In this document: positions 1 to 59,583 of the stretch, one piece after another
How the letters are laid out: every line of letters starts with the position of its first letter
Position numbering within the stretch: the stretch's first letter is position 1
From: a virus
Direction: 5' to 3' (one strand)
Virus record (IMG/VR): IMGVR_UViG_3300049432_000036
Coordinates: 1 to 59,583 of that record
Length of the DNA stretch: 59,583 nt
Notes under the pieces: model-generated
Databases searched by the model: none
The model's input: only the letters and a program-made list of their open reading frames with translations
Told to the model about the DNA's origin: nothing
Made by a program: the position numbers and the translations under genes

Positions 1-127
1 AGACCGCCGCGCCGGTCCCCGCGTCCCTGGCTAGCTCCAACGAAGCGTTCTGAGAGGAACTGAAATGCGATTCATCACCAAGGCGAAGTACGCACTCATG
101 ATCGTGGCCGTAACGGCCAGCATGGGT
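1..127. repeat. Left copy of 127-bp terminal direct repeat
   Basis: The first 127 bases are identical to the last 127 bases (59457-59583). It contains the 3' end of the histone-like gene and the start of the gene at 65. A perfect overlap of exactly 127 bases is the size of a common assembler k-mer, so I read it as a circular-contig overlap and not as a biological terminal repeat; this is inference. Confidence 0.95.
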
Positions 128-466
128 GCGACGAAGGACTGCGGCGGAAAGGCCGCCGGAGCCAGTTATGCTGGAGACGGCGTGACCATGTTCGTCGGAG
201 CTGACAACCGGGCCTGCTCCGGAAACACAAAGTGGTGTTCTGAGGAAGGGAACGGCAAGCTTCGGTTCGGGAAGACCTACACGGCCGAAGCTGTCGGGTC
301 GCTGAAGGAGTTCCCGGACTGCGAGTGGTCGGTGTACACGATCAACGCGAGTGGCCGGGTCCGCGTGCAAGGGAAGGGCACGGGGCGCAAGGCCAAGATC
401 AAGGTCGACCGGCCGGAGACGGTGCACGTGTTCCTCAAGTCCGAAGACTGCGGGCTGTGGAAATGA
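65..466 (+). CDS. Small secreted or membrane-anchored cysteine protein
   Basis: 133 aa. The N-terminus (residues 5-22) is a short basic stretch followed by a hydrophobic helix, like a signal peptide; the mature part has five cysteines. No proper lipobox precedes Cys26, so a lipoprotein is not supported. No family recognised. The start ATG follows GAGAGG. It overlaps the next gene by ATGA, which suggests translational coupling. Its first 63 bases appear again at the right edge of the window because of the terminal repeat, so it lies directly downstream of the histone-like gene at 58817 on the circular map, separated by 11 bases. Confidence 0.75.
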   Translation: MRFITKAKYALMIVAVTASMGATKDCGGKAAGASYAGDGVTMFVGADNRACSGNTKWCSEEGNGKLRFGKTYTAEAVGSLKEFPDCEWSVYTINASGRVRVQGKGTGRKAKIKVDRPETVHVFLKSEDCGLWK

Positions 467-765
467 AACCGGCCGTCCGTAGCGTCGAAGAGATCGTGAC
501 CATTCGGCTCGATCTCCGGGGTGACGGTGAGTTTCCGGTCGCTGGTGCCCCGAAGCACAAGGTGGTAGAGGTGGCGTGGCTGACGAAGTCCACCAGCTCG
601 CACCCCATCCAGGCGACTCTGAAGCCGTCCCTGCGAGTCAAGTGCTGGCTGACCTGGGCCGAACTCCCCGATGAGGTCCAGACAGCGCTGATGCTCGCGG
701 CTCAGCGCGGCGATATCCCGGACGTGGAGAGCTGGTCCAGGGCCCAACGAAAGTCACGAGCCTGA
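463..765 (+). CDS. Hypothetical protein
   Basis: 100 aa, starting at the ATG that overlaps the previous stop codon (ATGA at 463-466). The ORF is open further upstream, but that part lies inside the preceding gene and this start has the coupled arrangement used throughout the genome. No recognised domain. It is the last gene before a strong terminator at 782. Confidence 0.65.
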   Translation: MKPAVRSVEEIVTIRLDLRGDGEFPVAGAPKHKVVEVAWLTKSTSSHPIQATLKPSLRVKCWLTWAELPDEVQTALMLAAQRGDIPDVESWSRAQRKSRA

Positions 766-781
766 CCGAAGGGTAAGGATG

Positions 782-810
782 GCCGCCCCTCTCCACCAGG
801 GGCGGCTTTT
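782..810 (+). terminator. Rho-independent terminator
   Basis: Nine-base perfect stem GCCGCCCCT / AGGGGCGGC with a 7-base loop followed directly by TTTT. It ends the unit that begins with the genes at 58817 and 65 and insulates the DUF2786 gene downstream. Confidence 0.85.
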
Positions 811-868
811 CCTGGCCAATCGGCCGTACACTGGGTGCGCTGTCACCCTGACAGGAAGGCGGTCTGCT

Positions 869-1912
869 ATGACCGAAGAGAAGATCCTCACCCGAGTTCG
901 GAATCTCCTGAACAAGGCCAACCAGACGGAGTTCCCCGAGGAGAGGGATGCGCTCATTGCGAAGGCCGATGAGCTTATGATCAAGCACACCATCGACGAA
1001 GCCATGCTGATGGCGACGATGTCGAAGAACGACCGACGCAAGCCGGTCAAGGAGCACTTCACCGCAGCCGACGCGAACGCGCCGCACTGGGAGAAGTTCC
1101 GCACGGTCCTGCGTCACATCGCGACCCTTCACCACTGTCGCATCGTGTTCCACTACGCCGGTGATTGCACCCTGTTCGGCTTCCACGAGGATGTCGAGTA
1201 CGTCAAGATGAAGTGGCTCAACGTCTATCTTCACTTCAGCCGGACGATCAACCCGCGTTGGGACACGTCCCTGTCGGCCGGAGAGAACGCCTACAACTTC
1301 CACCGCGCCGGTACGGCCTGGACGGATGTCGAGGGAGTTTGCATCAACGCCGGTCAGAAGCTAAACGTCAAGCAGCTCCGGTCGGCCTACCGCGCCCACT
1401 GCGCAGCGATCGGCGAAGAGCCGAAGCGTATGACCCAGTCGAACTTCTACTACAAGGAGGCGTTCGCCGAAGCCTTCCGTATGCGCATCTGTGCTCGCAT
1501 CATGGACCTGATAGGGTCTCGCGACTCGCAGACCGCCGAAGCCGGAGCGCTGGTTGCGGTGAAGGATCTCCGGAGCCAGGTCGATGACCTGTTCTATGAG
1601 ACGTACCCGAACCGCCGCCCGATGACCCCGGAACAGGTCGCTGAGCTGGAGCGGCTGAACGCGGAAGCCGAAGAGGCACTGCAGCGTCGCCTGGAGGCGA
1701 TGTCTCCGGCACAGCGCCGGGAGTACGACGCGGAGCAAGAGCGCCGACACCGCGAGCGCGAGAAGGACAACGCCCATTACTGGCGGAACCAGGAGCGCAT
1801 CGAGAGCCGTCTCAACCGATCCGGCGGGGCGCGCAGCGGCCGGGTATCGGCCGATCAGGTCGACCTGTCCCGTACCGAGTCCGTGAACAACGCGGGCCGG
1901 AAGGAGTTGTGA
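869..1912 (+). CDS. DUF2786 domain protein
   Basis: 347 aa. Residues 1-45 match the DUF2786 pattern (KIL..VR.LL.KA..., A..KA.ELM.KH.ID), followed by a middle region of the kind that accompanies DUF2786 in phages (DUF7168-like). The C-terminal third is charged and probably helical or coiled coil (many E/R/Q from about residue 245). Molecular function unknown for the family. The ATG at 869 is chosen because it follows AGGAAGG; the ORF is open upstream to 779 but overlaps the terminator. Its stop overlaps the next start (TGATG). Confidence 0.85.
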   Translation: MTEEKILTRVRNLLNKANQTEFPEERDALIAKADELMIKHTIDEAMLMATMSKNDRRKPVKEHFTAADANAPHWEKFRTVLRHIATLHHCRIVFHYAGDCTLFGFHEDVEYVKMKWLNVYLHFSRTINPRWDTSLSAGENAYNFHRAGTAWTDVEGVCINAGQKLNVKQLRSAYRAHCAAIGEEPKRMTQSNFYYKEAFAEAFRMRICARIMDLIGSRDSQTAEAGALVAVKDLRSQVDDLFYETYPNRRPMTPEQVAELERLNAEAEEALQRRLEAMSPAQRREYDAEQERRHREREKDNAHYWRNQERIESRLNRSGGARSGRVSADQVDLSRTESVNNAGRKEL

Positions 1913-2556
1913 TGTTGGCAGCCGTATGTGGGTCCTGTACCGGACACCACGACACAATTGATGAATACCGCGTCTGTGCCGGAGTCGGCGTGGCGAGGTC
2001 GGAGTCTGAGGTCATGGACCGGGTCTCTGGTACGACGACCACGATCAACCCGCCGTCCGATCGCCAGGTCAAGTACGCGCTGGACCTCTTGGAGTCAAGG
2101 GTTTGGCCGGACGGGTTCTCTGATGAGGACTTGCGAGGGATGGAACGGCGCGTCGTCTCGGATCTGATCGACCGCTTGCACAAGGCACCTCGGCGTCCTA
2201 GCGATCGGCAAGTAGGGGCCACTGGCTTCAAAAAGGACGAGTTCGCCGACGTGCCCAACGGCCGGTACGCCTTGAACTACGAGGACGAGGGCTGGAAGTT
2301 CTTCCAGGTCCACCAGGGCGTCAAGATTGCCTTCCTGGATCTCCTGATTGGTTCGCCCGGCTCCTACCGGAAGCAGAGCATGCGCGGTGCGCCCCGGGTC
2401 AAGATCCTTGAACGGATCCAGGAAGACCCGCGATCGGCTTCCGTCAACTTCGGGATCCAGAGCGGGACGTGCGGTATCTGTTCGTCGCCGTTGACCAACG
2501 AGGAATCCCTCAAGCTGGGTATCGGCCCGGTATGCCGCGCGAAGATGGGGTGGTGA
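1912..2556 (+). CDS. DUF6011-like zinc-binding protein
   Basis: 214 aa. The C-terminus carries CGIC (residues about 184-187), then S.PLT..ES..LGIGPVC, which is the hallmark of DUF6011, a small zinc-binding module common in actinophages and actinobacteria. Two more cysteines lie near the N-terminus. Residues 45-80 look helical. Function is not established; such modules usually ride on nucleic-acid-associated proteins. AAGGAG precedes the ATG by 5 bases; the GTG at 1909 in the same frame is too close to that site. Confidence 0.8.
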   Translation: MLAAVCGSCTGHHDTIDEYRVCAGVGVARSESEVMDRVSGTTTTINPPSDRQVKYALDLLESRVWPDGFSDEDLRGMERRVVSDLIDRLHKAPRRPSDRQVGATGFKKDEFADVPNGRYALNYEDEGWKFFQVHQGVKIAFLDLLIGSPGSYRKQSMRGAPRVKILERIQEDPRSASVNFGIQSGTCGICSSPLTNEESLKLGIGPVCRAKMGW

Positions 2557-2557
2557 C

Positions 2558-2746
2558 ATGAGCAAGGAACGCTTGACATTGGACGAGTTGATCGCACAAC
2601 TCTGTCAGTTGCGGGAGGAGTCGTGGGCTTCCGCCCGGGACTTCGTGGCGGTCGAAATGCCGTTGTCAGATCTCACTTACATCGAGCGGGTTGAGCTGGT
2701 AGGCAGCCGCGCCTACATCGTCGCGGCGGAGGTAGATCGCACATGA
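2558..2746 (+). CDS. Hypothetical protein
   Basis: 62 aa, no recognised domain. The ATG follows GGGGTGG and comes one base after the previous stop; the stop overlaps the next start as ATGA. Confidence 0.6.
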   Translation: MSKERLTLDELIAQLCQLREESWASARDFVAVEMPLSDLTYIERVELVGSRAYIVAAEVDRT

Positions 2747-3648
2747 GGTACATCGCAACGACGACGAGGCGGGCCCATGTGGTGGTGAAGAGCTCGCCAT
2801 GTTCGATCGTGAACCAGAACGTTGACGCATGGAAGGGTCAGCGTTCCCTGAAGCCAGAGGACGTCATCGACAACTACAAGGACTGCGCGCGGTGCGACAC
2901 GCACAACCAGGCGCGGAAAGAGCTCACGAACCCGCAGCCGGAGCCGAAGCGCCGTTCTAACGTCGTGAAGCTGGTGACGAAGGACAGCGTACCGGTCGCC
3001 GATGAACGTACGACGAAGAAGGCACAGGAACACGCCGACCTCGCTCGGGAGTACGGATGGGAAGTCAAGATCACGTCGAACGTCCGGCGCGGCCTAACGG
3101 TCATCGCCTCGAAGGGCGACGAGATTTGCGTCCTGGCATATCGCGAGAATGGCGTCCTTTGGAATGATGAAATCCGTTTCAAGGTTCCTGGTAGATCTGT
3201 TCCTATGCATAACTCGGGAACCTGGCGTCGTCAAGTGTCCCTCCCGGAGGGCAAACGACCCATCCCGGCGCGACCGAAGCGATTCGGGAACAAGAGGCCT
3301 GCCGGACCCATCAGTTCATCTGAGTCTGCAAATTCCGAGGAAACTGAGGATGAAAATACCGCTGAGGTAATCCCGCTGAATTCATCCTCGCTTCCTTTCC
3401 TGAAGGACGACGAAGACGCGATCATCGCCGACGCGATCAAAGGCCAGGTCCTCTACTGGCGGAACAACATGATGGCGAAGGTCGTCAGCGCCCGCGTTCC
3501 GACGAAGGCGCGGATGATCCGCTTCAGCTACACGAAGCATGGTCGCCGGTTCGTGAGCTTCCCCGAGACGGAGTTCACGAAGGATGGCGAGATCTGGGGT
3601 GCAGAGCGCTCCGTGGCCATCGAGGACATGCTGCGGGTGAGGGCGTAG
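2743..3648 (+). CDS. Hypothetical protein
   Basis: 301 aa, unrecognised. The N-terminal 50 residues contain three cysteines (C19 and a CARC pair near 48-51) that could bind zinc. The middle (about 185-215) is Ser/Glu-rich and probably disordered. The C-terminal part (about 230-301) looks like a compact beta-rich domain. Bases 3300-3400 use more A/T-ending codons than neighbouring genes. Start overlaps the previous stop. Confidence 0.7.
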   Translation: MRYIATTTRRAHVVVKSSPCSIVNQNVDAWKGQRSLKPEDVIDNYKDCARCDTHNQARKELTNPQPEPKRRSNVVKLVTKDSVPVADERTTKKAQEHADLAREYGWEVKITSNVRRGLTVIASKGDEICVLAYRENGVLWNDEIRFKVPGRSVPMHNSGTWRRQVSLPEGKRPIPARPKRFGNKRPAGPISSSESANSEETEDENTAEVIPLNSSSLPFLKDDEDAIIADAIKGQVLYWRNNMMAKVVSARVPTKARMIRFSYTKHGRRFVSFPETEFTKDGEIWGAERSVAIEDMLRVRA

Positions 3649-3687
3649 CGAGAACCCATCGCCGCGCTGGCTACGCGTGGCCAGGAT

Positions 3688-3730
3688 ACGTGAAGAGATG
3701 CGGGCCTGGGTCCTACCCTGGGTCCGCATC
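3688..3730 (+). promoter_or_regulatory. Hairpin and repeated element upstream of the helicase
   Basis: Contains ACGTGAAGAGATGCG (3688-3702), a near copy of the element upstream of the terminase at 31420. A GATGCGG / CCGCATC stem (3697-3703 / 3724-3730) encloses an inner GGGT / ACCC stem. There is no T tract, so it may be a leader structure or attenuator and not a terminator. Confidence 0.4.
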
Positions 3731-3761
3731 CCCAAGCCATTAGAAGCCAAGGAGGCCGACC

Positions 3762-5699
3762 GTGAAGGTGGTAGTGGAGAAGATCGGTAACCGCATCCAC
3801 CTGCGGTCGCCGTTCGAGTACAAGGACCGGGCCAAGGGACTGCCCGGCGCAAGGTGGTCGAAGAGCTCGAAGTCATGGACATATGCATGCGACCTTGAGA
3901 TCTGCCGAATGATGCGGGAAGAGTTCCGCGAGGAATTGGAGATTGGCCCTGAGTTGTTTGCATGGGCCCAAAATGAAGTCTCCCGCGAGCGCGCGGCTAC
4001 GACAATGCTCCGGGCAACAGGGGTCTCCTATGATGCGAAAAGTGTTGTTGTCCCTACGCGCGTAGAACGACTAACACCTAAAATCGCTTGGGGGTTCAGA
4101 GGTAAACCGTACCAAGTCCCGGGCGCGCGCTTCCTCGCGTACGCGAGGCAAGCACTGATTGCAGATGAACCGGGAATGGGTAAGACCATTCAAACTCTGG
4201 CCGCATTAGTGGAGAACCTTACCGAGGGCGGACGGGTGCTCGTGCTCGCTCCGAAGACCTCGGTGACCGCAGTTTGGCGGGAAGAGCTCCGCAAGTGGCT
4301 GGAGGGATTTGAGCACAGTGTCACGGTCCTCTCCGGCCTGACTCCGGCGAAAACCCAGGAACGGCTGGAGGAGTACGACGCCTTGCCGGACGACGGACGC
4401 TTGCATTTCCTCTTGGCCAACGCCGAGATTGTCCGCATCAAGTCCACCATGACCTGTACCCGCGTCGGCAGCGAGAAGGGCTGCGACGGAACGTACGAGT
4501 GGTGCGAGTTCGCCGACAAGCACAAAGGCGCGGTCGAGCCACGTCTGCCACAACTCTTCAAGCGGCAGTGGGACGCGATCGTGGCCGACGAAACCCACAA
4601 GTGGCTGATCAACACGAGGGGCAAGAAGGCGTCCCAGGTCGGCCGGGGATTCGTCGCGCTGAAGACCGTTGATGACGGCCTGCGGTACGCGCTGACCGGC
4701 ACACCCTACAAGGGCAAGAAGCACAACCTGTGGGGCACGCTCAACTGGCTCCGTCCGAAGGTCTACACCAGTAAGTGGAACTGGATCGAGCGGTATTTCG
4801 AGGTCCAGAAGACCGACTACAGCCGGGTGATCGGTGACATCATTCCGGAACGCGAGGAATCGCTCATGCGCAGCTTGGACGCGCTGTGTCTCCGGCGTAC
4901 CAAAGCTGAGATCAGGAAGATCAACCCCGACTGGATGCCGCCGGAGAAGATCTACCACCAGGTCAAGGTGCCGATGGATCCCAAGCAGGCCAAGGCGTAC
5001 AAGTCCATCACCCGGGACGCGGAGGTGAAGCTCAAGGGCGGAACCCTCACCGCCCTGGGCGTTCTCGCAGAGTTCACCCGGCTCAAGCAGTTCGCGTCCT
5101 GCTACGGCTACATCAACGACCGGGGCGAGTTCATGCCCAGCCTGCCATCTGGGAAGTTCGACTGGCTGTTGGAGTTCCTGGAGGAACGCGGCATCGAGAC
5201 CAAATCTGGGACGGCCAAGTATGGCGACCTGAGCGAGGAAGTTCACAAGGTGGTGATCGCCTCCCAGTTCACGAAGAACATCAATCTCTGGGCCGCTGAG
5301 TTGGTAGCGCGTGGCATCCCCTGCTACGTCCTGACCGGCCAGACCTCCGAAGGGAAACGGTCCGAGCTCGTCCGCCGGTTCCAGACCGACGACCGGCCGC
5401 GAGTCTTCCTCATCAACACGATGGCTGGTGGTGTATCGATCACCTTGGACGCAGCCGACGACGTTGTGATCATGGATGAGACGTGGATCCCGGATGACCA
5501 GTTGCAGGTTGAAGACCGGGCGCACCGCGCGTCGAACGTCAAGCACCAAGTTCATATCTGGTACGTACGTGCCGAAGACACGATCGAGGAGATGATTGCA
5601 GAGGCCAACTTTGCCAAGGCTGAAAGCAACTTTGTGATGCTCGACAAGAGGCGAGGTCTAGAGTTCGCCTCTGCGCAGTATGGGATTGACCCCAAGTAG
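3762..5699 (+). CDS. SNF2-family DNA helicase / translocase
   Basis: 645 aa. Residues 1-50 resemble the HARP-like module seen before phage and SMARCAL1-type SNF2 motors (KGLPGARW...SWTY). Walker A is DEPGMGKT (135-142), motif II is DETH (276-279), and the C-terminal helicase lobe ends with QVEDRAHR near residue 587. A cysteine cluster near 232-248 may bind zinc. Family knowledge: ATP-driven dsDNA translocases that remodel forks or anneal strands; the exact role in this phage is inferred. Starts at GTG with AAGGAGG 8 bases upstream. It carries one copy of the TCCCTACGCGCGTA motif internally at 4051-4064. Confidence 0.92.
   Translation: MKVVVEKIGNRIHLRSPFEYKDRAKGLPGARWSKSSKSWTYACDLEICRMMREEFREELEIGPELFAWAQNEVSRERAATTMLRATGVSYDAKSVVVPTRVERLTPKIAWGFRGKPYQVPGARFLAYARQALIADEPGMGKTIQTLAALVENLTEGGRVLVLAPKTSVTAVWREELRKWLEGFEHSVTVLSGLTPAKTQERLEEYDALPDDGRLHFLLANAEIVRIKSTMTCTRVGSEKGCDGTYEWCEFADKHKGAVEPRLPQLFKRQWDAIVADETHKWLINTRGKKASQVGRGFVALKTVDDGLRYALTGTPYKGKKHNLWGTLNWLRPKVYTSKWNWIERYFEVQKTDYSRVIGDIIPEREESLMRSLDALCLRRTKAEIRKINPDWMPPEKIYHQVKVPMDPKQAKAYKSITRDAEVKLKGGTLTALGVLAEFTRLKQFASCYGYINDRGEFMPSLPSGKFDWLLEFLEERGIETKSGTAKYGDLSEEVHKVVIASQFTKNINLWAAELVARGIPCYVLTGQTSEGKRSELVRRFQTDDRPRVFLINTMAGGVSITLDAADDVVIMDETWIPDDQLQVEDRAHRASNVKHQVHIWYVRAEDTIEEMIAEANFAKAESNFVMLDKRRGLEFASAQYGIDPK
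4051..4064. repeat. TCCCTACGCGCGTA motif copy 1 (intragenic)
   Basis: Exact 14-base match to the sites at 11590 and 57708, here within the helicase gene; the inner CTACGCGCGTAG (4054-4065) is a perfect 12-base palindrome. Possible protein-binding site. Confidence 0.6.
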
Positions 5700-5703
5700 A
5701 GTG

Positions 5704-5737
5704 CGGCCCGTATCCCAGTGAGGTGGGATACGGGCCG
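5704..5737 (+). terminator. Terminator-like hairpin after the helicase
   Basis: Fourteen-base perfect stem CGGCCCGTATCCCA with its complement and a 6-base loop (GTGAGG), 5 bases after the helicase stop. No T tract follows, so termination strength is uncertain. Confidence 0.7.
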
Positions 5738-5776
5738 TGCTGTGCGGGAGGTCCGCACTTACCCAGGAAGGGAATC

Positions 5777-6505
5777 ATGAACAAGATCACGAAGTTCCTC
5801 ACCATCACTCTGCTGCCCGCAGCCACGGTGCTCGTCGCCACCTCTCCGGCGTCGGCGGTCAACTCCGACACGGCCCGCGCTGCGGTCGTGGTCCAGCCGT
5901 CGCCCAACACGGTCGGTACCGGCGAGCTCAAGAACGGCGGCACGTTCGGCTGGGACATGGCGGACAACACCATCCCCTGGCTGAAGCTGGGCTCGCAGCT
6001 CCGTGGTGAGATCCGTGCGGCCCAGACGAAGTCCGATGCGGCGGCGGAGAAGGCGACGGCAGCGGAGAACAAGGCGGATGACGCGCTGGCCCGGCCGGAC
6101 AAGGGCGGAGCCCAGACGCTCTTCACCAAGGCCGGTACGACCATCGTGAACATTGGCGGCACCTTCTCCACGCGGCACACCGAGGTCGGCACGTTCACCA
6201 TGAAGAAGGGCACCTGGCTGACCAGCCTGCAGGCGAAGTTCAACCGCAAGACCGCTTCGCCCGCCGGTGACCCTGACGTTCAGCCGCAGCTCCAGCTCGT
6301 CTGCGACGGCCAGTACGTCACCATCATGGGCAACTCCATCTCCCCGGCGCTGGACGCGGACCTGACCGGTTCCGCCGTCAACATCATCACCGTCACGGCC
6401 GACACCACGTGCACCGTGAACACGTTCGGTTACAACAGCGTTCGCGGGCAGCAGGGGTCCGGTGAGATCACCGTCGACGCGCAGGTGATCGCTACCAACG
6501 CCTGA
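5777..6505 (+). CDS. Secreted protein with signal peptide
   Basis: 242 aa. Residues 1-25 form a classical signal peptide (two lysines, a hydrophobic core, and an ASA cleavage motif before V26). Residues about 85-110 are an Ala/Lys/Glu-rich helix, possibly coiled coil; the remainder is beta-rich with two cysteines that could form a disulfide outside the cell. No enzyme motif recognised. It is a single-gene unit bounded by terminators at 5704 and 6522, like a moron gene. Possible jobs are host surface change or superinfection exclusion (inference). AGGAAGG precedes the chosen ATG; 18 upstream in-frame codons lie in the terminator. Confidence 0.85.
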   Translation: MNKITKFLTITLLPAATVLVATSPASAVNSDTARAAVVVQPSPNTVGTGELKNGGTFGWDMADNTIPWLKLGSQLRGEIRAAQTKSDAAAEKATAAENKADDALARPDKGGAQTLFTKAGTTIVNIGGTFSTRHTEVGTFTMKKGTWLTSLQAKFNRKTASPAGDPDVQPQLQLVCDGQYVTIMGNSISPALDADLTGSAVNIITVTADTTCTVNTFGYNSVRGQQGSGEITVDAQVIATNA

Positions 6506-6521
6506 CCTACCCGTTTGTAGC

Positions 6522-6563
6522 CAGTGGCCCGCTCCTATTTCCCGGGGAGCGGGCCACTGCTGT
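6522..6563 (+). terminator. Rho-independent terminator
   Basis: Perfect 14-base stem CAGTGGCCCGCTCC / GGAGCGGGCCACTG followed by CTGTTT, 17 bases after the secreted-protein stop. Confidence 0.85.
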
Positions 6564-6574
6564 TTGGAGGCAAT

Positions 6575-6868
6575 ATGGACATCTACCAAGATATGAATGA
6601 TTGGTGGGTCGGCTACTACCGTGGTGAGGATTACCACTATGTATGCCCCTTGCCAACGATCGTGATCCGCTGGGCGCGCAAGTCCATACATCCCCGGCCG
6701 GTTCCCTCGCCTAGTCGTCGGCTTCCCAAGGGTGTACGGCGCGGACAGCGTCCTGATGTTCGGCGTGTTGTTCTCCGGCCGGTCAATCTCGACCAGCCGC
6801 CATCCCGAGTTACCCAAGCGCTGTTCCGGCAGCGCCCAACGAGGAAGCTGGAAGAAGATGATGAGTAG
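6575..6868 (+). CDS. Small hypothetical protein, possibly frameshifted
   Basis: 97 aa from an ATG preceded by TGGAGG. The first 37 residues (aromatic-rich, WWVGYY then VCPLP.IVIRW) resemble short actinophage proteins that usually end just after VIRW.RR. From about base 6690 the codons in this frame lose their G/C third-base preference while the frame of 6732-7334 gains it, so the true protein may be shorter or may shift frame. Stop overlaps the start of the next gene. Confidence 0.55.
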   Translation: MDIYQDMNDWWVGYYRGEDYHYVCPLPTIVIRWARKSIHPRPVPSPSRRLPKGVRRGQRPDVRRVVLRPVNLDQPPSRVTQALFRQRPTRKLEEDDE

Positions 6869-7334
6869 ATGGAAGACCTTGAACCCGTTTGTCCTGTTCC
6901 CGATCCTGACTACCATCGCGGTGCTACTTGCCGCGTGGCTCTGGCAGCCTTCGGCGGTCGATGTCAGCCCGCTCGTGAAGCCGCCGATGATCGAGGTTGG
7001 GGTGGCCGTCCCCGAGACCATCGTGAGCGTGGGCCAGGGACAGGTCGTCGGGGATGAGGCGTTCTGGCATGGCTTCCGCCTTGACCGTGGCTGGCACTTG
7101 GCGGAGACTGGCGACTATGGCCGCTACACGCTTGTGGCTACGGTCTCCAACATCCAGGGTGAACCGGCGACAGCCCGAGTGCTCGTGCAAGTACGAGTTG
7201 CGGAGCGCGACATCGAGATGTTGTTGTGCAGGGTTACCTTGGAGGCTGGTGATTCCAAGCCGCTGATCTGCTCTGACACCAGCCATGCATCCTACACGTC
7301 GCGTTGGTCGCGCATCACGCTCAGTGCCGTCTGA
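6858..7334 (+). CDS. Single-pass membrane protein
   Basis: 158 aa from ATG at 6858 (a second ATG follows at 6861). One transmembrane helix at about residues 8-28, then a soluble beta-rich domain with two cysteines (VTLEAGD..PLICSD). The frame is open upstream to a GTG at 6732 with strong coding character, which would give 200 aa or a fusion with the preceding gene. No family recognised. Stop overlaps the next ATG (TGATG). Confidence 0.65.
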   Translation: MMSRWKTLNPFVLFPILTTIAVLLAAWLWQPSAVDVSPLVKPPMIEVGVAVPETIVSVGQGQVVGDEAFWHGFRLDRGWHLAETGDYGRYTLVATVSNIQGEPATARVLVQVRVAERDIEMLLCRVTLEAGDSKPLICSDTSHASYTSRWSRITLSAV

Positions 7335-7672
7335 TGGTGAAACGCAGGGCACCTAGCGCTCGATGGAACCGGGAGCATCGTGACAAGATCCCGCACCGCA
7401 CCCGGCTGGCCGCAGCCTTCCATGCTTGGAAGATCAACACGTTCTTCCCGGATGGGAAGCGGGATCGAAAGCCGTACCCCTGCTGCTGGGGACCGGACTA
7501 CCACACTGGTGAGAATGCAAAGATACATTGGCATGTCGGTCGGCCGACTACCAATCACCAACGTGGCTATGACGGGCCGTGGCAGGGCTACTCGGCAGAG
7601 GAAATGAGCAAGCTCGTGTCTGGTGGCCAGAGGAGGCTGAATGGGATAAACACCAGAAACCCAAACCCGTAA
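7334..7672 (+). CDS. Hypothetical basic protein
   Basis: 112 aa, rich in Arg/Lys/His/Trp, with a CC pair near residue 50; no recognised domain. ATG overlaps the previous stop. Confidence 0.6.
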   Translation: MVKRRAPSARWNREHRDKIPHRTRLAAAFHAWKINTFFPDGKRDRKPYPCCWGPDYHTGENAKIHWHVGRPTTNHQRGYDGPWQGYSAEEMSKLVSGGQRRLNGINTRNPNP

Positions 7673-7685
7673 CAAAGTTTGAAGT

Positions 7686-7714
7686 TTGCCTATCATCAAG
7701 TACGACGTTAAGTT
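7686..7714 (+). promoter_or_regulatory. Candidate sigma-70-type promoter
   Basis: TTGCCT, 17 bases, TAAGTT, in the gap just before the histone-like gene at 7748. The position between two units fits; the -10 match is only moderate. Confidence 0.35.
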
Positions 7715-7747
7715 CATCCCGGACAACAACAGGAAGGAGTCACCATC

Positions 7748-8221
7748 ATGGTGGCACGGAAGACGGCGGCGAAGAAGACCGCCGCCAGCAAGCGAGCGGC
7801 AGCGGCACCCGTGGAGGAGGTCGAGGAGACCACCCGGCGTGGGCGTACGCCGGACATGGGGAAGTACGAGCTGTTCGCGGAGTGGGCTGCCGAGGAGCAC
7901 GACTTCGAGGTGGACCCCGAGCAGGCGATGTTCGTCATGACCCACTACAAGGATTTCCAGGTCTCGGACGTCAACAAGCAGTACAACGAGGACAAGCGGG
8001 CGGCTGCGGAGCAGGCGAAGGCCGAACGGGCCAGCCGTCGTGCGGAGCGCGAGTCGGCCAGCGACGACGAGGACGTGGAGAAGCCGGTCCGGCGTACCGC
8101 CAAGAAGGCCAGCGCTGCAACGGCTTCCGCCCCGGCCAAGAAGGCTGCGGCCGCCAAGAAGGCCCCGGCGAAGAAGGCAACCGCCCGGCGTCGCCCGGCG
8201 GCGGCTCAGGAAGCATTCTGA
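7748..8221 (+). CDS. Histone-like Lys/Ala-rich protein A
   Basis: 157 aa. Lys/Ala-rich tails at residues 1-25 and about 115-150 (AKKA and AKKAPAKK units, as in histone H1-like bacterial proteins) flank an acidic helical core. The core contains P.Q....V......FQ.S..NK, which is also present with identical spacing in the protein at 58817; both end in EAF. Inferred role: DNA compaction or a nucleoid-associated protein. It stands alone between a candidate promoter and the terminator at 8236, suggesting separate and perhaps high expression. AGGAAGG precedes the ATG. Confidence 0.85.
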   Translation: MVARKTAAKKTAASKRAAAAPVEEVEETTRRGRTPDMGKYELFAEWAAEEHDFEVDPEQAMFVMTHYKDFQVSDVNKQYNEDKRAAAEQAKAERASRRAERESASDDEDVEKPVRRTAKKASAATASAPAKKAAAAKKAPAKKATARRRPAAAQEAF

Positions 8222-8235
8222 CCCTGCCCCGGTAT

Positions 8236-8268
8236 CGCCCCGCTCTCACCTGACCGGAGAGCGGGGCG
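8236..8268 (+). terminator. Terminator-like hairpin
   Basis: Perfect 12-base stem CGCCCCGCTCTC / GAGAGCGGGGCG with a 9-base loop, 14 bases after the histone-like gene. No T run follows. Confidence 0.7.
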
Positions 8269-8300
8269 TATCCGTCCCAACCACTTGGAAGGAGCTTGGG

Positions 8301-9416
8301 ATGGCAACAAGGGCCAAGACCCCAGAACCCGCTGTGGTTCACATCCGGACCTCGGAACGCAAGCACTTCCACCGTTGTGTGCTCCGGTGGAAGTGGACCA
8401 TCTTGGATGGGCTCGTGACGAAAGACCCGAGTCACGCGCTGTGGTTCGGCTCCGGCATCCACGAGGCGCTTGCTCACTACTATGCACCAGGGCTCAAGCG
8501 GAACAAGGATTTCGTGGAGGTCTGGGAAGCCTGGTGCGACGACGGCTCCGGCGACGGGCAGTACCAGAAGGTCTCCGACCTGGGCGACAAGTTCGTGGAG
8601 TCTCGTGAGCTCGGCATCGCGATGCTGCGAGGACACTTCGAGCGCTGGGGTGAGTATGACAAGAAGCTTGACTTCATCCAGTCGGAGATGCCGTTCCAGG
8701 TGATGATCCCGCTGGACGACGGAACCAAGATCGAGTATGACGGAACGTTCGACGGCGTGTTCATCGACAAGAACGACCGCAACAAGATCAAGCTTCTGGA
8801 GAACAAGACGGCGAAGGCCATTCAGGTCTCGCACCTCTCGCTGGACCCGCAGGCAGGGGCGTACTGGGCGATTGCCTACACGATCCTCAAGAAGCGTGGC
8901 GTGCTGAAGGACAACCAGAACATCTCCGGGATCATGTACAACTTCCTGCGGAAGTCGATGCCGGATGGGAAGACCCGCAACAAGAACGGACACGTCACCA
9001 ACAAGCCGACCAAGGCGCAGTACGTTGCGCAGCTGATGAAGAACGCCCAAGACGAGTTCCGGCTGTCGCGCCTGAAGATCGAGGACCTTGCAAAGGTTGC
9101 CGAGGAACGCGGCATCGAGGTCTACGGCGATGTGTCGAAGGTCCAGCCGTCTCCGCTGTTCGTTCGTGAGTTCGTGAAGCGGACTGCGCGCGAGCGGACG
9201 TCCGAGATCCAGGGCATCAAGAACGACGCGTTGCACATGAACGCTGTCCGCAACGGTCTCCTCCCGGTGACGAAGAACCCGACTCAGGACTGCTCGTGGG
9301 ATTGCAGCTTCTTCCAGATGTGCGAGCTCTACCAGCAGCAGTCGGACTGGGAACAGTTCCGGGATGCCGTGTTTGTCGTCAGGGATCCATACGAGGACCA
9401 TCGGAAGGTGGCGTGA
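8301..9416 (+). CDS. Cas4/RecB-type PD-(D/E)XK exonuclease
   Basis: 371 aa. Catalytic pattern of the PD-(D/E)XK superfamily: H54 (GSGIHEA), D151 (GTFDGVF), E167-N-K169, then Q184 and Y188 of the QxxxY motif. C26 together with C331, C335 and C341 make a Cas4/AddB-like 4Fe-4S cluster. Family knowledge: resects dsDNA ends for recombination. Neighbours support this: a Sak4-like ATPase and an SSB follow within 1 kb, the usual phage recombination trio. ATG at 8301 has GGAAGGAG upstream; the longer upstream frame overlaps the preceding gene. Confidence 0.92.
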   Translation: MATRAKTPEPAVVHIRTSERKHFHRCVLRWKWTILDGLVTKDPSHALWFGSGIHEALAHYYAPGLKRNKDFVEVWEAWCDDGSGDGQYQKVSDLGDKFVESRELGIAMLRGHFERWGEYDKKLDFIQSEMPFQVMIPLDDGTKIEYDGTFDGVFIDKNDRNKIKLLENKTAKAIQVSHLSLDPQAGAYWAIAYTILKKRGVLKDNQNISGIMYNFLRKSMPDGKTRNKNGHVTNKPTKAQYVAQLMKNAQDEFRLSRLKIEDLAKVAEERGIEVYGDVSKVQPSPLFVREFVKRTARERTSEIQGIKNDALHMNAVRNGLLPVTKNPTQDCSWDCSFFQMCELYQQQSDWEQFRDAVFVVRDPYEDHRKVA

Positions 9417-9595
9417 GGCCCCTGAAGGACGCGGGCCTGGCAGAGGTACACGCCCTGCGTCGCAGAACCAGGAGACAGCTTGCTATGGCCCGCATCGGCA
9501 AGGCTGACTTCGAGTACATCGATAGGCGTCTCGATGAGATTGAGGCGCGTATCGTGTCCATGCAAGAGTTCGATGAGTACGGAAAGGAGGCATGA
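9413..9595 (+). CDS. Small helical hypothetical protein
   Basis: 60 aa from the GTG overlapping the exonuclease stop (GTGA). The C-terminal half (FEYIDRRLDEIEARI...) is probably a coiled coil. A shorter 36-aa version from ATG 9485, with AGGAG upstream, is possible. Sits between exonuclease and Sak4, so it may be an accessory factor (inference). Confidence 0.6.
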   Translation: MRPLKDAGLAEVHALRRRTRRQLAMARIGKADFEYIDRRLDEIEARIVSMQEFDEYGKEA

Positions 9596-10440
9596 TGGTA
9601 GCTACACGGGGACTGCCACCTGAGATCATCGATCTACAGGACTACACGGAGTCCATCAACTGGTTGTTGTACGGGCATTCCGGCGCGGGCAAGACGGTCA
9701 TCGCAGGGAAGCTTCCCGGCAAGGTGCTCATCCTCGCCAACGAGCAAGGGACCATCTCGGCGAAGCGCCAGGGTTCCAAGGCGAAGGTGTGGACCATCCG
9801 CAAGTGGGAGGATCTGGCGGAGGCATACGAGTGGTTGGCGAACAACGACCACCCGTTTGACTGGGTCGTGATCGACACGATCACTCAGATGCAGTACAAG
9901 TGCATCAGGTGGATCATGCGTACAGTCGTCGCCGGGAACCCGCAGCGTGATCCGCACATCCCGGCCCAGGGTGACCACTTCAAGTGGCAGCTTGCCATGA
10001 AGGAGATGGTGACGGACTTCAATGAGCTTCCGGTCAATGTCCTTTGGACCGCACAGGAGATGGTACGCGAGGACACGGAAGGCGAAGAGCTAGTCCTGCC
10101 CTTGATCGAGGGGAAGGATTACCAGATCTCCGCCTGGGTCTGTGCGCAGATGGACATCGTCACCCATCTCAAGAACCTCACCGTCAAGAAGAAGGCGGCG
10201 AACGGAGCTATCACCAAGACGTTCGTACGTCGCCTTACCTGCAACGAATCCCCTCCCATCTTCGCCAAGGACCGGTTCGATGTCCTCGGGCGAACGGTCG
10301 ACAACCCGGACATCGTGGAACTGCTGCAACGCATCAAGGACACGGAGAACGGGCGACCAACTTCGACAGCTGCCCGCCGTCCCGCAGCCCGTGCCGGTGT
10401 GGCAGCGAAGCGAACGACACGTAAGCGCACCAGCGCTTAA
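9592..10440 (+). CDS. Sak4-like RecA-fold ATPase
   Basis: 282 aa. Walker A GHSGAGKT (about residues 28-35), Walker B WVVIDT (about 91-96), and a Lys/Arg-rich C-terminal tail. Family knowledge: Sak4 proteins are shortened RecA/Rad51-type phage ATPases that promote annealing with the help of SSB. The exonuclease before and SSB after support the call. GGAAAGGAGG lies directly upstream; the second ATG at 9595 has better spacing and may be the true start. Confidence 0.88.
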   Translation: MMVATRGLPPEIIDLQDYTESINWLLYGHSGAGKTVIAGKLPGKVLILANEQGTISAKRQGSKAKVWTIRKWEDLAEAYEWLANNDHPFDWVVIDTITQMQYKCIRWIMRTVVAGNPQRDPHIPAQGDHFKWQLAMKEMVTDFNELPVNVLWTAQEMVREDTEGEELVLPLIEGKDYQISAWVCAQMDIVTHLKNLTVKKKAANGAITKTFVRRLTCNESPPIFAKDRFDVLGRTVDNPDIVELLQRIKDTENGRPTSTAARRPAARAGVAAKRTTRKRTSA

Positions 10441-10458
10441 CTCAGGAAGGAACTACAG

Positions 10459-11472
10459 ATGGTTGCAAGAGGCAAGGTTGTCGTCGCCAAGTGGGGCGTG
10501 CCCTCGAAGGAGCCCGAGGACGTTCCGGATTTCCTCAGCAATGAGGAGATCGCGGAGAAGATGGGCGGTGAGCCCAAGGGCGTTTACCGCCTCAAGCTCA
10601 AGAAGATGGTCGTCGTCAAGAACAAGAACAACGACGACATGATCAAGATCACCGCCGAGATCTTCGAGACGGACAAGGAGAAGAAGGGCTACAACGGCTG
10701 GGCCTTCTGGACTCAGGAGAACGTCACCGAGGAGTCCGCCGGATACCTCAAGGCGTTCCTCCGGGCGTTCGGCGCTTCGTGGGCCGACTTCCAGCAGCGC
10801 ACGAAGATGACGCCGGAGACCAAGACCGAACCGGCCCAGATTGTCTCCATCGGCAAGGTCAACTTCGCCGGTACCAAGCCGGTCCTGGTCCGCGCCACGG
10901 TCGGTATGGGCCGGGCGCAGAACGGCTACGAAGCCCGTACCGAGATCAAGCGCTGGCTGCCGATGGCGGACGCCGACGCCGACGCCGATGAGGTCGAAGA
11001 CGCTGACGAGGTCGAGGATGAGGACCTGTTGGACGACGAGGACCTGGAGGAGTCGGCCGACGGCGGTGAGCTGGAGGATGAGGACGACGAGGAAGCGGAG
11101 CTGCGCGAAGAGCTGGACGGGCTGAGCCTCCCGGACCTTCGCAAGCGCATCAAGTCCAACGACGCCGACGCCAAGACGGTTGGGCTCAAGAAGCCCGCCC
11201 TGATTGACCTCATCGTGGAGCAGGAGTTGCTGCTGGACGACGAGGAAGAGCCGGAAGACGAGCTGGACGAAGACGAGGACGACGGCGGTGAGGCCGAACT
11301 CCGGGAGGAGCTGGAGGCGCTGACCATCGGCGCTCTCAAGCAGCGGGCCAAGGCCAACGGCGAGAAGGTTGTTGTCCTCAAGCCGATCAAGGACAAGGCT
11401 GAGGTCATCGACATCATCGTGACCCAGGAGCTTCTGGGCGATGACGAGGACGGCGAAGAACCGCCGTTCTGA
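10459..11472 (+). CDS. SSB-like protein with two SAP-like repeats
   Basis: 337 aa. The N-terminal about 175 residues look like a phage single-stranded-DNA-binding domain (K-rich, with WAFWTQENV and IGKVNFAG strands). Then two similar modules joined by very acidic linkers: LSLPDLRKRIK... near 215 and LTIGALKQRAK... near 295, each ending in LI/II.QELL, like SAP/Rho-N modules. The last residues are acidic and end in PPF, matching the SSB tail logic (acidic ending in PF) used to recruit partners. Likely coats ssDNA and loads Sak4 and replication proteins. Confidence 0.8.
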   Translation: MVARGKVVVAKWGVPSKEPEDVPDFLSNEEIAEKMGGEPKGVYRLKLKKMVVVKNKNNDDMIKITAEIFETDKEKKGYNGWAFWTQENVTEESAGYLKAFLRAFGASWADFQQRTKMTPETKTEPAQIVSIGKVNFAGTKPVLVRATVGMGRAQNGYEARTEIKRWLPMADADADADEVEDADEVEDEDLLDDEDLEESADGGELEDEDDEEAELREELDGLSLPDLRKRIKSNDADAKTVGLKKPALIDLIVEQELLLDDEEEPEDELDEDEDDGGEAELREELEALTIGALKQRAKANGEKVVVLKPIKDKAEVIDIIVTQELLGDDEDGEEPPF

Positions 11473-11480
11473 TCCGAACG

Positions 11481-11584
11481 ACCCTTGGTGGATAAGGCCG
11501 TGCAGAACCGTTCAAACCGGCTAGCCGTCGCCAAGACCAAGGGTTAGGAAGGGGTCGTGGGATTGGTAGCCTGCGGCCCCTTCC
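11481..11584 (+). promoter_or_regulatory. Two adjacent long hairpins between SSB and primase genes
   Basis: First: ACCCTTGGT (11481-11489) pairs perfectly with ACCAAGGGT (11536-11544) across 46 bases that include the palindrome CGGCTAGCCG (11518-11527). Second: GGAAGGGG (11547-11554) pairs with CCCCTTCC (11577-11584). Could be a terminator pair, a leader structure or a processing site. No T tract. Confidence 0.55.
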
Positions 11585-11589
11585 GTTCA

Positions 11590-11603
11590 TCCCTACGCGC
11601 GTA
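11590..11603. repeat. TCCCTACGCGCGTA motif copy 2 (intergenic)
   Basis: Same 14 bases as at 4051 and 57708. Here it runs into TAACAT, a possible -10 element also found after GCGCG at 35393, so it could lie in or over a promoter for the primase operon. Confidence 0.65.
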
Positions 11604-11642
11604 ACATAGCGCTCCTGACCCGATCCGTGATTGGGGGTGTTA

Positions 11643-11936
11643 ATGAGTAAATTCCAAGGATTGAGTGATATCAATCCATTGCATATGCCTAGCAAGTTCC
11701 AGGAGGGACTGTGGGCCGACTACGTCATGGAGCAGGACGGCACAGACACCGAAGGCAACTGGCACGGCAGCTGTCCCCTGCATACTTGGGGGGCCGGTGA
11801 GCCGACTGCGTTGTTCAACTTCCAGTCTGGTGTGATGGTGTGTCTGGGCGATCCCTGCTGCCACGAGGGCAAGCGGGCAATCAGCCTTACCAACGTCCTG
11901 ACGCAGATGCGGAGCAACCTACATGAGAAACGCTGA
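11643..11936 (+). CDS. CHC2-like zinc-ribbon protein
   Basis: 97 aa. CPLH (C44, H47) and C67...C72-C73 form a CHC2-type primase zinc ribbon: short beta strands with CP.H then, about 20 residues later, a cysteine pair. It has no TOPRIM or catalytic domain of its own. The next gene starts with a similar but degenerate ribbon, so this may supply the zinc domain in trans (inference). ATG overlaps no gene and follows GGGGGTG. Confidence 0.75.
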   Translation: MSKFQGLSDINPLHMPSKFQEGLWADYVMEQDGTDTEGNWHGSCPLHTWGAGEPTALFNFQSGVMVCLGDPCCHEGKRAISLTNVLTQMRSNLHEKR

Positions 11937-14766
11937 CAAGTACGTTCGGGCATTTGAACGTTTCCTTGTTGGCCAGCCCCAGTCCGATGGCGAGTGGAGA
12001 AGCTTCTGCCCGATCAACGAGGACCCGACGACTTCCAAGTCACCGAGTGCAAGTTTGAACTTCGAGACTGGTTTGTGGCATTGCCAGTCTTGTGGTAACG
12101 GCGGAACGATCCGGTTGCTATACCGGACTATGAGGGAACAGCGGGGAATGGAGTCTCCGGCGGCGCGGAAGAAGCCGGGTGACACCAGCAACGTCGTGAA
12201 CATCGACAAGACCAAGCCTTTGCCTAGTGCGGAGCAGGTTGAGTTCTGGCATAAGACGTTGATGGCGTCGGCTCGCGCTCACAAGTACGTGAGCGAGGAA
12301 CGCGGGCTGACGGATGAGACGTTGCGGAAGTATCTGGTTGGCTGGGACGGGCAACGATTCACCATCCCGGTCTATGACTCGGACGGCGACCTCGTCAACA
12401 TCCGCCGGTACAACCCGCGAGCCCGCAGCCACAAGGACAAGATGATTAGCTGGGGTCCTGGTTATGGGTCCGGCCGGATCTATGGGTTGGAGGTGCTGCA
12501 AGAGCATGACGAAGTCCTGTACACAGAAGGCGAGTGGGACAGGTTAGTTGCCATGCAGGCTGGGTTTCCGGCGGTGACGGATACGTCCGGCGCGTCGGTG
12601 TTCAAGCCTGAATGGGCTCGATACTTCAAGGGCAAGACCATCTATTTCGGTTTCGATGATGACAAGCAGGGCGACGCCGGAGCGATGAAGGCGACGCAGT
12701 ACCTGAAGCAAGTTGCGGCGGGCTGCTACCGGATCAAGCTCAACACCGGCATCGAGGGCGGCGACATCACGGACTACTTCGTGAAGCTCGATCGGTCGGC
12801 CGACGACCTGTGGCAGCTTCATGATGAAGCAGTGCCGCTTTGGCAGCCGGAGGAGAAGCACCAAGTACCCGCTGCGGGCCGTGCGGTCACGGTCGAGGAG
12901 TCGCAGAACGTCAACTACTCCGAGCCCTTGGAGTTGACGGTAATGATCATCGGGAAGCAGACACCGGCGTTCATCGCACCGAAGCGGATCGAAGCGACTT
13001 GCGGCATGAACGCCGGTGCCGTTTGCAACATGTGTCCGTTGATGGTGAATGACGGGAAGATCATGAAGACGGTTGAGCCGGATGACGAGAAGCTGTTGAA
13101 GTTCGTCAACATCGGCGACGCCCGGGTGAATGAGTTGTACGGCGAGATCACCGGAGCTATGTGCAAGAAGTTCGTTGACTACGATGTGACTGCGGCTTAC
13201 AACATCGAGGAGCTTGTAGTCACACCCTCGTTGGACTACCGCAGCGAGGACACCGAGACGCCCATCCAGCGTCGCGTGTTCAACGTTGGCACCTACTCCA
13301 CGCCAATCAACCAGACTGTGAAGATCATCGGCAAGCAGGTCGCCGAATCACAGACGCAACGTGGTACGTTCATGGGCTGGCATCTCCAAACGGTCAACAC
13401 TGACCTGGAGGAGTTCGAGATGACCCCTCGGATCATGCAACAGCTCAAGCGATTTCAAGTCAAGCCGGGTCAGTCCCCGCTCGACAAGTGCATGGAGATC
13501 GCACGGGATATGGCATCCAACGTCACGCACATCTACGGGCGACCTCTGTTGCACGTCGCGTATGACATGGTGTTCCATTCCGTCATCCAGTTCGACTTCG
13601 ACAAGAAGCCAGTGAGGAAAGGCTGGCTAGAGGCGCTGATCATCGGCGACACCCGTACCGGCAAGAGCGAGGCCGTAACGCACCTGAGGCGTCACTACGG
13701 AGCCGGAGTCATCAAGTCCTGTGAAGGAGCCTCATTCGCCGGTCTCGTGGGCGGGGCGCAGAACGTACCCGGCGGCAAGAGTGGATGGATGGTTACTTGG
13801 GGCGTGATCCCGCTCAATGATCGGCGGCTTGTGGTGCTGGACGAGATGTCTGGACTCATGGCCGTCAAGGAGCGGAACATCCTCGGTGACATGTCCTCAG
13901 TTCGATCCGAGGGCAAGGCCGTCATCAGCAAGATCGTCCAGGACGAGACCAGCGCTCGTACAAGGATCATCTGGTTGTCCAACCCGAGCGATGGAACACG
14001 GATCGCGGACCTGCCCGGGTCGGCGCTGAGGGCGATCAAGAAGCTCATCCACAACCCCGAGGACATCGCCCGTCTCGACTTCGCGATGGCCGTTGCAAAC
14101 AACGAGGTTGACGCCGACATCATCAACTCAACCGAACACAAACCAGTCCGGCACCGATACACGTCGGACGCCTGCCACAACCTCATCATGTGGGCGTGGA
14201 GCCGGAAGAAGGAGCAGGTGATCTGGGGCCAAGGTGCGGAGCAAGCTATCTATGACGCGGCGATCAGCATGGGCTCTCGCTACGTCTCTGATCCACCACT
14301 AGTACAGGTGGAGAACATCAGGGTCAAGATCGCCCGTATCGCCGTCGCGCTCGCAGCCCGCACGTTCTCGTGCTCGAAGAACGGCGACAAAGTCTGGGTA
14401 AGGAAGATGCATGTTGAAAGTGCGATCGAGTTCTTGGACGCGGTCTATTCGTCTGAAGCGATGGGTTACATGCGTTCTTCCCGGCGCGTACTCGTCACCC
14501 GGCAGGAAGCACAAGACTCCAAGGGCAAAGTGCGGAAGTTCCTCAAGAGCGAACCGCATGTCCTCGCTGCGGTTCGGGCGATCGGCGCGGAGACGTTTCG
14601 TTCCCGTGACTTTGAAGAGCAGGCGGCGCTGACCAAGGACGAAGCGAACTTGGTCATGAGGTCGTTGACCGAATGGCGGATGATCTCGCGTGAAGCGCGC
14701 GGCGCAGTCCGCTTCGAGCCAGCCATGACGGAAGTGCTGAGGGAGTTGGAAGATGCCGGATACTGA
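11923..14766 (+). CDS. DNA primase fused to MCM-like AAA+ helicase
   Basis: 947 aa. Residues 25-65: zinc ribbon (C29, C54, C57), lacking the expected second ligand after CP. About 195-275: TOPRIM fold (YTEGEWDR, then FGFDDDKQGD). Middle 290-560: unassigned, with a cysteine group near 358-366. About 570-730: AAA+ motor with Walker A GDTRTGKS, Walker B VVLDEMSG, and SNPSDG...P.DIARLDFA, which matches the MCM sensor-1 and arginine-finger region better than DnaB. The C-terminus looks like a winged helix. Role: replicative helicase-primase partner of the DnaE polymerase. ATG overlaps the previous gene by 14 bases. Confidence 0.88.
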   Translation: MRNADKYVRAFERFLVGQPQSDGEWRSFCPINEDPTTSKSPSASLNFETGLWHCQSCGNGGTIRLLYRTMREQRGMESPAARKKPGDTSNVVNIDKTKPLPSAEQVEFWHKTLMASARAHKYVSEERGLTDETLRKYLVGWDGQRFTIPVYDSDGDLVNIRRYNPRARSHKDKMISWGPGYGSGRIYGLEVLQEHDEVLYTEGEWDRLVAMQAGFPAVTDTSGASVFKPEWARYFKGKTIYFGFDDDKQGDAGAMKATQYLKQVAAGCYRIKLNTGIEGGDITDYFVKLDRSADDLWQLHDEAVPLWQPEEKHQVPAAGRAVTVEESQNVNYSEPLELTVMIIGKQTPAFIAPKRIEATCGMNAGAVCNMCPLMVNDGKIMKTVEPDDEKLLKFVNIGDARVNELYGEITGAMCKKFVDYDVTAAYNIEELVVTPSLDYRSEDTETPIQRRVFNVGTYSTPINQTVKIIGKQVAESQTQRGTFMGWHLQTVNTDLEEFEMTPRIMQQLKRFQVKPGQSPLDKCMEIARDMASNVTHIYGRPLLHVAYDMVFHSVIQFDFDKKPVRKGWLEALIIGDTRTGKSEAVTHLRRHYGAGVIKSCEGASFAGLVGGAQNVPGGKSGWMVTWGVIPLNDRRLVVLDEMSGLMAVKERNILGDMSSVRSEGKAVISKIVQDETSARTRIIWLSNPSDGTRIADLPGSALRAIKKLIHNPEDIARLDFAMAVANNEVDADIINSTEHKPVRHRYTSDACHNLIMWAWSRKKEQVIWGQGAEQAIYDAAISMGSRYVSDPPLVQVENIRVKIARIAVALAARTFSCSKNGDKVWVRKMHVESAIEFLDAVYSSEAMGYMRSSRRVLVTRQEAQDSKGKVRKFLKSEPHVLAAVRAIGAETFRSRDFEEQAALTKDEANLVMRSLTEWRMISREARGAVRFEPAMTEVLRELEDAGY

Positions 14767-14944
14767 AGGTACGTGCGGCGCCAAGGCGACGGTTGCGATC
14801 GGCAGGTTTACTGATGCCGATGTGGAATGCGGTCGCAAGCCGGGGCATGAGGAGGAGTTGCATGTTGCATCCGAAACCAAGAAGGCCATCGACAAACGGA
14901 CCGGCAAGGAAAGCGATGCAACGCTCATCATCACCTGGGCTTGA
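14753..14944 (+). CDS. Hypothetical zinc-finger-like protein
   Basis: 63 aa. Pattern C8...C26...H32...H37 suggests a small metal site. ATG lies inside the end of the primase gene (GGAAG upstream). No family recognised. Confidence 0.6.
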   Translation: MPDTEGTCGAKATVAIGRFTDADVECGRKPGHEEELHVASETKKAIDKRTGKESDATLIITWA

Positions 14945-15185
14945 GCTCGTCACCGTTCCCAATGCTGAGGACATGGACGATGAGACGTTCCTCAAGCACA
15001 TCGACAAGCGTCACCGCCAGGACACGAAACACGACGGGCAGAATGTCCTCTTCCCTCGCAGCAGCTGGACGGCGTGGGTCCCGCTGTACCGGACGTGGCA
15101 TGAGAGACTCCACGCCATAGCGATCCCAGGCCAGTACGACCACGAGCACCTACGGCCAGCCTACTTGGAAGGGGAGGAAGAATGA
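14916..15185 (+). CDS. Hypothetical protein
   Basis: 89 aa, rich in His and Trp (HIDKRHRQD, WVPLYRTWHERLHAIA). ATG at 14916 has AAGGAAAG upstream; the longer in-frame ORF from 14793 is a shadow of the preceding gene. Overlaps the preceding gene by 29 bases and the next by ATGA. Confidence 0.6.
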   Translation: MQRSSSPGLELVTVPNAEDMDDETFLKHIDKRHRQDTKHDGQNVLFPRSSWTAWVPLYRTWHERLHAIAIPGQYDHEHLRPAYLEGEEE

Positions 15186-15316
15186 AGAAGCTCATCAAGT
15201 GCCAAGGCTGCGGGTCGAAAGTCTGGGTGCCGCAGGAGACCATGATCATGCCCCGGCACCGCAAGGCTGATCGAAGCCGCTGCCCGATGTCACAGAAGAA
15301 GGTGGAGACGGAATGA
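15182..15316 (+). CDS. Tiny CxxC protein
   Basis: 44 aa. CQGC at residues 7-10 and one more cysteine near 34 suggest a zinc ribbon. Both ends are stop-start overlaps (ATGA), and GGGGAGG precedes the start, which supports it as a real gene despite its size. Confidence 0.6.
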   Translation: MKKLIKCQGCGSKVWVPQETMIMPRHRKADRSRCPMSQKKVETE

Positions 15317-16134
15317 GAGTTGCAATCCTCGGTAGCGGACCGGCGGGGATGATGGCTGCGGCGGCGGTCAGCCACGGACACGACTGGAGTGGTGGTCCGT
15401 ATGACATCCAGATCTTCTCCGCCGGTGGCAAGTCCTCGCTCTTCGGGGCGCAGTACTTGCATGCTCCTATCCCTGGCTACACTGACAATCGGTACCCCAA
15501 CGCCAAGCGCCCCATCAACTATCTCCTCCGGGGCGAAGCGGACGACTACCGGCTGAAGGTGTACGGGCCGATGTGGGATGGGACGGTGTCGCCGGAAGAG
15601 TTCACGGAGACCCACCACGCGTGGGACATCCGCCAGACGTACGACGCGTTGTGGAAGGAGTATGAACGCGACGTCAACGAGGTCCGCATGGACCCGGCGG
15701 GCATGCGATTGTTGATGGACGGCCGGACGGCGTACGGGTCGTTTGACCTGGTGATCAACTCGATCCCTCGCCCGGCCCTCTGCGCAGAAGGGCACCAGTT
15801 CTCCTCAACCCAGATCTGGGCGGCCGGGGAAGCGCCGGAGCTCGGCATCGACCTCGATCGGTTCAAGTGCCCGGACAACACCGTCATCTGCAATGGTGAG
15901 GATAGTCCCAGTTGGTACAGGCTTTCCAACATCTTCGGATACAAGACGGTTGAATGGCCGGAGCACATCAAGCCGCCGATCCCCTCATCCGCTCTCGTCA
16001 CGAAGCCGCTGAAGACGAACTGTGACTGCTGGCCGGGCGTGTTACACGTCGGCCGGTACGGCAAGTGGGCCAAGGGCGTGTTGTCCCACACGGCCTATGA
16101 GGAGGTTAAGGAGCATGTCTCGTCCAAGGTTTGA
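15313..16134 (+). CDS. FAD/NAD(P)-binding oxidoreductase
   Basis: 273 aa. Residues 1-30 are a classical Rossmann dinucleotide-binding start (VAILGSGPAG, residues 3-12). The rest is divergent; QYLHAPIPG near 48-56 and a C-terminal WYRLSN...TVEWP recall the flavin region of UDP-galactopyranose-mutase-like or amine-oxidase-like flavoproteins, without enough similarity to name a substrate. A CDC motif sits near 239. It overlaps the HAD gene by 20 bases and heads an unusual enzyme cluster, so a small-molecule or nucleotide modification role is possible (inference). Confidence 0.75.
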   Translation: MRVAILGSGPAGMMAAAAVSHGHDWSGGPYDIQIFSAGGKSSLFGAQYLHAPIPGYTDNRYPNAKRPINYLLRGEADDYRLKVYGPMWDGTVSPEEFTETHHAWDIRQTYDALWKEYERDVNEVRMDPAGMRLLMDGRTAYGSFDLVINSIPRPALCAEGHQFSSTQIWAAGEAPELGIDLDRFKCPDNTVICNGEDSPSWYRLSNIFGYKTVEWPEHIKPPIPSSALVTKPLKTNCDCWPGVLHVGRYGKWAKGVLSHTAYEEVKEHVSSKV

Positions 16135-16753
16135 TGCGCCGGTTGTGGCGCTCGATATCGACGGGACGTTGGGTGACTACCATGGCCACTTCATCCGCTT
16201 CGCGGAGCAGTACCTAGGCCGCTCGCTTCCCGACCCGTACGCAGTGACCGGCGGGATACCGCTCTACAAGTATCTCCACATCAGCCACTCGATGTACCGC
16301 CAGATCAAGCTCGCTTATCGGCAAGGCGGCATGAAGCGCTCGATGCCGGTCTATGAGAATGCATCCAATCTGTCCAGGATGATCCGGCGGAACGGTTGCC
16401 AGGTGTGGATCTGTACGACGCGTCCCTATCTGCGCCTGGACAACATCGACCCCGATACACGCCATTGGCTACGGCGTCACAAGATCCAGTATGACGCGGT
16501 GTTGTTCGGCGAGCATAAGTATCGGGACCTCAAGAAAGCGGTTGGAGACCGCGTGTTGTTCGTCGTGGACGACCTACCACCGATGTTGGAGCAGGCGTCC
16601 GAGTCCGGTATGACAACCGTGCTGCGACGCCAGCCCTACAACGACGGTTGGTACTACTCTGCCAACCACATCGCAAGCGACCTCGAAGAAGTGATGGAAG
16701 TATTCAGGAAGGAGTTCACCAATTATGTCGAGTCACAACCACGGGTTCGGTGA
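16115..16753 (+). CDS. HAD-superfamily 5'(3')-deoxyribonucleotidase-like phosphatase
   Basis: 212 aa. HAD motif I DIDGT (residues 14-18), motif II CTTRP near 95, a conserved Lys in the RDLKKA region near 148, and motif IV VVDDLP near 158: the order and spacing of 5'-nucleotidases of the NT5C type. Likely removes phosphate from (d)NMPs or a modified nucleotide. ATG at 16115 with AAGGAG upstream; the longer frame to 16022 overlaps the flavoprotein gene. Confidence 0.82.
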   Translation: MSRPRFDAPVVALDIDGTLGDYHGHFIRFAEQYLGRSLPDPYAVTGGIPLYKYLHISHSMYRQIKLAYRQGGMKRSMPVYENASNLSRMIRRNGCQVWICTTRPYLRLDNIDPDTRHWLRRHKIQYDAVLFGEHKYRDLKKAVGDRVLFVVDDLPPMLEQASESGMTTVLRRQPYNDGWYYSANHIASDLEEVMEVFRKEFTNYVESQPRVR

Positions 16754-17495
16754 AGCCTGTCGGCCGTCGTGTGAGCTGTACGGCATGGGGAACGCGCAGA
16801 ACTCGCCGCGCCAGCCGACCAACCCCGACCCGATGAACCGGCCGATGCCGACCTATGCGGATCGAGGACGGCCCGCGCCCTCCCGGCCCGCCCAGGAACT
16901 GTTGGCGGCTGAGCGGTCGATGTCCCAGGCCGCCATGGGCCGGATGCCCGAAGAAGCAGAGCTGTCCAGTATCGCGGCGGGCCGACTCACTCCGCCGCCT
17001 TTGGCCCCGGCCCCGCAGTTGACGGACTCGGACTTTGTTGGCGGCAAGCCGTTGCGAACGGATCACCCGATGCCGCGTTCGAACGCCGACCTCGGCAGAC
17101 GATTGGAGGCCGATGGCCCCAATTACCAGGTTGACCAGTTCGCCGAGAAGCGCGAGGCGGATGACGCGTTGTGGCTGCGAGTCGGCATCAACGCCGATCT
17201 CGTCCCGCCACGAGTGATGGACATGATGCACAACCTGGCCACGGACGCGTTGCCATCGTTCGTTCGTCACAACCTCGAATACCGTGATGCTGACCAGGCG
17301 CTCGGATACCGAGGGCAGTTCGCCGAGATCTCTCATGTCGTGGCGAAGCTGAGGAAGCTCGTGTGGGATGATCAGTATGGTGTGACGTTCGAACACGTCG
17401 CATCTGATGAGGTGCGCAAGGAACTCAAGGCGCTCATCGGGCATGCACTGTTGGCGCTCGACCTACTGAAGGCAGGTAACAAGAATGGAAAGTGA
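16725..17495 (+). CDS. Hypothetical protein with conserved C-terminal helical domain
   Basis: 256 aa. The first about 120 residues are Pro/Gly/Arg-rich and probably disordered, with two cysteines near the start. Residues about 135-250 form a helical domain (FAEISHVVAKLRKLVW, then ELKALIGHALLALDLL) that resembles the helices of small phage nucleotide-metabolism proteins; this is a weak resemblance. Overlaps the HAD gene by 29 bases and the SDR gene by 11. Confidence 0.65.
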   Translation: MSSHNHGFGEACRPSCELYGMGNAQNSPRQPTNPDPMNRPMPTYADRGRPAPSRPAQELLAAERSMSQAAMGRMPEEAELSSIAAGRLTPPPLAPAPQLTDSDFVGGKPLRTDHPMPRSNADLGRRLEADGPNYQVDQFAEKREADDALWLRVGINADLVPPRVMDMMHNLATDALPSFVRHNLEYRDADQALGYRGQFAEISHVVAKLRKLVWDDQYGVTFEHVASDEVRKELKALIGHALLALDLLKAGNKNGK

Positions 17496-18231
17496 ACTAG
17501 AACTGAAGCGACCCCTCTGGGTGATTGGGGCCAAGGGCGGCAATCTCGGAGGGATGGTCGCGAAGGTCGCGAGTGACGACTGGTACTACAAGGAGATCAT
17601 CGTCACCGATACGGAGGTTGACGTTTGCAACCAGGAGAAGTTGGTACGGTTCGTCGCTGAGATCAGGAAGAGCTCACCGGAGACCGGCATCGACATCGCC
17701 TATTGCGCAGGCGTCAACATCCTGGATGCGATCATGGACGTGGACGAGGTGAACCTGTACCAAACGTTCAACGTCAACGTCATGGGGTTCATTCGAGTGA
17801 TGCAGGCGCTGGAGCGCGTGTACTACCCCGGCGACGAGCTTCCGATGATGACGAGGCAGACGCGCTCTAACGTGGTTGCTGTAGCTTCGGATGCCGCCCG
17901 GGTACCGATGCGCCGATCGATCACGTACTGCGCCAGCAAGGCCGCTCTCGTCCAAGCCGTGCGGGTCGCGGCGAGGGAGTTGGCCCCGTTCATCCGCGTC
18001 AACTCCGTCTCGCCGGGGATCATCGATGAGACCCCGATGACGGACACCATCGACCGCGAGGTCATGCGGCAGCGCTCGTGGACTCGGGATCAGCAGCTCG
18101 ATTACGAGCGCTCATCAATCCCGATGGGTCGGCGCGGACACAAAGGCGAGGTCGCCGACCTCATCCTGCACACCCTGCTCGGGCCGGTCTACATGACCGG
18201 CTCCAACATCGAGATCAACGGAGGCAAGTGA
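17485..18231 (+). CDS. Short-chain dehydrogenase/reductase (SDR)
   Basis: 248 aa. SDR hallmarks: CAGVN near residue 75 (NAG motif), a catalytic Ser region VVAVASDA near 130-138, YCASK (Y..xK) near 149-153, and PG near 173. The N-terminal TGxxxGIG is replaced by GAKGGNLGG, still plausible for NAD(P) binding. Ends with MTGSNIEINGG, typical of the family. Substrate unknown. It lies between the HAD and VOC genes with overlapping frames, so these enzymes are probably co-expressed. Such metabolic SDRs are uncommon in phages of this size. Confidence 0.88.
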   Translation: MESELELKRPLWVIGAKGGNLGGMVAKVASDDWYYKEIIVTDTEVDVCNQEKLVRFVAEIRKSSPETGIDIAYCAGVNILDAIMDVDEVNLYQTFNVNVMGFIRVMQALERVYYPGDELPMMTRQTRSNVVAVASDAARVPMRRSITYCASKAALVQAVRVAARELAPFIRVNSVSPGIIDETPMTDTIDREVMRQRSWTRDQQLDYERSSIPMGRRGHKGEVADLILHTLLGPVYMTGSNIEINGGK

Positions 18232-18233
18232 AC

Positions 18234-18725
18234 ATGCGTGGCATCAGCTTCGACGTACCGCTGGCGGGAAACATCAAGATCGACCAGCTGGCGTTCTGTG
18301 CCTGGGACGACGCCGACGAGGAGTTCATCAAGGACTTCCTGGGACTCCGGCACCGCAACTGGATCGAGGACACCGTGACGGCGCGCGGGCAGGTCGGCGC
18401 GCTGGACGACGTGACCAACGTCGCCAAGCTGCTCTTCAACTACGATCTCGACCACGAGATCGAGATCCTGCGGTACATCGAGGGGCCGAACTACCTGACC
18501 CTGGCGGACGTGCCCGGCGGCCGGATGTGCCACATCGGTTCCCATTTCATCGGCGATGGTCTCGTGCCCCGGGTCGATGCGCAGATCATCCAGCAGCTCG
18601 TGACCCAGGAGCATTCCAACCCGTTCCAGGCGGAGCACAAGCGCCACTACCGCTACACCATCTACAACACCTACCAGAAGCTGGGGATGTTCTTCAAGAT
18701 TATCGAGCGGTTGGACAATGCCTGA
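18234..18725 (+). CDS. VOC-fold (glyoxalase-like) protein
   Basis: 163 aa. The start (IKIDQLAFCAWDDADEEF) and HEIEILRYIEG followed by CHIGSHF fit the vicinal-oxygen-chelate fold, in which His and Glu residues bind a divalent metal. Possible activity: lyase, isomerase or dioxygenase, or ligand sequestration; no substrate can be named. GGAGG upstream; overlaps the next gene by 8 bases. Confidence 0.65.
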   Translation: MRGISFDVPLAGNIKIDQLAFCAWDDADEEFIKDFLGLRHRNWIEDTVTARGQVGALDDVTNVAKLLFNYDLDHEIEILRYIEGPNYLTLADVPGGRMCHIGSHFIGDGLVPRVDAQIIQQLVTQEHSNPFQAEHKRHYRYTIYNTYQKLGMFFKIIERLDNA

Positions 18726-19020
18726 CATCCCGGGCAAGCTGCGCGAAGCGGCCGGGGTCTTCGAGGCCCGCAATGAGGTCTACCAGGACGCCTACAAGAT
18801 CGTGGGCAAGGTACTGGAGGACCTGTTCCCGAACGGCATGAAGCTTGTGTCGGAAGAGGACCACACGAGGTATCACCTCCTGGCCCTCATCATCGTGAAG
18901 CTGACTCGCTACTCGGCGAACTGGCAGACCGGTCACAAGGAGTCGATGGACGACCTCATCGTGTACGGAGCGATGCTGGCGGCGATCGATGACGAGATGC
19001 CGAAGCTCCCGGAGTTCTGA
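18718..19020 (+). CDS. DUF6378-like protein
   Basis: 100 aa. Helical, with the pattern LTRYSANW..GH..SMDDL.VYGAMLAA characteristic of DUF6378 in phages. Function unknown. The stop overlaps the next ATG (TGATG). Confidence 0.75.
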   Translation: MPDIPGKLREAAGVFEARNEVYQDAYKIVGKVLEDLFPNGMKLVSEEDHTRYHLLALIIVKLTRYSANWQTGHKESMDDLIVYGAMLAAIDDEMPKLPEF

Positions 19021-19190
19021 TGGAACTGATCGTGAAACCCAGCGGCGACAACAAGTTCATTACTGTCGCTGAACTGTTGGAACTCGCCGACGCTTGCCGT
19101 CATCAGGAGATTGACCCGAAGCGCATTGTCTGCGCCGACGGCCCGATCAGCCTGCGCAACGAGCTTCGCGGCCTGAGGATCAAGAGGTAA
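19020..19190 (+). CDS. Small hypothetical protein
   Basis: 56 aa, starting at the ATG that overlaps the previous stop. The sequence ITVAELLELADACRHQEIDP is a clear amphipathic helix, so it could be a small adaptor. Ends 2 bases before the polymerase start. Confidence 0.6.
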   Translation: MELIVKPSGDNKFITVAELLELADACRHQEIDPKRIVCADGPISLRNELRGLRIKR

Positions 19191-19192
19191 AC

Positions 19193-22100
19193 ATGGAGTA
19201 TGTATCCCTTCACCATCACAGCACTTACAGCTACATGGACGGCTTCGGGCCGGTCAAGGATCACGTCGAACGCGCGGCGGAACTAGAGATGAACGCTCTG
19301 GCCCTCACCGAGCACGGCAACGTCTCCTCTCATGTACAGCTGGAGAAAGAGAGCAACAGGCTAGGTATCAAGCCGATCTTCGGGCTGGAGGCTTACTGCG
19401 CGCCGTCGAACATGAAGGAGCAGAAGAACCGGCGGAAGTGGCACTTGACCCTGTTGGCTGAGACGGATGAGGGATACCGCAACCTCATGAGGCTTGTCAC
19501 CAAGTCGTGGGCGGAGGGCTTCTACCAGTGGCCCACCGTCCACGGCGAGTGGCTGAGGGAGCACAGCGAAGGGATCATCGCCCTGTCCGGCTGCGCAGAC
19601 TCTCATCTGTCTTGTACGTTGCTCGGCGGCAAGGGCCGCGAGACGGGCGACGAGCGGGAAGCCCTTGCTGTTATGAGGAATTACAAGAGGATCTTCGGTG
19701 ATAGGTACTATGTCGAGGTCCAGATGTTCCCCGAGTTGGAGCGGACGCGGAAGCTCAACCCTTGGTTTGCAAATGCTGCGGCCAAGCTCGGCGTGAAGAT
19801 CGTCGCGACCGCAGACTGCCACTACCCGTTGCCCGATGACAACAAGATGCAAACTATCCTTCACACGGCCGGGCGCGGACTTGGCACCGTGGACACGGCG
19901 GAGTCACAGTGGGAGTACAACATCCGGCTGTGCCCGCCGTCCTCGGACCGCGTTGTCATGGATCGCCTGCGGGCTACCGGCCTGACTAGGTCACAAGCCT
20001 CCCAAGCCCTCCATACAACGGCGGAGATCGCTAGCCGTTGCAGCGTTGAGCTTCCGAAGATGGATATGTTGAAGTTCCCTTTGCCTCGTGGGGTGAAGGA
20101 CAAGACTGAGCTGATCTGGTCTTGGCTTCGGGAAGGCTGGAAGTTCCGCTGGCAGACTGATGCCTACCTTCGAGAGCACAAGAAGGAGGCTGTAGAGCGG
20201 ATCAAGTACGAGATGGAAATGATCATCATGAAGGACTATGTTGATTACTTCCTCATGCTCTCGGATGCTGTGCGCTGGTGCAAGGAGAAGGCAGACCCGG
20301 TCGCCGTCGGCCCGGCCCGTGGGTCGGCCGCAGCGTCGTTGGTTTGCTACATTCTGCGCATCACGGAGATCAACCCGCTTCCTTTCCCCAACATGCTGTT
20401 CGAGCGGTTCATCGACATCAACCGAACCGACCTTCCTGACGTCGACCTGGACTTCGATGACGAGAACCGTTGGCAGCTCGTAGAGCACTTGACCGACTTG
20501 TACGGCGCGGACCACGTCGCCAACATCGGTACCTACACGAAGTACCGGGGCAAGAACTCCTTGGAGGATGTGGCACGTGCACATGACATCCCCGTTTGGG
20601 AGATCCAGCCGGTGAAGGATCTGATGATTGAGAGATCGGGCGGTGACTCCCGGCTGGACTCTTCGATCGAGGACACCGTGGACATGTTCCCGGCTGCGCG
20701 GGCCGTCTTCGACAAGCACCCCGAGTTGGAGTATGCGCTTCGGCTTGAGGGCAACATGAAGGCGTCTTCGGTCCACGCGGCCGGACTCGTGATCAGCAAC
20801 GACCCCATCACCGAGAACGTCGCGATGTATGAGCGGAAGGACAAGCACGGGAACTCGCGACGTGTGGTGAGCGTGGACAAGTATGACGCGGAGTACTTGG
20901 GCATGCTGAAGGCCGACTTCCTTGGACTCACCACCATGGGGATGGTAGCTCGTGCCATCAAGCAGATTGGGATGCCCCTCAACGACCTGTACCACCTGCC
21001 GTTCACGGATGAGAAGGTGCTGGAGGCGTTCCGCGAGAACGACGTGGTTGGCATCTTCCAGTTTGGCGGAGGTGCTACCAAGATTGTCAACGGAGATGTG
21101 AAACCGGACAACTTCCTGGAGCTGTGCGATATCAACGCGCTCTCCCGGCCGGGGCCGCTTCACTCGGGCAGCACCTCCGACTACATCGACATCAAGCATG
21201 GGCGGAAGAAGGCGGAGAGCTTCCACCCGATGATCGATGAGATCACGAAGCACACTTATTCCACAATCATCTACCAGGAACAGATCCTCAGAATCATCAA
21301 GGAGATGGGTGGTCTTCCCTGGACGCACGTCCAGGAGATCCGGCGCATCATCTCCCTCAAACGAGGGGTCGGCGCGTTCCAGCAACGGTTCGAGCAGTTC
21401 GTTGAAGGGGCGAAGGAGCACGGCGTTGACCGCACTCTCGCAGACCGCATCTGGAAGCGGTTGGTAACGGCTGGACAGTACGCCTTCAACCAGTCGCACT
21501 GTGTGAGCTATTCGGCCTTGGCCTACTGGCAGATGTACCTCAAGGTCTACCACCCGCAGGCGTTCTACGCAGCTTGTCTCGTGAAGTTCGACAAGATCCA
21601 GTACAAGCTGATGCGGGACGCTATGAGCCACGGGCTGGCGATCAAGCCGCCGGGTCTCAACACTGCGCACGTCGACTGGTACAGCGACGGCGATGTCATT
21701 CGCGCAGGATACAAGCAGATTCCCGGCGTCGGCTACAAGATGGCCGAAGCAATCATCGAGGAACGGGAGACCAACGGGCCGTTTGAGAACTGGGAAGATC
21801 TCATCAGGGTAAAGGGGATTGGCGAGAAGACCGCGCCGAAATACGCCCACTGGGCTGCACACGAAGACCCGTTCGGTATCCACCGCGTGGACCTCGTGTT
21901 GGAGCGGGTGCGGAAGGCGATCACGTCCGGCCGACTGATGGACCAGGACATGAAGGGTCGTATGATCCCGCTGCCCACGCCAAACTTCCGAGGTGCGGAG
22001 ATACCCACAGATCAAGGTGATGTAGCCGTCACCTACATCGGCATCCCGCAGAAGCGGAACCCGCAGGATGTCATCGAGGATGAGCGGGCGCGTACGGGTA

Positions 22101-22387
22101 AGAGCATGGCTGAGGTAACCGCCGAGATCAAGCGGCCGGACCTCTCGAAGAAGATGACCGTTGAGTGCTTCGACGACACGGATGTCTTGGTATATGTGAG
22201 GTTTGGCCGGTATGACTTCCCGCGCTTCGAGAAGGCGTTGTGGAATATGCGACTCAACCACGACGTGTTGATCGTGAAGGGCATGAAGCGGAAGGGCTTC
22301 GGTACCGGCATCCATGTCAAGGCGGCGTGGTGTATCGACCCGGATGACCTGTTAGAAGAGGAAGACGGCGAGGAGGATGAGTCATAG
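19193..22387 (+). CDS. dnaE: DNA polymerase III alpha subunit (DnaE-type)
   Basis: 1064 aa. PHP domain (residues 1 to about 280) with metal ligands in HHHS, TEHGN (Glu replaces the usual Asp) and ATADCHY. Palm: GPARGSAAAS near 372-381 and PDVDLDFDD near 414-422 hold the catalytic aspartates. Fingers: SVHAAGLVIS, IYQEQI, FNQSHCVSY. A helix-hairpin-helix (IPGVGYKMAEAI) near 842 binds duplex DNA. About 100 aa shorter than bacterial DnaE, with loss at the C-terminus, where clamp/tau contacts usually lie. C-family replicase; probably works with the phage primase-helicase and may borrow the host clamp. Confidence 0.96.
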   Translation: MEYVSLHHHSTYSYMDGFGPVKDHVERAAELEMNALALTEHGNVSSHVQLEKESNRLGIKPIFGLEAYCAPSNMKEQKNRRKWHLTLLAETDEGYRNLMRLVTKSWAEGFYQWPTVHGEWLREHSEGIIALSGCADSHLSCTLLGGKGRETGDEREALAVMRNYKRIFGDRYYVEVQMFPELERTRKLNPWFANAAAKLGVKIVATADCHYPLPDDNKMQTILHTAGRGLGTVDTAESQWEYNIRLCPPSSDRVVMDRLRATGLTRSQASQALHTTAEIASRCSVELPKMDMLKFPLPRGVKDKTELIWSWLREGWKFRWQTDAYLREHKKEAVERIKYEMEMIIMKDYVDYFLMLSDAVRWCKEKADPVAVGPARGSAAASLVCYILRITEINPLPFPNMLFERFIDINRTDLPDVDLDFDDENRWQLVEHLTDLYGADHVANIGTYTKYRGKNSLEDVARAHDIPVWEIQPVKDLMIERSGGDSRLDSSIEDTVDMFPAARAVFDKHPELEYALRLEGNMKASSVHAAGLVISNDPITENVAMYERKDKHGNSRRVVSVDKYDAEYLGMLKADFLGLTTMGMVARAIKQIGMPLNDLYHLPFTDEKVLEAFRENDVVGIFQFGGGATKIVNGDVKPDNFLELCDINALSRPGPLHSGSTSDYIDIKHGRKKAESFHPMIDEITKHTYSTIIYQEQILRIIKEMGGLPWTHVQEIRRIISLKRGVGAFQQRFEQFVEGAKEHGVDRTLADRIWKRLVTAGQYAFNQSHCVSYSALAYWQMYLKVYHPQAFYAACLVKFDKIQYKLMRDAMSHGLAIKPPGLNTAHVDWYSDGDVIRAGYKQIPGVGYKMAEAIIEERETNGPFENWEDLIRVKGIGEKTAPKYAHWAAHEDPFGIHRVDLVLERVRKAITSGRLMDQDMKGRMIPLPTPNFRGAEIPTDQGDVAVTYIGIPQKRNPQDVIEDERARTGKSMAEVTAEIKRPDLSKKMTVECFDDTDVLVYVRFGRYDFPRFEKALWNMRLNHDVLIVKGMKRKGFGTGIHVKAAWCIDPDDLLEEEDGEEDES

Positions 22388-22544
22388 CTTTCGATGGTGC
22401 CCGGCTTTCACTTGGGGCGCAAGGCGGCACTTGCATAAGTGTTGCATGACGGACCAACACAAGTTCCGTGGATTGATGATGCACTTCTGCGAGTGCGGGC
22501 ACGCATGGGAGGCGAAGATATGGGATGGATTATCTGGGGAGTAA
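22377..22544 (+). CDS. Small Cys/His protein
   Basis: 55 aa. RHLHKCC, then HFCECGHAW, gives a Cys/His array typical of small zinc-binding phage proteins. Starts inside the end of the polymerase gene. The ATG at 22446 is an alternative start but would lose half the metal site. Confidence 0.55.
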   Translation: MSHSFRWCPAFTWGARRHLHKCCMTDQHKFRGLMMHFCECGHAWEAKIWDGLSGE

Positions 22545-22792
22545 CCCTCTGGGGCTTTATATGCTTCGGACTTGGGATGCTGCTCGGCGCATACGTAACC
22601 AGAGAACATCGAGCGATGAGGAGTTACTGGGATGGCCCTTGGCAGCAATCGGGACAAGCAACCGACTCGGGTGGCGGAGATCCTGCTGAACGCGCAGGCT
22701 CTGGACGACCGGCGCCAGGTACAGATCAACCGGCAGATCCGGATCATCAACCGGCTCGTGGAGGAGAACACGGCCCTGCGGAACGGACTTGA
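22520..22792 (+). CDS. Small membrane protein overlapping the next gene
   Basis: 90 aa. One transmembrane helix at residues 2-27. The part after about residue 45 is Gly/Pro/Asp-rich and overlaps the next gene by 161 bases, so its C-terminus looks like low-constraint sequence; GGGAGG upstream supports the start. Confidence 0.5.
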   Translation: MGWIIWGVTLWGFICFGLGMLLGAYVTREHRAMRSYWDGPWQQSGQATDSGGGDPAERAGSGRPAPGTDQPADPDHQPARGGEHGPAERT

Positions 22793-22928
22793 GTCGATTC
22801 GCAACGACGAAGACCAGGAGATGACCGCCGTCGAAGCTGCGGTCGCCACCCTGGCTGGGGCAAACAACATCACCGAACGCTGGCACCGCGAAGACGCGGA
22901 GTGGGAAAAGGAGCAGGAGAAGAAATGA
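22632..22928 (+). CDS. Coiled-coil hypothetical protein
   Basis: 98 aa, mostly helical; VQINRQIRIINRLVEENTALRNG... fits a heptad coiled coil. GAGGAG upstream of ATG. The stop overlaps the MazG start (ATGA). Confidence 0.7.
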   Translation: MALGSNRDKQPTRVAEILLNAQALDDRRQVQINRQIRIINRLVEENTALRNGLESIRNDEDQEMTAVEAAVATLAGANNITERWHREDAEWEKEQEKK

Positions 22929-23614
22929 CCGAACCGAGCATCACCGGAATGGCAGCACAAGACGGCGGGACCGAACTGCTGAAGTACATGGGAACGGACG
23001 CGCAGCGTTGGGCTCAGGCGTTCATGAAGGTCGTGGCCGATCGGCCCGCGCCGGAGATCGATGAGGGCTTCATGATCGGCTGGTTCGCGAATGCGATCGA
23101 GACCGGCCGGTCCGCAGCCATGAGTAGTTCGGAGTACGTCACCAGCATCAACGAGTTCGCCCTCAAGGCCAACGAGACCGCCCACAAGAAGGGCTGGTGG
23201 AGCAACGCCAGGCAGTTCGACGGCGTACTGATGCTCATCGTCTCGGAAGCCAGTGAAGCCCTGGAGGAGTGGAGAAACAACCACAAGGAGGACGAAGGCT
23301 ACTGGAGCCTGCCGAAGTACCGGCCAGCGATCGAAGCCCTCCCTGAGGGACTGCGTGAGACCGCAGCCACGATCGAAGAGATGCCTGATGATGGAATCGA
23401 CATCGTGGATGAGAACTTCAATCAGGACGAGATCCAGGCTCTCGCCATGGAGGGCTTCCTGAAGCCTGAGGGTATCCCGTCCGAGCTGGCTGACATCGTG
23501 ATCCGCGTCATGGATTGCGCGGTGGAGTACGGCATCGACCTCGAAGACGAGATCACCCTCAAGATGGCCTACAACGCCACCCGGCCGCACAAGCACGGAG
23601 GCAAGCGCTCGTGA
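22925..23614 (+). CDS. MazG-like NTP pyrophosphohydrolase
   Basis: 229 aa. SEASEALEEWR near residue 102-112 and ELADIVIRVMD near 187-197 give the ExxE...ExxD metal-binding helices of all-alpha NTP pyrophosphatases (MazG/dUTPase-2 type). There is an insert of about 70 residues between the two motifs. Likely cleaves (d)NTPs or lowers ppGpp, keeping nucleotide pools suitable for phage DNA synthesis. ATG at 22925 follows AGGAGAAGAA. Confidence 0.8.
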   Translation: MTEPSITGMAAQDGGTELLKYMGTDAQRWAQAFMKVVADRPAPEIDEGFMIGWFANAIETGRSAAMSSSEYVTSINEFALKANETAHKKGWWSNARQFDGVLMLIVSEASEALEEWRNNHKEDEGYWSLPKYRPAIEALPEGLRETAATIEEMPDDGIDIVDENFNQDEIQALAMEGFLKPEGIPSELADIVIRVMDCAVEYGIDLEDEITLKMAYNATRPHKHGGKRS

Positions 23615-23736
23615 GCCGATGGTGCACCAGAAACCACAGGATACATGGGCTGTTGCACTACACCAGCATCCGGACTCGCTTGATCCTGGAAGCGAGTCAC
23701 CTATCAACGTACGCTTGCAGGTTGAGGAACCGATGA
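23611..23736 (+). CDS. Possible small basic protein
   Basis: 41 aa from a GTG overlapping the MazG stop (GTGA) and ending in an ATGA overlap with the next start. Both junctions mimic real coupled genes here, but the protein has no recognisable feature beyond being basic. The alternative is that the next gene starts at ATG 23619 with 38 extra residues. Confidence 0.3.
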   Translation: MSRWCTRNHRIHGLLHYTSIRTRLILEASHLSTYACRLRNR

Positions 23737-24218
23737 CACTTCGTATCTACATCGCCGGGCCGATCATGGCGCCAGGCGCGGACGGCTTCCTGCCGACAAG
23801 GGCGGAAATCGAAGGCCGCAAGAAGAAGTTTTATGAGGTATACAACAGGATTCGGGAGAGCGTCGGCAACGACAACGTCGTGGTCAACCCGCTCGACATC
23901 CCGGCCTGCGGCGGTGTGCCAACGAACCCGTATCTCCACGCGGGATTGCCACAGTGTCCGTCAACCGAGATGGGCGGCGTCGAACACTCGTGGCAGTGTT
24001 TCCTCAGGTACGACCTGGAGAAGATGGTCATGTGCGATGAGCTCGTCATGCTCCCGGGCTGGGAAGGGTCGCCGGGAGCCTCAGTCGAACACAAGGTGGC
24101 GAAGATGCTCGGACTGGAGATCAACTTCTGGTGCGACGTCCACAACATCTCCCACCCCGAAGACGGTTTCAACCCTGCATGCGAAGGAGTGACGAATGTC
24201 AACCGTATTCATCCCTGA
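23733..24218 (+). CDS. Nucleoside 2-deoxyribosyltransferase-like protein (DUF4406-type)
   Basis: 161 aa. Starts IYIAGPIM, the phosphate-binding strand-loop of the deoxyribosyltransferase fold, and has the second signature W.GSPGASVEH (about residues 109-119). Cysteines cluster near 50-72. Family knowledge: transfers or cleaves deoxyribose-base bonds, or acts as a nucleotide hydrolase. Sits between MazG and ThyX, which supports a nucleotide-pool role. GAGGAA precedes the chosen ATG. Confidence 0.75.
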   Translation: MTLRIYIAGPIMAPGADGFLPTRAEIEGRKKKFYEVYNRIRESVGNDNVVVNPLDIPACGGVPTNPYLHAGLPQCPSTEMGGVEHSWQCFLRYDLEKMVMCDELVMLPGWEGSPGASVEHKVAKMLGLEINFWCDVHNISHPEDGFNPACEGVTNVNRIHP

Positions 24219-25224
24219 GTGGCTCGTGACCCGGCGCGAGACGGACGACGGGCACCTGTTCCCGGCGGCCAGCCGACTCGACAGCGACACGACGGAGCAC
24301 GACGTTCTCACCAGGGATGTGGCGTTCAACCGTCACTCCATGAACGACGGGCACCACATCTCGCCGTACGACAACAACACGGTCCAGGTCGGCTCCGACA
24401 ACATCGAGGCGGCGCTGGTACAGGGGATCGATGAGGCGAACTTCAAGCGCGTCCTGTCGGCCGCGACGCGGGCCACGATCGGTATCGACATCACGCCGGA
24501 ATGGGAGGTGTGTGATTACAACTGGGATCTGGTGACCGAATGCAAGAAGGGCCACACGGATCACCGAGCCGACACGGTGCGCAGCCGACGCATGGGGTTG
24601 CGTGATCCGCTGGAGCCGGAGAAGGACTGGGAGGAGATGTTGAAGGGCGGTCTCCAGACGGCGCTAGAGTCGCAGACCATTGTGTTCGCGGTCACTGGGG
24701 TGTCGCGGACTTGTACGCATCAGCTCGTCCGCTCCCGGCGCGCAGCCTTCCACCAGCAGTCCCAGCGAGCTTCGTTCATGGGCGACCACCCCGAGATGCG
24801 GATGCCGGAGAGCGTGTGGCGGAAGCCGGACGTACGGCTGAAGTGGATCGAGGCGATCATGAAGTCGCACGAGGCGTATCGGGCTGCATGCGAGGCCGAT
24901 GTGGCATATCAGGACGCCCGGTTCATCTTGCCGGAGGGTACGACCAACTTCATCATGCTGGAGTACCCTGTGCGCGAGTTCCTGAACGTGTACGCCTACC
25001 GCGCCTGTCACATGTTCCAGTGGGAGATCGCTGCGGTCATGCGGGAGTGCCGGGAGGCGCTGCTGAAGGCACACCCGTGGTTGGAGCCGTACGTGAAGAT
25101 CACGTGTGAGAAGACCGGCGTGTGCGAGTTCCAGGGCTGGGAGAAGGTCGAAGGGCAGTGCACGCTGCCCATGGCGAAGGAAGACAACCGGCGGTTCAAG
25201 CCGGTTCATCACCGGATCGGATAG
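24196..25224 (+). CDS. thyX: ThyX-like flavin-dependent thymidylate synthase
   Basis: 342 aa, longer than the usual about 250. The core from about residue 155 has CTHQLVRSRRAAFHQQSQR, which aligns with the ThyX signature RHRx7S except that the central His is Ser. EYPVREFLNVYAYRACHMFQWEI matches the C-terminal ThyX helix with the dUMP-binding Arg. The N-terminal about 130 residues are extra or very divergent. Expected activity: dUMP to dTMP with FAD, NADPH and methylene-THF; the altered motif may change the reaction. GAAGGAG upstream. Confidence 0.85.
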   Translation: MSTVFIPEWLVTRRETDDGHLFPAASRLDSDTTEHDVLTRDVAFNRHSMNDGHHISPYDNNTVQVGSDNIEAALVQGIDEANFKRVLSAATRATIGIDITPEWEVCDYNWDLVTECKKGHTDHRADTVRSRRMGLRDPLEPEKDWEEMLKGGLQTALESQTIVFAVTGVSRTCTHQLVRSRRAAFHQQSQRASFMGDHPEMRMPESVWRKPDVRLKWIEAIMKSHEAYRAACEADVAYQDARFILPEGTTNFIMLEYPVREFLNVYAYRACHMFQWEIAAVMRECREALLKAHPWLEPYVKITCEKTGVCEFQGWEKVEGQCTLPMAKEDNRRFKPVHHRIG

Positions 25225-25281
25225 TTGAAGTTCGGCGGTGCGTCGGCTCCGGTCGGCGCACCCACCACCTTGGAGATGTTC

Positions 25282-25692
25282 ATGCCCGAACCAAAGGAGA
25301 TCGATCCGAAGCTGCTGGATCGGATCAACGTTGCTATCCACGAGTCCCTGATGCAAATGGTCAGGGTCATGGTACAAACCGGCTTCAAGCCCGCGTCTGC
25401 GATCAGCCTCGTGCGCGAGCGCCTGGACAACATCGAGTCACTCATCAAGGAGGAAGAACGTGGTACGTCTGCTGATGTTTCTCTACTGCTTGCTGGTGGC
25501 AAGCGAAAGCTCAGCGCCGAAGAAGTCAAGGCGCGTCTGGCCGTGGTCCGGCCGCCGGAAGGCGGACCCGGTGAAGGACTTCCTGGCGCTGCGGGAGAGC
25601 CGGGCGCACCAGTTGGCCCTGGAGGCAGGGTCAAGAGCGCTGGTGAAAGCGTCCACCCAGACGACATCGAAGTCTGTGAAGGGCACGGCTGA
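25282..25692 (+). CDS. Hypothetical protein, C-terminus overlaps next gene
   Basis: 136 aa from ATG 25282, chosen for GGAG 6 bases upstream (TTG 25225 and ATG 25276 are alternatives). The first 60 residues are helical and well coded. From 25460 onwards the frame shares DNA with the next gene for 233 bases and becomes Gly/Pro-rich, so the tail may be weakly constrained. Confidence 0.6.
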   Translation: MPEPKEIDPKLLDRINVAIHESLMQMVRVMVQTGFKPASAISLVRERLDNIESLIKEEERGTSADVSLLLAGGKRKLSAEEVKARLAVVRPPEGGPGEGLPGAAGEPGAPVGPGGRVKSAGESVHPDDIEVCEGHG

Positions 25693-26050
25693 CAAGCCGA
25701 AGCACAGGGCAACTGTCGAGGTGATCCCGCCCTCGCTCGTGGAGTTCGAAGCGGAGACGGCGGTCATTCTCCAGATACCGCGTGCAACTGAGGCGTCGTA
25801 CCGTCTGGGCATGTTCGGCAACCGGCGGTATGACAACCCGATCGGCCGGACGCTGACCCGGGAGTTCATCCGGCGTGACCCGCAGCACACGCCCCTGATC
25901 GCCATACGCCATGTCCCGGTTGAGGACGCAGTGCGAGCCGCATGGCACGCCACCGTCACCCACGAGGGCCAAACCTCGCCAGCGTCGGCGCAGGCTCCGA
26001 AGGGACGGGCCACCCCGAAGCGCCCGAAGCGGAAGCAGAGGGACTGGTAA
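25460..26050 (+). CDS. Hypothetical protein with hydrophobic N-terminus
   Basis: 196 aa from GTG with AAGGAGGAA upstream. Residues 2-15 are hydrophobic (possible short membrane anchor or signal). The middle is beta-rich (VEVIPPSLVEFEAETAVI) and the C-terminus is a basic tail (PKRPKRKQR). Third-base G/C preference favours this frame in the region shared with the preceding gene. Ends with TAATG overlap. Confidence 0.7.
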   Translation: MVRLLMFLYCLLVASESSAPKKSRRVWPWSGRRKADPVKDFLALRESRAHQLALEAGSRALVKASTQTTSKSVKGTADKPKHRATVEVIPPSLVEFEAETAVILQIPRATEASYRLGMFGNRRYDNPIGRTLTREFIRRDPQHTPLIAIRHVPVEDAVRAAWHATVTHEGQTSPASAQAPKGRATPKRPKRKQRDW

Positions 26051-26289
26051 TGGCCCTCGACAACAACCCTGGCCAGTTCGCTCCGGGGTCGGAAGGGAAG
26101 TGGGGTGACTTCGTGGACAGCGTCGGAGACATCACCCGTCACACGCCGTCACAGGTCCGCGCGGCGCAGCTCTCGGTGGTGGAGATCGGAGCGAAGCTGG
26201 ACCCGGTCGAAACGTTGTTGTTTCTATCAATGCTGGGGATTGACAGGAAGGTCGATCAACATGACGACGATTGCAAGGACGGTCGATAG
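26050..26289 (+). CDS. Small hypothetical protein
   Basis: 79 aa. No recognised domain; a helix near residues 38-65. The ATG overlaps the preceding stop (TAATG). Confidence 0.65.
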   Translation: MALDNNPGQFAPGSEGKWGDFVDSVGDITRHTPSQVRAAQLSVVEIGAKLDPVETLLFLSMLGIDRKVDQHDDDCKDGR

Positions 26290-26554
26290 GGACAAGTCCC
26301 TTCCCCACCAGATCATCATCGGAACCGGACGGCATACCGGCGAGATGTCGGTGAGTTGTAACTGCCGGAAGTTCGGCAGGCAAGGCGGCGGATACTCGCC
26401 GATGGGGTTCGTGGCGTACGGAGACGGGTCGGAGCTCGAAGCCCTCAAGCTCTACAACCAGCCGGGCTGGCACAACAAGGTCGACGGGGAGCCGGACTTC
26501 CACCCCGAGCTCAACAACTACCAGAACGTCAAGAATGTGGAGGTCAATGAATGA
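26261..26554 (+). CDS. Small hypothetical protein with CxC motif
   Basis: 97 aa. SVSCNCRKF near residue 30-38 and scattered His/Trp. AGGAAGG upstream of ATG. Overlaps the preceding gene by 29 bases and the following one by ATGA. Confidence 0.65.
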   Translation: MTTIARTVDRDKSLPHQIIIGTGRHTGEMSVSCNCRKFGRQGGGYSPMGFVAYGDGSELEALKLYNQPGWHNKVDGEPDFHPELNNYQNVKNVEVNE

Positions 26555-27150
26555 GCCGGTACACGTCGGAGACTACGGGGTGGGCTGTGGTGACGGCTTA
26601 CGATCCCGGCGGTACGACTGGCTGGAGTGTGATGTGTGTTGAACCCACAGCCCTGCTGGTGAAACGACACGCCTCCATCGAGCGGCCGAAGGTCTATGGG
26701 GCGGCCGGTAAGCCGCTCCCGGGAGTGCTGAAGCACTTTGCTTATGGAGAGATCACCGGTCCCCGTCCGGAGCAGTGCGACCAGCTTGCCGAGCTGATCG
26801 ATATGTGGGCTGACTGCGCGGTGGTCGGCGAGCGGTTCGACCTCCGCAAGTTCCTGCGCGATCCGGCGCTGTTGGAGCCCGTACGGTTTAACGCTTGCAT
26901 CGAATGGCATCTGTACGGGTCCGGCCGTCCGCTCCACGAACAGACACCAGAACAAGCGAAGTCACGATGGAACGACGACCGGCTGAAGCGGGCGAAGTCG
27001 CTGGGCCATCCTTGGTGGGTGGTTGGGAAGGATCACGCACGGGACGGCGTACGCCATGCGGGGTTGTTCCTGGATCGAGCTCGCCAGCAACCGGAGCTGC
27101 GCGGCAGAGCGTGGCCCCATTTGTTCAATCTCAAGGGAGAACTGAAGTGA
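26551..27150 (+). CDS. RuvC-like Holliday junction resolvase
   Basis: 199 aa. RNase H-fold signature: first acidic residue in AYDPGGTTGW (D18), second in VVGERFDLR (E near 94), and the last in GKDHARDGVRHAG, where a DH..D helix provides metal ligands. This is the RuvC-like resolvase type common in actinophages. Resolves branched replication or recombination intermediates before packaging. Overlaps both neighbours (ATGA, GTGA). Confidence 0.88.
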   Translation: MSRYTSETTGWAVVTAYDPGGTTGWSVMCVEPTALLVKRHASIERPKVYGAAGKPLPGVLKHFAYGEITGPRPEQCDQLAELIDMWADCAVVGERFDLRKFLRDPALLEPVRFNACIEWHLYGSGRPLHEQTPEQAKSRWNDDRLKRAKSLGHPWWVVGKDHARDGVRHAGLFLDRARQQPELRGRAWPHLFNLKGELK

Positions 27151-27584
27151 CTGAGAAGCTTGTAGACCTCCGGCCGGAAGAGGGCGACCACCCTCTCATC
27201 AAGCTACCGGCAACGGTGGTCGAATGGATGCGGGATCGGCCACAGCCTCCGTTGTACAACGCGTACATCTGCCGTCGCCGTGCCAAGCACATCATCGTCA
27301 CCGTCGACATCCACGCGGGCGTGACGCCCATGTTCCTCAGTTGCCGCGACCCGCACTGTGACTCGGACATGGTGTCGGCCGGATACCCCGGCGGCGGCAA
27401 GGGACCGGTTCCGGATCACCTTCGCGACAAGCCGGTCTGGGTCTGGTACCGGATGAGCGAGCCGGAGTTCCGGAAGGAACCGGCTGAGGTACGCGGCCAC
27501 GTTTTGCAAGGCGGGCTGAAGATCCGGCCCTGCCCACTGACGCTGGACCAGTTCGAAGCGGAGTGGGCTCGTCATGGCGCGTGA
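27147..27584 (+). CDS. Hypothetical zinc-ribbon-like protein
   Basis: 145 aa from GTG overlapping the resolvase stop, with AAGGGAG upstream. YICRRRAKHIIVTVDIHAGVTP.FLSCRDPHC (about residues 33-64) follows a C...C..C pattern seen in small actinophage proteins with a treble-clef-like fold. Function unknown. Confidence 0.7.
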   Translation: MTEKLVDLRPEEGDHPLIKLPATVVEWMRDRPQPPLYNAYICRRRAKHIIVTVDIHAGVTPMFLSCRDPHCDSDMVSAGYPGGGKGPVPDHLRDKPVWVWYRMSEPEFRKEPAEVRGHVLQGGLKIRPCPLTLDQFEAEWARHGA

Positions 27585-27813
27585 TCGCCGGTTCGGCGGC
27601 GCGATGTGGATGGAGTATCTGGGCTCCATTCTGGAGACGGAGCCGGAGGTATGTCCGGACTCCGCGATCACGCGCTACAAGTACGACGAGTGGAACTACA
27701 TCGAAGTCCACATGAGCGAACGTGGTATCGAGATCCGCTCGGTAGGGGCAGAAATGCTCATCAGTCCTATATCTGGTAACAACGTCGAAGTCTTTCTGAG
27801 GGATCGCAGATGA
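27574..27813 (+). CDS. Small hypothetical protein
   Basis: 79 aa, no recognised domain, predicted beta-rich C-terminal half. ATG overlaps the previous gene by 11 bases; stop overlaps the next start by ATGA. Confidence 0.6.
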   Translation: MARDRRFGGAMWMEYLGSILETEPEVCPDSAITRYKYDEWNYIEVHMSERGIEIRSVGAEMLISPISGNNVEVFLRDRR

Positions 27814-28208
27814 GCAGGCAAGTGGTAGTGGATCAGCGCTTCGAGTCCGAACCGGCCAAGGTGGTGTGGAAGTACTCGGTGCCTCTGGAGAGGGGACCGC
27901 AGCAGATTGCGATCTTGCCCGGCTCGCGTATGGTGCACTGCGAGTTCTTCGCTGTCTCGGCTGTGAGCGGAGAGTTCCAGATTTGGTACGAGGTGCCGCT
28001 CATCGTGATGGAGGAGCCGTACAAGCCGCGTGTGTTCCAGGTCTTCGGGACCGGCGACCAGAGCATTCCCAAGTCGGCCAAGCATGTGCACACGGGCATC
28101 TACTGGAACGAAGACCGTGGACGCCGGACCACGCCGCAGTACGTGTGGCACTTGTACGAGTACCCGAGCGGCGCTCACCTCGTGGAGAAAGTGACAGGGA
28201 TCATCTGA
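27810..28208 (+). CDS. DUF7352-like protein
   Basis: 132 aa. Beta-sandwich-like pattern VWKYSVPLERGPQQIAILPGS, later FQIWYEVPL and VFGTGDQSIP, matching DUF7352, a family common in phages with no known function. Coupled to both neighbours by overlaps. Confidence 0.75.
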   Translation: MSRQVVVDQRFESEPAKVVWKYSVPLERGPQQIAILPGSRMVHCEFFAVSAVSGEFQIWYEVPLIVMEEPYKPRVFQVFGTGDQSIPKSAKHVHTGIYWNEDRGRRTTPQYVWHLYEYPSGAHLVEKVTGII

Positions 28209-28480
28209 TGGGCCCCGAGGAGCGCTGTGCCGATACTGACATGTTGGTTGGGCAGTGCGCTTGTGCGAAGCATCGCAACTCGGTGATGGACTGCGAGGTC
28301 TACGGAGATCGCACGTCGGCCGAGAAGAGACGCATCATCACCGGCCGGTTCAAGGTCCGCTGGGGCGCTGACTGTAGCGACTGCGGAGCGCCGATCCTGA
28401 TGGACGAGGCCGCAGCATACACCAATACGGGCGCGATCGTTTGCGGTCCGTGCTCAGACATCATTGAAGGAGTGGCGTAA
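28208..28480 (+). CDS. Small zinc-ribbon protein
   Basis: 90 aa. CSDCGAPI and CGPCSD (C..C...C..C) make a zinc ribbon at the C-terminus; the N-terminal part has four more cysteines including CAC. Starts at TGATG overlap. Possibly a nucleic-acid-binding or host-interaction factor. Confidence 0.7.
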   Translation: MGPEERCADTDMLVGQCACAKHRNSVMDCEVYGDRTSAEKRRIITGRFKVRWGADCSDCGAPILMDEAAAYTNTGAIVCGPCSDIIEGVA

Positions 28481-28830
28481 TGGGCATGCGTGGCAAGGTG
28501 ACACAGGACTCCCTGAACGAGTCGGAAGCGGCGGAGTTCTGGGAGCAGTGCGTGGGCGATCGCCAGCTATCGTGGACGGTTGGGAAGTTCTCCAGCCATG
28601 ACCACTGGCCGGTGAAGTTGTACGAAGCCGAGACCGGCGAGAGTGGGACGCTTGTCATCACCGATCTCCAATTTGCCCAGGTGACATTCGTGTACGCGAA
28701 GAACGGCGTTGACTGGCACACGCTCTCCCTGGAGTACCTCAACGACGACGGCGATTGGAAGCCATTCAAGATCTCGGTGGAGTTCGTCCGCTGGCAGACC
28801 CACCGGCGGAACCGCCGACTCCAAGCATGA
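28480..28830 (+). CDS. Hypothetical protein
   Basis: 116 aa, beta-rich with many Trp; no recognised domain. ATG overlaps the previous TAA (TAATG). Confidence 0.65.
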   Translation: MGMRGKVTQDSLNESEAAEFWEQCVGDRQLSWTVGKFSSHDHWPVKLYEAETGESGTLVITDLQFAQVTFVYAKNGVDWHTLSLEYLNDDGDWKPFKISVEFVRWQTHRRNRRLQA

Positions 28831-29006
28831 GCCGGGATCGCTTCAGCACGTACGAGGTGGTGTGGGAAGAAAAGAACATCGAGGTCGGTACTGCGCGCTG
28901 CGACGTGGTGGCGAAGGATATCGACCAGGCACTACGTCGCTGGCGTTCGGATCATAAGAAAGTGGCACTTCGCCACATCAAGGGGATCTGGAGGGTAAGT
29001 CGTTGA
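28827..29006 (+). CDS. Small hypothetical protein
   Basis: 59 aa, basic, predicted beta-beta-alpha (YEVVWEEKNIEVGTARCDV then DIDQALRRWRSDH). ATGA overlap with the previous gene and TTGA with the next. Confidence 0.6.
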   Translation: MSRDRFSTYEVVWEEKNIEVGTARCDVVAKDIDQALRRWRSDHKKVALRHIKGIWRVSR

Positions 29007-29740
29007 TCGTCTCCCATAAGTACAAGTTTGTGATCGCTGTGCCTTGCGGCATGGGCTGCGGTCCGTGGCTTAACCGCATAGCTGCGGAAGGGCCGGAGGG
29101 GTATCTCGAAGTCGTCGGGCATCCGAACGATGTAGTGGTGCCGGAAGGCTGTGAGAAGTATGCCCGGTTCTTCGTGGATACCCCACAGACTCGCTTGCCT
29201 CGGATGTACCTCGCGCAGATCGACAATGATGTGCCTTGGAAGCTGCCACCGGAGGAGCTGGAGGAAGCGGGCAGTAGTTCGCTAAAACGCATTGAGAGAT
29301 GGCTGGAGTGGTACGCGGTACGTCGGCGCGGACACTTCACCCGGATGGCGGCGGAGGACCGCAAGGGGAATGGGTGGGGGATGCGATCAGGGCACGGGGA
29401 GTGGGCATACTTCGAGCACCCGACTCAGCTCGCGCAGGCGTTCGCCGGTATCGGGAATCACCCGGCCCGGGCCGATGCTCCGTGGGGCCGTATCGCGCCG
29501 AAATTCATGAAGCTGGAGGAATTCTCTCGCGGCTGGAAAGACGTGATTAAAATGGTGCACGGGGAGTCGCAAGACGCCAAAGACACCCGTTCGCTGTTGC
29601 GTTGGCACATTCCTGACATGGAGAAGTTCTATGAGATTCGCGATGACCTCGCGACGTTGTTTCTCCAAGAAGGCGCTTGGAACTATGTCACGAAGGTCCG
29701 TAAGCAGCAATCTGGGGATGTTTCTCTGTTTGATCAGTAA
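29003..29740 (+). CDS. Hypothetical protein
   Basis: 245 aa from TTG with GGAGGG 7 bases upstream; it overlaps the previous stop as TTGA. CGMGCGPW near residues 15-22 and one further Cys. The C-terminal half is helical. No family recognised. Last gene before a 216-base gap that may end the early/middle operon. Confidence 0.7.
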   Translation: MIVSHKYKFVIAVPCGMGCGPWLNRIAAEGPEGYLEVVGHPNDVVVPEGCEKYARFFVDTPQTRLPRMYLAQIDNDVPWKLPPEELEEAGSSSLKRIERWLEWYAVRRRGHFTRMAAEDRKGNGWGMRSGHGEWAYFEHPTQLAQAFAGIGNHPARADAPWGRIAPKFMKLEEFSRGWKDVIKMVHGESQDAKDTRSLLRWHIPDMEKFYEIRDDLATLFLQEGAWNYVTKVRKQQSGDVSLFDQ

Positions 29741-29956
29741 TGTGCAGCAAACACAAATAAGCCTCGACGCGGATCTACGTACGCGTATAGGCGATCGCGC
29801 GCGCCTTTGTTTGACTTCTAGGGGACATCTCTCGCGCGAGGAAAATGCGATTCTCTCTTACGGGCGTAGGAGACATGTTGGTTTCGGGAGAGGGGAGTGG
29901 GAGGGTAGTTTCGAGGATGGTCCTAGGCGTAGGCGCTCGCGAGGGAGGGATTTGAC
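29741..29956 (+). promoter_or_regulatory. Gap with CpG palindromes at an operon boundary
   Basis: No convincing gene (only a 26-codon frame at 29875 with GGAG upstream). Contains TACGCGTA (29780-29787) within a variant of the recurring TACGCGCGTA site, CTCGCGCGAG (29831-29840) and a CG-alternating run at about 29791-29804. Possible regulatory or promoter region between the middle genes and the terminase block. Confidence 0.4.
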
Positions 29957-30379
29957 GTGAAGTTTCTGGGGTTTCTACATAGGGGTGTGAAAGAGGTGCA
30001 AGAGCCTGAGGTTGCGGTTTGGAAGGGACCGGTGATCCAGGTTGCTTCGATGTGCCAGCATATTACTGGGGATCGACACAAGCTTGTTGTTGTGGATCTC
30101 CGGCCGCTGGTTCGGGAACTTGCGACGGGCGTTGTTGGTGAGGTAATACCGCTCGGTGGGATCCAGATGGGCACGTTTGGAATCGTGCTGAAAGGGTTTG
30201 CTGCGACGGATATCTGGGCCGTGATGCGGAATGTGCTCTGGGAGGATGAGCATTGCATGGTTTGTTGCGGGGCCATGCTGAAGTTCGTGGAACCGCTTCA
30301 CAATGAGCTCCTGACTAGGTGCGGACCTACAATTGGCCGCAATGGAAGGAGTGTGACGGATGAGTACTGGACCGATTGA
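29957..30379 (+). CDS. Hypothetical protein
   Basis: 140 aa from GTG with GAGGGAGGG upstream. Contains a CMVCC motif near residue 100. No recognised domain. Codons ending in T are more frequent than in the replication genes. Confidence 0.65.
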   Translation: MKFLGFLHRGVKEVQEPEVAVWKGPVIQVASMCQHITGDRHKLVVVDLRPLVRELATGVVGEVIPLGGIQMGTFGIVLKGFAATDIWAVMRNVLWEDEHCMVCCGAMLKFVEPLHNELLTRCGPTIGRNGRSVTDEYWTD

Positions 30380-30728
30380 GTTTGCGCGATCTGTCCCCGT
30401 TGATGAATTGGGGAGTACGGAATATGGAGGTGATCCTGGTCTTGTTGCTGGGAGCCCTAACGTTGCCGGTGTTGGTCTATCCGGCCGTGGGGTTGATCAC
30501 CTGGCGCATCTCACTACGGCGGAACGCCTGGGCGTGTTGCAACGGTCCAAGTCAACGGCGTACGTTGAGGTTGAGGTTGACGAGGATGGTGCGGTCACTG
30601 AGACGCACGTTGTAGTTGCTGATGGGGTCGATCCGGTCACTGGTCTTGGTGTTGCTGAGGCCGACGCGGATGACGGAGTTGCTGGGGTACCGGCGACGGA
30701 CTTTGCTGGTGGACCGAACGCCGAGTAG
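30360..30728 (+). CDS. Acidic hypothetical protein
   Basis: 122 aa, with a strongly acidic, Val-rich C-terminal half (EVEVDEDGAVTETHVVVADG). Coding character is good from end to end. An alternative overlapping frame (ATG 30424) encodes a putative membrane helix and is discussed separately. Overlaps the preceding gene by 20 bases; 56 bases before the small terminase. Confidence 0.6.
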   Translation: MSTGPIEFARSVPVDELGSTEYGGDPGLVAGSPNVAGVGLSGRGVDHLAHLTTAERLGVLQRSKSTAYVEVEVDEDGAVTETHVVVADGVDPVTGLGVAEADADDGVAGVPATDFAGGPNAE

Positions 30729-30784
30729 TTAGTTGCATGGATCGGTAATTGTCTAACCCAAGCTGAAGCGAAGTGGAGCGGAAA

Positions 30785-31396
30785 ATGCCTGCCTCTTCTG
30801 GTGAAACTCCTCGCGGTCGAGGTCGGCCAAAGGGCAGCAAACCAAGTCCGGCGCAAGCTGCTGCATTGAAGGCTGGTGCTGCAAAGAGAGCCGAAACGTT
30901 GGCCAATCGTAGGAAGGCCAAAGAACAGAAAGACCCTGACGTTAAGTCACGACACCAGATGCTCTTGGACGGTGAGCTCAAGGTGTCGGAGCTTGATGAT
31001 GACGAGCTGTCGAAGTTCCGGGGTCGTGACATCGACGGCGAGTTCAAAGGCAGGATTGCGCCTTTGCCCGTCAAGCTGCATGCGTCGATTCGTCAACGCC
31101 TGTTGGGAAAGATGCAAGCAAACATCGAGGGCTTCCTTCCGCGTGCAACGGAGATCCTCAACGACATCGCGGAGTCGAGTGAGAACGACTCTGCAAGGGT
31201 CAAGGCCGTCGACCTGTTGTTGCAACGAGGCGCTGGTAAGGTGCCCGACGTGGTCCGGGTCGGCGCAGAAGACCCGTGGGATGTCATCCTTGGTGACGTG
31301 TTGCGAGATGGTGGATTGGAGTCCGAGGAGCTGAAACGCTTGACGGACGGCCTGACCGACCTCGCAGGGCGTGGCGGGCGCGACGACGGCTTCTGA
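30785..31396 (+). CDS. Terminase small subunit (putative)
   Basis: 203 aa. N-terminal AT-hook-like RGRPKGSKP (residues 12-20) and basic helix, then a C-terminal AR.KAVDLLL.RGAGKVPD segment typical of actinophage small terminases, placed just before the large subunit. Binds phage DNA and starts packaging. ATG at 30785 with GGAG upstream; GTG 30773 is an alternative. Confidence 0.75.
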   Translation: MPASSGETPRGRGRPKGSKPSPAQAAALKAGAAKRAETLANRRKAKEQKDPDVKSRHQMLLDGELKVSELDDDELSKFRGRDIDGEFKGRIAPLPVKLHASIRQRLLGKMQANIEGFLPRATEILNDIAESSENDSARVKAVDLLLQRGAGKVPDVVRVGAEDPWDVILGDVLRDGGLESEELKRLTDGLTDLAGRGGRDDGF

Positions 31397-31415
31397 ACGT
31401 GGCAGGGTTGGGCCT

Positions 31416-31439
31416 ACGGACGTGAAGGGATGCGTCCGT
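31416..31439 (+). promoter_or_regulatory. Hairpin and repeated element upstream of large terminase
   Basis: Perfect 7-base stem ACGGACG / CGTCCGT around TGAAGGGATG. Bases 31420-31434 match the element upstream of the helicase (3688-3702) in 14 of 15 positions, suggesting a shared leader or regulatory signal. Confidence 0.45.
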
Positions 31440-31487
31440 GGGTCCTTCCTTAGCTTATGGCTTCATAATCGCTTAGAAAGGAACCTC

Positions 31488-33014
31488 ATGGCTCCGAGAG
31501 TTGCCCTGGGAGAGGTGGACCCGGAGCGCTTGTACGCGGCTCTGAGGAAGACCCGGCCGCTTGCATACCCGATGTGGAAGAACGGTGGGTTCAAGCCGCA
31601 TCTCTCCCAAGCGGCCGTGTTGATGCATAGCGCTCGTAACAAGGTCGTATCGGGCGGACGACGGCTCGGCAAGTCGGAGATCGGGGCGGCCGAACTCGAT
31701 GCTGAAGTGGTCAAGACCAAGATCGTTCTCTCCAAACTGATCGAGATGGACAAGCGTCGTGAGTTCTGGATCATTGGGCCGGAGTACACGGATGCTGAGA
31801 AGGAGTTCCGCAAGCATTGGAACCTCCTCAAGAAGCTGGGGATTCCGTTCGACAAGCCTGGTTCCTACTATGATGCGCATAGTGGTGATATGCAGCTTTC
31901 GTTGATGAAAGGCCGGTACCTGGTACTTGGAAAGTCGGCCAAACATCCGGAGCGTCTGGTTGGTGAGGGATTGAACGGGGCCATTATGGCGGAAGCGGCG
32001 AAGATGAAGGAGAGCGTGTGGTCGAAGTACATCCGGCCGACGCTCGCTGACTTCAACGGATGGTCCATCTTTGCCAGTACACCAGAAGGCAAGAACTGGT
32101 TCTACGAGCTCTGGCAGGACGGCCAGGACCCTCTGAACGATGAATGGGCATCGTGGCGCATACCCTCGTGGATGAACCCGTATGTCTATCCTGGTGGAGC
32201 TACCGAAGCGAGCATCGCGACCCTTCGCGCAGCTCTCGAAGAACGGGCCAATGGCTTCAATTTCCAGGCGTTGGTGAAGCGTCTCCGGTTGAATCCCGAG
32301 ATCGCCTCGATGGTTCGTGACCTCGATGAGATCACCTTCAACCAGGAAGTCGCGGCGGACTTCTCGGAGTTCGTCGGCCGGGTGTTCAAGGACTTCGATG
32401 AGGAGGTGCATGTTGGGGACTTCAAGTACAACCCCGACTGGCCTTTGTATGCGGCGGTGGACTACGGATTCACGAACCCTTTCGTGTGGCTCCTGATCCA
32501 GATCGATCCGTTCGACAACGTGTATGTGATCAATGAGTTTTACGAAAAGGGCCTGACGATTGACGACGCAGCGCGTGAGTTGATCGCTCGTGGCTTGGCG
32601 CCGACGACCATGACCGGCTTCTATCCCGACCCCGCTTCGCCCGGCGACACCGCAGCCTTGGAGAAGCATCTCAAGATTGCAAGCTTTGGCCATACGGGTG
32701 GAGAAATCTCGACACGGCTCCGGTACATCCGCGAGGCGCTGAAGGTCCGCAACAAGCACCTGCCTTGGGGCGACCCGGAACGTAGGCCCAAGCTGATGTT
32801 CGATCGCAAGTGTGAGAACTCGATCCGGGAGTTCAATGACTACCGCTACCCGAAGGGTGAGGAGAAGCGGGACAAGAACAATCAAGAGAACCCACTCAAG
32901 AAGGACGACCACACTCCAGAAGCACTCGGGAGGTTCTACCATGGCTACTACGGAAACCCCGACCAATCCGCCGGAGTCACCACAGTCCGACGCGGGCGCT
33001 TCGCTCGGCGTTAG
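31488..33014 (+). CDS. Terminase large subunit
   Basis: 508 aa. ATPase: Walker A-like SGGRRLGKSEIG (about residues 56-67), acidic residue in the IMAEAAKM region near 167, coupling motif FASTPEGKNW near 197. Nuclease: YAAVDYGFTNPF near 322, the RNase H-fold first Asp, and a further Asp at GFYPDPAS near 384. Powers DNA entry into the prohead and cuts the concatemer. ATG chosen with AGAAAGGAA upstream; the longer frame from 31371 overlaps the small subunit and the hairpin. Confidence 0.93.
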   Translation: MAPRVALGEVDPERLYAALRKTRPLAYPMWKNGGFKPHLSQAAVLMHSARNKVVSGGRRLGKSEIGAAELDAEVVKTKIVLSKLIEMDKRREFWIIGPEYTDAEKEFRKHWNLLKKLGIPFDKPGSYYDAHSGDMQLSLMKGRYLVLGKSAKHPERLVGEGLNGAIMAEAAKMKESVWSKYIRPTLADFNGWSIFASTPEGKNWFYELWQDGQDPLNDEWASWRIPSWMNPYVYPGGATEASIATLRAALEERANGFNFQALVKRLRLNPEIASMVRDLDEITFNQEVAADFSEFVGRVFKDFDEEVHVGDFKYNPDWPLYAAVDYGFTNPFVWLLIQIDPFDNVYVINEFYEKGLTIDDAARELIARGLAPTTMTGFYPDPASPGDTAALEKHLKIASFGHTGGEISTRLRYIREALKVRNKHLPWGDPERRPKLMFDRKCENSIREFNDYRYPKGEEKRDKNNQENPLKKDDHTPEALGRFYHGYYGNPDQSAGVTTVRRGRFARR

Positions 33015-33105
33015 TTGTGCGGAGTTCCTGAAGGCATTCGAGCGGATCATCGATCTGTTCAAGAAGGAGCACAAGCAGTCCGACTACACGTTGGCCGGTG
33101 ATTAG
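32941..33105 (+). CDS. Small hypothetical protein
   Basis: 54 aa, starting inside the end of the terminase gene after GGGAGG. Disordered N-terminus, then a C-terminal helix (FLKAFERIIDLFKKEH). No recognised family. Confidence 0.6.
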   Translation: MATTETPTNPPESPQSDAGASLGVSCAEFLKAFERIIDLFKKEHKQSDYTLAGD

Positions 33106-33110
33106 GGGCC

Positions 33111-33308
33111 ATGAGCTACAAAGATCCGGCGAAGTTCGCTCGTGGCGCGTTCAAGTCCGATGCTGATCTGTGCACCAAGAGGTTCATCCAGATCGTTGCC
33201 AACGATCCGCATCTGGACTACAACCTCTCACGGCTACTTGCCTTGTTTGCAACGCCTATGCCTCGTACGACCGGCGGATACGCGCACCACGACGGCCTAG
33301 AATCTTGA
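33111..33308 (+). CDS. Small hypothetical protein
   Basis: 65 aa, helical. ATG preceded by AGGGGCC. Between terminase and portal, where phages often carry tiny genes of unknown role. Confidence 0.55.
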   Translation: MSYKDPAKFARGAFKSDADLCTKRFIQIVANDPHLDYNLSRLLALFATPMPRTTGGYAHHDGLES

Positions 33309-33339
33309 CCACCAAGCACGCACAACAGGAAGGGTCACC

Positions 33340-34857
33340 ATGACCACACAGGCAGCCGAGATGGTGACTCCATACTCCACTGTGGCCCCGTACTTCGGCG
33401 CACCGCCCACGTGGCTGACGGAGATGGACGCCCAGCGGATCTTGAGCTACCAGGTCTATGAGCAGATCTACTGGAACGTGCCGGAGACGTTCATCCTTCA
33501 GCAGCGTGGCTCGGATGCAGACCCGATCTACGTTCCGACTGCGCGGACGATCATCGACACCACTAATCGCTACGTAGCCAAGGACTTCGGGTTCATGATC
33601 GACCCGAACGTGGGCACGCCCGCCGGGCAGGATCTCCTCCGCAACGCCCTCACGTCGCTGTTCCGGCGCGAGAGGTTCTGGTCTCAGTTCGCGAGCAACA
33701 AGCGCTTCGGTTTGATCCGGGGTGATTGGATGTTCCACATCTGGGCGAATGCGAAGAAGCCGCAAGGCCGACGTATCACCATCGAGACAATCGATCCGGC
33801 CGCCTACTTCCCGGTCTACCACCCGGACGACCCGGCGCGTCTGATCGCCGTCCACATCGCTGAGCAGTATGTGGACCCGGAGGACAACAAGGTCTACATC
33901 AAGCGCCAGACGTACTTCCGGGGGCGCAACCCGCTGGAGAACGACGGGACTGACACAACGATCTGGAATGAGGTGGCGTTGTTCGACCCGAAGGGGTGGG
34001 AGGACATCACCATCAACCCCAAGACGGTCATCAAGCCTCTCGTCCAGCTTCCGCCGCAGATCACCAGTATCCCGGTCTACCACATCCGGAACTTTGAGAC
34101 CCCCGGCGACCCTTTCGGCAGTAGCGAGTTGCGCGGCTTCGAACGGATCATGGCCGCAGTCAACCAGGCGATCTCCGACGAGGAGCTGGCGCTTGCCCTT
34201 GAGGGCTTGGGGATGTATGCAACGGACGGTGGTCCGCCCCGAGACGAGCAAGGGAACATCACCGATTGGGTCATGAGCCCTGGCAACGTAGTCGAGCACG
34301 CAAAGGGGTCCACCTTCAACCGGGTAACCGGCGTGGGAACGGTGACGCCGGTACTCGATCACATCCAGTTCCTGATCAACAGCTTGAAGGAGGCATCCGG
34401 CACGCCCGACGTGGCCACAGGGAAGGTTGACGTGGCGGTTGCTGAGTCGGGTATCTCCCTGAGCCTTCAGATGGGCCCGATGATCTCGAAGGTCTCGGAG
34501 AAGGACCAAGTGGTCACGGACGTCATGCGGCAGATGTACTACGACATCTCCTATGGCTTCCTGCCTGCATACGAGGCGACGGTCACGGACGCCTATGCCG
34601 AGCCGTCGTATGGTGAGGTACTGCCGAACGACAAGGCCGCTCAGGTCGCCGAGATCCTTCTGATGCAGAGCCAGGCTCTCGTGGACGCCGACTGGGCACG
34701 TACCGAGATTGCGAAGATTCGCGGGTATGACTTCGGCAACTCCATGAGCCAGAAGGTCATCGATGACATGGCGGAGAAGGCCGCTGCCGTCGACCCGTTC
34801 GCAGCCCGGATGGCGGCGGAAAGTGAAGTACAAGACGAAACCGGAGGAGCAGCATAA
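33340..34857 (+). CDS. Portal protein
   Basis: 505 aa. Size and position directly after terminase, plus the mixed N-terminal helical region, IPVYHIRN...PFGSSELRGFE...N and the long C-terminal helices (SLSLQMGPMISKVSEKDQVVTDVM) are typical of siphovirus portals. Forms the dodecameric vertex ring through which DNA passes. AGGAAGGG upstream of ATG; stop overlaps the next start (TAATG). Confidence 0.88.
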   Translation: MTTQAAEMVTPYSTVAPYFGAPPTWLTEMDAQRILSYQVYEQIYWNVPETFILQQRGSDADPIYVPTARTIIDTTNRYVAKDFGFMIDPNVGTPAGQDLLRNALTSLFRRERFWSQFASNKRFGLIRGDWMFHIWANAKKPQGRRITIETIDPAAYFPVYHPDDPARLIAVHIAEQYVDPEDNKVYIKRQTYFRGRNPLENDGTDTTIWNEVALFDPKGWEDITINPKTVIKPLVQLPPQITSIPVYHIRNFETPGDPFGSSELRGFERIMAAVNQAISDEELALALEGLGMYATDGGPPRDEQGNITDWVMSPGNVVEHAKGSTFNRVTGVGTVTPVLDHIQFLINSLKEASGTPDVATGKVDVAVAESGISLSLQMGPMISKVSEKDQVVTDVMRQMYYDISYGFLPAYEATVTDAYAEPSYGEVLPNDKAAQVAEILLMQSQALVDADWARTEIAKIRGYDFGNSMSQKVIDDMAEKAAAVDPFAARMAAESEVQDETGGAA

Positions 34858-35141
34858 TGCCAGTAGGTAACGAAGACATCAAGATGATCGAGGACGGGAA
34901 GAACCTCTTCCAGTCGCAGTACTGCTCGTCATTCGTGGTCGCCGACGACACGACGGATGGGAACCGCCGGTCTCTGTTCTCGTGCCAGGCGTTCGAGAAG
35001 CATGGCGTGCATGGAAAGTTTGGCACGCCGGTCCACTTCGCTGCCAATGGTGACACGTGGTTCAGGGAGGGCGAAGGCGAATGGGCACACTGGCAGCACG
35101 AAGGTGATGTCTTGGTCGAGCTCAACATGTCCGGCGCGTGA
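34857..35141 (+). CDS. Hypothetical protein
   Basis: 94 aa, beta-rich, two cysteines (C23, C43). No recognised family; lies in the head module. Confidence 0.65.
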   Translation: MPVGNEDIKMIEDGKNLFQSQYCSSFVVADDTTDGNRRSLFSCQAFEKHGVHGKFGTPVHFAANGDTWFREGEGEWAHWQHEGDVLVELNMSGA

Positions 35142-35236
35142 GGCCGGGTATCACGGGGGCGCTGCGGGACATTCTGTGAGGCATGCCGGAGACTGCATGC
35201 ATTGCTTCGGCGAGGACGAGTGTCTGGAGAGTAGTG

Positions 35237-35356
35237 ATGGCAAACACCAAGAAAGCCAAGAAGCGCCGGGCGGGCAAGATCTCAGCGTTGCGCCGGAAGG
35301 GCCTGGGCCCGAAGGTCGCTCGTAAGATCGCGAACGGCAAGAAGAGCAAGTCGTAA
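35237..35356 (+). CDS. Tiny Lys/Arg-rich protein
   Basis: 39 aa, about 40% Lys/Arg, no recognised domain. ATG has GGAG 8 bases upstream. In a different frame, a 49-codon GTG ORF (35176-35325) with a CMHC motif overlaps it; this one is preferred because of its ribosome-binding site. Might bind nucleic acid. Confidence 0.5.
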   Translation: MANTKKAKKRRAGKISALRRKGLGPKVARKIANGKKSKS

Positions 35357-35369
35357 TTGCTGCAAAGCT

Positions 35370-35398
35370 TTGCTAGATGTGGCAATTGCGCGTAACAT
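35370..35398 (+). promoter_or_regulatory. Candidate promoter for the head genes
   Basis: TTGCTA, 17 bases, TAACAT. The GCGCGTAACAT segment is also present at 11597. The predicted start of transcription lies about 45 bases before the ATG at 35451. Confidence 0.5.
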
Positions 35399-35450
35399 CA
35401 GGACGTTCGGCACTCAGCCGGACGAAGCGGAGCACAGGAAGGCAATGCAA

Positions 35451-36386
35451 ATGAGTGGCATGGCGGTCAAACACACGAAGGACCCGGGCGACCACGCGAT
35501 GAGCGCGGACTGTTGGTGCAACCCGGAGGTGATCAAGGTCGAAGCCGTCGCGGATCACCCGGCGCTCGATGAACCGCAAGGGATCCACGCCAAGGGCACG
35601 TTGGCTGAATGGTTGTACAACCGGTTCGGCACCAAGATGGAGCCGTTGGACCCAACCGAGACGGCGAAGACTTGGGACCGGCTCGAAGCCGAAGACCAGT
35701 CCTACTGGGCGCACCAGGCTTATGCCGTGCGACGTGCCGTTGAGCGCGTCGACGCGCCATACAAGCCCAAGCCCGAGCAGGATGACACGGAACTCGTGGC
35801 GTTGGCCGAAGACCAGACGATTCGTGCCCTCCACCACGTTCACGAGATCTGCGGCGGCGAGGTCAAGGGGTTCCGCCAGCTGAATCTCAAGGCCGCCGAG
35901 AGCATGGGCGAAGCGATCCGCATCGCGGTCGGCGCGGCGTCAACCTGCTGGACGAACATGATGGGCGCTGGCGTCTTCAAGAGCACCGAAGCGCTGGACA
36001 TCTCGACTCAGCTCGAACATCACATCGATGCTCACATCACGAAGGGTCTTGGGGCTATCGGCCTTCGGCACAACGTCATCGGCGCGAAACTGCGCGCGCT
36101 CAAGGAGCGAGGTGAGACAACCGTCCCGATCCAGGACGTGATGGACATCCTCGTGGGCAAGAAGGACCAGGAAGCTCACAGCACCGTGCCGTACAACGTG
36201 GAGAAGGCGCGTTGCTGGTGCGGGTCTGACGTCGGCCCGCGTCTGCCCAGCGACCCCTGGGGCAACGGCTGCCTTGCCGACATCAAGCACGACTGGGCAC
36301 ACGAGACTCCGGAGGCCAAGCCCGCTCCCAAGACGCCGGGGTACGACGGCCCGGAAGGCACCGAGTGGGGCGGTACGGCCCGATGA
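35451..36386 (+). CDS. Head-module hypothetical protein with two CWC motifs
   Basis: 311 aa. A CWC motif occurs near each end (N-terminal DCWCNP and C-terminal RCWCGSDVG...NGC), each followed by His/Asp residues, suggesting two metal sites around a central helical domain. No family recognised. Start choice: AGGAAGG is 8 bases before ATG 35451 and only 2 before ATG 35445; a TTG at 35370 is inside the candidate promoter. Confidence 0.75.
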   Translation: MSGMAVKHTKDPGDHAMSADCWCNPEVIKVEAVADHPALDEPQGIHAKGTLAEWLYNRFGTKMEPLDPTETAKTWDRLEAEDQSYWAHQAYAVRRAVERVDAPYKPKPEQDDTELVALAEDQTIRALHHVHEICGGEVKGFRQLNLKAAESMGEAIRIAVGAASTCWTNMMGAGVFKSTEALDISTQLEHHIDAHITKGLGAIGLRHNVIGAKLRALKERGETTVPIQDVMDILVGKKDQEAHSTVPYNVEKARCWCGSDVGPRLPSDPWGNGCLADIKHDWAHETPEAKPAPKTPGYDGPEGTEWGGTAR

Positions 36387-36670
36387 ACGAGGATGACCTT
36401 GAAGTCCTGGCGTTCGCCGAGAAGGATGCAAACCCCAACTCGTGGAACATGCCGATCCACTACGAGGGCAACTGCCTGATCGGCTGTAAGGGCCGGAAGC
36501 TTCTACGCACCAGGAACCTGTTCGCGGTGGGCAACTGGATCGAGTACCACCGCGAAGGCGCGGAGCACGTAGGCAACCTGCTCAAGCGCTCCGGGGGTGA
36601 CCTCGACAAGCTTCCGGAGATCAAGGGCAACATCATGATGTGCGAGGGCGTTGGAGAGGTGGAGAAATGA
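36383..36670 (+). CDS. Hypothetical protein
   Basis: 95 aa, ATG overlapping the previous stop (ATGA). GNCLIGCKGRK gives a C...C pair. No family recognised. Confidence 0.65.
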   Translation: MNEDDLEVLAFAEKDANPNSWNMPIHYEGNCLIGCKGRKLLRTRNLFAVGNWIEYHREGAEHVGNLLKRSGGDLDKLPEIKGNIMMCEGVGEVEK

Positions 36671-37020
36671 GCGAGCCGATCGAGACGGCGACACCTTGGG
36701 GCGGCCGGTCGCAGAAGCCGCCAATTACTCAGGTGGAGGCGGAGCGGAAGGCGTTCGAGGCAGCAGCGAAGAAGGCGATGACCGAACCGGGCAACGGGAA
36801 GGTGCACCCGATGTCGGTCACGTCGGAAGGCTACGAGCCGAACCGGCCGATGGTCGTTCGGGACGACGCCAACGAGATCACCAAGAAGATCGGGAAGCGG
36901 CAGCCCGGCTACAACGACATCGTCGTTGACAAGTGGGACAAGGTGGTCGTGTACTCCGTAGTGACCTGCGCCGCGTTGATCGGCGCAGTCGTGGTGTACC
37001 TCTTCTTCAAACTGGGGTGA
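36667..37020 (+). CDS. C-terminally anchored membrane protein
   Basis: 117 aa. A soluble, charged region followed by one transmembrane helix at about residues 95-115 (VVVYSVVTCAALIGAVVVYLF). ATGA overlap with the previous gene. Unusual among head genes; function unknown. Confidence 0.7.
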   Translation: MSEPIETATPWGGRSQKPPITQVEAERKAFEAAAKKAMTEPGNGKVHPMSVTSEGYEPNRPMVVRDDANEITKKIGKRQPGYNDIVVDKWDKVVVYSVVTCAALIGAVVVYLFFKLG

Positions 37021-37023
37021 AAT

Positions 37024-37896
37024 ATGGCCGATCCGAAGCTAGACCGGGCACCGCTCGATGCGTATCTGCGTCGGCAAGTGACCGTAGATGTGGAAATGCG
37101 GAAGGTTCTACGGGCTGCGATCAAGTCCTTGGACTCCGAGATCAAGCGTCTGTCCGAGTCGGCCAAGATCGGCAACCAGGTTCGCGCGTCACAACTCCGT
37201 TTGACGCGGGAGCTGATGTCGGTATGGCGTGACGTCGGCTCGGTGATCGAGTCCGGCATCATGAACAGTGCAGAGGACGTGGCGAAAGTCCAGCAGGCGT
37301 TCGACAAGGACCTGATGAAGCGGCTTGGGACCAAGATGTCGCCGGACTTCGCCCGTTCTCTCGTCGCCCAGGCCGAAGAAGGACTCCAGTCCTACATCAG
37401 CCGACGTCACTTCAACATGACGCTGAGCGAGCGGGTGTACCGGAATGGCAAGAGATCCGTTGCTTCAGTTGAGTCGATCATCAACCAGGGTCTCTTGTCT
37501 GGCCGATCTGCGAGTGAGATCGCACGTATGGTCCGATCATTTATCAATCCTCGCACGCCTGGCGGGTTGTCTTATGCTGCTATGCGACTCGCAAGGACCG
37601 AGCTCAACAACGCCTTCCACGAAACCTCAATAAGGATGGCAAAAGATGATCCATTCGTGAGCCGGATGAAGTGGAATCTGTCCGGCTCACACCCGAAGCC
37701 TGATATCTGTAACCAGTTGGCTGGTAAAGTCAACAAGTCCGGCTGGGAACCTGGTGAATACTCCGTTGATCAGGTCCCGCGCAAGCCGCACCCGCAGTGT
37801 CTGTGTTTCACGACCACAGTTCCCATCAGCGAAGAGGCTTTCCTGCGCAACATGAACGCCGGGAAGTATGACAATATGGCTGAAGTAGCGGCCTGA
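37024..37896 (+). CDS. MuF-like head morphogenesis protein
   Basis: 290 aa. C-terminal half carries the phage Mu F-like signature: W.LSGSHPKPDICNQLAG, then SVDQVPRKPHPQCLCF, with Cys/His that may bind metal, after a helical N-terminus (about 1-130). MuF proteins are minor head proteins that sit at the portal vertex and assist assembly. Placed after the portal as expected. Confidence 0.88.
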   Translation: MADPKLDRAPLDAYLRRQVTVDVEMRKVLRAAIKSLDSEIKRLSESAKIGNQVRASQLRLTRELMSVWRDVGSVIESGIMNSAEDVAKVQQAFDKDLMKRLGTKMSPDFARSLVAQAEEGLQSYISRRHFNMTLSERVYRNGKRSVASVESIINQGLLSGRSASEIARMVRSFINPRTPGGLSYAAMRLARTELNNAFHETSIRMAKDDPFVSRMKWNLSGSHPKPDICNQLAGKVNKSGWEPGEYSVDQVPRKPHPQCLCFTTTVPISEEAFLRNMNAGKYDNMAEVAA

Positions 37897-37907
37897 GCGG
37901 AGCAACC

Positions 37908-38297
37908 ATGGCGAAGAGCAAGGCAAAAGGGGCCAATAGCCCCAAACGTCCGACCTCCGTCAAGATCTTCTTCCTGACTTACCGCATCAACTACTACACG
38001 GAGCCGGAATGGCTGGCGTCGCCGTTGGACAACGACCTCGCCGGGCAATGCGATAGCAACGCTTCGTGTATGCACATACGTATCTCGCCGAGCATCCACG
38101 AGCAGATGTTGCGCGAAGTGGTGCTTCACGAGATCCTGCATGCGATCTGGTGGCATATGGGTCTGCGCGACAACCCGATCCAGGCCGATGATGTTGAGGC
38201 CCACGAGGAGGAGCATGTCCTGCGCACGTCGCACGGCCTGATGCCAGTAATGCAAGAGAATCCCAAGCTCATGGCCTGGCTCATGTCGCCCGGGTAG
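37908..38297 (+). CDS. HExxH metalloprotein
   Basis: 129 aa. VVLHEILHAIW (about residues 66-76) is a zincin HExxH helix, with an additional acidic/His segment (EAHEEEH) downstream. Positively charged N-terminus. Looks like a small SprT/ImmA-type zinc peptidase. No other capsid-maturation protease is visible, so a role in processing scaffold or capsid proteins is possible, but that is inference. Confidence 0.72.
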   Translation: MAKSKAKGANSPKRPTSVKIFFLTYRINYYTEPEWLASPLDNDLAGQCDSNASCMHIRISPSIHEQMLREVVLHEILHAIWWHMGLRDNPIQADDVEAHEEEHVLRTSHGLMPVMQENPKLMAWLMSPG

Positions 38298-38336
38298 GCT
38301 CATCTCGCGGCCTCCCCGAGCCGTTGTTTGCACAAG

Positions 38337-38375
38337 TAGCCCTACTGCCTAACGGTAGTGGGGCTATTTGCATTT
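38337..38375 (+). terminator. Rho-independent terminator
   Basis: Thirteen-base stem (two G-T pairs) TAGCCCTACTGCC / GGTAGTGGGGCTA with a TAAC loop, followed by TTTGCATTT. Separates the packaging/portal block from the scaffold-capsid block. Confidence 0.88.
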
Positions 38376-38448
38376 CCCCATGTTCTACAGGCATCTCTGG
38401 GTGCTCCGGTATGCTTTGGTACCAAACGGAGCGGAAGGAGACAACCTC

Positions 38449-39126
38449 ATGACACAGAGCGGTCAGGAGGGTGGCTCGGCTGACAGCGCGCAGCAGGGCC
38501 AGCAGAACAACAGCACCGGCACTGACAGCGCGCAGGGCACGGGCAACGGTACGGGCGGTTCGTCGGCTGACAGTGCGCAGCAGAACGACAGCAGCTCCGC
38601 CGAGAAGGACAATGCCGTCAGTCGTGCAGAGTTCGAGCGGTTGAAGAACCAGCTCAGCGCGGCGGACCAGAAGCGATCGCAGGCTGAGGCTGAGCTGCAG
38701 GAGCTGAAGGACAAGGACCTGTCCGAGAAGGACAAGGCCGTCAAGGATCTCAAGGCCGTTACTGATGAGCGGGATTCCCTACTCAGCACGGTCAACGAGC
38801 TCCGGCTGGCCAACGCCTTCCTGAGCGCCAACAAGGTGACTTGGAACGACGGGGACGTTGCCCTTTCGATCGCCCAGGCCAAGGGGTATCTGGCCGACGC
38901 GGTGAACGACAAGGGTGAGGTCAACGCCAAGGAACTGGAGAAGGCGCTCGACAAACTCGCCGCCGACCACAAGTACCTGGTGAAGGTTACCGGGGACGAG
39001 GACGACGAGGAGGAGGAGACTCCTGCATCGGGTGCTCCGGCCAGTGGAGCCGGTCGCAAGAAGCAGGATGACCAGGTTCGTGCCGATCGGATCAAGTCGC
39101 AGCTGCCCGCCCTCGGACGACGGTAG
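38449..39126 (+). CDS. Capsid scaffolding protein
   Basis: 225 aa. A low-complexity Gly/Ser/Gln/Asp N-terminus, long coiled coil (about residues 60-130: FERLKNQLSAADQKRSQAEAE...), acidic linker and a basic C-terminal helix (RADRIKSQLPAL). This matches siphovirus scaffolds placed just before the capsid gene. GGAAGGAG upstream of ATG. Upstream in-frame codons fall in the terminator. Confidence 0.85.
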   Translation: MTQSGQEGGSADSAQQGQQNNSTGTDSAQGTGNGTGGSSADSAQQNDSSSAEKDNAVSRAEFERLKNQLSAADQKRSQAEAELQELKDKDLSEKDKAVKDLKAVTDERDSLLSTVNELRLANAFLSANKVTWNDGDVALSIAQAKGYLADAVNDKGEVNAKELEKALDKLAADHKYLVKVTGDEDDEEEETPASGAPASGAGRKKQDDQVRADRIKSQLPALGRR

Positions 39127-39158
39127 CCCGAAACCCCACTATCCAAGGAGATTGCAAC

Positions 39159-39545
39159 ATGGCTCGGATCGACAAGACCGAACCTCATGTGGGGAGCTTT
39201 CGCGCTCCACTGGGGTTCCAGCCTGTCGCAGCCGACGTGGGCAAGATCTACGCCGTTGACATCAACGGTTCCGGCGCGGCTGTCAAGTCCGTGGACGGCA
39301 CCGACTGTCGTGGTGTGATCTGTCTCTCGTCGCTCATCCCGCAGGGCAAGCCCGTGGACGTCATGACGTCCGGCGAGATCGTGGACATCCTGGATGCTTC
39401 GTCCGGTGTCACCGGCTTCGCTGCGGGTGCCCTCGTCAAGGCCGGTGCTGCTGGTATCGTCAGCAACGCCGCTGCCGGCAAGGCCATCGGCTGGTTCGTC
39501 CAGCCGTGGCGTCTGATCGTCCGACTGCAGGCGGTGGCTGAGTAA
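39159..39545 (+). CDS. Capsid decoration protein (DUF2190-like)
   Basis: 128 aa. Hydrophobic beta-rich protein with PVDVMTSGEIVDIL and GALVKAG, resembling small phage head-decoration proteins of the DUF2190/gpD type. Immediately upstream of the major capsid gene; stop overlaps the next start (TAATG). Confidence 0.7.
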   Translation: MARIDKTEPHVGSFRAPLGFQPVAADVGKIYAVDINGSGAAVKSVDGTDCRGVICLSSLIPQGKPVDVMTSGEIVDILDASSGVTGFAAGALVKAGAAGIVSNAAAGKAIGWFVQPWRLIVRLQAVAE

Positions 39546-40693
39546 TGGCTAGAGGATTCCACGCCGCAGGCGACATCCTGGTCACCCAGACGCAGGACGG
39601 CACCAACCTCAACCAGCTCTGGGACGACTACCAGGCCGCGCTGGCCATGTGGAACGCGCAGCGGGACACGCTCGTGTCGTTCCTCACCTACCGGACCACC
39701 GACCTCACCGAGCAGATGTACGACTCGGGCGAGATCGGCGACTTCGAGCCCGCCACCGAGTACGGCGTGCCGGTCGGCATCCGGCCGGGCGTCAAGCCGA
39801 TGACCATCGGTTACGACTTCGGCTGGTACGACCTCGCCGGGCGGTTCACCTGGAAGTTCCTGGCGAAGGCCACGAGCACTCAGGTGAACGCGTTCACCAA
39901 CATGGCGCTCGAAGCCGACAACCGGCTGATGTTCACCGAGGTCATGCGGACCCTGTTCCGCAGCGACCGCCGGACGGCGGAGGAAGGCCACCTGGTGTAC
40001 CCGTTCTACGCGGGCCAGGTCGGCGACAAGCCGCCGAACAACGGCACCACGGTGTTCGCGGATTCCCACAACCACTACGTCACGACCGGGGCAGCGACCT
40101 TCCCGGCCGCCGGAGCGGGTACCGCGATCGCCACCGCCGACATCACCGACCTCCAGGCCCTCGTGGACCTGGTCGGGGAGCACGGCTACAACGTGCAGAA
40201 CGGCTATCGCGTTGTCCTGATGGTCAACAAGGCCCAGGGCGACGTGATCCGCACGATCCGCAGCCAGGTCAACGGCGGGCCGGTCGGCTCCCTGTACGAC
40301 TTCGTTCCGGCTACGGGCACCAGCCCGTTCCTGCTGCCGACGAACATGCAGGTCGTCTCCGGTCAGCAGCCGCCCAACCAGCTCAACGGCCTTTCGGTCA
40401 TCGGCTCGTGGGGCGATGTCCTGATCATCCAGGACACCTACATCCCGGCCGGGTACATGGTCTGCTTCGCCACGGGTGGCGCGGAGACCCTGAACAACCC
40501 GATCGGTATCCGTGAGGACCAGATCGCTGGCCTGCGTGGGCTCAAGCTGGTCAAGGGCCGTGAGCCTGACTACCCGCTGATCGAGTCGTACTACACGCGC
40601 GGCTTCGGCACCGGTGTCCGCAAGCGTGGCGCGGGTGCGATCATGCAGGTGACCGCTTCGCCGACCTACACGGCTCCGGCCGTCTACGCGTAA
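39545..40693 (+). CDS. Major capsid protein
   Basis: 382 aa, HK97-like by length, position after scaffold and decoration genes, and pattern (P-loop-like DFGWYDLAG, spine helix region LVDLVGEHGYNVQNGYRVVLMVN, A-domain DVLIIQDTYIPAGYMV). No N-terminal delta domain, consistent with the separate scaffold. Very strong third-base G/C preference suggests high expression. Confidence 0.9.
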   Translation: MARGFHAAGDILVTQTQDGTNLNQLWDDYQAALAMWNAQRDTLVSFLTYRTTDLTEQMYDSGEIGDFEPATEYGVPVGIRPGVKPMTIGYDFGWYDLAGRFTWKFLAKATSTQVNAFTNMALEADNRLMFTEVMRTLFRSDRRTAEEGHLVYPFYAGQVGDKPPNNGTTVFADSHNHYVTTGAATFPAAGAGTAIATADITDLQALVDLVGEHGYNVQNGYRVVLMVNKAQGDVIRTIRSQVNGGPVGSLYDFVPATGTSPFLLPTNMQVVSGQQPPNQLNGLSVIGSWGDVLIIQDTYIPAGYMVCFATGGAETLNNPIGIREDQIAGLRGLKLVKGREPDYPLIESYYTRGFGTGVRKRGAGAIMQVTASPTYTAPAVYA

Positions 40694-40706
40694 GGGAGGT
40701 TGCATC

Positions 40707-41054
40707 ATGCGTGAGATGGACATGAACAACCTCACTGACGAGGACAAGGCGTGGCTGCGGTCCTGGAACCGGGAGATTCCCGGCGAGGACGGCGCGGGCG
40801 TGCAGCAGGTCTTGGTTCCGGGTAACCCGCCCGGTGGCGAGACCAACCCGGCTGCAAACGCCGCCATGTTCGAGCCGGGAGCCGGTCCGGACCCGTTCGA
40901 CGGCCAGGAGCCGCCGGACGACTACAACGACTGGACTGGTGACCAGCTCTCTTGGGAGCTGGGGAACCGTGGCCTGCCGAAGTCCGGCAAGAAGGCCGAT
41001 CTGGTCGCACGTCTGATCGAGGACGACGAGAACGGTGACGAGCCCAACGGGTAA
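40707..41054 (+). CDS. SAP-domain protein in head module
   Basis: 115 aa. A Pro/Gly/Asn-rich linker and a C-terminal SAP motif (LSWELGNRGLPKSGKKADLVARLIE-type helix pair near 80-105), a DNA-binding fold often found in small phage head proteins. Ribosome site GGGAGG upstream. Confidence 0.75.
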   Translation: MREMDMNNLTDEDKAWLRSWNREIPGEDGAGVQQVLVPGNPPGGETNPAANAAMFEPGAGPDPFDGQEPPDDYNDWTGDQLSWELGNRGLPKSGKKADLVARLIEDDENGDEPNG

Positions 41055-41076
41055 CCGTTGCACCTCGTCATGAGGA

Positions 41077-41121
41077 CGATTGCCCGGGTCACTTCCGCTC
41101 CGCTAGTGGCCCGGGCAGTCG
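41077..41121 (+). terminator. Strong terminator after the capsid genes
   Basis: Seventeen-base stem with two G-T pairs (from CGATTGCCCGGGTC to GGCCCGGGCAGTCG), 11-base loop. Bases 41157-41170 repeat the leader element seen at 3688 and 31420 in part. The rest of 41122-41237 holds no gene I can support. Confidence 0.82.
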
Positions 41122-41237
41122 CCTTGTACGGCACTGGCGAGGAGTGGCCCAGGGGCCATGAAGGGACGCGGAGACAACTCCGAGTCCAGCCCTAGTCTTC
41201 AAGTCGCCGTAGTGGCCACGAGAGCCATGGAGGGAAG

Positions 41238-41561
41238 ATGGCCGAGTACACCCCCGAAGAGCGGATGCAACTGCGTCGCATGATCGGCGATGCGACTGAG
41301 CCGTATACGTTCTCTGATGAAGAGATTGACGAGTTCCTCACGGCTACGGACGGCGATCTGCGCGCCGCAGCCGCCACCTACTGGTACGGCCGGTCGACTG
41401 AGTTCAGCCAGATGGTTGACATCACCGAAGCCGGGTCCAGCCGGAAGAACTCCGACCTGTTCAAGAACGCGCTTGCACTCGCCAAGCAGTTCGATGACGC
41501 CGACGACCTACCCACCGAGGTGGTCACGCCCTCGACCACGCGCCGGATCGTGAGGCGGTAG
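41238..41561 (+). CDS. Head-tail adaptor (gp6-like)
   Basis: 107 aa. All-helical; the FSDEEIDEFLT then AAATYWYG...FSQMVDITEAGSSRKNSDLFKNALALAKQF pattern is typical of phage head-tail connector (gp6/gp15-like) proteins. Follows the capsid terminator. GGAGGGAAG upstream. Confidence 0.82.
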   Translation: MAEYTPEERMQLRRMIGDATEPYTFSDEEIDEFLTATDGDLRAAAATYWYGRSTEFSQMVDITEAGSSRKNSDLFKNALALAKQFDDADDLPTEVVTPSTTRRIVRR

Positions 41562-41563
41562 CT

Positions 41564-41926
41564 ATGGTGCTGTCTGAGAATGAGGTGATGCGGAAGCAGA
41601 CCGCCGAATTCATCGCTGTGTATCCGCTGGTGATTATCCTGGTGCGCCCCGGCGCTGAGGACGACGGCGCAGGCGGGACGCGGCCAGACCCCGAAGCCCT
41701 GGAACCGCAGATCTTCCGGCAGATCACTCAGCCGACCTCGCCGCAGGTCTTCACCCGCACGATCGATGGCGAGGAAGTCAAGCCCGATTTCGTGTTGTTA
41801 GGTGAGTGGAACGTCGATGTTCAGATCGGCGACTACTACTTCAAAGACGGCGCCAAGCACGAAGTGGCGTACGTCAAGGAAGACCGCCGGTACGAGACCT
41901 GGGCGGAGGTGGTGTACCGTGGCTAA
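41564..41926 (+). CDS. Head-tail stopper
   Basis: 120 aa, beta-rich, with DFVLLGEWNVDVQIGDYY; position between adaptor and tail-completion protein supports a head-closure role. Two bases after the adaptor stop. Confidence 0.7.
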   Translation: MVLSENEVMRKQTAEFIAVYPLVIILVRPGAEDDGAGGTRPDPEALEPQIFRQITQPTSPQVFTRTIDGEEVKPDFVLLGEWNVDVQIGDYYFKDGAKHEVAYVKEDRRYETWAEVVYRG

Positions 41927-42284
41927 GGATGGGATCGAGTGGAAGGGTGACCTATCCGGGAATCTTCAGACGCTCGGTGCTCGTACGAAGAACCGGATGG
42001 TTGCGACGGCCCACTACGTCGCCCCGCAGATCCAGAGCGATATGCGATCCAACGCGCCGTGGCAAGACCAGACGAGTAACGCACGCAACGGTCTCTTTGC
42101 CAAGGTGGTCGTGGCGACCAACGCCGTGTCGATCGTGTTGTATCACTCGGTGCCGTACGGGATCTGGCTGGAGCTGCGGTGGTCGGGCAAGTACGCGATC
42201 ATCACACCCTCGCTTGCAAAATGGGGTCCGAAGTACTTCGAGCTTCTGGCCAAGGCCGTGTTTGATCAGAAGGGACGGCCATGA
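41919..42284 (+). CDS. HK97 gp10-like tail-completion protein
   Basis: 121 aa from GTG overlapping the previous gene by 8 bases, with GGAGGTGG upstream. Contains APWQDQT..ARNGL and YGIWLELRWSGKYAII, the gp10-like family pattern. Joins head and tail. Confidence 0.8.
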   Translation: MAKDGIEWKGDLSGNLQTLGARTKNRMVATAHYVAPQIQSDMRSNAPWQDQTSNARNGLFAKVVVATNAVSIVLYHSVPYGIWLELRWSGKYAIITPSLAKWGPKYFELLAKAVFDQKGRP

Positions 42285-42691
42285 GTATCCGCAAGCGTCT
42301 TTACCAGGCTGTTGTCACGGTGACCGGATACCCCGGCTCCCGGGTCTTGTCGTCCGGCGCTGGTGGGCAGGCCGCTCCCGGCAAGTCCCCAGTGCGGCCC
42401 TTCATCATGATCCGGTTCCAGCCGGACGGCCCGGGTCTCCTGCCCCGGCTCCCCGTGTCGCAGCTGCGGTGGAACGCGTGGGTTCACGATGAGCCGGGGA
42501 CCATGGAGAGAATCGACGCGGCTGTGGCAGCGTTGAAGGAAGGCATCCCCGGCGAGCTTGTCGGAGCTGGAGAAGGAGTCAGGGTCATCGAGACTGTCTG
42601 GGAAGGCACGTTTGCAGATGGCTATGACGACCACTACGGCACGAACGTGACATACGTGGACTTCCTCACCACCTACAAGTCCATTCCGTAG
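42281..42691 (+). CDS. Tail terminator
   Basis: 136 aa, alpha/beta; PFIMIRFQPDG, then WVHDEPGTMERID and a C-terminal strand set resemble siphovirus tail terminator (gpU-like) proteins. Starts with ATGA overlap. Confidence 0.7.
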   Translation: MSIRKRLYQAVVTVTGYPGSRVLSSGAGGQAAPGKSPVRPFIMIRFQPDGPGLLPRLPVSQLRWNAWVHDEPGTMERIDAAVAALKEGIPGELVGAGEGVRVIETVWEGTFADGYDDHYGTNVTYVDFLTTYKSIP

Positions 42692-42720
42692 GATTACGCG
42701 CAAAGGAAGGAGCACTACAA

Positions 42721-43179
42721 ATGGCAAAAGTCAAGGTGCGGTACAAGGGCGCGAGTGACGTTCGCATCCTCCCGGCCGACCAGCTCAAGGAGCGCGGCGT
42801 CAAGGGCGTCACCGAGGACCTGGTCTTCTCGCCGGGGAACCTGTGGGCACAGGAGGTGGAGATGTCCGACGAACTGGAGGCCATCCTCCGTGCCGATGGC
42901 GCCTTCGTGATCCAGCCCGTCGCCGACGACGGCGGCACCACGGTCACCGATTCGGCTGACCCGCTGGAAACCTCAGTTGACGCGGTCGATGACACCGGCA
43001 ACAAGGTTGTCATGGACGAGACCGGCCAGACGGAGGAGAACAAGCACCCGCTGGAAGCCGAAGCCGAAGCGGTCGGTGAGGCTGAGAAGATGGAGGACGA
43101 GAAGGCACCTCTCTCATCCGAGACCGGTTCGACCGCCGGGCCCGACACCAACGTCGCGACCGGCAGCCGGAAGAGGTAA
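42721..43179 (+). CDS. Hypothetical tail-module protein
   Basis: 152 aa. Residues 1-60 are folded (VRYKGASDVRIL...), followed by a long acidic Glu/Asp/Thr-rich tail. Perhaps an accessory tail or virion protein. AGGAAGGAG upstream. Confidence 0.65.
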   Translation: MAKVKVRYKGASDVRILPADQLKERGVKGVTEDLVFSPGNLWAQEVEMSDELEAILRADGAFVIQPVADDGGTTVTDSADPLETSVDAVDDTGNKVVMDETGQTEENKHPLEAEAEAVGEAEKMEDEKAPLSSETGSTAGPDTNVATGSRKR

Positions 43180-43182
43180 GCC

Positions 43183-43386
43183 ATGGAATTGCGCTGCGGA
43201 AGCAAGATGCACGGAAGGCTCATAGAAGGTGGGCTTTTCGAGGTGTCTTGTGGCAGCGCATTCTGCGGTAAGAAACCCGGCGTGGTAGTACTCCACCGAT
43301 TCAATGTCCAGACTGGTGAGCTGGTGGAAACCCTGAAGTACAAGGACACGCCGACCGTCAGCAAGAGAAACAGGAGGGTGGCCTAA
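43183..43386 (+). CDS. Small Cys-rich protein
   Basis: 67 aa. Four cysteines (C5, C23, C28 plus surrounding basic residues) suggest a zinc ribbon; no family recognised. Stop overlaps the major tail protein start (TAATG). Confidence 0.6.
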   Translation: MELRCGSKMHGRLIEGGLFEVSCGSAFCGKKPGVVVLHRFNVQTGELVETLKYKDTPTVSKRNRRVA

Positions 43387-43940
43387 TGGCCGAAGAAGCA
43401 CTGCCGTATGGTCTGCGCGAGGTCGGATTGACCCCGTACACGACCCCCGCAGCGACCACACTCGGAGCGCCGGTGAAGTACCCCGTGGCGCGCACCCTCA
43501 GCTTCGAGGAGGCTGAGGACTTCGAGGAGCTTCGTGGCGACGACAAGGTCGTTGCCATCCGGGGCAAGGGTGCGTCGGTGAACTGGGAGATGGAGAACGG
43601 TGGCATTTCCCTGCCGGTGTACAAGAACATGGCCGGTGGAACGCTCATCACCACTGGTGTCACTCCGAGTACTGTCAGCACCTACAAGAAGAAGGTGACC
43701 GACGTTCGCCCGTACTGGAAGGGCGAAGGCCGGAGCATCAACGATGACGGCGGAGACTTCCACGGCATCCTGTACAAGGCGCGCGCTTCCGACTCGCTCT
43801 CCGGCGAGATGGCCGACGGCGCGTTCTGGCTCACTTCGGCCAGCGGGTCTGCGCTCCCGGCAACGCTCACTGGCGAGGTCGACACCTTGTACGACTTCAT
43901 CCTCAACGAGACCGCGACCCCCATCGACTTCACTCCGTAG
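43386..43940 (+). CDS. Major tail tube protein
   Basis: 184 aa, beta-rich; position before the tail chaperones and the YP.ARTLSFEEAEDF/GGISLPVYKNMAGG/VTDVRPYWKGEGRSI pattern are typical of siphovirus tube subunits. Polymerises into the tail tube. Confidence 0.85.
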   Translation: MAEEALPYGLREVGLTPYTTPAATTLGAPVKYPVARTLSFEEAEDFEELRGDDKVVAIRGKGASVNWEMENGGISLPVYKNMAGGTLITTGVTPSTVSTYKKKVTDVRPYWKGEGRSINDDGGDFHGILYKARASDSLSGEMADGAFWLTSASGSALPATLTGEVDTLYDFILNETATPIDFTP

Positions 43941-43973
43941 TCGATTCACCCATCGGAGCCCCAGGAGGCCAGC

Positions 43974-44573
43974 ATGGTTACCTCTGCAAAGAACTGGAAG
44001 AACAAGCAAGTTGTCGGCGACATCGAGCTCACGCTCCCGTCCGGCAACACCTGCCTCGTGCGGCGTCTCAAGCCCGAGGCATTTCTCAAGACTGGGTTGA
44101 TCCCGGATTCCCTGTCCGGTATGGTGAATACCGCCATCAAGAGCAAGAAGGGTCTCCCGCCGGACGCTCTGAAGCAGATCGTGGCCGACCCGAAGAAAAT
44201 CCGGCAGGCCATGCAGATGACGGACGAGGTCGCCTGCTACATGGTTCGCGAGCCGAAGCTGGTCATGCCGCCGAAGTGTAAGCACGAGATGGCGGGAAGC
44301 CGGGTCTGCGGCGAGTACTTCGACACCGACGACAAGCGCCACGAGGACGACCAGCACCCCGACTGGCACGCGTTCATCGAGGGCGACCGCGACGAAGACG
44401 TGTTGTACGCCGACCAGGTGTCCGAGGAGGACAAGCAGTTCATCTTCCAGTTCGGGACCGGAGGAACCGCTGATGTAGAGCGGTTTCGTAAAGAATTCGG
44501 CGGCCATGTGGCAGGTATTTCAAACGGCCAAAACGTACGGGGTAAGGGCAAGCGAACTACTGGCAATAAGTGA
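43974..44573 (+). CDS. Tail assembly chaperone, upstream part (gpG-like)
   Basis: 199 aa. NDG-type small protein of the class encoded between tube and tape measure genes; helical with a CKHEM...VCGEY cysteine pair near 101-112. The last about 30 residues after DVERFR look unlike the rest and overlap the next ORF, so the functional product may also continue into the next frame by a +1 shift at 44484. Confidence 0.8.
   Translation: MVTSAKNWKNKQVVGDIELTLPSGNTCLVRRLKPEAFLKTGLIPDSLSGMVNTAIKSKKGLPPDALKQIVADPKKIRQAMQMTDEVACYMVREPKLVMPPKCKHEMAGSRVCGEYFDTDDKRHEDDQHPDWHAFIEGDRDEDVLYADQVSEEDKQFIFQFGTGGTADVERFRKEFGGHVAGISNGQNVRGKGKRTTGNK
44484..44487 (+). other. Candidate +1 programmed frameshift site (TTT C)
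   Basis: Codon TTT (44484-44486) of the chaperone frame is followed by C, so tRNA-Phe could slip +1 to TTC and continue as GTA AAG in the downstream chaperone frame, which is open from 44479. This gives a G-T-type fusion without needing the ATG at 44506. Confidence 0.45.
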
Positions 44574-44799
44574 TCCTTGGACTGCGTTCTGCGTGGACAA
44601 CGCCGTGGCTCACTTCGGTTCGTCGCTGGAAGCGGAGCTGGACTCCGTAGAGGGCAAGACATCCGCAGAGGTCAACAAGAAAAGGGCGAGAATCATGGAG
44701 AAGTGGCTGGACATCCCGCGCCGCTTCAAGTCGCCCATGGCGAGCCGTATGAAGTCTGACGTAGTGCACGACATCACTGTCCAAGGAGGCATTGACTGA
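44506..44799 (+). CDS. Tail assembly chaperone, downstream part (T-like)
   Basis: 97 aa if read from ATG 44506; WQVFQTAKTYGVRASELLAI...AFCVDNAVAHFG is the conserved segment of actinophage T-type chaperones. It overlaps the upstream ORF by 68 bases in the +1 frame and has no good ribosome site, so it is probably made as a fusion by frameshifting. Stop overlaps the tape measure start. Confidence 0.78.
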   Translation: MWQVFQTAKTYGVRASELLAISDPWTAFCVDNAVAHFGSSLEAELDSVEGKTSAEVNKKRARIMEKWLDIPRRFKSPMASRMKSDVVHDITVQGGID

Positions 44800-47432
44800 T
44801 GTCCTATAACCTGGGTACGGCCGAAGGCGTCATTACCACTTCCTACAACGGGAAGGGAGTGTCTGAGGCCAACAAGGATGTTGACAAGCTCACCAAGGGT
44901 CACAAGGACGCTGCGGAGGCAGTCAACAAGGTAGGCCGTGCTTCAGGTATCGCTGGTGTCGCAGTCGCTGCGGGCATCGGTGTAGCAGTCAACGCTGCTG
45001 CGAACTTCGAGCAGCGCATGTCGGCTGTAAAGGCCGTGTCCGGCGCGAGCGCAGCCGAGATGGATCAGCTGAGCAAGAAGGCTCTTCAGCTCGGCAAGGA
45101 CACTTCCTTCAGTGCGACCGACGCGGCATCAGCGATCGAGGAATTGGTTAAGGCTGGTGTATCCGTACCCGATGTGATGAACGGTGCTGCTGACGCCACC
45201 GTCGCGCTTGCCGCAGCTGGTGAGGTCTCCCTCCCCGAAGCAGCTGCGATCGCATCGAACGCGATGAACCAGTTCCAGCTCTCGGCACAGGACATGCCGA
45301 AGGTCGCCGACCTCATCGCTGGTGCCGCTAACGCTTCTGCTATTGACGTTAAGGAGTTCGGCTACTCCCTGTCGCAGGCCGGAGCCGTTGCCAACCTCGT
45401 GGGCGCGAGCTTCGATGACACCGCGACGGCGATTGCCCTTATGGGCAACGCGGGCATCAAGGGTTCGGATGCCGGTACGTCGCTGAAGACGATGCTGTCC
45501 AATCTTCAGCCCCAGACCAAGAAGCAGACCTCCCTTATGGAGAAGCTGGGAATTGTCACGAAGGAGCAGGGCAACCGCTTCTTCGACGCCCAGGGCAACC
45601 TCAAGTCGTTCGCCGAGATCGCCGAAATCCTCCAGACTTCCTTGAAGGGCGCAACAAAGGCCCAGCAGCAGCAGGCGCTAGAGACCATCTTCGGTTCGGA
45701 TGCGATCCGTGCTGCGGCGATCTTCACCCAGGCCGGAGCCAAGGGCTTCGACAAGATGTCCGCCTCCATGAACAAGGTGAAGGCCGCCGACGTAGCGAAG
45801 ACCCGGCTGGACAACTTCAAGGGCTCCCTGGAGCAGATGAAGGGGTCGCTGGAGACGACCGGTATCGTCATCGGCCAGCTGTTTCTGCCCTATCTGCGAT
45901 CGCTCGTGGATGGGATCGCCAAGGTAGTCAATGCATTTCTGAGTCTTTCGCCCGGAGTCCAAAAGGGCATCGTCATCTTCGTCGCCATCGTCGGCGCGAT
46001 CCTGCTGTTCGTCGCAGCTACGGTGAAGATCGTTAGAGCCGTGCAAACAGTCATCGAAGTCGCGAAGGTTCTTCGTCTAGTGATGGCCTCCACTTGGGTC
46101 GCGACTTTGGGGCCAATAGCCCTTGTTATTGCTGCCATCGCGCTACTGGTACTAGGCATTAGGTATGCGTGGAAGCATTCGGAGACCTTCCGCACTGTCG
46201 TGCTCGCAGTATGGGGCGCGATCAAGACGGCGGTATCTGCCACTCTTGCCTGGTTTACTGGGACTTTGTGGCCCGGCATCCAGGCTGTCTGGAACGGGAT
46301 TGTGTCCGGCCTTCAGGCGGTCGGTAACTTCTTCGTGACAATCTGGAACGCGATCAAGACCGGAGTGTCAGCCGCGATCGGATTCGTGTCGAGCGTCATC
46401 ACGACCGGGATGAACGTCATCAACGCGATCATCAGCGCCGTACTCGGTGTGGTGATGGGAGTCTGGAACGCGTTCTGGGGAGTGTTCGGCGGCGTGATCA
46501 AGGCCGCCTGGAACCTCATTGTACAGGTGGTGAAACTGGGCATCGCGATGGTTCAGTTCACGATCGCCTCGGTGTTGAAGGTAATCGAGATCGTGGTGAG
46601 GACAGTTTGGGGAGCGATCTCGAAGTTCCTCACTACGATCTGGAACGCGATCAAGAGCGTGGCGTCGGCGGTCTGGAACGCGATCAAGGCTTACTTCGTT
46701 GGTGTATTCAACACCATCAAGAGCATCACCCTGACCGTGTGGAACGCTGTCAGGAATGCGGTCATCGCTGCGATCAACGCCGTCAAGGGTCCGGTCATGG
46801 CGGCGGTCAACGCCGTGAAGTCGGCGGTCTCGACGGCTTGGAACGCTGTGAAGTCCGTCAGCGTCTCGATCTGGAACGGCTTGGTAAGTGTGGTGTCCGG
46901 GCCGATCAACCGAGTCCTGTCGGTTGTCAGTAGCGTTGTGGGGAAGATCCGGGGTGTGTTCGCCGGAGCCGGTAAGTGGTTGTACAACGCCGGACGAGAC
47001 ATCATCCAGGGACTCCTCAACGGTATCGAATCCCTCATCAATGCGGTCACCGGCAAGCTCAAGTGGCTGACGGATCACATCCCGAAGGTCAAGGGTCCGG
47101 AGGCCAAGGACAAGCGCCTCTTGCGCCCGTCCGGCCGATGGATCATGGAGGGCTTCGTGGACGAGTTGGACAAGGGCGTCAACAACGCTCTTGCCTTGCT
47201 GTCGAACGCGACAGGGATGCTTCCCGACACGATTACTGCGCGATCGGTGACGGACGTGATGCCCGCGACCGGCCTAGCCCGCGCCGCAGCTGTCGTGTCG
47301 ACCGGCGGGCTCGCGACCCCGGCCGGACGAGTTACCAACCTCAACCTTGAGGTATACAACCCGGTCGGCGTGCCTACGTCCGAGGAACTCAGCACGCAGG
47401 CCACCCGCATGGCGACGTTGGGAGTTCTGTAA
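44799..47432 (+). CDS. Tape measure protein
   Basis: 877 aa, by far the largest tail gene after the spike. N-terminal TP901-type region (AANFEQRMSAVKAVSGAS, about residues 68-85), several hydrophobic helices (near 388-412 and 430-455), then a W-N-A-I/V repeat series (about 520-700), which is typical of tape measures. By the usual about 0.15 nm per residue the tail would be near 130 nm (inference). Starts by TGATG overlap. Confidence 0.93.
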   Translation: MSYNLGTAEGVITTSYNGKGVSEANKDVDKLTKGHKDAAEAVNKVGRASGIAGVAVAAGIGVAVNAAANFEQRMSAVKAVSGASAAEMDQLSKKALQLGKDTSFSATDAASAIEELVKAGVSVPDVMNGAADATVALAAAGEVSLPEAAAIASNAMNQFQLSAQDMPKVADLIAGAANASAIDVKEFGYSLSQAGAVANLVGASFDDTATAIALMGNAGIKGSDAGTSLKTMLSNLQPQTKKQTSLMEKLGIVTKEQGNRFFDAQGNLKSFAEIAEILQTSLKGATKAQQQQALETIFGSDAIRAAAIFTQAGAKGFDKMSASMNKVKAADVAKTRLDNFKGSLEQMKGSLETTGIVIGQLFLPYLRSLVDGIAKVVNAFLSLSPGVQKGIVIFVAIVGAILLFVAATVKIVRAVQTVIEVAKVLRLVMASTWVATLGPIALVIAAIALLVLGIRYAWKHSETFRTVVLAVWGAIKTAVSATLAWFTGTLWPGIQAVWNGIVSGLQAVGNFFVTIWNAIKTGVSAAIGFVSSVITTGMNVINAIISAVLGVVMGVWNAFWGVFGGVIKAAWNLIVQVVKLGIAMVQFTIASVLKVIEIVVRTVWGAISKFLTTIWNAIKSVASAVWNAIKAYFVGVFNTIKSITLTVWNAVRNAVIAAINAVKGPVMAAVNAVKSAVSTAWNAVKSVSVSIWNGLVSVVSGPINRVLSVVSSVVGKIRGVFAGAGKWLYNAGRDIIQGLLNGIESLINAVTGKLKWLTDHIPKVKGPEAKDKRLLRPSGRWIMEGFVDELDKGVNNALALLSNATGMLPDTITARSVTDVMPATGLARAAAVVSTGGLATPAGRVTNLNLEVYNPVGVPTSEELSTQATRMATLGVL

Positions 47433-48316
47433 TGGTGAACACGAGTCGTTGGCCGGTGACCGTCGATGGCACACGGCTCGATACGCTGGCCTACAACATC
47501 CGCACTCGGCAAGGCCGCGACCTCGAAGCGCCGCTGTCCGGCGAGGACATCGACACGGGCATGCGAGACGGCAACATCTGGGTCCCGCACAAGCGTCGTG
47601 GTCCAGGCCGACTGGTGTTGGATATGTGGGCGAACGGGACCGATATTGATGGTGTGATCCCGGTCGACGGCGACGACTACTACAAGTACATCAAGAACTT
47701 GGATCTCCTCAAGAGGATGTTTGGAGTAACGCACCGTCTCCTTGACGTCCGGCTACAGATGGACGCTGCGGGAACGGATATCCGCCAGGCGCTCTCGTAC
47801 AAGTCGGCGCTTGTCACGCCCGAGATGAAGTCCGGCTATCCGTACACCGCCGACCTCACCATCGAGCTCACGATCCCTGGTGCCTTCCTCCAATCGGTAG
47901 CCGATGCCAACTACACGTCCGGTATCGGGCTCACCGCCGGAGACAAGTCTCTCACGGCGGCGTTCGGCGCAGCTACCGCGCCGATGCGCGATCTGTGGGT
48001 AATCGTTGACGGGCCAGGGACGAACGTCCGGCTGACCGACCGGAATGCCCACTACATCCAGTACAACGGCATCATCGCCAACCTTGGCCGGTGGATCGTG
48101 AATACCACCGAGCAGACCTCGAAGATTGGTGTTGAGGCTGATGTGTTCACGATGAACGGGACCGATGTGTATGCACAGACGGAGTATGCAGGAGGCCACT
48201 CCCCCAATATGTTCGGCATCACGGCCGATCCACTAGGGCCGCAAGTCACCGTCAGTGGAACGGGCTTCGGCGCGAACAGTCGTCTCCGTATCCGTGGCAA
48301 GATCAAGTTCCTGTAA
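47432..48316 (+). CDS. Distal tail / minor tail protein
   Basis: 294 aa, first gene after the tape measure, N-terminal beta-rich domain (WPVTVDGTRLDTLAYNI) and a later galectin-like half (DLTIELTIPGAFLQ, NRLRIRGKIKF end). Position and size fit the distal-tail hub. TAATG overlap with the tape measure gene. Confidence 0.75.
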   Translation: MVNTSRWPVTVDGTRLDTLAYNIRTRQGRDLEAPLSGEDIDTGMRDGNIWVPHKRRGPGRLVLDMWANGTDIDGVIPVDGDDYYKYIKNLDLLKRMFGVTHRLLDVRLQMDAAGTDIRQALSYKSALVTPEMKSGYPYTADLTIELTIPGAFLQSVADANYTSGIGLTAGDKSLTAAFGAATAPMRDLWVIVDGPGTNVRLTDRNAHYIQYNGIIANLGRWIVNTTEQTSKIGVEADVFTMNGTDVYAQTEYAGGHSPNMFGITADPLGPQVTVSGTGFGANSRLRIRGKIKFL

Positions 48317-48325
48317 GGAGGCGAC

Positions 48326-49435
48326 ATGGCAACAGCATATCCGGCCGCGATTGATAACTTCAATCTACCAACCGCCGCGAACAACCTGAGCGACGCTCCG
48401 GTTATCCACCACTCGCAGCATAGTGATGTGAATGCTGCGGTTCGGGCTATCGAGTTGGAGTTGGGGACTCTCCCCAAGGGCGCGTCGGCCGACGTCAAAA
48501 CCCGGCTCAATGCCATCGAGGCATCGATCAGTGGTCTCCAGGCGAGCTCTGCCAAGGGTGCGCCGAACGGCTATGCTGGTCTCGATGCGGGATCGATGCT
48601 GGCCCAGAACGTGGATGCTGGGAAGATCACCTCCGGCTCCATCGCCGTGGCCAGGATTCCCAACCTGAGTGGTGCGAAGATCCTCGGCACGGGATCGGGT
48701 GGCGCGACCATCCCTCTGGACGCCGTGCCCAACCTCGCGGCTGCGCAGACAACCTCCGGCGTCTTTGCCGTCGCTCGTATCCCGGACTTCGACGCGGCGA
48801 AGATCATCAGCGGCACGATTGCGGCCGCGCGACTCCCCAGCACCGTGACGGCGAATGCAAATGCAACAGTAGTTGCCGACGTAGCGGGCATGCTCGCGAT
48901 CCCGCTCATCAACCGTGTTGATGGCATGATGGTTCTGGTGAAGAGCCCATGGACCCTCTACACGTACCGCGCCGACAACAACACCTTCATCCAGTCCGGC
49001 GGACCGGGTGCCGTCTCCGAGCCCGTGATGTACGCGGAGGATGCGGCCGACTACCTGAACGTTGGCGTCACCGTCCTCACCTCCGGCGTCAACTGCGGCT
49101 TCGCCTTCAAGGGTCCGCAGTCCGGCCGGATCATGGTCGCCCCGACGATGCACGCTAGCAACGACACTGCTGGTCTCTTCTGCTACCTGAGTTACGAGGT
49201 CCGCTCCGGAGCCGTCGTTGGCAGTGGTGGGCTAATTCACACCGCCACAACAGAAGAGGCATACGCGATCGGCGGCGGTGCGGCTACCCGTGGACGTGGT
49301 AGCGCTCTCCAGCTCATGGCCGAAGCGCTCGGGCCGGGCGCTGACTACAACATCCGTACGATGCACACTGCTGCTGGTGCCGCCGGTACGTTCGACATCT
49401 TCTTCCGCGCCATCACAGTGATTCCGGTGCACTGA
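48326..49435 (+). CDS. Minor tail / tail fibre protein
   Basis: 369 aa. Three near repeats, KITSGSIAVARIP, QTTSGVFAVARIP and KIISGTIAAARLP (residues about 100-170), form a fibre-like shaft; the C-terminal about 150 residues look like a compact beta domain. Likely a fibre near the baseplate. GGAGG upstream. Confidence 0.75.
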   Translation: MATAYPAAIDNFNLPTAANNLSDAPVIHHSQHSDVNAAVRAIELELGTLPKGASADVKTRLNAIEASISGLQASSAKGAPNGYAGLDAGSMLAQNVDAGKITSGSIAVARIPNLSGAKILGTGSGGATIPLDAVPNLAAAQTTSGVFAVARIPDFDAAKIISGTIAAARLPSTVTANANATVVADVAGMLAIPLINRVDGMMVLVKSPWTLYTYRADNNTFIQSGGPGAVSEPVMYAEDAADYLNVGVTVLTSGVNCGFAFKGPQSGRIMVAPTMHASNDTAGLFCYLSYEVRSGAVVGSGGLIHTATTEEAYAIGGGAATRGRGSALQLMAEALGPGADYNIRTMHTAAGAAGTFDIFFRAITVIPVH

Positions 49436-52400
49436 TGACGACGACATACGATGCCAACATCCCGTACGACTCCGTCATCGGGTACGACGGCAACCCGCCG
49501 ACTGTCACGAGCGCGCAGCTTCCGACCTGGCAGCTAGAGGTCTTCAACCCGTTCACCAGTGTGGTGTCCCCGCTTCCCGAAGCCGTCATCGACACGATGG
49601 ACTTCGCGGAGAGCCAAGCTGCGGCGATCAGCTTCACCATCGCTAATAGCAGCAAGGGTGCCAATCTCCTTGGTGATCTGATGATTGTTCGGCTGAAGGA
49701 GAACAGCAAGTATGTCCGCGACGGCGCTTGGCTGTTGCGTGGACAGAACTGGAACGCTGGCAAGCGCGCCCAGATCAAGACCTGGACCGGCCGGAGCCTT
49801 CTCTGGGATCGCCTCAACTACACTGTGATCCAGCCGACTCCGCGCAAGCTCTTCACCGGCCGGACGCCGGGGTACATCCTCAACGACTTGTTCACGGAAG
49901 CCCAGACGCGCGACGTTGGGTTCTGGGATAACTTCACGTGGACCTTCACCGCAACCCTGGACAGCAACGGCCACGCATGGCCGACCCCGCTGGGCTCGAT
50001 GGAGTATCTGCCCACCGCGAACTACGCCGATATCGTCAGCAACTTGGTCGACAAGGGAGTTGTGCAAGTATCCCTGGTAGGCAACGAGATCCGGGCCGTT
50101 GTCCCTGACACGGACGGCGCGCAGACGCCGGTGTTGCTGGTAGTTGGGAAGGATGTCACCGACGCACCACAGCAGTCGTCCGCAGACAATCTCGCGAGTG
50201 ACGTGGTGATCGTCGGCGACGAAGGCGTCACGGTGGTACGTGCAAATACTGAGACCCGTGCAAGGTACTGGCGCGAGGAAGTTGGCATCAGCCAGGGCGG
50301 CACCAAGGACATCGGCACTCTCTCCGTGTTCGGGGATGTGGCTCTGAGTGGCGGGTCTGAACCGAGGATCCAGAGGACATACGAGCTCGTAGTCACCCAG
50401 GAGCGGCCATTCCTGCCAGTCCGGGACTATGTCGTAGGGGATTGGGTCCGCGCCCAACACGCCGACGACACCCCGGCCCAGGCGTACCGCGTCAAGCAGA
50501 TCACCTTGAAGCAAGCCGGGGGTAAGTGGACCGGTAGCCTGGTGCTGAATGACAAGTTCACCGAGAATGAGCTACGGCTGGTGAAGAAGGTCCAAGGGAT
50601 CATCGGCGGTGCCGTGATCACCGGTTCGGCGCAGACCTCTACGCCGGACGCCGACAAGGACCTGTCGATTCCGAACGCGCCCACCACCCCCGTGGTCAAC
50701 ATGACCTCGTACGTGGATGATACGGGCCATACCAAGGTCGCGGCCACGGTCGAGTTCTCGCCGCCCGTCACCAACACCGACGGCTCCCCGTTCACCGACC
50801 CCGGCGACTACCGGATGGGTTGGCGCTACAGCACCGAATCCACTAGTGCATGGCGATACCTGCGCAACGACTCGCCGTTGTGGTACTTGTCGCCGTTGGA
50901 TCCCGGTCGATCCGTCGTGGTGCTTGCACAGGCTATCGACTCATCCGGCCACATCTCGGCATATAGCCCAGGCTACAGTTTTGACACGGTCGTGGACACG
51001 ACTCCGCCGCCGGTACCTTCCACGCCTCTGCTGACGAGCTTGTTGCGAACGTTGGTCGTCCAATACAACGGCCTGACCGCCGCCGGTGCGCAGCCACCCG
51101 CCGATCAGAATCGGATTGAGGTATTCACCAGTCTCGTCAATGATTTCAACGTGGAGCTGGAGGGGACACTTCGCGGCTACCTGAACTCTGCGGGCCAACT
51201 GAGCCTACCGATGTACACCGTGCCAATCGGGCAGACGGTATATGTCAAGTTCGTCGCCGTCGACAACAACGGCAACCGGTCCGCGCCCAGCATCCAGAAT
51301 TCCAATGTGCTGCAAGGGGTTACCGGCTCGGACATCGTCGCCGGATCGATCGTTGCGAACAACCTCGCGGTTGGCTCCGTGACTGCGCAGGCGATCCTGG
51401 CCGGTGCGATCACGGCCGACAAGATCTCCCTGGGCCAAACGATGAACCTCGTCCAGGACCCCAGCTTTGATAACCCCGACTGGTGCGCGCGTCGGTTGAC
51501 GACGGCGTGGACAGAGAAGCCCAGCCGCTGGGGATTCAAGAAGTCCGGTGACATCAACTGGTCGTTGATCAAGCGGAACGGCGGGTACCTCCAAGCGCTC
51601 TCCTCCGCAGACGGCGTCAACGGCGGCCGGATGTACTTGACCGACTGGATCTACACCCAGCTGGGAGAGTCGTACTACTTCGGCATGTATATGCGCGAGG
51701 GCGAGTTCACCCCCAACGCAGGCTCCAGTATCCGCATGGGCATCGACGTAGCCCAAGCAGACGGCGCGATCCTGACGGACGGCATCCCCTGCGCACCGCT
51801 TGGCGCGTTCTGGACGAAGTACGAATACCGTTACGTAGTGGGTAATCCGGCCTGGACCAAGGTCCGCTTCTGGATCCGGGCGGACAACCTGACCTCTGGT
51901 GACATCGCGATTGATGATGTCGAGGTGCGTGGCGGCGTCGGCCGGACGGAGTACGCCGGTAGTCGCGGAGTCATTGACCCGCTGGGGATTTTCGCCTGGG
52001 ACGGTGACGAGATCCAGACGGTTGCTGTCGACTTCCGCACCGGTGACGTGACCGTCGCAGGTACCATCACTAGTGGCTTTAGTGGCAAACGTACGGTCAT
52101 CAACCCTGGCACCACATTGCTGCCGGAGATGCGGTTCTACCCGCAAAGCGGAGACCTGTATGCCTATGTCAACGCTTCGGACAACGGGTCATACCCGTTC
52201 ATCGGCGTCAACGCGCCGGATGTTGGCACTAGTTCCCAAGTGATGATCTTGTATGACAACTCCTTTGTTTTGGGAGAGGTCAACAAAACCCTTGGTGAAA
52301 TGGTTGGCGCTGGTGTCCAAGGGCAAGGAACTGGAGCGGCAGCCTATCTGTGGCTGTTTGGTAAGGTGCCTTTGGCATCTGATGGAGATATGACTCTGTC

Positions 52401-52674
52401 CAGTTACCTCACAAAGAACATCGCCGCTAGCGGTGGTGCATTCGGTATCGCAGTCAGCAAGCCTCCGGCCGCTACTTCCGGACAATGGCTGCTGTTGTAT
52501 TCCATCAGAAGGAACAACGGACAGAGATTCCATCATTTCGTGACGGCTACGGCTGCGGGCTCCGAAACGATTTCGTTCTATCCGGCGGTTTCTGGTGGAG
52601 TAGATAACCCCGCCTTCAATGGAACCGTACTAGACATTCGTTACATGTGGGTTAGGAGCGATGGGGATGCTTAA
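49435..52674 (+). CDS. Large minor tail protein / receptor-binding spike
   Basis: 1079 aa. The first about 380 residues resemble the ReqiPepy6-gp37-like/tail-associated domain (RIQRTYELVVTQERPFLPVRDYVVGDWV). About 415-560 contains one or two FN3-like modules. About 640-680 is a Gly/Ala-rich linker (VAGSIVANNLAVGSVTAQAIL). 690-830 resembles a carbohydrate-binding jelly-roll (NPDWC.., MYLTDWIY, FWIRADNLTSGDI). The last about 170 residues are lower in GC and may be an exchanged receptor-binding tip. Confidence 0.85.
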   Translation: MTTTYDANIPYDSVIGYDGNPPTVTSAQLPTWQLEVFNPFTSVVSPLPEAVIDTMDFAESQAAAISFTIANSSKGANLLGDLMIVRLKENSKYVRDGAWLLRGQNWNAGKRAQIKTWTGRSLLWDRLNYTVIQPTPRKLFTGRTPGYILNDLFTEAQTRDVGFWDNFTWTFTATLDSNGHAWPTPLGSMEYLPTANYADIVSNLVDKGVVQVSLVGNEIRAVVPDTDGAQTPVLLVVGKDVTDAPQQSSADNLASDVVIVGDEGVTVVRANTETRARYWREEVGISQGGTKDIGTLSVFGDVALSGGSEPRIQRTYELVVTQERPFLPVRDYVVGDWVRAQHADDTPAQAYRVKQITLKQAGGKWTGSLVLNDKFTENELRLVKKVQGIIGGAVITGSAQTSTPDADKDLSIPNAPTTPVVNMTSYVDDTGHTKVAATVEFSPPVTNTDGSPFTDPGDYRMGWRYSTESTSAWRYLRNDSPLWYLSPLDPGRSVVVLAQAIDSSGHISAYSPGYSFDTVVDTTPPPVPSTPLLTSLLRTLVVQYNGLTAAGAQPPADQNRIEVFTSLVNDFNVELEGTLRGYLNSAGQLSLPMYTVPIGQTVYVKFVAVDNNGNRSAPSIQNSNVLQGVTGSDIVAGSIVANNLAVGSVTAQAILAGAITADKISLGQTMNLVQDPSFDNPDWCARRLTTAWTEKPSRWGFKKSGDINWSLIKRNGGYLQALSSADGVNGGRMYLTDWIYTQLGESYYFGMYMREGEFTPNAGSSIRMGIDVAQADGAILTDGIPCAPLGAFWTKYEYRYVVGNPAWTKVRFWIRADNLTSGDIAIDDVEVRGGVGRTEYAGSRGVIDPLGIFAWDGDEIQTVAVDFRTGDVTVAGTITSGFSGKRTVINPGTTLLPEMRFYPQSGDLYAYVNASDNGSYPFIGVNAPDVGTSSQVMILYDNSFVLGEVNKTLGEMVGAGVQGQGTGAAAYLWLFGKVPLASDGDMTLSSYLTKNIAASGGAFGIAVSKPPAATSGQWLLLYSIRRNNGQRFHHFVTATAAGSETISFYPAVSGGVDNPAFNGTVLDIRYMWVRSDGDA

Positions 52675-53203
52675 GATCACGGGGTTCGAAAGGCGAAAGG
52701 GATCTAGCATTATCTGGCTGGAGTTGCCAGAGGAGCTTGCAAAGGCCGACATCACCGTCTTCCAGTACATGATGCATGATGGCATTCTGGAAGCCTACAT
52801 GGAGGCATATGCACTCATGCCTGGTGAAGCCTTAGAGCTCATGCTGCTGGACTGGTATGACGATGATGTTGATATTCCTCCATATAAGGAGGAAGGAATG
52901 CGGGCCGTGGTCGAAGAGATTCTGGGCAATGTGGGCATGATTGATTGGTCCGCCGTTGATCGCAATGAGATTCTGTCTCAAATCACTGTGACTGAAGACA
53001 ACGCACCGGAGCTCGTAGCGCAATGGCGCGAGCGGCGTCGCCAAACCGAACAAGCGGTTGCTGCGCACCAACGGACGCAGGATGAGCGTGAGGCCGCAGC
53101 ATTCGTGGATGACCTCCCGGCCGCAGTACGCGCGCAGCCGCGCGATATCGACTCCATCCAGGCCATGGACTCACTAGGATTAGCTATCCAGTTTGTCGAG
53201 TAA
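52661..53203 (+). CDS. Hypothetical tail-tip-associated protein
   Basis: 180 aa. Acidic first half and a helical second half (RERRRQTEQAVAAHQR...). Starts in the last 14 bases of the spike gene with TTAGGAG upstream; lower GC like the spike's C-terminus, so the pair may have been acquired together. No family recognised. Confidence 0.7.
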   Translation: MGMLKITGFERRKGSSIIWLELPEELAKADITVFQYMMHDGILEAYMEAYALMPGEALELMLLDWYDDDVDIPPYKEEGMRAVVEEILGNVGMIDWSAVDRNEILSQITVTEDNAPELVAQWRERRRQTEQAVAAHQRTQDEREAAAFVDDLPAAVRAQPRDIDSIQAMDSLGLAIQFVE

Positions 53204-53221
53204 GACCACAGGAAGGTCATT

Positions 53222-53491
53222 ATGAGTCAGGAATCCATTCAGGTCCCGCAACAGAAAGTACAGGAGATCTTCAAGGGAAAAGCTCAGGTCGCCATCGGCG
53301 ACCTTCTTCTGGAGAACTCCCAGTTGTCGGCGGCCATGGAGACGATGTCGGTGGAACTCCAGGATCTTCGGCAGCAGGTGGCCGCGTACCGGCAGCGCGA
53401 CCTGGAACAGCGCACACCCGCGCGAGTGGACAACGTAGGCAACAACACGCCCCCGGACCCCGGGCCTCCGCAGGATCCATCGACGGCCTGA
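53222..53491 (+). CDS. Coiled-coil protein
   Basis: 89 aa. A central coiled coil (LLLENSQLSAAMETMSVELQDL) and Pro-rich tail. AGGAAGG upstream. Possibly a small virion or assembly helper. Confidence 0.65.
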   Translation: MSQESIQVPQQKVQEIFKGKAQVAIGDLLLENSQLSAAMETMSVELQDLRQQVAAYRQRDLEQRTPARVDNVGNNTPPDPGPPQDPSTA

Positions 53492-53505
53492 CAATATGGG
53501 TCGCC

Positions 53506-53937
53506 ATGAACGGAGTAGGCGTGCGAGTCAGAGAGATGCTTGACAACGGGAGATTCTGGTCGGGGATACTATGTGCTGCCTCTTTCTCAAGAGGCACCGC
53601 ATACATAGAACGTCCGCCAGCTATTCCCAATGCGGCCGGGCGGGCTATCGAGACCTACATTCCGTACCCTGTATGGGGCTGGATACTCTTGGTCACAATG
53701 ACCATGATTGTCATCGGGCACCTCTTCTCGCACCTCCGTTGGTTTGGTATTGCGGGTCATACCTTATCGGTCATTGCATATGGCACCTTCGGTCTTTCGC
53801 TTGGCCTCTCCGCTATCGGTACCGGAGAGAGCTGGGCCAATACTGGCCTGTTCTTGTCCGCAGCCTTGTTGCATGTGAACTGCTCCATTTACATGGCGGA
53901 CGAGATCGCAGGCCATAAGAATGGAGGTGGAGATTGA
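53506..53937 (+). CDS. Multi-pass membrane protein
   Basis: 143 aa with three probable transmembrane helices (about residues 56-76, 82-103 and 112-133) and a cytosolic N-terminus. First gene of the lysis module; could be a holin or pinholin. The start ATG has no strong site; GGGTCGCC is upstream. Confidence 0.7.
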   Translation: MNGVGVRVREMLDNGRFWSGILCAASFSRGTAYIERPPAIPNAAGRAIETYIPYPVWGWILLVTMTMIVIGHLFSHLRWFGIAGHTLSVIAYGTFGLSLGLSAIGTGESWANTGLFLSAALLHVNCSIYMADEIAGHKNGGGD

Positions 53938-54236
53938 TTCCCCTGGGCTTGACTAGCGAGGCCGTGATTGGTACTGGTTCCATCTTGGTGGCACTCGTGG
54001 GTGCGGTGTTCACCGGCATGGTCTCGCTGCGTCACGCCCGTAAAGACGTGGCTACTGCCAACGTCATGGAACTCCGGTCTCATCGAAATGCTTGGGAATG
54101 GTCTGTCCGAACCTTCTACAAGATCCTTCCGTTGTTGGACCCGGTCTTAGCCGCTGAGATCCGTACGGAGATGGCGAGACATCAAGAGAGAATCGACAAT
54201 CCCCAGCCTGATCACAAGAAGGAGTCCGCGTCATGA
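53934..54236 (+). CDS. Single-pass membrane protein (possible holin-like)
   Basis: 100 aa from TTG (TTGA overlap) with GGAGGTGG upstream. One N-terminal transmembrane helix (about 8-30), then a helical charged part. Position next to other lysis genes suggests a holin partner or antiholin. Confidence 0.65.
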   Translation: MIPLGLTSEAVIGTGSILVALVGAVFTGMVSLRHARKDVATANVMELRSHRNAWEWSVRTFYKILPLLDPVLAAEIRTEMARHQERIDNPQPDHKKESAS

Positions 54237-55117
54237 GCCCGATGCGAAGCTGGGGCAGGACAACTTGGATATTTGCCTTGTTCACTCTCTCGCTCTTGGT
54301 GATCGTTGCTGTGGGCACCATTCGAATGGCGTTCTATAGTGATGACCAAAAGGAACAAAAAGAGCAAGCCCAGGCCGGGCAAATAGAACAGCAGGAAGAC
54401 AAGAAGGATTTCGCCGCTGAGATTGATCGCATTTGCAAACTAAAGACGCCTGAAGCCGCGAACCTGCGGAAGCGCGGTAAATGCGAAGAGGCCAAGGAGG
54501 TCATCAAGGAGCCAACCGTTGTCCCGGAGAAGGGCGACCAAGGTGACAAAGGTGAGAAGGGCGACCCGCCTTCGGACGAACAGGTACAGCGAGCGGTCGA
54601 TGCGTGGTGTAGCAACGGTCGTTGTAACGGCAAGTCGCCGACCCCGCAGCAGGTGGCCGCAGCGGTAGCGGCCTATTGCAACGCTCGTGGGCAATGTACG
54701 CCTCCGAAGCCAAAGGACGGCGCAAAGGGTGAGCCGGGTGAAAATGCCACGAGCGAACAGATTGCGGCTGCGGTCGCGAGCTTCTGTGCTGGTGACAACT
54801 GCGACGGCGACGACGGCAAAGATGGCAAGGACGGGGAGAACGGCACGAATGGCACCAACGGCCGTAGTGTCTCCGTCAGCACTACCTCGATTGAAGGCGG
54901 CACGCGCGTCACCGTGAGCTATAGCGACGACACGCCACCGATCTCCTTCGATGTGATGAACGGTGCCAAGGGTGAACCGGGGAAGGTCGGCCCGCCCGGA
55001 CCCGCAGGCCCCGCATGTCCTACGGGATACCATCTTGAGTTGAGGCACATCGTGTCGACCGAAGCGCCGACCGGTGAAGAATCCCAAGTATGCATGAAGG
55101 ATGTGGAGTCACCATGA
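54233..55117 (+). CDS. Membrane-anchored collagen-like protein with CxxxxC repeats
   Basis: 294 aa. Transmembrane helix at residues 13-33, acidic/coiled stalk, then collagen-type Gly-X-Y stretches (GDQGDKGEKGD near 103-113, GAKGEPGE and GEPGKVGPPGPAGP near 250-263). Between them three copies of QV/QI..AV..W/Y/F C....C (about residues 119-132, 142-157, 176-193), each with a cysteine pair that could form a disulfide. Lower GC at the 5' end. Probably extracellular; role in lysis or superinfection is inference. ATGA overlap. Confidence 0.8.
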   Translation: MSPMRSWGRTTWIFALFTLSLLVIVAVGTIRMAFYSDDQKEQKEQAQAGQIEQQEDKKDFAAEIDRICKLKTPEAANLRKRGKCEEAKEVIKEPTVVPEKGDQGDKGEKGDPPSDEQVQRAVDAWCSNGRCNGKSPTPQQVAAAVAAYCNARGQCTPPKPKDGAKGEPGENATSEQIAAAVASFCAGDNCDGDDGKDGKDGENGTNGTNGRSVSVSTTSIEGGTRVTVSYSDDTPPISFDVMNGAKGEPGKVGPPGPAGPACPTGYHLELRHIVSTEAPTGEESQVCMKDVESP

Positions 55118-55344
55118 CGTGGACCGGACCTGTTCCGAACCCGCCCGGCAAGACTAGCTACCAGGCAAGCGTCGAACACGCGAATGGAACCAGCTTCAAT
55201 ATCGAGGAGAACGCGGTGGGTGCATTGCCCGCTGATGTCGCGTCATCCTTCGAGTCGCTGATGGATCTGATCGCAGCCTCGCCGGACTGGACGTTGCTAT
55301 ATGCCAGTCGTGATTTGACCGGCCGCGAGACGTACACCCCGTAA
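55114..55344 (+). CDS. Small hypothetical protein
   Basis: 76 aa from ATG overlapping the collagen-like gene end (ATGA). No recognised domain; the frame is open 24 bases further upstream but inside the preceding gene. Confidence 0.6.
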   Translation: MTWTGPVPNPPGKTSYQASVEHANGTSFNIEENAVGALPADVASSFESLMDLIAASPDWTLLYASRDLTGRETYTP

Positions 55345-55365
55345 CACAATTGCAAGGAGCGGAGC

Positions 55366-55542
55366 ATGGAAAGTGAAGAGGAAGTGGTCGGTATCAACTC
55401 CGACTACCGCATGGAGGAACTGTCCGGCGATGAGGTCGCAGCCCTGGCCTTCGAGGCAGAGCACCGTCACCTCAAGTCGTGTCAGTCTGACGACGAGTCC
55501 AATGGTGAAAGCGACCTGAGCCTGACGGAGGAGGGCGAATGA
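55366..55542 (+). CDS. Tiny acidic protein
   Basis: 58 aa, about 40% acidic residues; AAGGAGCGGAG lies upstream of ATG and the stop overlaps the endolysin start (ATGA). This supports a real gene that most gene callers could miss. Confidence 0.6.
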   Translation: MESEEEVVGINSDYRMEELSGDEVAALAFEAEHRHLKSCQSDDESNGESDLSLTEEGE

Positions 55543-56429
55543 CCGCGTATGCGTTGAGCGCCTTTGGCCCCAATCCCAACGCCGGTAAGTCGCCGAACGG
55601 CGCACAAGGTCGCGGTTGGGGTCCGGGTTGGCCGGATTGCCAGTCGAACAAGATGGTGAAGGTCACGAACGGCGACCACTCCGTCAACGTCCGGCGCGAG
55701 ATCGCCGAACTGGTCCTCACGCTGTTCCGGATTACGGCGCTGCGCGGATATGACATCAACCCGAAGGGCCAGCCGAACCAGACCTGGGGCTTCGCCTGCA
55801 GGGCTATAGCGAACACGCGTCGGGCATCGAACCACTCGTGGGGACTCGCGATCGACATCAACGCGCCGTCGAACCCCTACTCCATCACCTTCCACACGAA
55901 CATCCCGCCGCAGGTCGTGAACGACTGGGAGGTGTGTGGCTGGTACTGGGGCGGCCGGTACACCGTCAAGAAGGACACGATGCACTTCGAGTACATCGGC
56001 AATCCGACTTCCGTTGCCGGGCACTTGGCCAAGGCGAAGAGCATCCTCAACCAACTGCTCAACGCGTTGAAGCCTCCGGCGTCGAAGAACACCGTGAGCC
56101 TCAACTCCGTCGCATATGCGGCCAATGGTGGGTATTTACACTCCGGCCAGAAGGCTGCGGAGGACGACGCTCGTACGTGCCTGGAGTGGCTACACAACGT
56201 CCGGCACTACGCATCCGATCGAGACCTGCGGGTGTGGGAAGAGCGGCTGCGTATCGCCAAGGGCACGGACCGGCCGACCGATTGGAAGGCGGCGGGCGCG
56301 CAGTACGCCGGGATCATCAAGCGGTTCCAGCGCGTCCAAGGTCTCGCGGCTGACGGAGTCGTCGGCCCGCTCACGCGGTCGAAGCTTGCGGCCGCTATGA
56401 ACGCTGACAACTACCGCGTCAGCCTCTGA
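55539..56429 (+). CDS. Endolysin: M15-type peptidase with C-terminal peptidoglycan-binding domain
   Basis: 296 aa. Zinc ligands and catalytic site of M15/VanY-type peptidases: SNHSWGLAIDIN (H99, D106) and MHFEY (H149). The C-terminal segment (about 205-290) contains RFQRVQGLAADGVVGPLTRSKL, a PG_binding_1 pattern. No signal peptide, so it needs holin export. Family knowledge: cleaves peptide bonds (L-Ala-D-Glu or D-Ala) of cell-wall stem peptides. ATG overlap with the tiny acidic gene. Confidence 0.92.
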   Translation: MTAYALSAFGPNPNAGKSPNGAQGRGWGPGWPDCQSNKMVKVTNGDHSVNVRREIAELVLTLFRITALRGYDINPKGQPNQTWGFACRAIANTRRASNHSWGLAIDINAPSNPYSITFHTNIPPQVVNDWEVCGWYWGGRYTVKKDTMHFEYIGNPTSVAGHLAKAKSILNQLLNALKPPASKNTVSLNSVAYAANGGYLHSGQKAAEDDARTCLEWLHNVRHYASDRDLRVWEERLRIAKGTDRPTDWKAAGAQYAGIIKRFQRVQGLAADGVVGPLTRSKLAAAMNADNYRVSL

Positions 56430-56442
56430 AGGAGGAATGCAA

Positions 56443-56778
56443 ATGAGTAACAACGAACCGGTTCCATCCAGCAAGCCGAAGCCGGTAGTGTGGCTGGGCG
56501 GTATCGCTGCCGCTTGCACTGCCCTGGTGGGTATCCTGGCCCAGCCGGGTCTCAACGTGCCGCCGGTCGTGACCGCAGTTGTGGCCGGTATCGCGACGCT
56601 GTGCCTGGCCGTCGCTGGGTACATGACTCAGAACGTCACCGTCCCGGCGGCCAACGTCGCGGCGCGCTACATCAGCCAGACTGGTGAAGTCGTCGCCGGT
56701 CCGGCCGCGAAGCTCGTGGATGCGAGCGTGCGGGAGAACGATGCGGTACAGGTGACCTCGTTGCCGCCGACCGGCTAG
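56443..56778 (+). CDS. Two-helix membrane protein, likely holin
   Basis: 111 aa. Two transmembrane helices (about 16-36 and 45-65) with a short turn (QPGLNVPP) and a soluble C-terminus, the usual class II holin layout, directly after the endolysin. GGAGG is 7 bases before ATG 56443; ATG 56437 is too close. Confidence 0.8.
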   Translation: MSNNEPVPSSKPKPVVWLGGIAAACTALVGILAQPGLNVPPVVTAVVAGIATLCLAVAGYMTQNVTVPAANVAARYISQTGEVVAGPAAKLVDASVRENDAVQVTSLPPTG

Positions 56779-56798
56779 CCGGTACCCTTGTAGTACTC

Positions 56799-56837
56799 GC
56801 GGCACCCAGCGGTTTCCTTCCTGACGCTGGGTGCCGC
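56799..56837 (+). terminator. Rho-independent terminator-like hairpin
   Basis: Perfect 13-base stem GCGGCACCCAGCG / CGCTGGGTGCCGC with a 13-base loop; ends the lysis module. No long T run after it. Confidence 0.82.
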
Positions 56838-56854
56838 AGTTACGTTTACCGGAG

Positions 56855-56872
56855 TCCGGTATAGTTCCCGGA
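56855..56872 (+). promoter_or_regulatory. Possible promoter in an inverted repeat
   Basis: TATAGT (56860-56865) lies between TCCGG (56855-56859) and CCGGA (56868-56872), just after the lysis terminator. The -35 region is weak (CAGTTA at 17 bases). Could be a regulated promoter for the genes at 56906 and 57157 and the RNA region. Confidence 0.35.
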
Positions 56873-56905
56873 CTTACTGCCCGCTGTGGCAAGACAGGAG
56901 GAATG

Positions 56906-57160
56906 ATGGCAAACGTCATCGACCGCATCCGGCTGACGCTGGACCCGCAGTCGGCCGCAAACGCCTTGTACGATGTGCTTTTGCAGTGGAAGAGGGCCGA
57001 CGACGAGTTGAGCGACATCCACACGCGTCGTAACCAGCGCCGCCGGGAGCTGTTCGCCCGCAGAGAAGCGTACGAGCGCGTTCTCGCAGCATTCATGGGG
57101 GTTACTCCCCAGAGCGTCCGACCGTTGCTGCGAGATCACTTCACGGAGCCGACCTCGTGA
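56906..57160 (+). CDS. Small helical hypothetical protein
   Basis: 84 aa, highly helical and basic (RRNQRRRELFARREAYERVL). AGGAGG 4 bases before ATG 56906 (ATG 56903 is an alternative). No recognised family. The stop overlaps the next GTG. Confidence 0.7.
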   Translation: MANVIDRIRLTLDPQSAANALYDVLLQWKRADDELSDIHTRRNQRRRELFARREAYERVLAAFMGVTPQSVRPLLRDHFTEPTS

Positions 57161-57588
57161 CCGCCGAAGAAGACCTCAAGCTGCTGCTACAACTCGGCAC
57201 CGTCGACAACATCACGACAACGGCCCTGACCGACGCCGACCACATCGCCGGAGGCATCCCGAGATGGGCGGAGATCGTGGTGGATGTCGAGCGCGAAGGG
57301 AAGCTGCTGCGGCACTACTTCACGCGCCACGACGGCGAAGCGCTCGTGATGTCGGTACTCCGAGGGATGCACCCCCAGGCCGGTCGGCCGGTCGTCGGCT
57401 TCCTCTGGGAGAGGCTGGACGACTGCATGGTTGGCATCCTGGACGGCGAGATCGAGCCGGATGAGAAGCTTCGGTTCAAGGGCGAAGCGCTGGGACTCGC
57501 GTTCGCTATCGCGACCATCCGGCGACCACACGACCCGGACGTGGACGCTGTGCGCAAAGAGGCACGAGAGCGGTACGACGCGCGCTGA
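57157..57588 (+). CDS. Hypothetical protein
   Basis: 143 aa from GTG overlapping the previous stop (GTGA). Alpha/beta pattern, acidic; contains DDCMVGILDGEIEP. No recognised family. Last gene before the gene-free structured region. Confidence 0.7.
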   Translation: MTAEEDLKLLLQLGTVDNITTTALTDADHIAGGIPRWAEIVVDVEREGKLLRHYFTRHDGEALVMSVLRGMHPQAGRPVVGFLWERLDDCMVGILDGEIEPDEKLRFKGEALGLAFAIATIRRPHDPDVDAVRKEARERYDAR

Positions 57589-57593
57589 CGCGT

Positions 57594-57611
57594 CAGTTAC
57601 TTGCAGTTACT
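57594..57611 (+). promoter_or_regulatory. Tandem CAGTTACT repeat
   Basis: Two exact copies of CAGTTACT (57594-57601 and 57604-57611) with starts 10 bases apart, i.e. one helical turn, right at the start of the structured region. Operator-like. CATAAG (57629-57634) downstream of TTACTG (57607-57612) at 16 bases may be a promoter. Confidence 0.45.
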
Positions 57612-57707
57612 GGCTACGGAGACTCACACATAAGCTGCATAACTCTCCGTAGTCGAAGGTAACGATCGTATTACGAGATCGCCCCGAGGGTGGTTTCGGC
57701 TTTGCGC

Positions 57708-57721
57708 TCCCTACGCGCGTA
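57708..57721. repeat. TCCCTACGCGCGTA motif copy 3 (in perfect palindrome)
   Basis: Third exact copy of the 14-base motif; here it is part of the perfect 16-base palindrome CCCTACGCGCGTAGGG (57709-57724). As RNA it would also form a stable hairpin. Confidence 0.65.
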
Positions 57722-58198
57722 GGGTTAAGTCACTGTCACGGCCCCCGCTGTGGGGCTGCCTCGCTGAGAGAGCGGGCGCGCAACCTACGAGAGATACGGA
57801 CCGGCTAGTTGAGGTTCGGTAGCTCGCAGGGGATGGATCGAGAGATGGTGTCGGTCCGTAGCCCATACTCATCGGCCGGGAATCCGGGAAACTGGAATCG
57901 GCGGAGCCTGCCCTTAGGGAGAGGCTGAGCGGAGCGGAGAGGCACTAGCCCTCGTTGAGGCTCTAATCGGCACGCTACAAGGGAGAGACCGAAGTTGGTC
58001 TAAAGGACGGGTTGTAACACGAACCCCTTACCTGCCATCCACATCTACGGAACCGACTCTCATGGAGTTCGGCGCGGCCTAGGAAGCTACGAAATGACTT
58101 GCAGCCTGGCGGTTGTATCGCCCTCGAAGTCATGGAGAACTGAATAACGTCAACGAAACAAAGCAAGTTGGACGAATCGAAGCGGAGTTGATTCGTCC

Positions 58199-58268
58199 GG
58201 CCCCGTCGTACAAGCAGTAGCGCCAGGGGATGACCTTGGAGATGTCGGTATCGAATCCGACCGGGGCA
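58199..58268 (+). other. tRNA-like fold with noncanonical loops
   Basis: Acceptor-like stem GCCCCG (58200-58205) / CGGGGC (58262-58267); T-arm-like GTCGG / CCGAC (58244-58248/58257-58261) joined directly to it with an 8-base loop TATCGAAT; anticodon-like stem CCAGG/CTTGG (58223-58227/58235-58239) with 7-base loop but G where U33 should be; weak D arm; no CCA. Probably a degenerate tRNA or tRNA mimic. GGTATC/GATACC (58247-58252/58273-58278) offers a competing fold near the next ribosome site. Confidence 0.4.
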
Positions 58269-58297
58269 CGCAGATACCAACCGATAGGAGCTGCAAA

Positions 58298-58738
58298 ATG
58301 AAGATCAAGTTCATTGCCGAGTACACCGATGGCGTCTACACCTTCCTGGCGCTTGAGACCGGAGACCACCCGACTGGCTACTGTTCGGAGCAGGGTTGCA
58401 TGAACACCCCGAACAGCACCCTGTATGACGTTGAGGGCGACCCGATGTTGTTCTGCGCATACCACATCCAACGTCTCGACCAGGATGACGAGATGGGATG
58501 GAAGCGCGGCCGGACGATTTACCCGGTTGATGCCGATGGAGTCGAGGAGTGCTCGACCCCGGCGCAGATCGTCGCCGAATGGATCATCAACAACCCCGAG
58601 ATGTTCGTCGAGGTTGTGCCGATCCCGTTCAAGGAGATCGTTGCGGAAGACGAGAAGCGCGAGGGCATGCGCGACTGTAAGGGACGCGGGCCGGATCACC
58701 CGCAGTTCGACCCGGAGCAAGCCTACAACTTCAGCTAG
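58298..58738 (+). CDS. Zinc-finger-like hypothetical protein
   Basis: 146 aa. GYCSEQGC near residue 28-34 and MLFCAYH near 50-56 give a C-x4-C...C-x2-H treble-clef-like pattern. The rest is acidic. TAGGAG upstream of ATG; a hairpin in the leader may control it. Single-gene unit with terminator at 58745. Confidence 0.75.
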   Translation: MKIKFIAEYTDGVYTFLALETGDHPTGYCSEQGCMNTPNSTLYDVEGDPMLFCAYHIQRLDQDDEMGWKRGRTIYPVDADGVEECSTPAQIVAEWIINNPEMFVEVVPIPFKEIVAEDEKREGMRDCKGRGPDHPQFDPEQAYNFS

Positions 58739-58744
58739 GTCGAA

Positions 58745-58763
58745 ACGGGGCCATTGGCCCCGT
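58745..58763 (+). terminator. Terminator-like hairpin
   Basis: Perfect 8-base stem ACGGGGCC / GGCCCCGT with a 3-base ATT loop, 6 bases after the previous stop. No T tract follows. Confidence 0.65.
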
Positions 58764-58816
58764 CGTCGCGTAGATGCGCGGCCTGACGAGACCGTACCAA
58801 ACAGGAAGGCATTACC

Positions 58817-59509
58817 ATGGCAAACACGACTGCGCGGACTCGCAAGGCCGTCGCCGCAACGAAGACCGCTACTGCGAACATCACCGCCGCACGGAAGGCC
58901 GTAGCGAAGAAGACTGCGGCAGCGCCGGTCGGCGACAAGCCGAAGAAGGAGCAGACCTTCGAGGAGCGCGACTGGACATACTTGGACGACAAGCCACCCA
59001 GCGAGCAGCACGAGATCCTGGCCAAGGAGATCAACCGCCGGACGAACCTGGTGGATGACGACGGCGAGGACACGCCGATCAGCCCGAAGCAGGTCCAGGC
59101 CGTTCTCGCGATGTTCCCGCACTTCCAGCGGTCGGCGACGAACAAGGCCCGCGCCGGTTACCACCCGCTTGCCGCAGAGATCGTGGAGAAGCGTTCGGAG
59201 CACATGACCCTGGCGCACAAGGAAGCACGGGAGATCATGGACGGACTGGCCCAGGAAGTGGCCAAGAAGGCTCCGGCCAAGAAGACCGCAACCCCGAAGG
59301 CCAACCCGGCCGGAGCGGCCAAGGCTGTGGCCAAGCGGGCCGCGAGCCCGAAGCTCAACACCGAGACCCGGCCGTCAACTCCGGCCAATCCCGCGCCGAC
59401 CGCCCCGCTTCCCCACAACGGCAAGGCTCCGGCTCGCAAGGCGCGGGTCACCAAGAAGACCGCCGCGCCGGTCCCCGCGTCCCTGGCTAGCTCCAACGAA
59501 GCGTTCTGA
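58817..59509 (+). CDS. Histone-like Lys/Ala-rich protein B
   Basis: 230 aa. Lys/Ala/Thr-rich N-terminal tail (1-35) and a longer C-terminal tail (about 155-215) with AKKAPAKKT, as in histone H1-like proteins. The core (about 45-150) contains SPKQ....V......FQ.S..NK, matching protein A (7748) at P, Q, V, F, Q, S, N and K with the same spacing; both end in EAF. Likely a diverged paralogue, perhaps with a different DNA-binding or packing role. AGGAAGG upstream. Leads across the circular junction to the gene at 65. Confidence 0.85.
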   Translation: MANTTARTRKAVAATKTATANITAARKAVAKKTAAAPVGDKPKKEQTFEERDWTYLDDKPPSEQHEILAKEINRRTNLVDDDGEDTPISPKQVQAVLAMFPHFQRSATNKARAGYHPLAAEIVEKRSEHMTLAHKEAREIMDGLAQEVAKKAPAKKTATPKANPAGAAKAVAKRAASPKLNTETRPSTPANPAPTAPLPHNGKAPARKARVTKKTAAPVPASLASSNEAF

Positions 59510-59583
59510 GAGGAACTGAAATGCGATTCATCACCAAGGCGAAGTACGCACTCATGATCGTGGCCGTAACGGCCAGCATGGGT
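59457..59583. repeat. Right copy of 127-bp terminal direct repeat
   Basis: Identical to 1-127. It ends inside the secreted-protein gene, whose start codon at 59521 is the same gene as at 65. Unique sequence therefore ends at 59456. Confidence 0.95.

Follow-up and report, generated by a model that had tools for sequence, protein, structure and literature searches.

Conserved base pairing in a gene-free stretch of four metagenomic phages points to a large non-coding RNA with a tRNA-like 3′ end

Near one end of a phage contig from IMG/VR, a stretch without an evident gene (57589-58297) holds many potential stems, which raises the question of whether it specifies an RNA and, if so, of what kind. 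The contig, analysed over its full 59.6 kb (hereafter the window), looks complete: 127 bp are identical at its two ends (1-127 and 59457-59583), as in a complete genome assembled as a circle, and the contig ends of its relatives are identical over 123-141 bp. Its evident genes all lie on the plus strand and include those for terminase, portal, capsid, tape measure, endolysin, an SNF2-type helicase, an exonuclease, a Sak4-like annealing protein, primase, a DnaE-type polymerase, and ThyX. Cultured phages with related capsid proteins infect Micrococcus, Microbacterium, Arthrobacter, Gordonia, and Mycobacterium (42-47% identity among the best matches). Read as a circle, the genome runs from lysis genes through the non-coding stretch, which follows a gene at 57157-57588, to early genes, the next gene starting at 58298. 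Further upstream, an 11-bp hairpin at 56800-56834 (GGCACCCAGCG/CGCTGGGTGCC), directly 3′ of a holin-like gene and also present in the relative G007, is probably the terminator of the lysis genes.

The lack of a credible open reading frame (ORF), asserted in a preliminary description of this DNA, was borne out, the longest ORF in the interval comprising 101 aa (minus strand, 57975-58280) and having no counterpart in relatives. Homologous non-coding stretches occupy the same locus, with the same neighbors, in three IMG/VR contigs, G003 (61 kb), G004 (60 kb), and G007 (17 kb). A conserved protein in such homologues had been named as evidence against an RNA; it was looked for, and the stretches of the window and these three relatives share no ORF. 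Small tblastn matches fall within several frames of the same patches and therefore reflect DNA identity rather than coding. The gene before the stretch is conserved among the relatives (55-68% protein identity). The genes after it vary: ahead of a lysine-rich protein gene that all four phages carry, the window has one gene, G003 and G007 have two small ones, and G004 has none; because the downstream genes differ between phages, the RNA is not tied to one mRNA. In G005, a more distant relative that also carries a homologue of the flanking gene, ordinary coding DNA comes next and the stretch is absent. A search for a sigma-70-like promoter found none.

The perfect stems reported earlier are present at their listed pairings (57614-57622/57644-57652, 57795-57803/57852-57860, 58170-58178/58190-58198, and the palindrome at 57709-57724). 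By themselves, such stems could be due to chance, the DNA being GC-rich, and folding energy alone is weak evidence, the region not standing clearly above chance. The fold-energy z-score of 57585-58300 (716 nt) is -2.36 on the plus strand and -0.78 on the minus strand, that of 57709-58270 is -0.90, ten other segments of the same genome averaging -0.98, and single-sequence folds of G003 and G004 are better on the minus strand than on the plus strand. It is conservation and compensatory change in the relatives that set the region above chance.

That covariation, the absence of which had also been named as a ground for rejection, was counted across the four sequences in 11 hand-chosen hairpins or helices comprising 59 base pairs. 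All 11 occur in the same order in the four phages, and 235 of the 236 cells pair, a choice of helices by hand being one that favors good pairing (as also for PB, PC, PD, P6′, H8, and P5x); 33 of the 59 pairs show double-sided changes in at least one phage, and pairing falls to 72% when arms are swapped between phages. The non-Watson-Crick cells consist of 11 G-U and one C-T, with no A-C, which points to an RNA read from the plus strand. Because the helices were hand-chosen, tests less dependent on that choice were added. With an unfitted MAFFT alignment compared with column shuffles, alifold gave z-scores of -7.7 (3′ end), -4.4, -3.3, and -3.0 in four segments; for the 5′ end and the variable domain it did no better than the shuffles, and the minus strand scored better in some of the segments examined. 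The lack of signal in those two parts is partly because MAFFT misplaces hairpins there.

Two covariance models, each trained on G007 and G004 only, were then matched to the remaining sequences, with E-values that are rough. Model R1, made up of helix P10 and the tRNA-like module, matched G003 (E=1e-15) and the window at 58165-58270 (E=1e-5). In the corresponding alignment (A6), which was fitted to the structure, 108/108 cells pair and 17 of 29 pairs carry double changes, a result reached by 0/500 shuffles; sliding the partners by one column lowers pairing to 41-50%. Model R2, for the central domain, matched the window at 57863-57987 (62 bits, E=4e-18) and G003 (55 bits). Pairing is also seen in 4/4 phages for PA (57774-57777/57861-57864), a long-range helix that was left out because it overlaps P3 in three of them. 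Taken together, the region very probably encodes a conserved structured RNA, and compensatory change in four phages gives strong support to the preliminary proposal that this is a large, structured phage RNA whose 3′ part is tRNA-like.

The predicted RNA would span about 545-675 nt on the plus strand, from about 57596 or 57725 to 58270, with about 15 conserved helices (Table 1). Its 5′ end is uncertain: including hairpin P0 would give a length of about 675 nt, and excluding it one of about 545-560 nt.

Table 1. Elements of the predicted RNA and its 5′ flank, in window coordinates
Feature	Position	Strand	Form	Support
P0 hairpin	about 57596-57664	+	outer stem GTTAC(C)/(G)GTAAC; inner stem CTACGGAGA/TCTCCGTAG; loop TCACACATA	loop invariant
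P1 palindrome	57709-57724		CCCTACGCGCGTAGGG, 16 bp	invariant, 4/4
P2 hairpin	57740-57757	+	6 bp; loop CGCUG(A/U)	24/24 cells; double changes in 5 pairs
P3 hairpin	57760-57776	+	several G-U	19/20 cells; 0 double changes
P4 hairpin	57798-57817	+		20/20 cells; double changes in 5/5 pairs
P5 (57883-57896) with short extension P5x	57875-57902	+	GNAA tetraloop	P5 20/20 cells, nearly invariant
Composite long arm P6′-PB-PC-PD	57911-57983	+		model R2 match
P7 hairpin	57986-58001	+	followed by (A)AAGGA	20/20 cells; 4 double changes
P8 hairpin	58010-58025	+		16/16 cells; 4 double changes
Variable domain	58026-58107	+	shorter and different in the window relative to G004 and G007	alignment A1
H8 hairpin	58108-58122	+	GGNNGU-NNN-AUNNCC	paired in window, G004, G007
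P10	58170-58198	+	9-bp stem; conserved loop GNAGCGGAGUU	36/36 cells; 5 double changes; model R1
tRNA-like module	58200-58270	+		100% of cells paired; double changes in each helix; R1 match; alifold z -7.7

P0, read by eye from alignment A1 and the four folds and lying outside the 11-helix count, has an outer stem that changes from GTTACC/GGTAAC to GTAACC/GGTTAC in G007; it probably forms the 5′ end of the RNA, the alternative being a regulatory dyad in the DNA. The tandem repeat that had been likened to an operator does exist (CAGTTACTTG/CAGTTACTGG, 57594-57613), but labeling it an operator only is doubtful, because it is partly one arm of this hairpin, which is conserved in 4/4 phages. P1 is more likely a DNA operator, since it does not change and has counterparts of similar sequence elsewhere in these genomes, though it could form an RNA hairpin. 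The sequence YCCTACGCGCGTARGR lies between genes at 57709-57724 and 11591-11606 in the window and at 1890 and 20308 in G005, where it is part of a 26-bp perfect palindrome; it is likely a regulator site.

Within the body, P4 is flanked by conserved GAGRTACG and GGTAGC, and in the window it competes with the 9-bp pairing 57795-57803/57852-57860. P5x pairs in the three relatives and, by eye, as GCCGG/UCGGC in the window, the P5/P5x region being among the parts found by model R2. PB, PC, and PD are fully paired in 4/4 phages with differing sequences, while P6′ pairs in three phages with changed letters and shows a register shift in G007. H8 was not found in G003.

The 3′ module combines a 6-bp acceptor stem (58200-58205/58262-58267) stacked on a 5-bp T-stem, within a T-arm at 58244-58261, with a T-loop that is canonical in the relatives (UUCRAGU) and carries an additional A in the window. 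One long arm replaces the D- and anticodon arms, its loop reading CGGUAA in the relatives, and the module ends in an invariant ACG. Directly past this ACG, G003, G004, and G007 have a strong hairpin resembling a transcript end. The tRNA-like fold noted earlier at the 3′ end is present (58200-58267) but is not a tRNA gene: ARAGORN found no tRNA or tmRNA in the whole 59.6 kb, there is no D-arm, and a single arm between acceptor and T-arm takes the place of a recognised cloverleaf with D- and anticodon arms. tRNA-like 3′ ends are known from the mascRNA of MALAT1, bacterial YrlA, and the tRNA domain of tmRNA. Like these, the phage module terminates a longer RNA, stacks its acceptor on a T-arm, and includes one long arm; it differs from them in its 6-bp acceptor, in the lack of a D-arm or D-loop, in the ACG that follows, and in the absence of a tmRNA match or tag.

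What, then, does the RNA do? The overall explanation that we favor, and consider likely from the sequence comparisons, is a free-standing plus-strand non-coding RNA with a tRNA-like 3′ end, whose body would serve as a structural RNA in trans. That it acts as an RNA in its own right rather than as a leader is itself quite probable. The strongest competitor is a long structured 5′ leader exerting cis control, riboswitch-like or by antitermination, over the following early operon. Early genes of the same orientation do follow the stretch, and the window's next gene begins 28 nt past the RNA, with no clear terminator between them and with its ribosome site within a weak hairpin. However, the first downstream gene is not the same between phages, the three relatives have the strong hairpin directly past the RNA, and the tRNA-like 3′ end suits a finished RNA better; we regard a leader as rather improbable.

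An origin of replication, or an RNA-primed origin in which dyads, upstream repeats, and an RNA would prime or time replication, is somewhat less probable still. There is precedent in parABS mycobacteriophages, whose origin is RNA-based and includes a region of about 400-500 bp for a non-coding RNA (Wetzel et al., 2020, PMC7157519), likewise an actinobacteriophage non-coding RNA of a few hundred nt. The invariant palindrome would fit, as would repeats ending in TATCGGACG or TAGCGGACG, present in G003 and G007 within about 90 nt of additional DNA 5′ of the RNA and absent from the window. Against this, Pfam and PHROGs yielded no match to ParA, ParB, integrase, or repressor in the subset of ORFs scanned, where no parABS system appeared, and the phage encodes its own replication genes (DnaE-type polymerase, primase, and helicase). 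Moreover, the conserved RNA-type pairing with G-U and the T-loop are features that an origin does not need, and no tRNA-like part appears in the text of the paper on those origins (PMC7157519).

The free-standing RNA that we favor invites comparison with the large ornate RNAs of phages, which are long non-coding regions with many covariation-supported helices, as is the present one; abundant expression is also expected of this kind of RNA. GOLLD, one of these, forms a 14-mer nanocage. Both GOLLD and ROOL are phage RNAs of unknown function that often lie near tRNAs and were recently shown to form RNA-only cages, and it is not settled whether large natural RNAs commonly do so (PMC12286853). The present RNA is like GOLLD in being phage-encoded and hundreds of nt long, with a better conserved 3′ part, a variable region, and a link to tRNA (PMC12286853), but it is shorter, lacks an Rfam match, and has a D-arm-less tRNA-like module of its own. 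ROOL, of about 660 nt, is likewise phage-encoded and often found near tRNA islands (PMC12286853), a frequent rather than universal feature; the new RNA has no Rfam match to it, and ARAGORN found no tRNA in the 59.6 kb of the window.

It had been suggested that the RNA is either a member of these families or a new class. An Rfam covariance search that included GOLLD, ROOL, and tmRNA matched no family in the window or its relatives, the only entries listed being weak, below-threshold ones (snoTBR5 and Scr3202), and neither Rfam nor ARAGORN returned a tmRNA with a tag ORF. Membership is thus not upheld, while the proposal of a new class survives. A diverged GOLLD, ROOL, or other known large RNA missed by the models, to which the similar size, phage location, and tRNA-like neighbor might point (PMC12286853), is very unlikely in view of the absence of GOLLD and ROOL matches up to E=10 in the window and E=5 in the relatives. 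A degraded tRNA gene beside a non-functional spacer with chance stems would agree with the ordinary fold energy of the window and the lack of an ARAGORN tRNA, but unless the alignments are wrong its chances are negligible, being already refuted by compensatory changes over the whole body in four phages, beyond the tRNA-like end. As far as sequence can tell, this is almost certainly an undescribed large phage RNA, known so far from four metagenomic phages, and appears to be a new class within a known kind, the large ornate phage RNAs.

As for mechanism, the RNA would be transcribed together with the following early genes; its fold, a compact body of local hairpins and one long composite arm, is shown by the covariation in four phages. 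Host RNase P, RNase Z, the CCA enzyme, or EF-Tu might possibly read the acceptor/T-arm module, so that the 3′ end would be set or protected, an outcome suggested by the anatomy. More speculatively, the body could serve host take-over or particle production as a trans-acting structural RNA or scaffold, working singly or as an oligomer whose copies are joined through loop-loop contacts. One candidate contact, within or between molecules, would join CGCU in the loop of P2 to AGCG in that of P10; since both motifs are invariant, this pairing is without covariation support. The fullest version, of which we are doubtful, is a third large ornate class with no sequence relationship to GOLLD or ROOL, whose molecules would self-assemble through contacts between loops and bear at the 3′ end a minimal tRNA mimic of their own, lacking a D-arm and matured or charged by host tRNA enzymes. 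An independent class with a built-in tRNA mimic in actinophage-like genomes would offer a new test case for the roles of large phage RNAs, and the mimic itself one for how little of a tRNA suffices for host processing.

Further members were sought in several ways. No DNA match to the stretch was found in cultured phages or plasmids; IMG/VR scans with the neighbor gene returned only G003, G004, and G007 again, and scans of genome contigs with the neighbor gene and the major capsid protein returned nothing. In IMG/VR, the pattern CGGTATCGAATCCGACC occurred in another 21 contigs, all lacking the RNA around it and most resembling coding DNA, and CCGGGVAACYGGN{1,4}GGCGRAGCC in six extra contigs, always in apparent coding sequence; the palindrome pattern added one contig (L052), with an isolated intergenic site and no RNA. 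Run on genome parts of the related cultured phages Kurnik, Wollypog, LittleFella, and RikSengupta, model R1 gave nothing better than E=0.5. Model R2 matched Krampus on the minus strand and LittleFella within a CDS, but weakly (15-17 bits), and these matches were taken as chance. The Arthrobacter phage Wollypog (MW055913), while giving no R1 match there, has a 1.29-kb stretch without annotated genes (22267-23557; L086 8268-9558) at the equivalent place, between the genes for endolysin and an alanine/arginine-rich protein.
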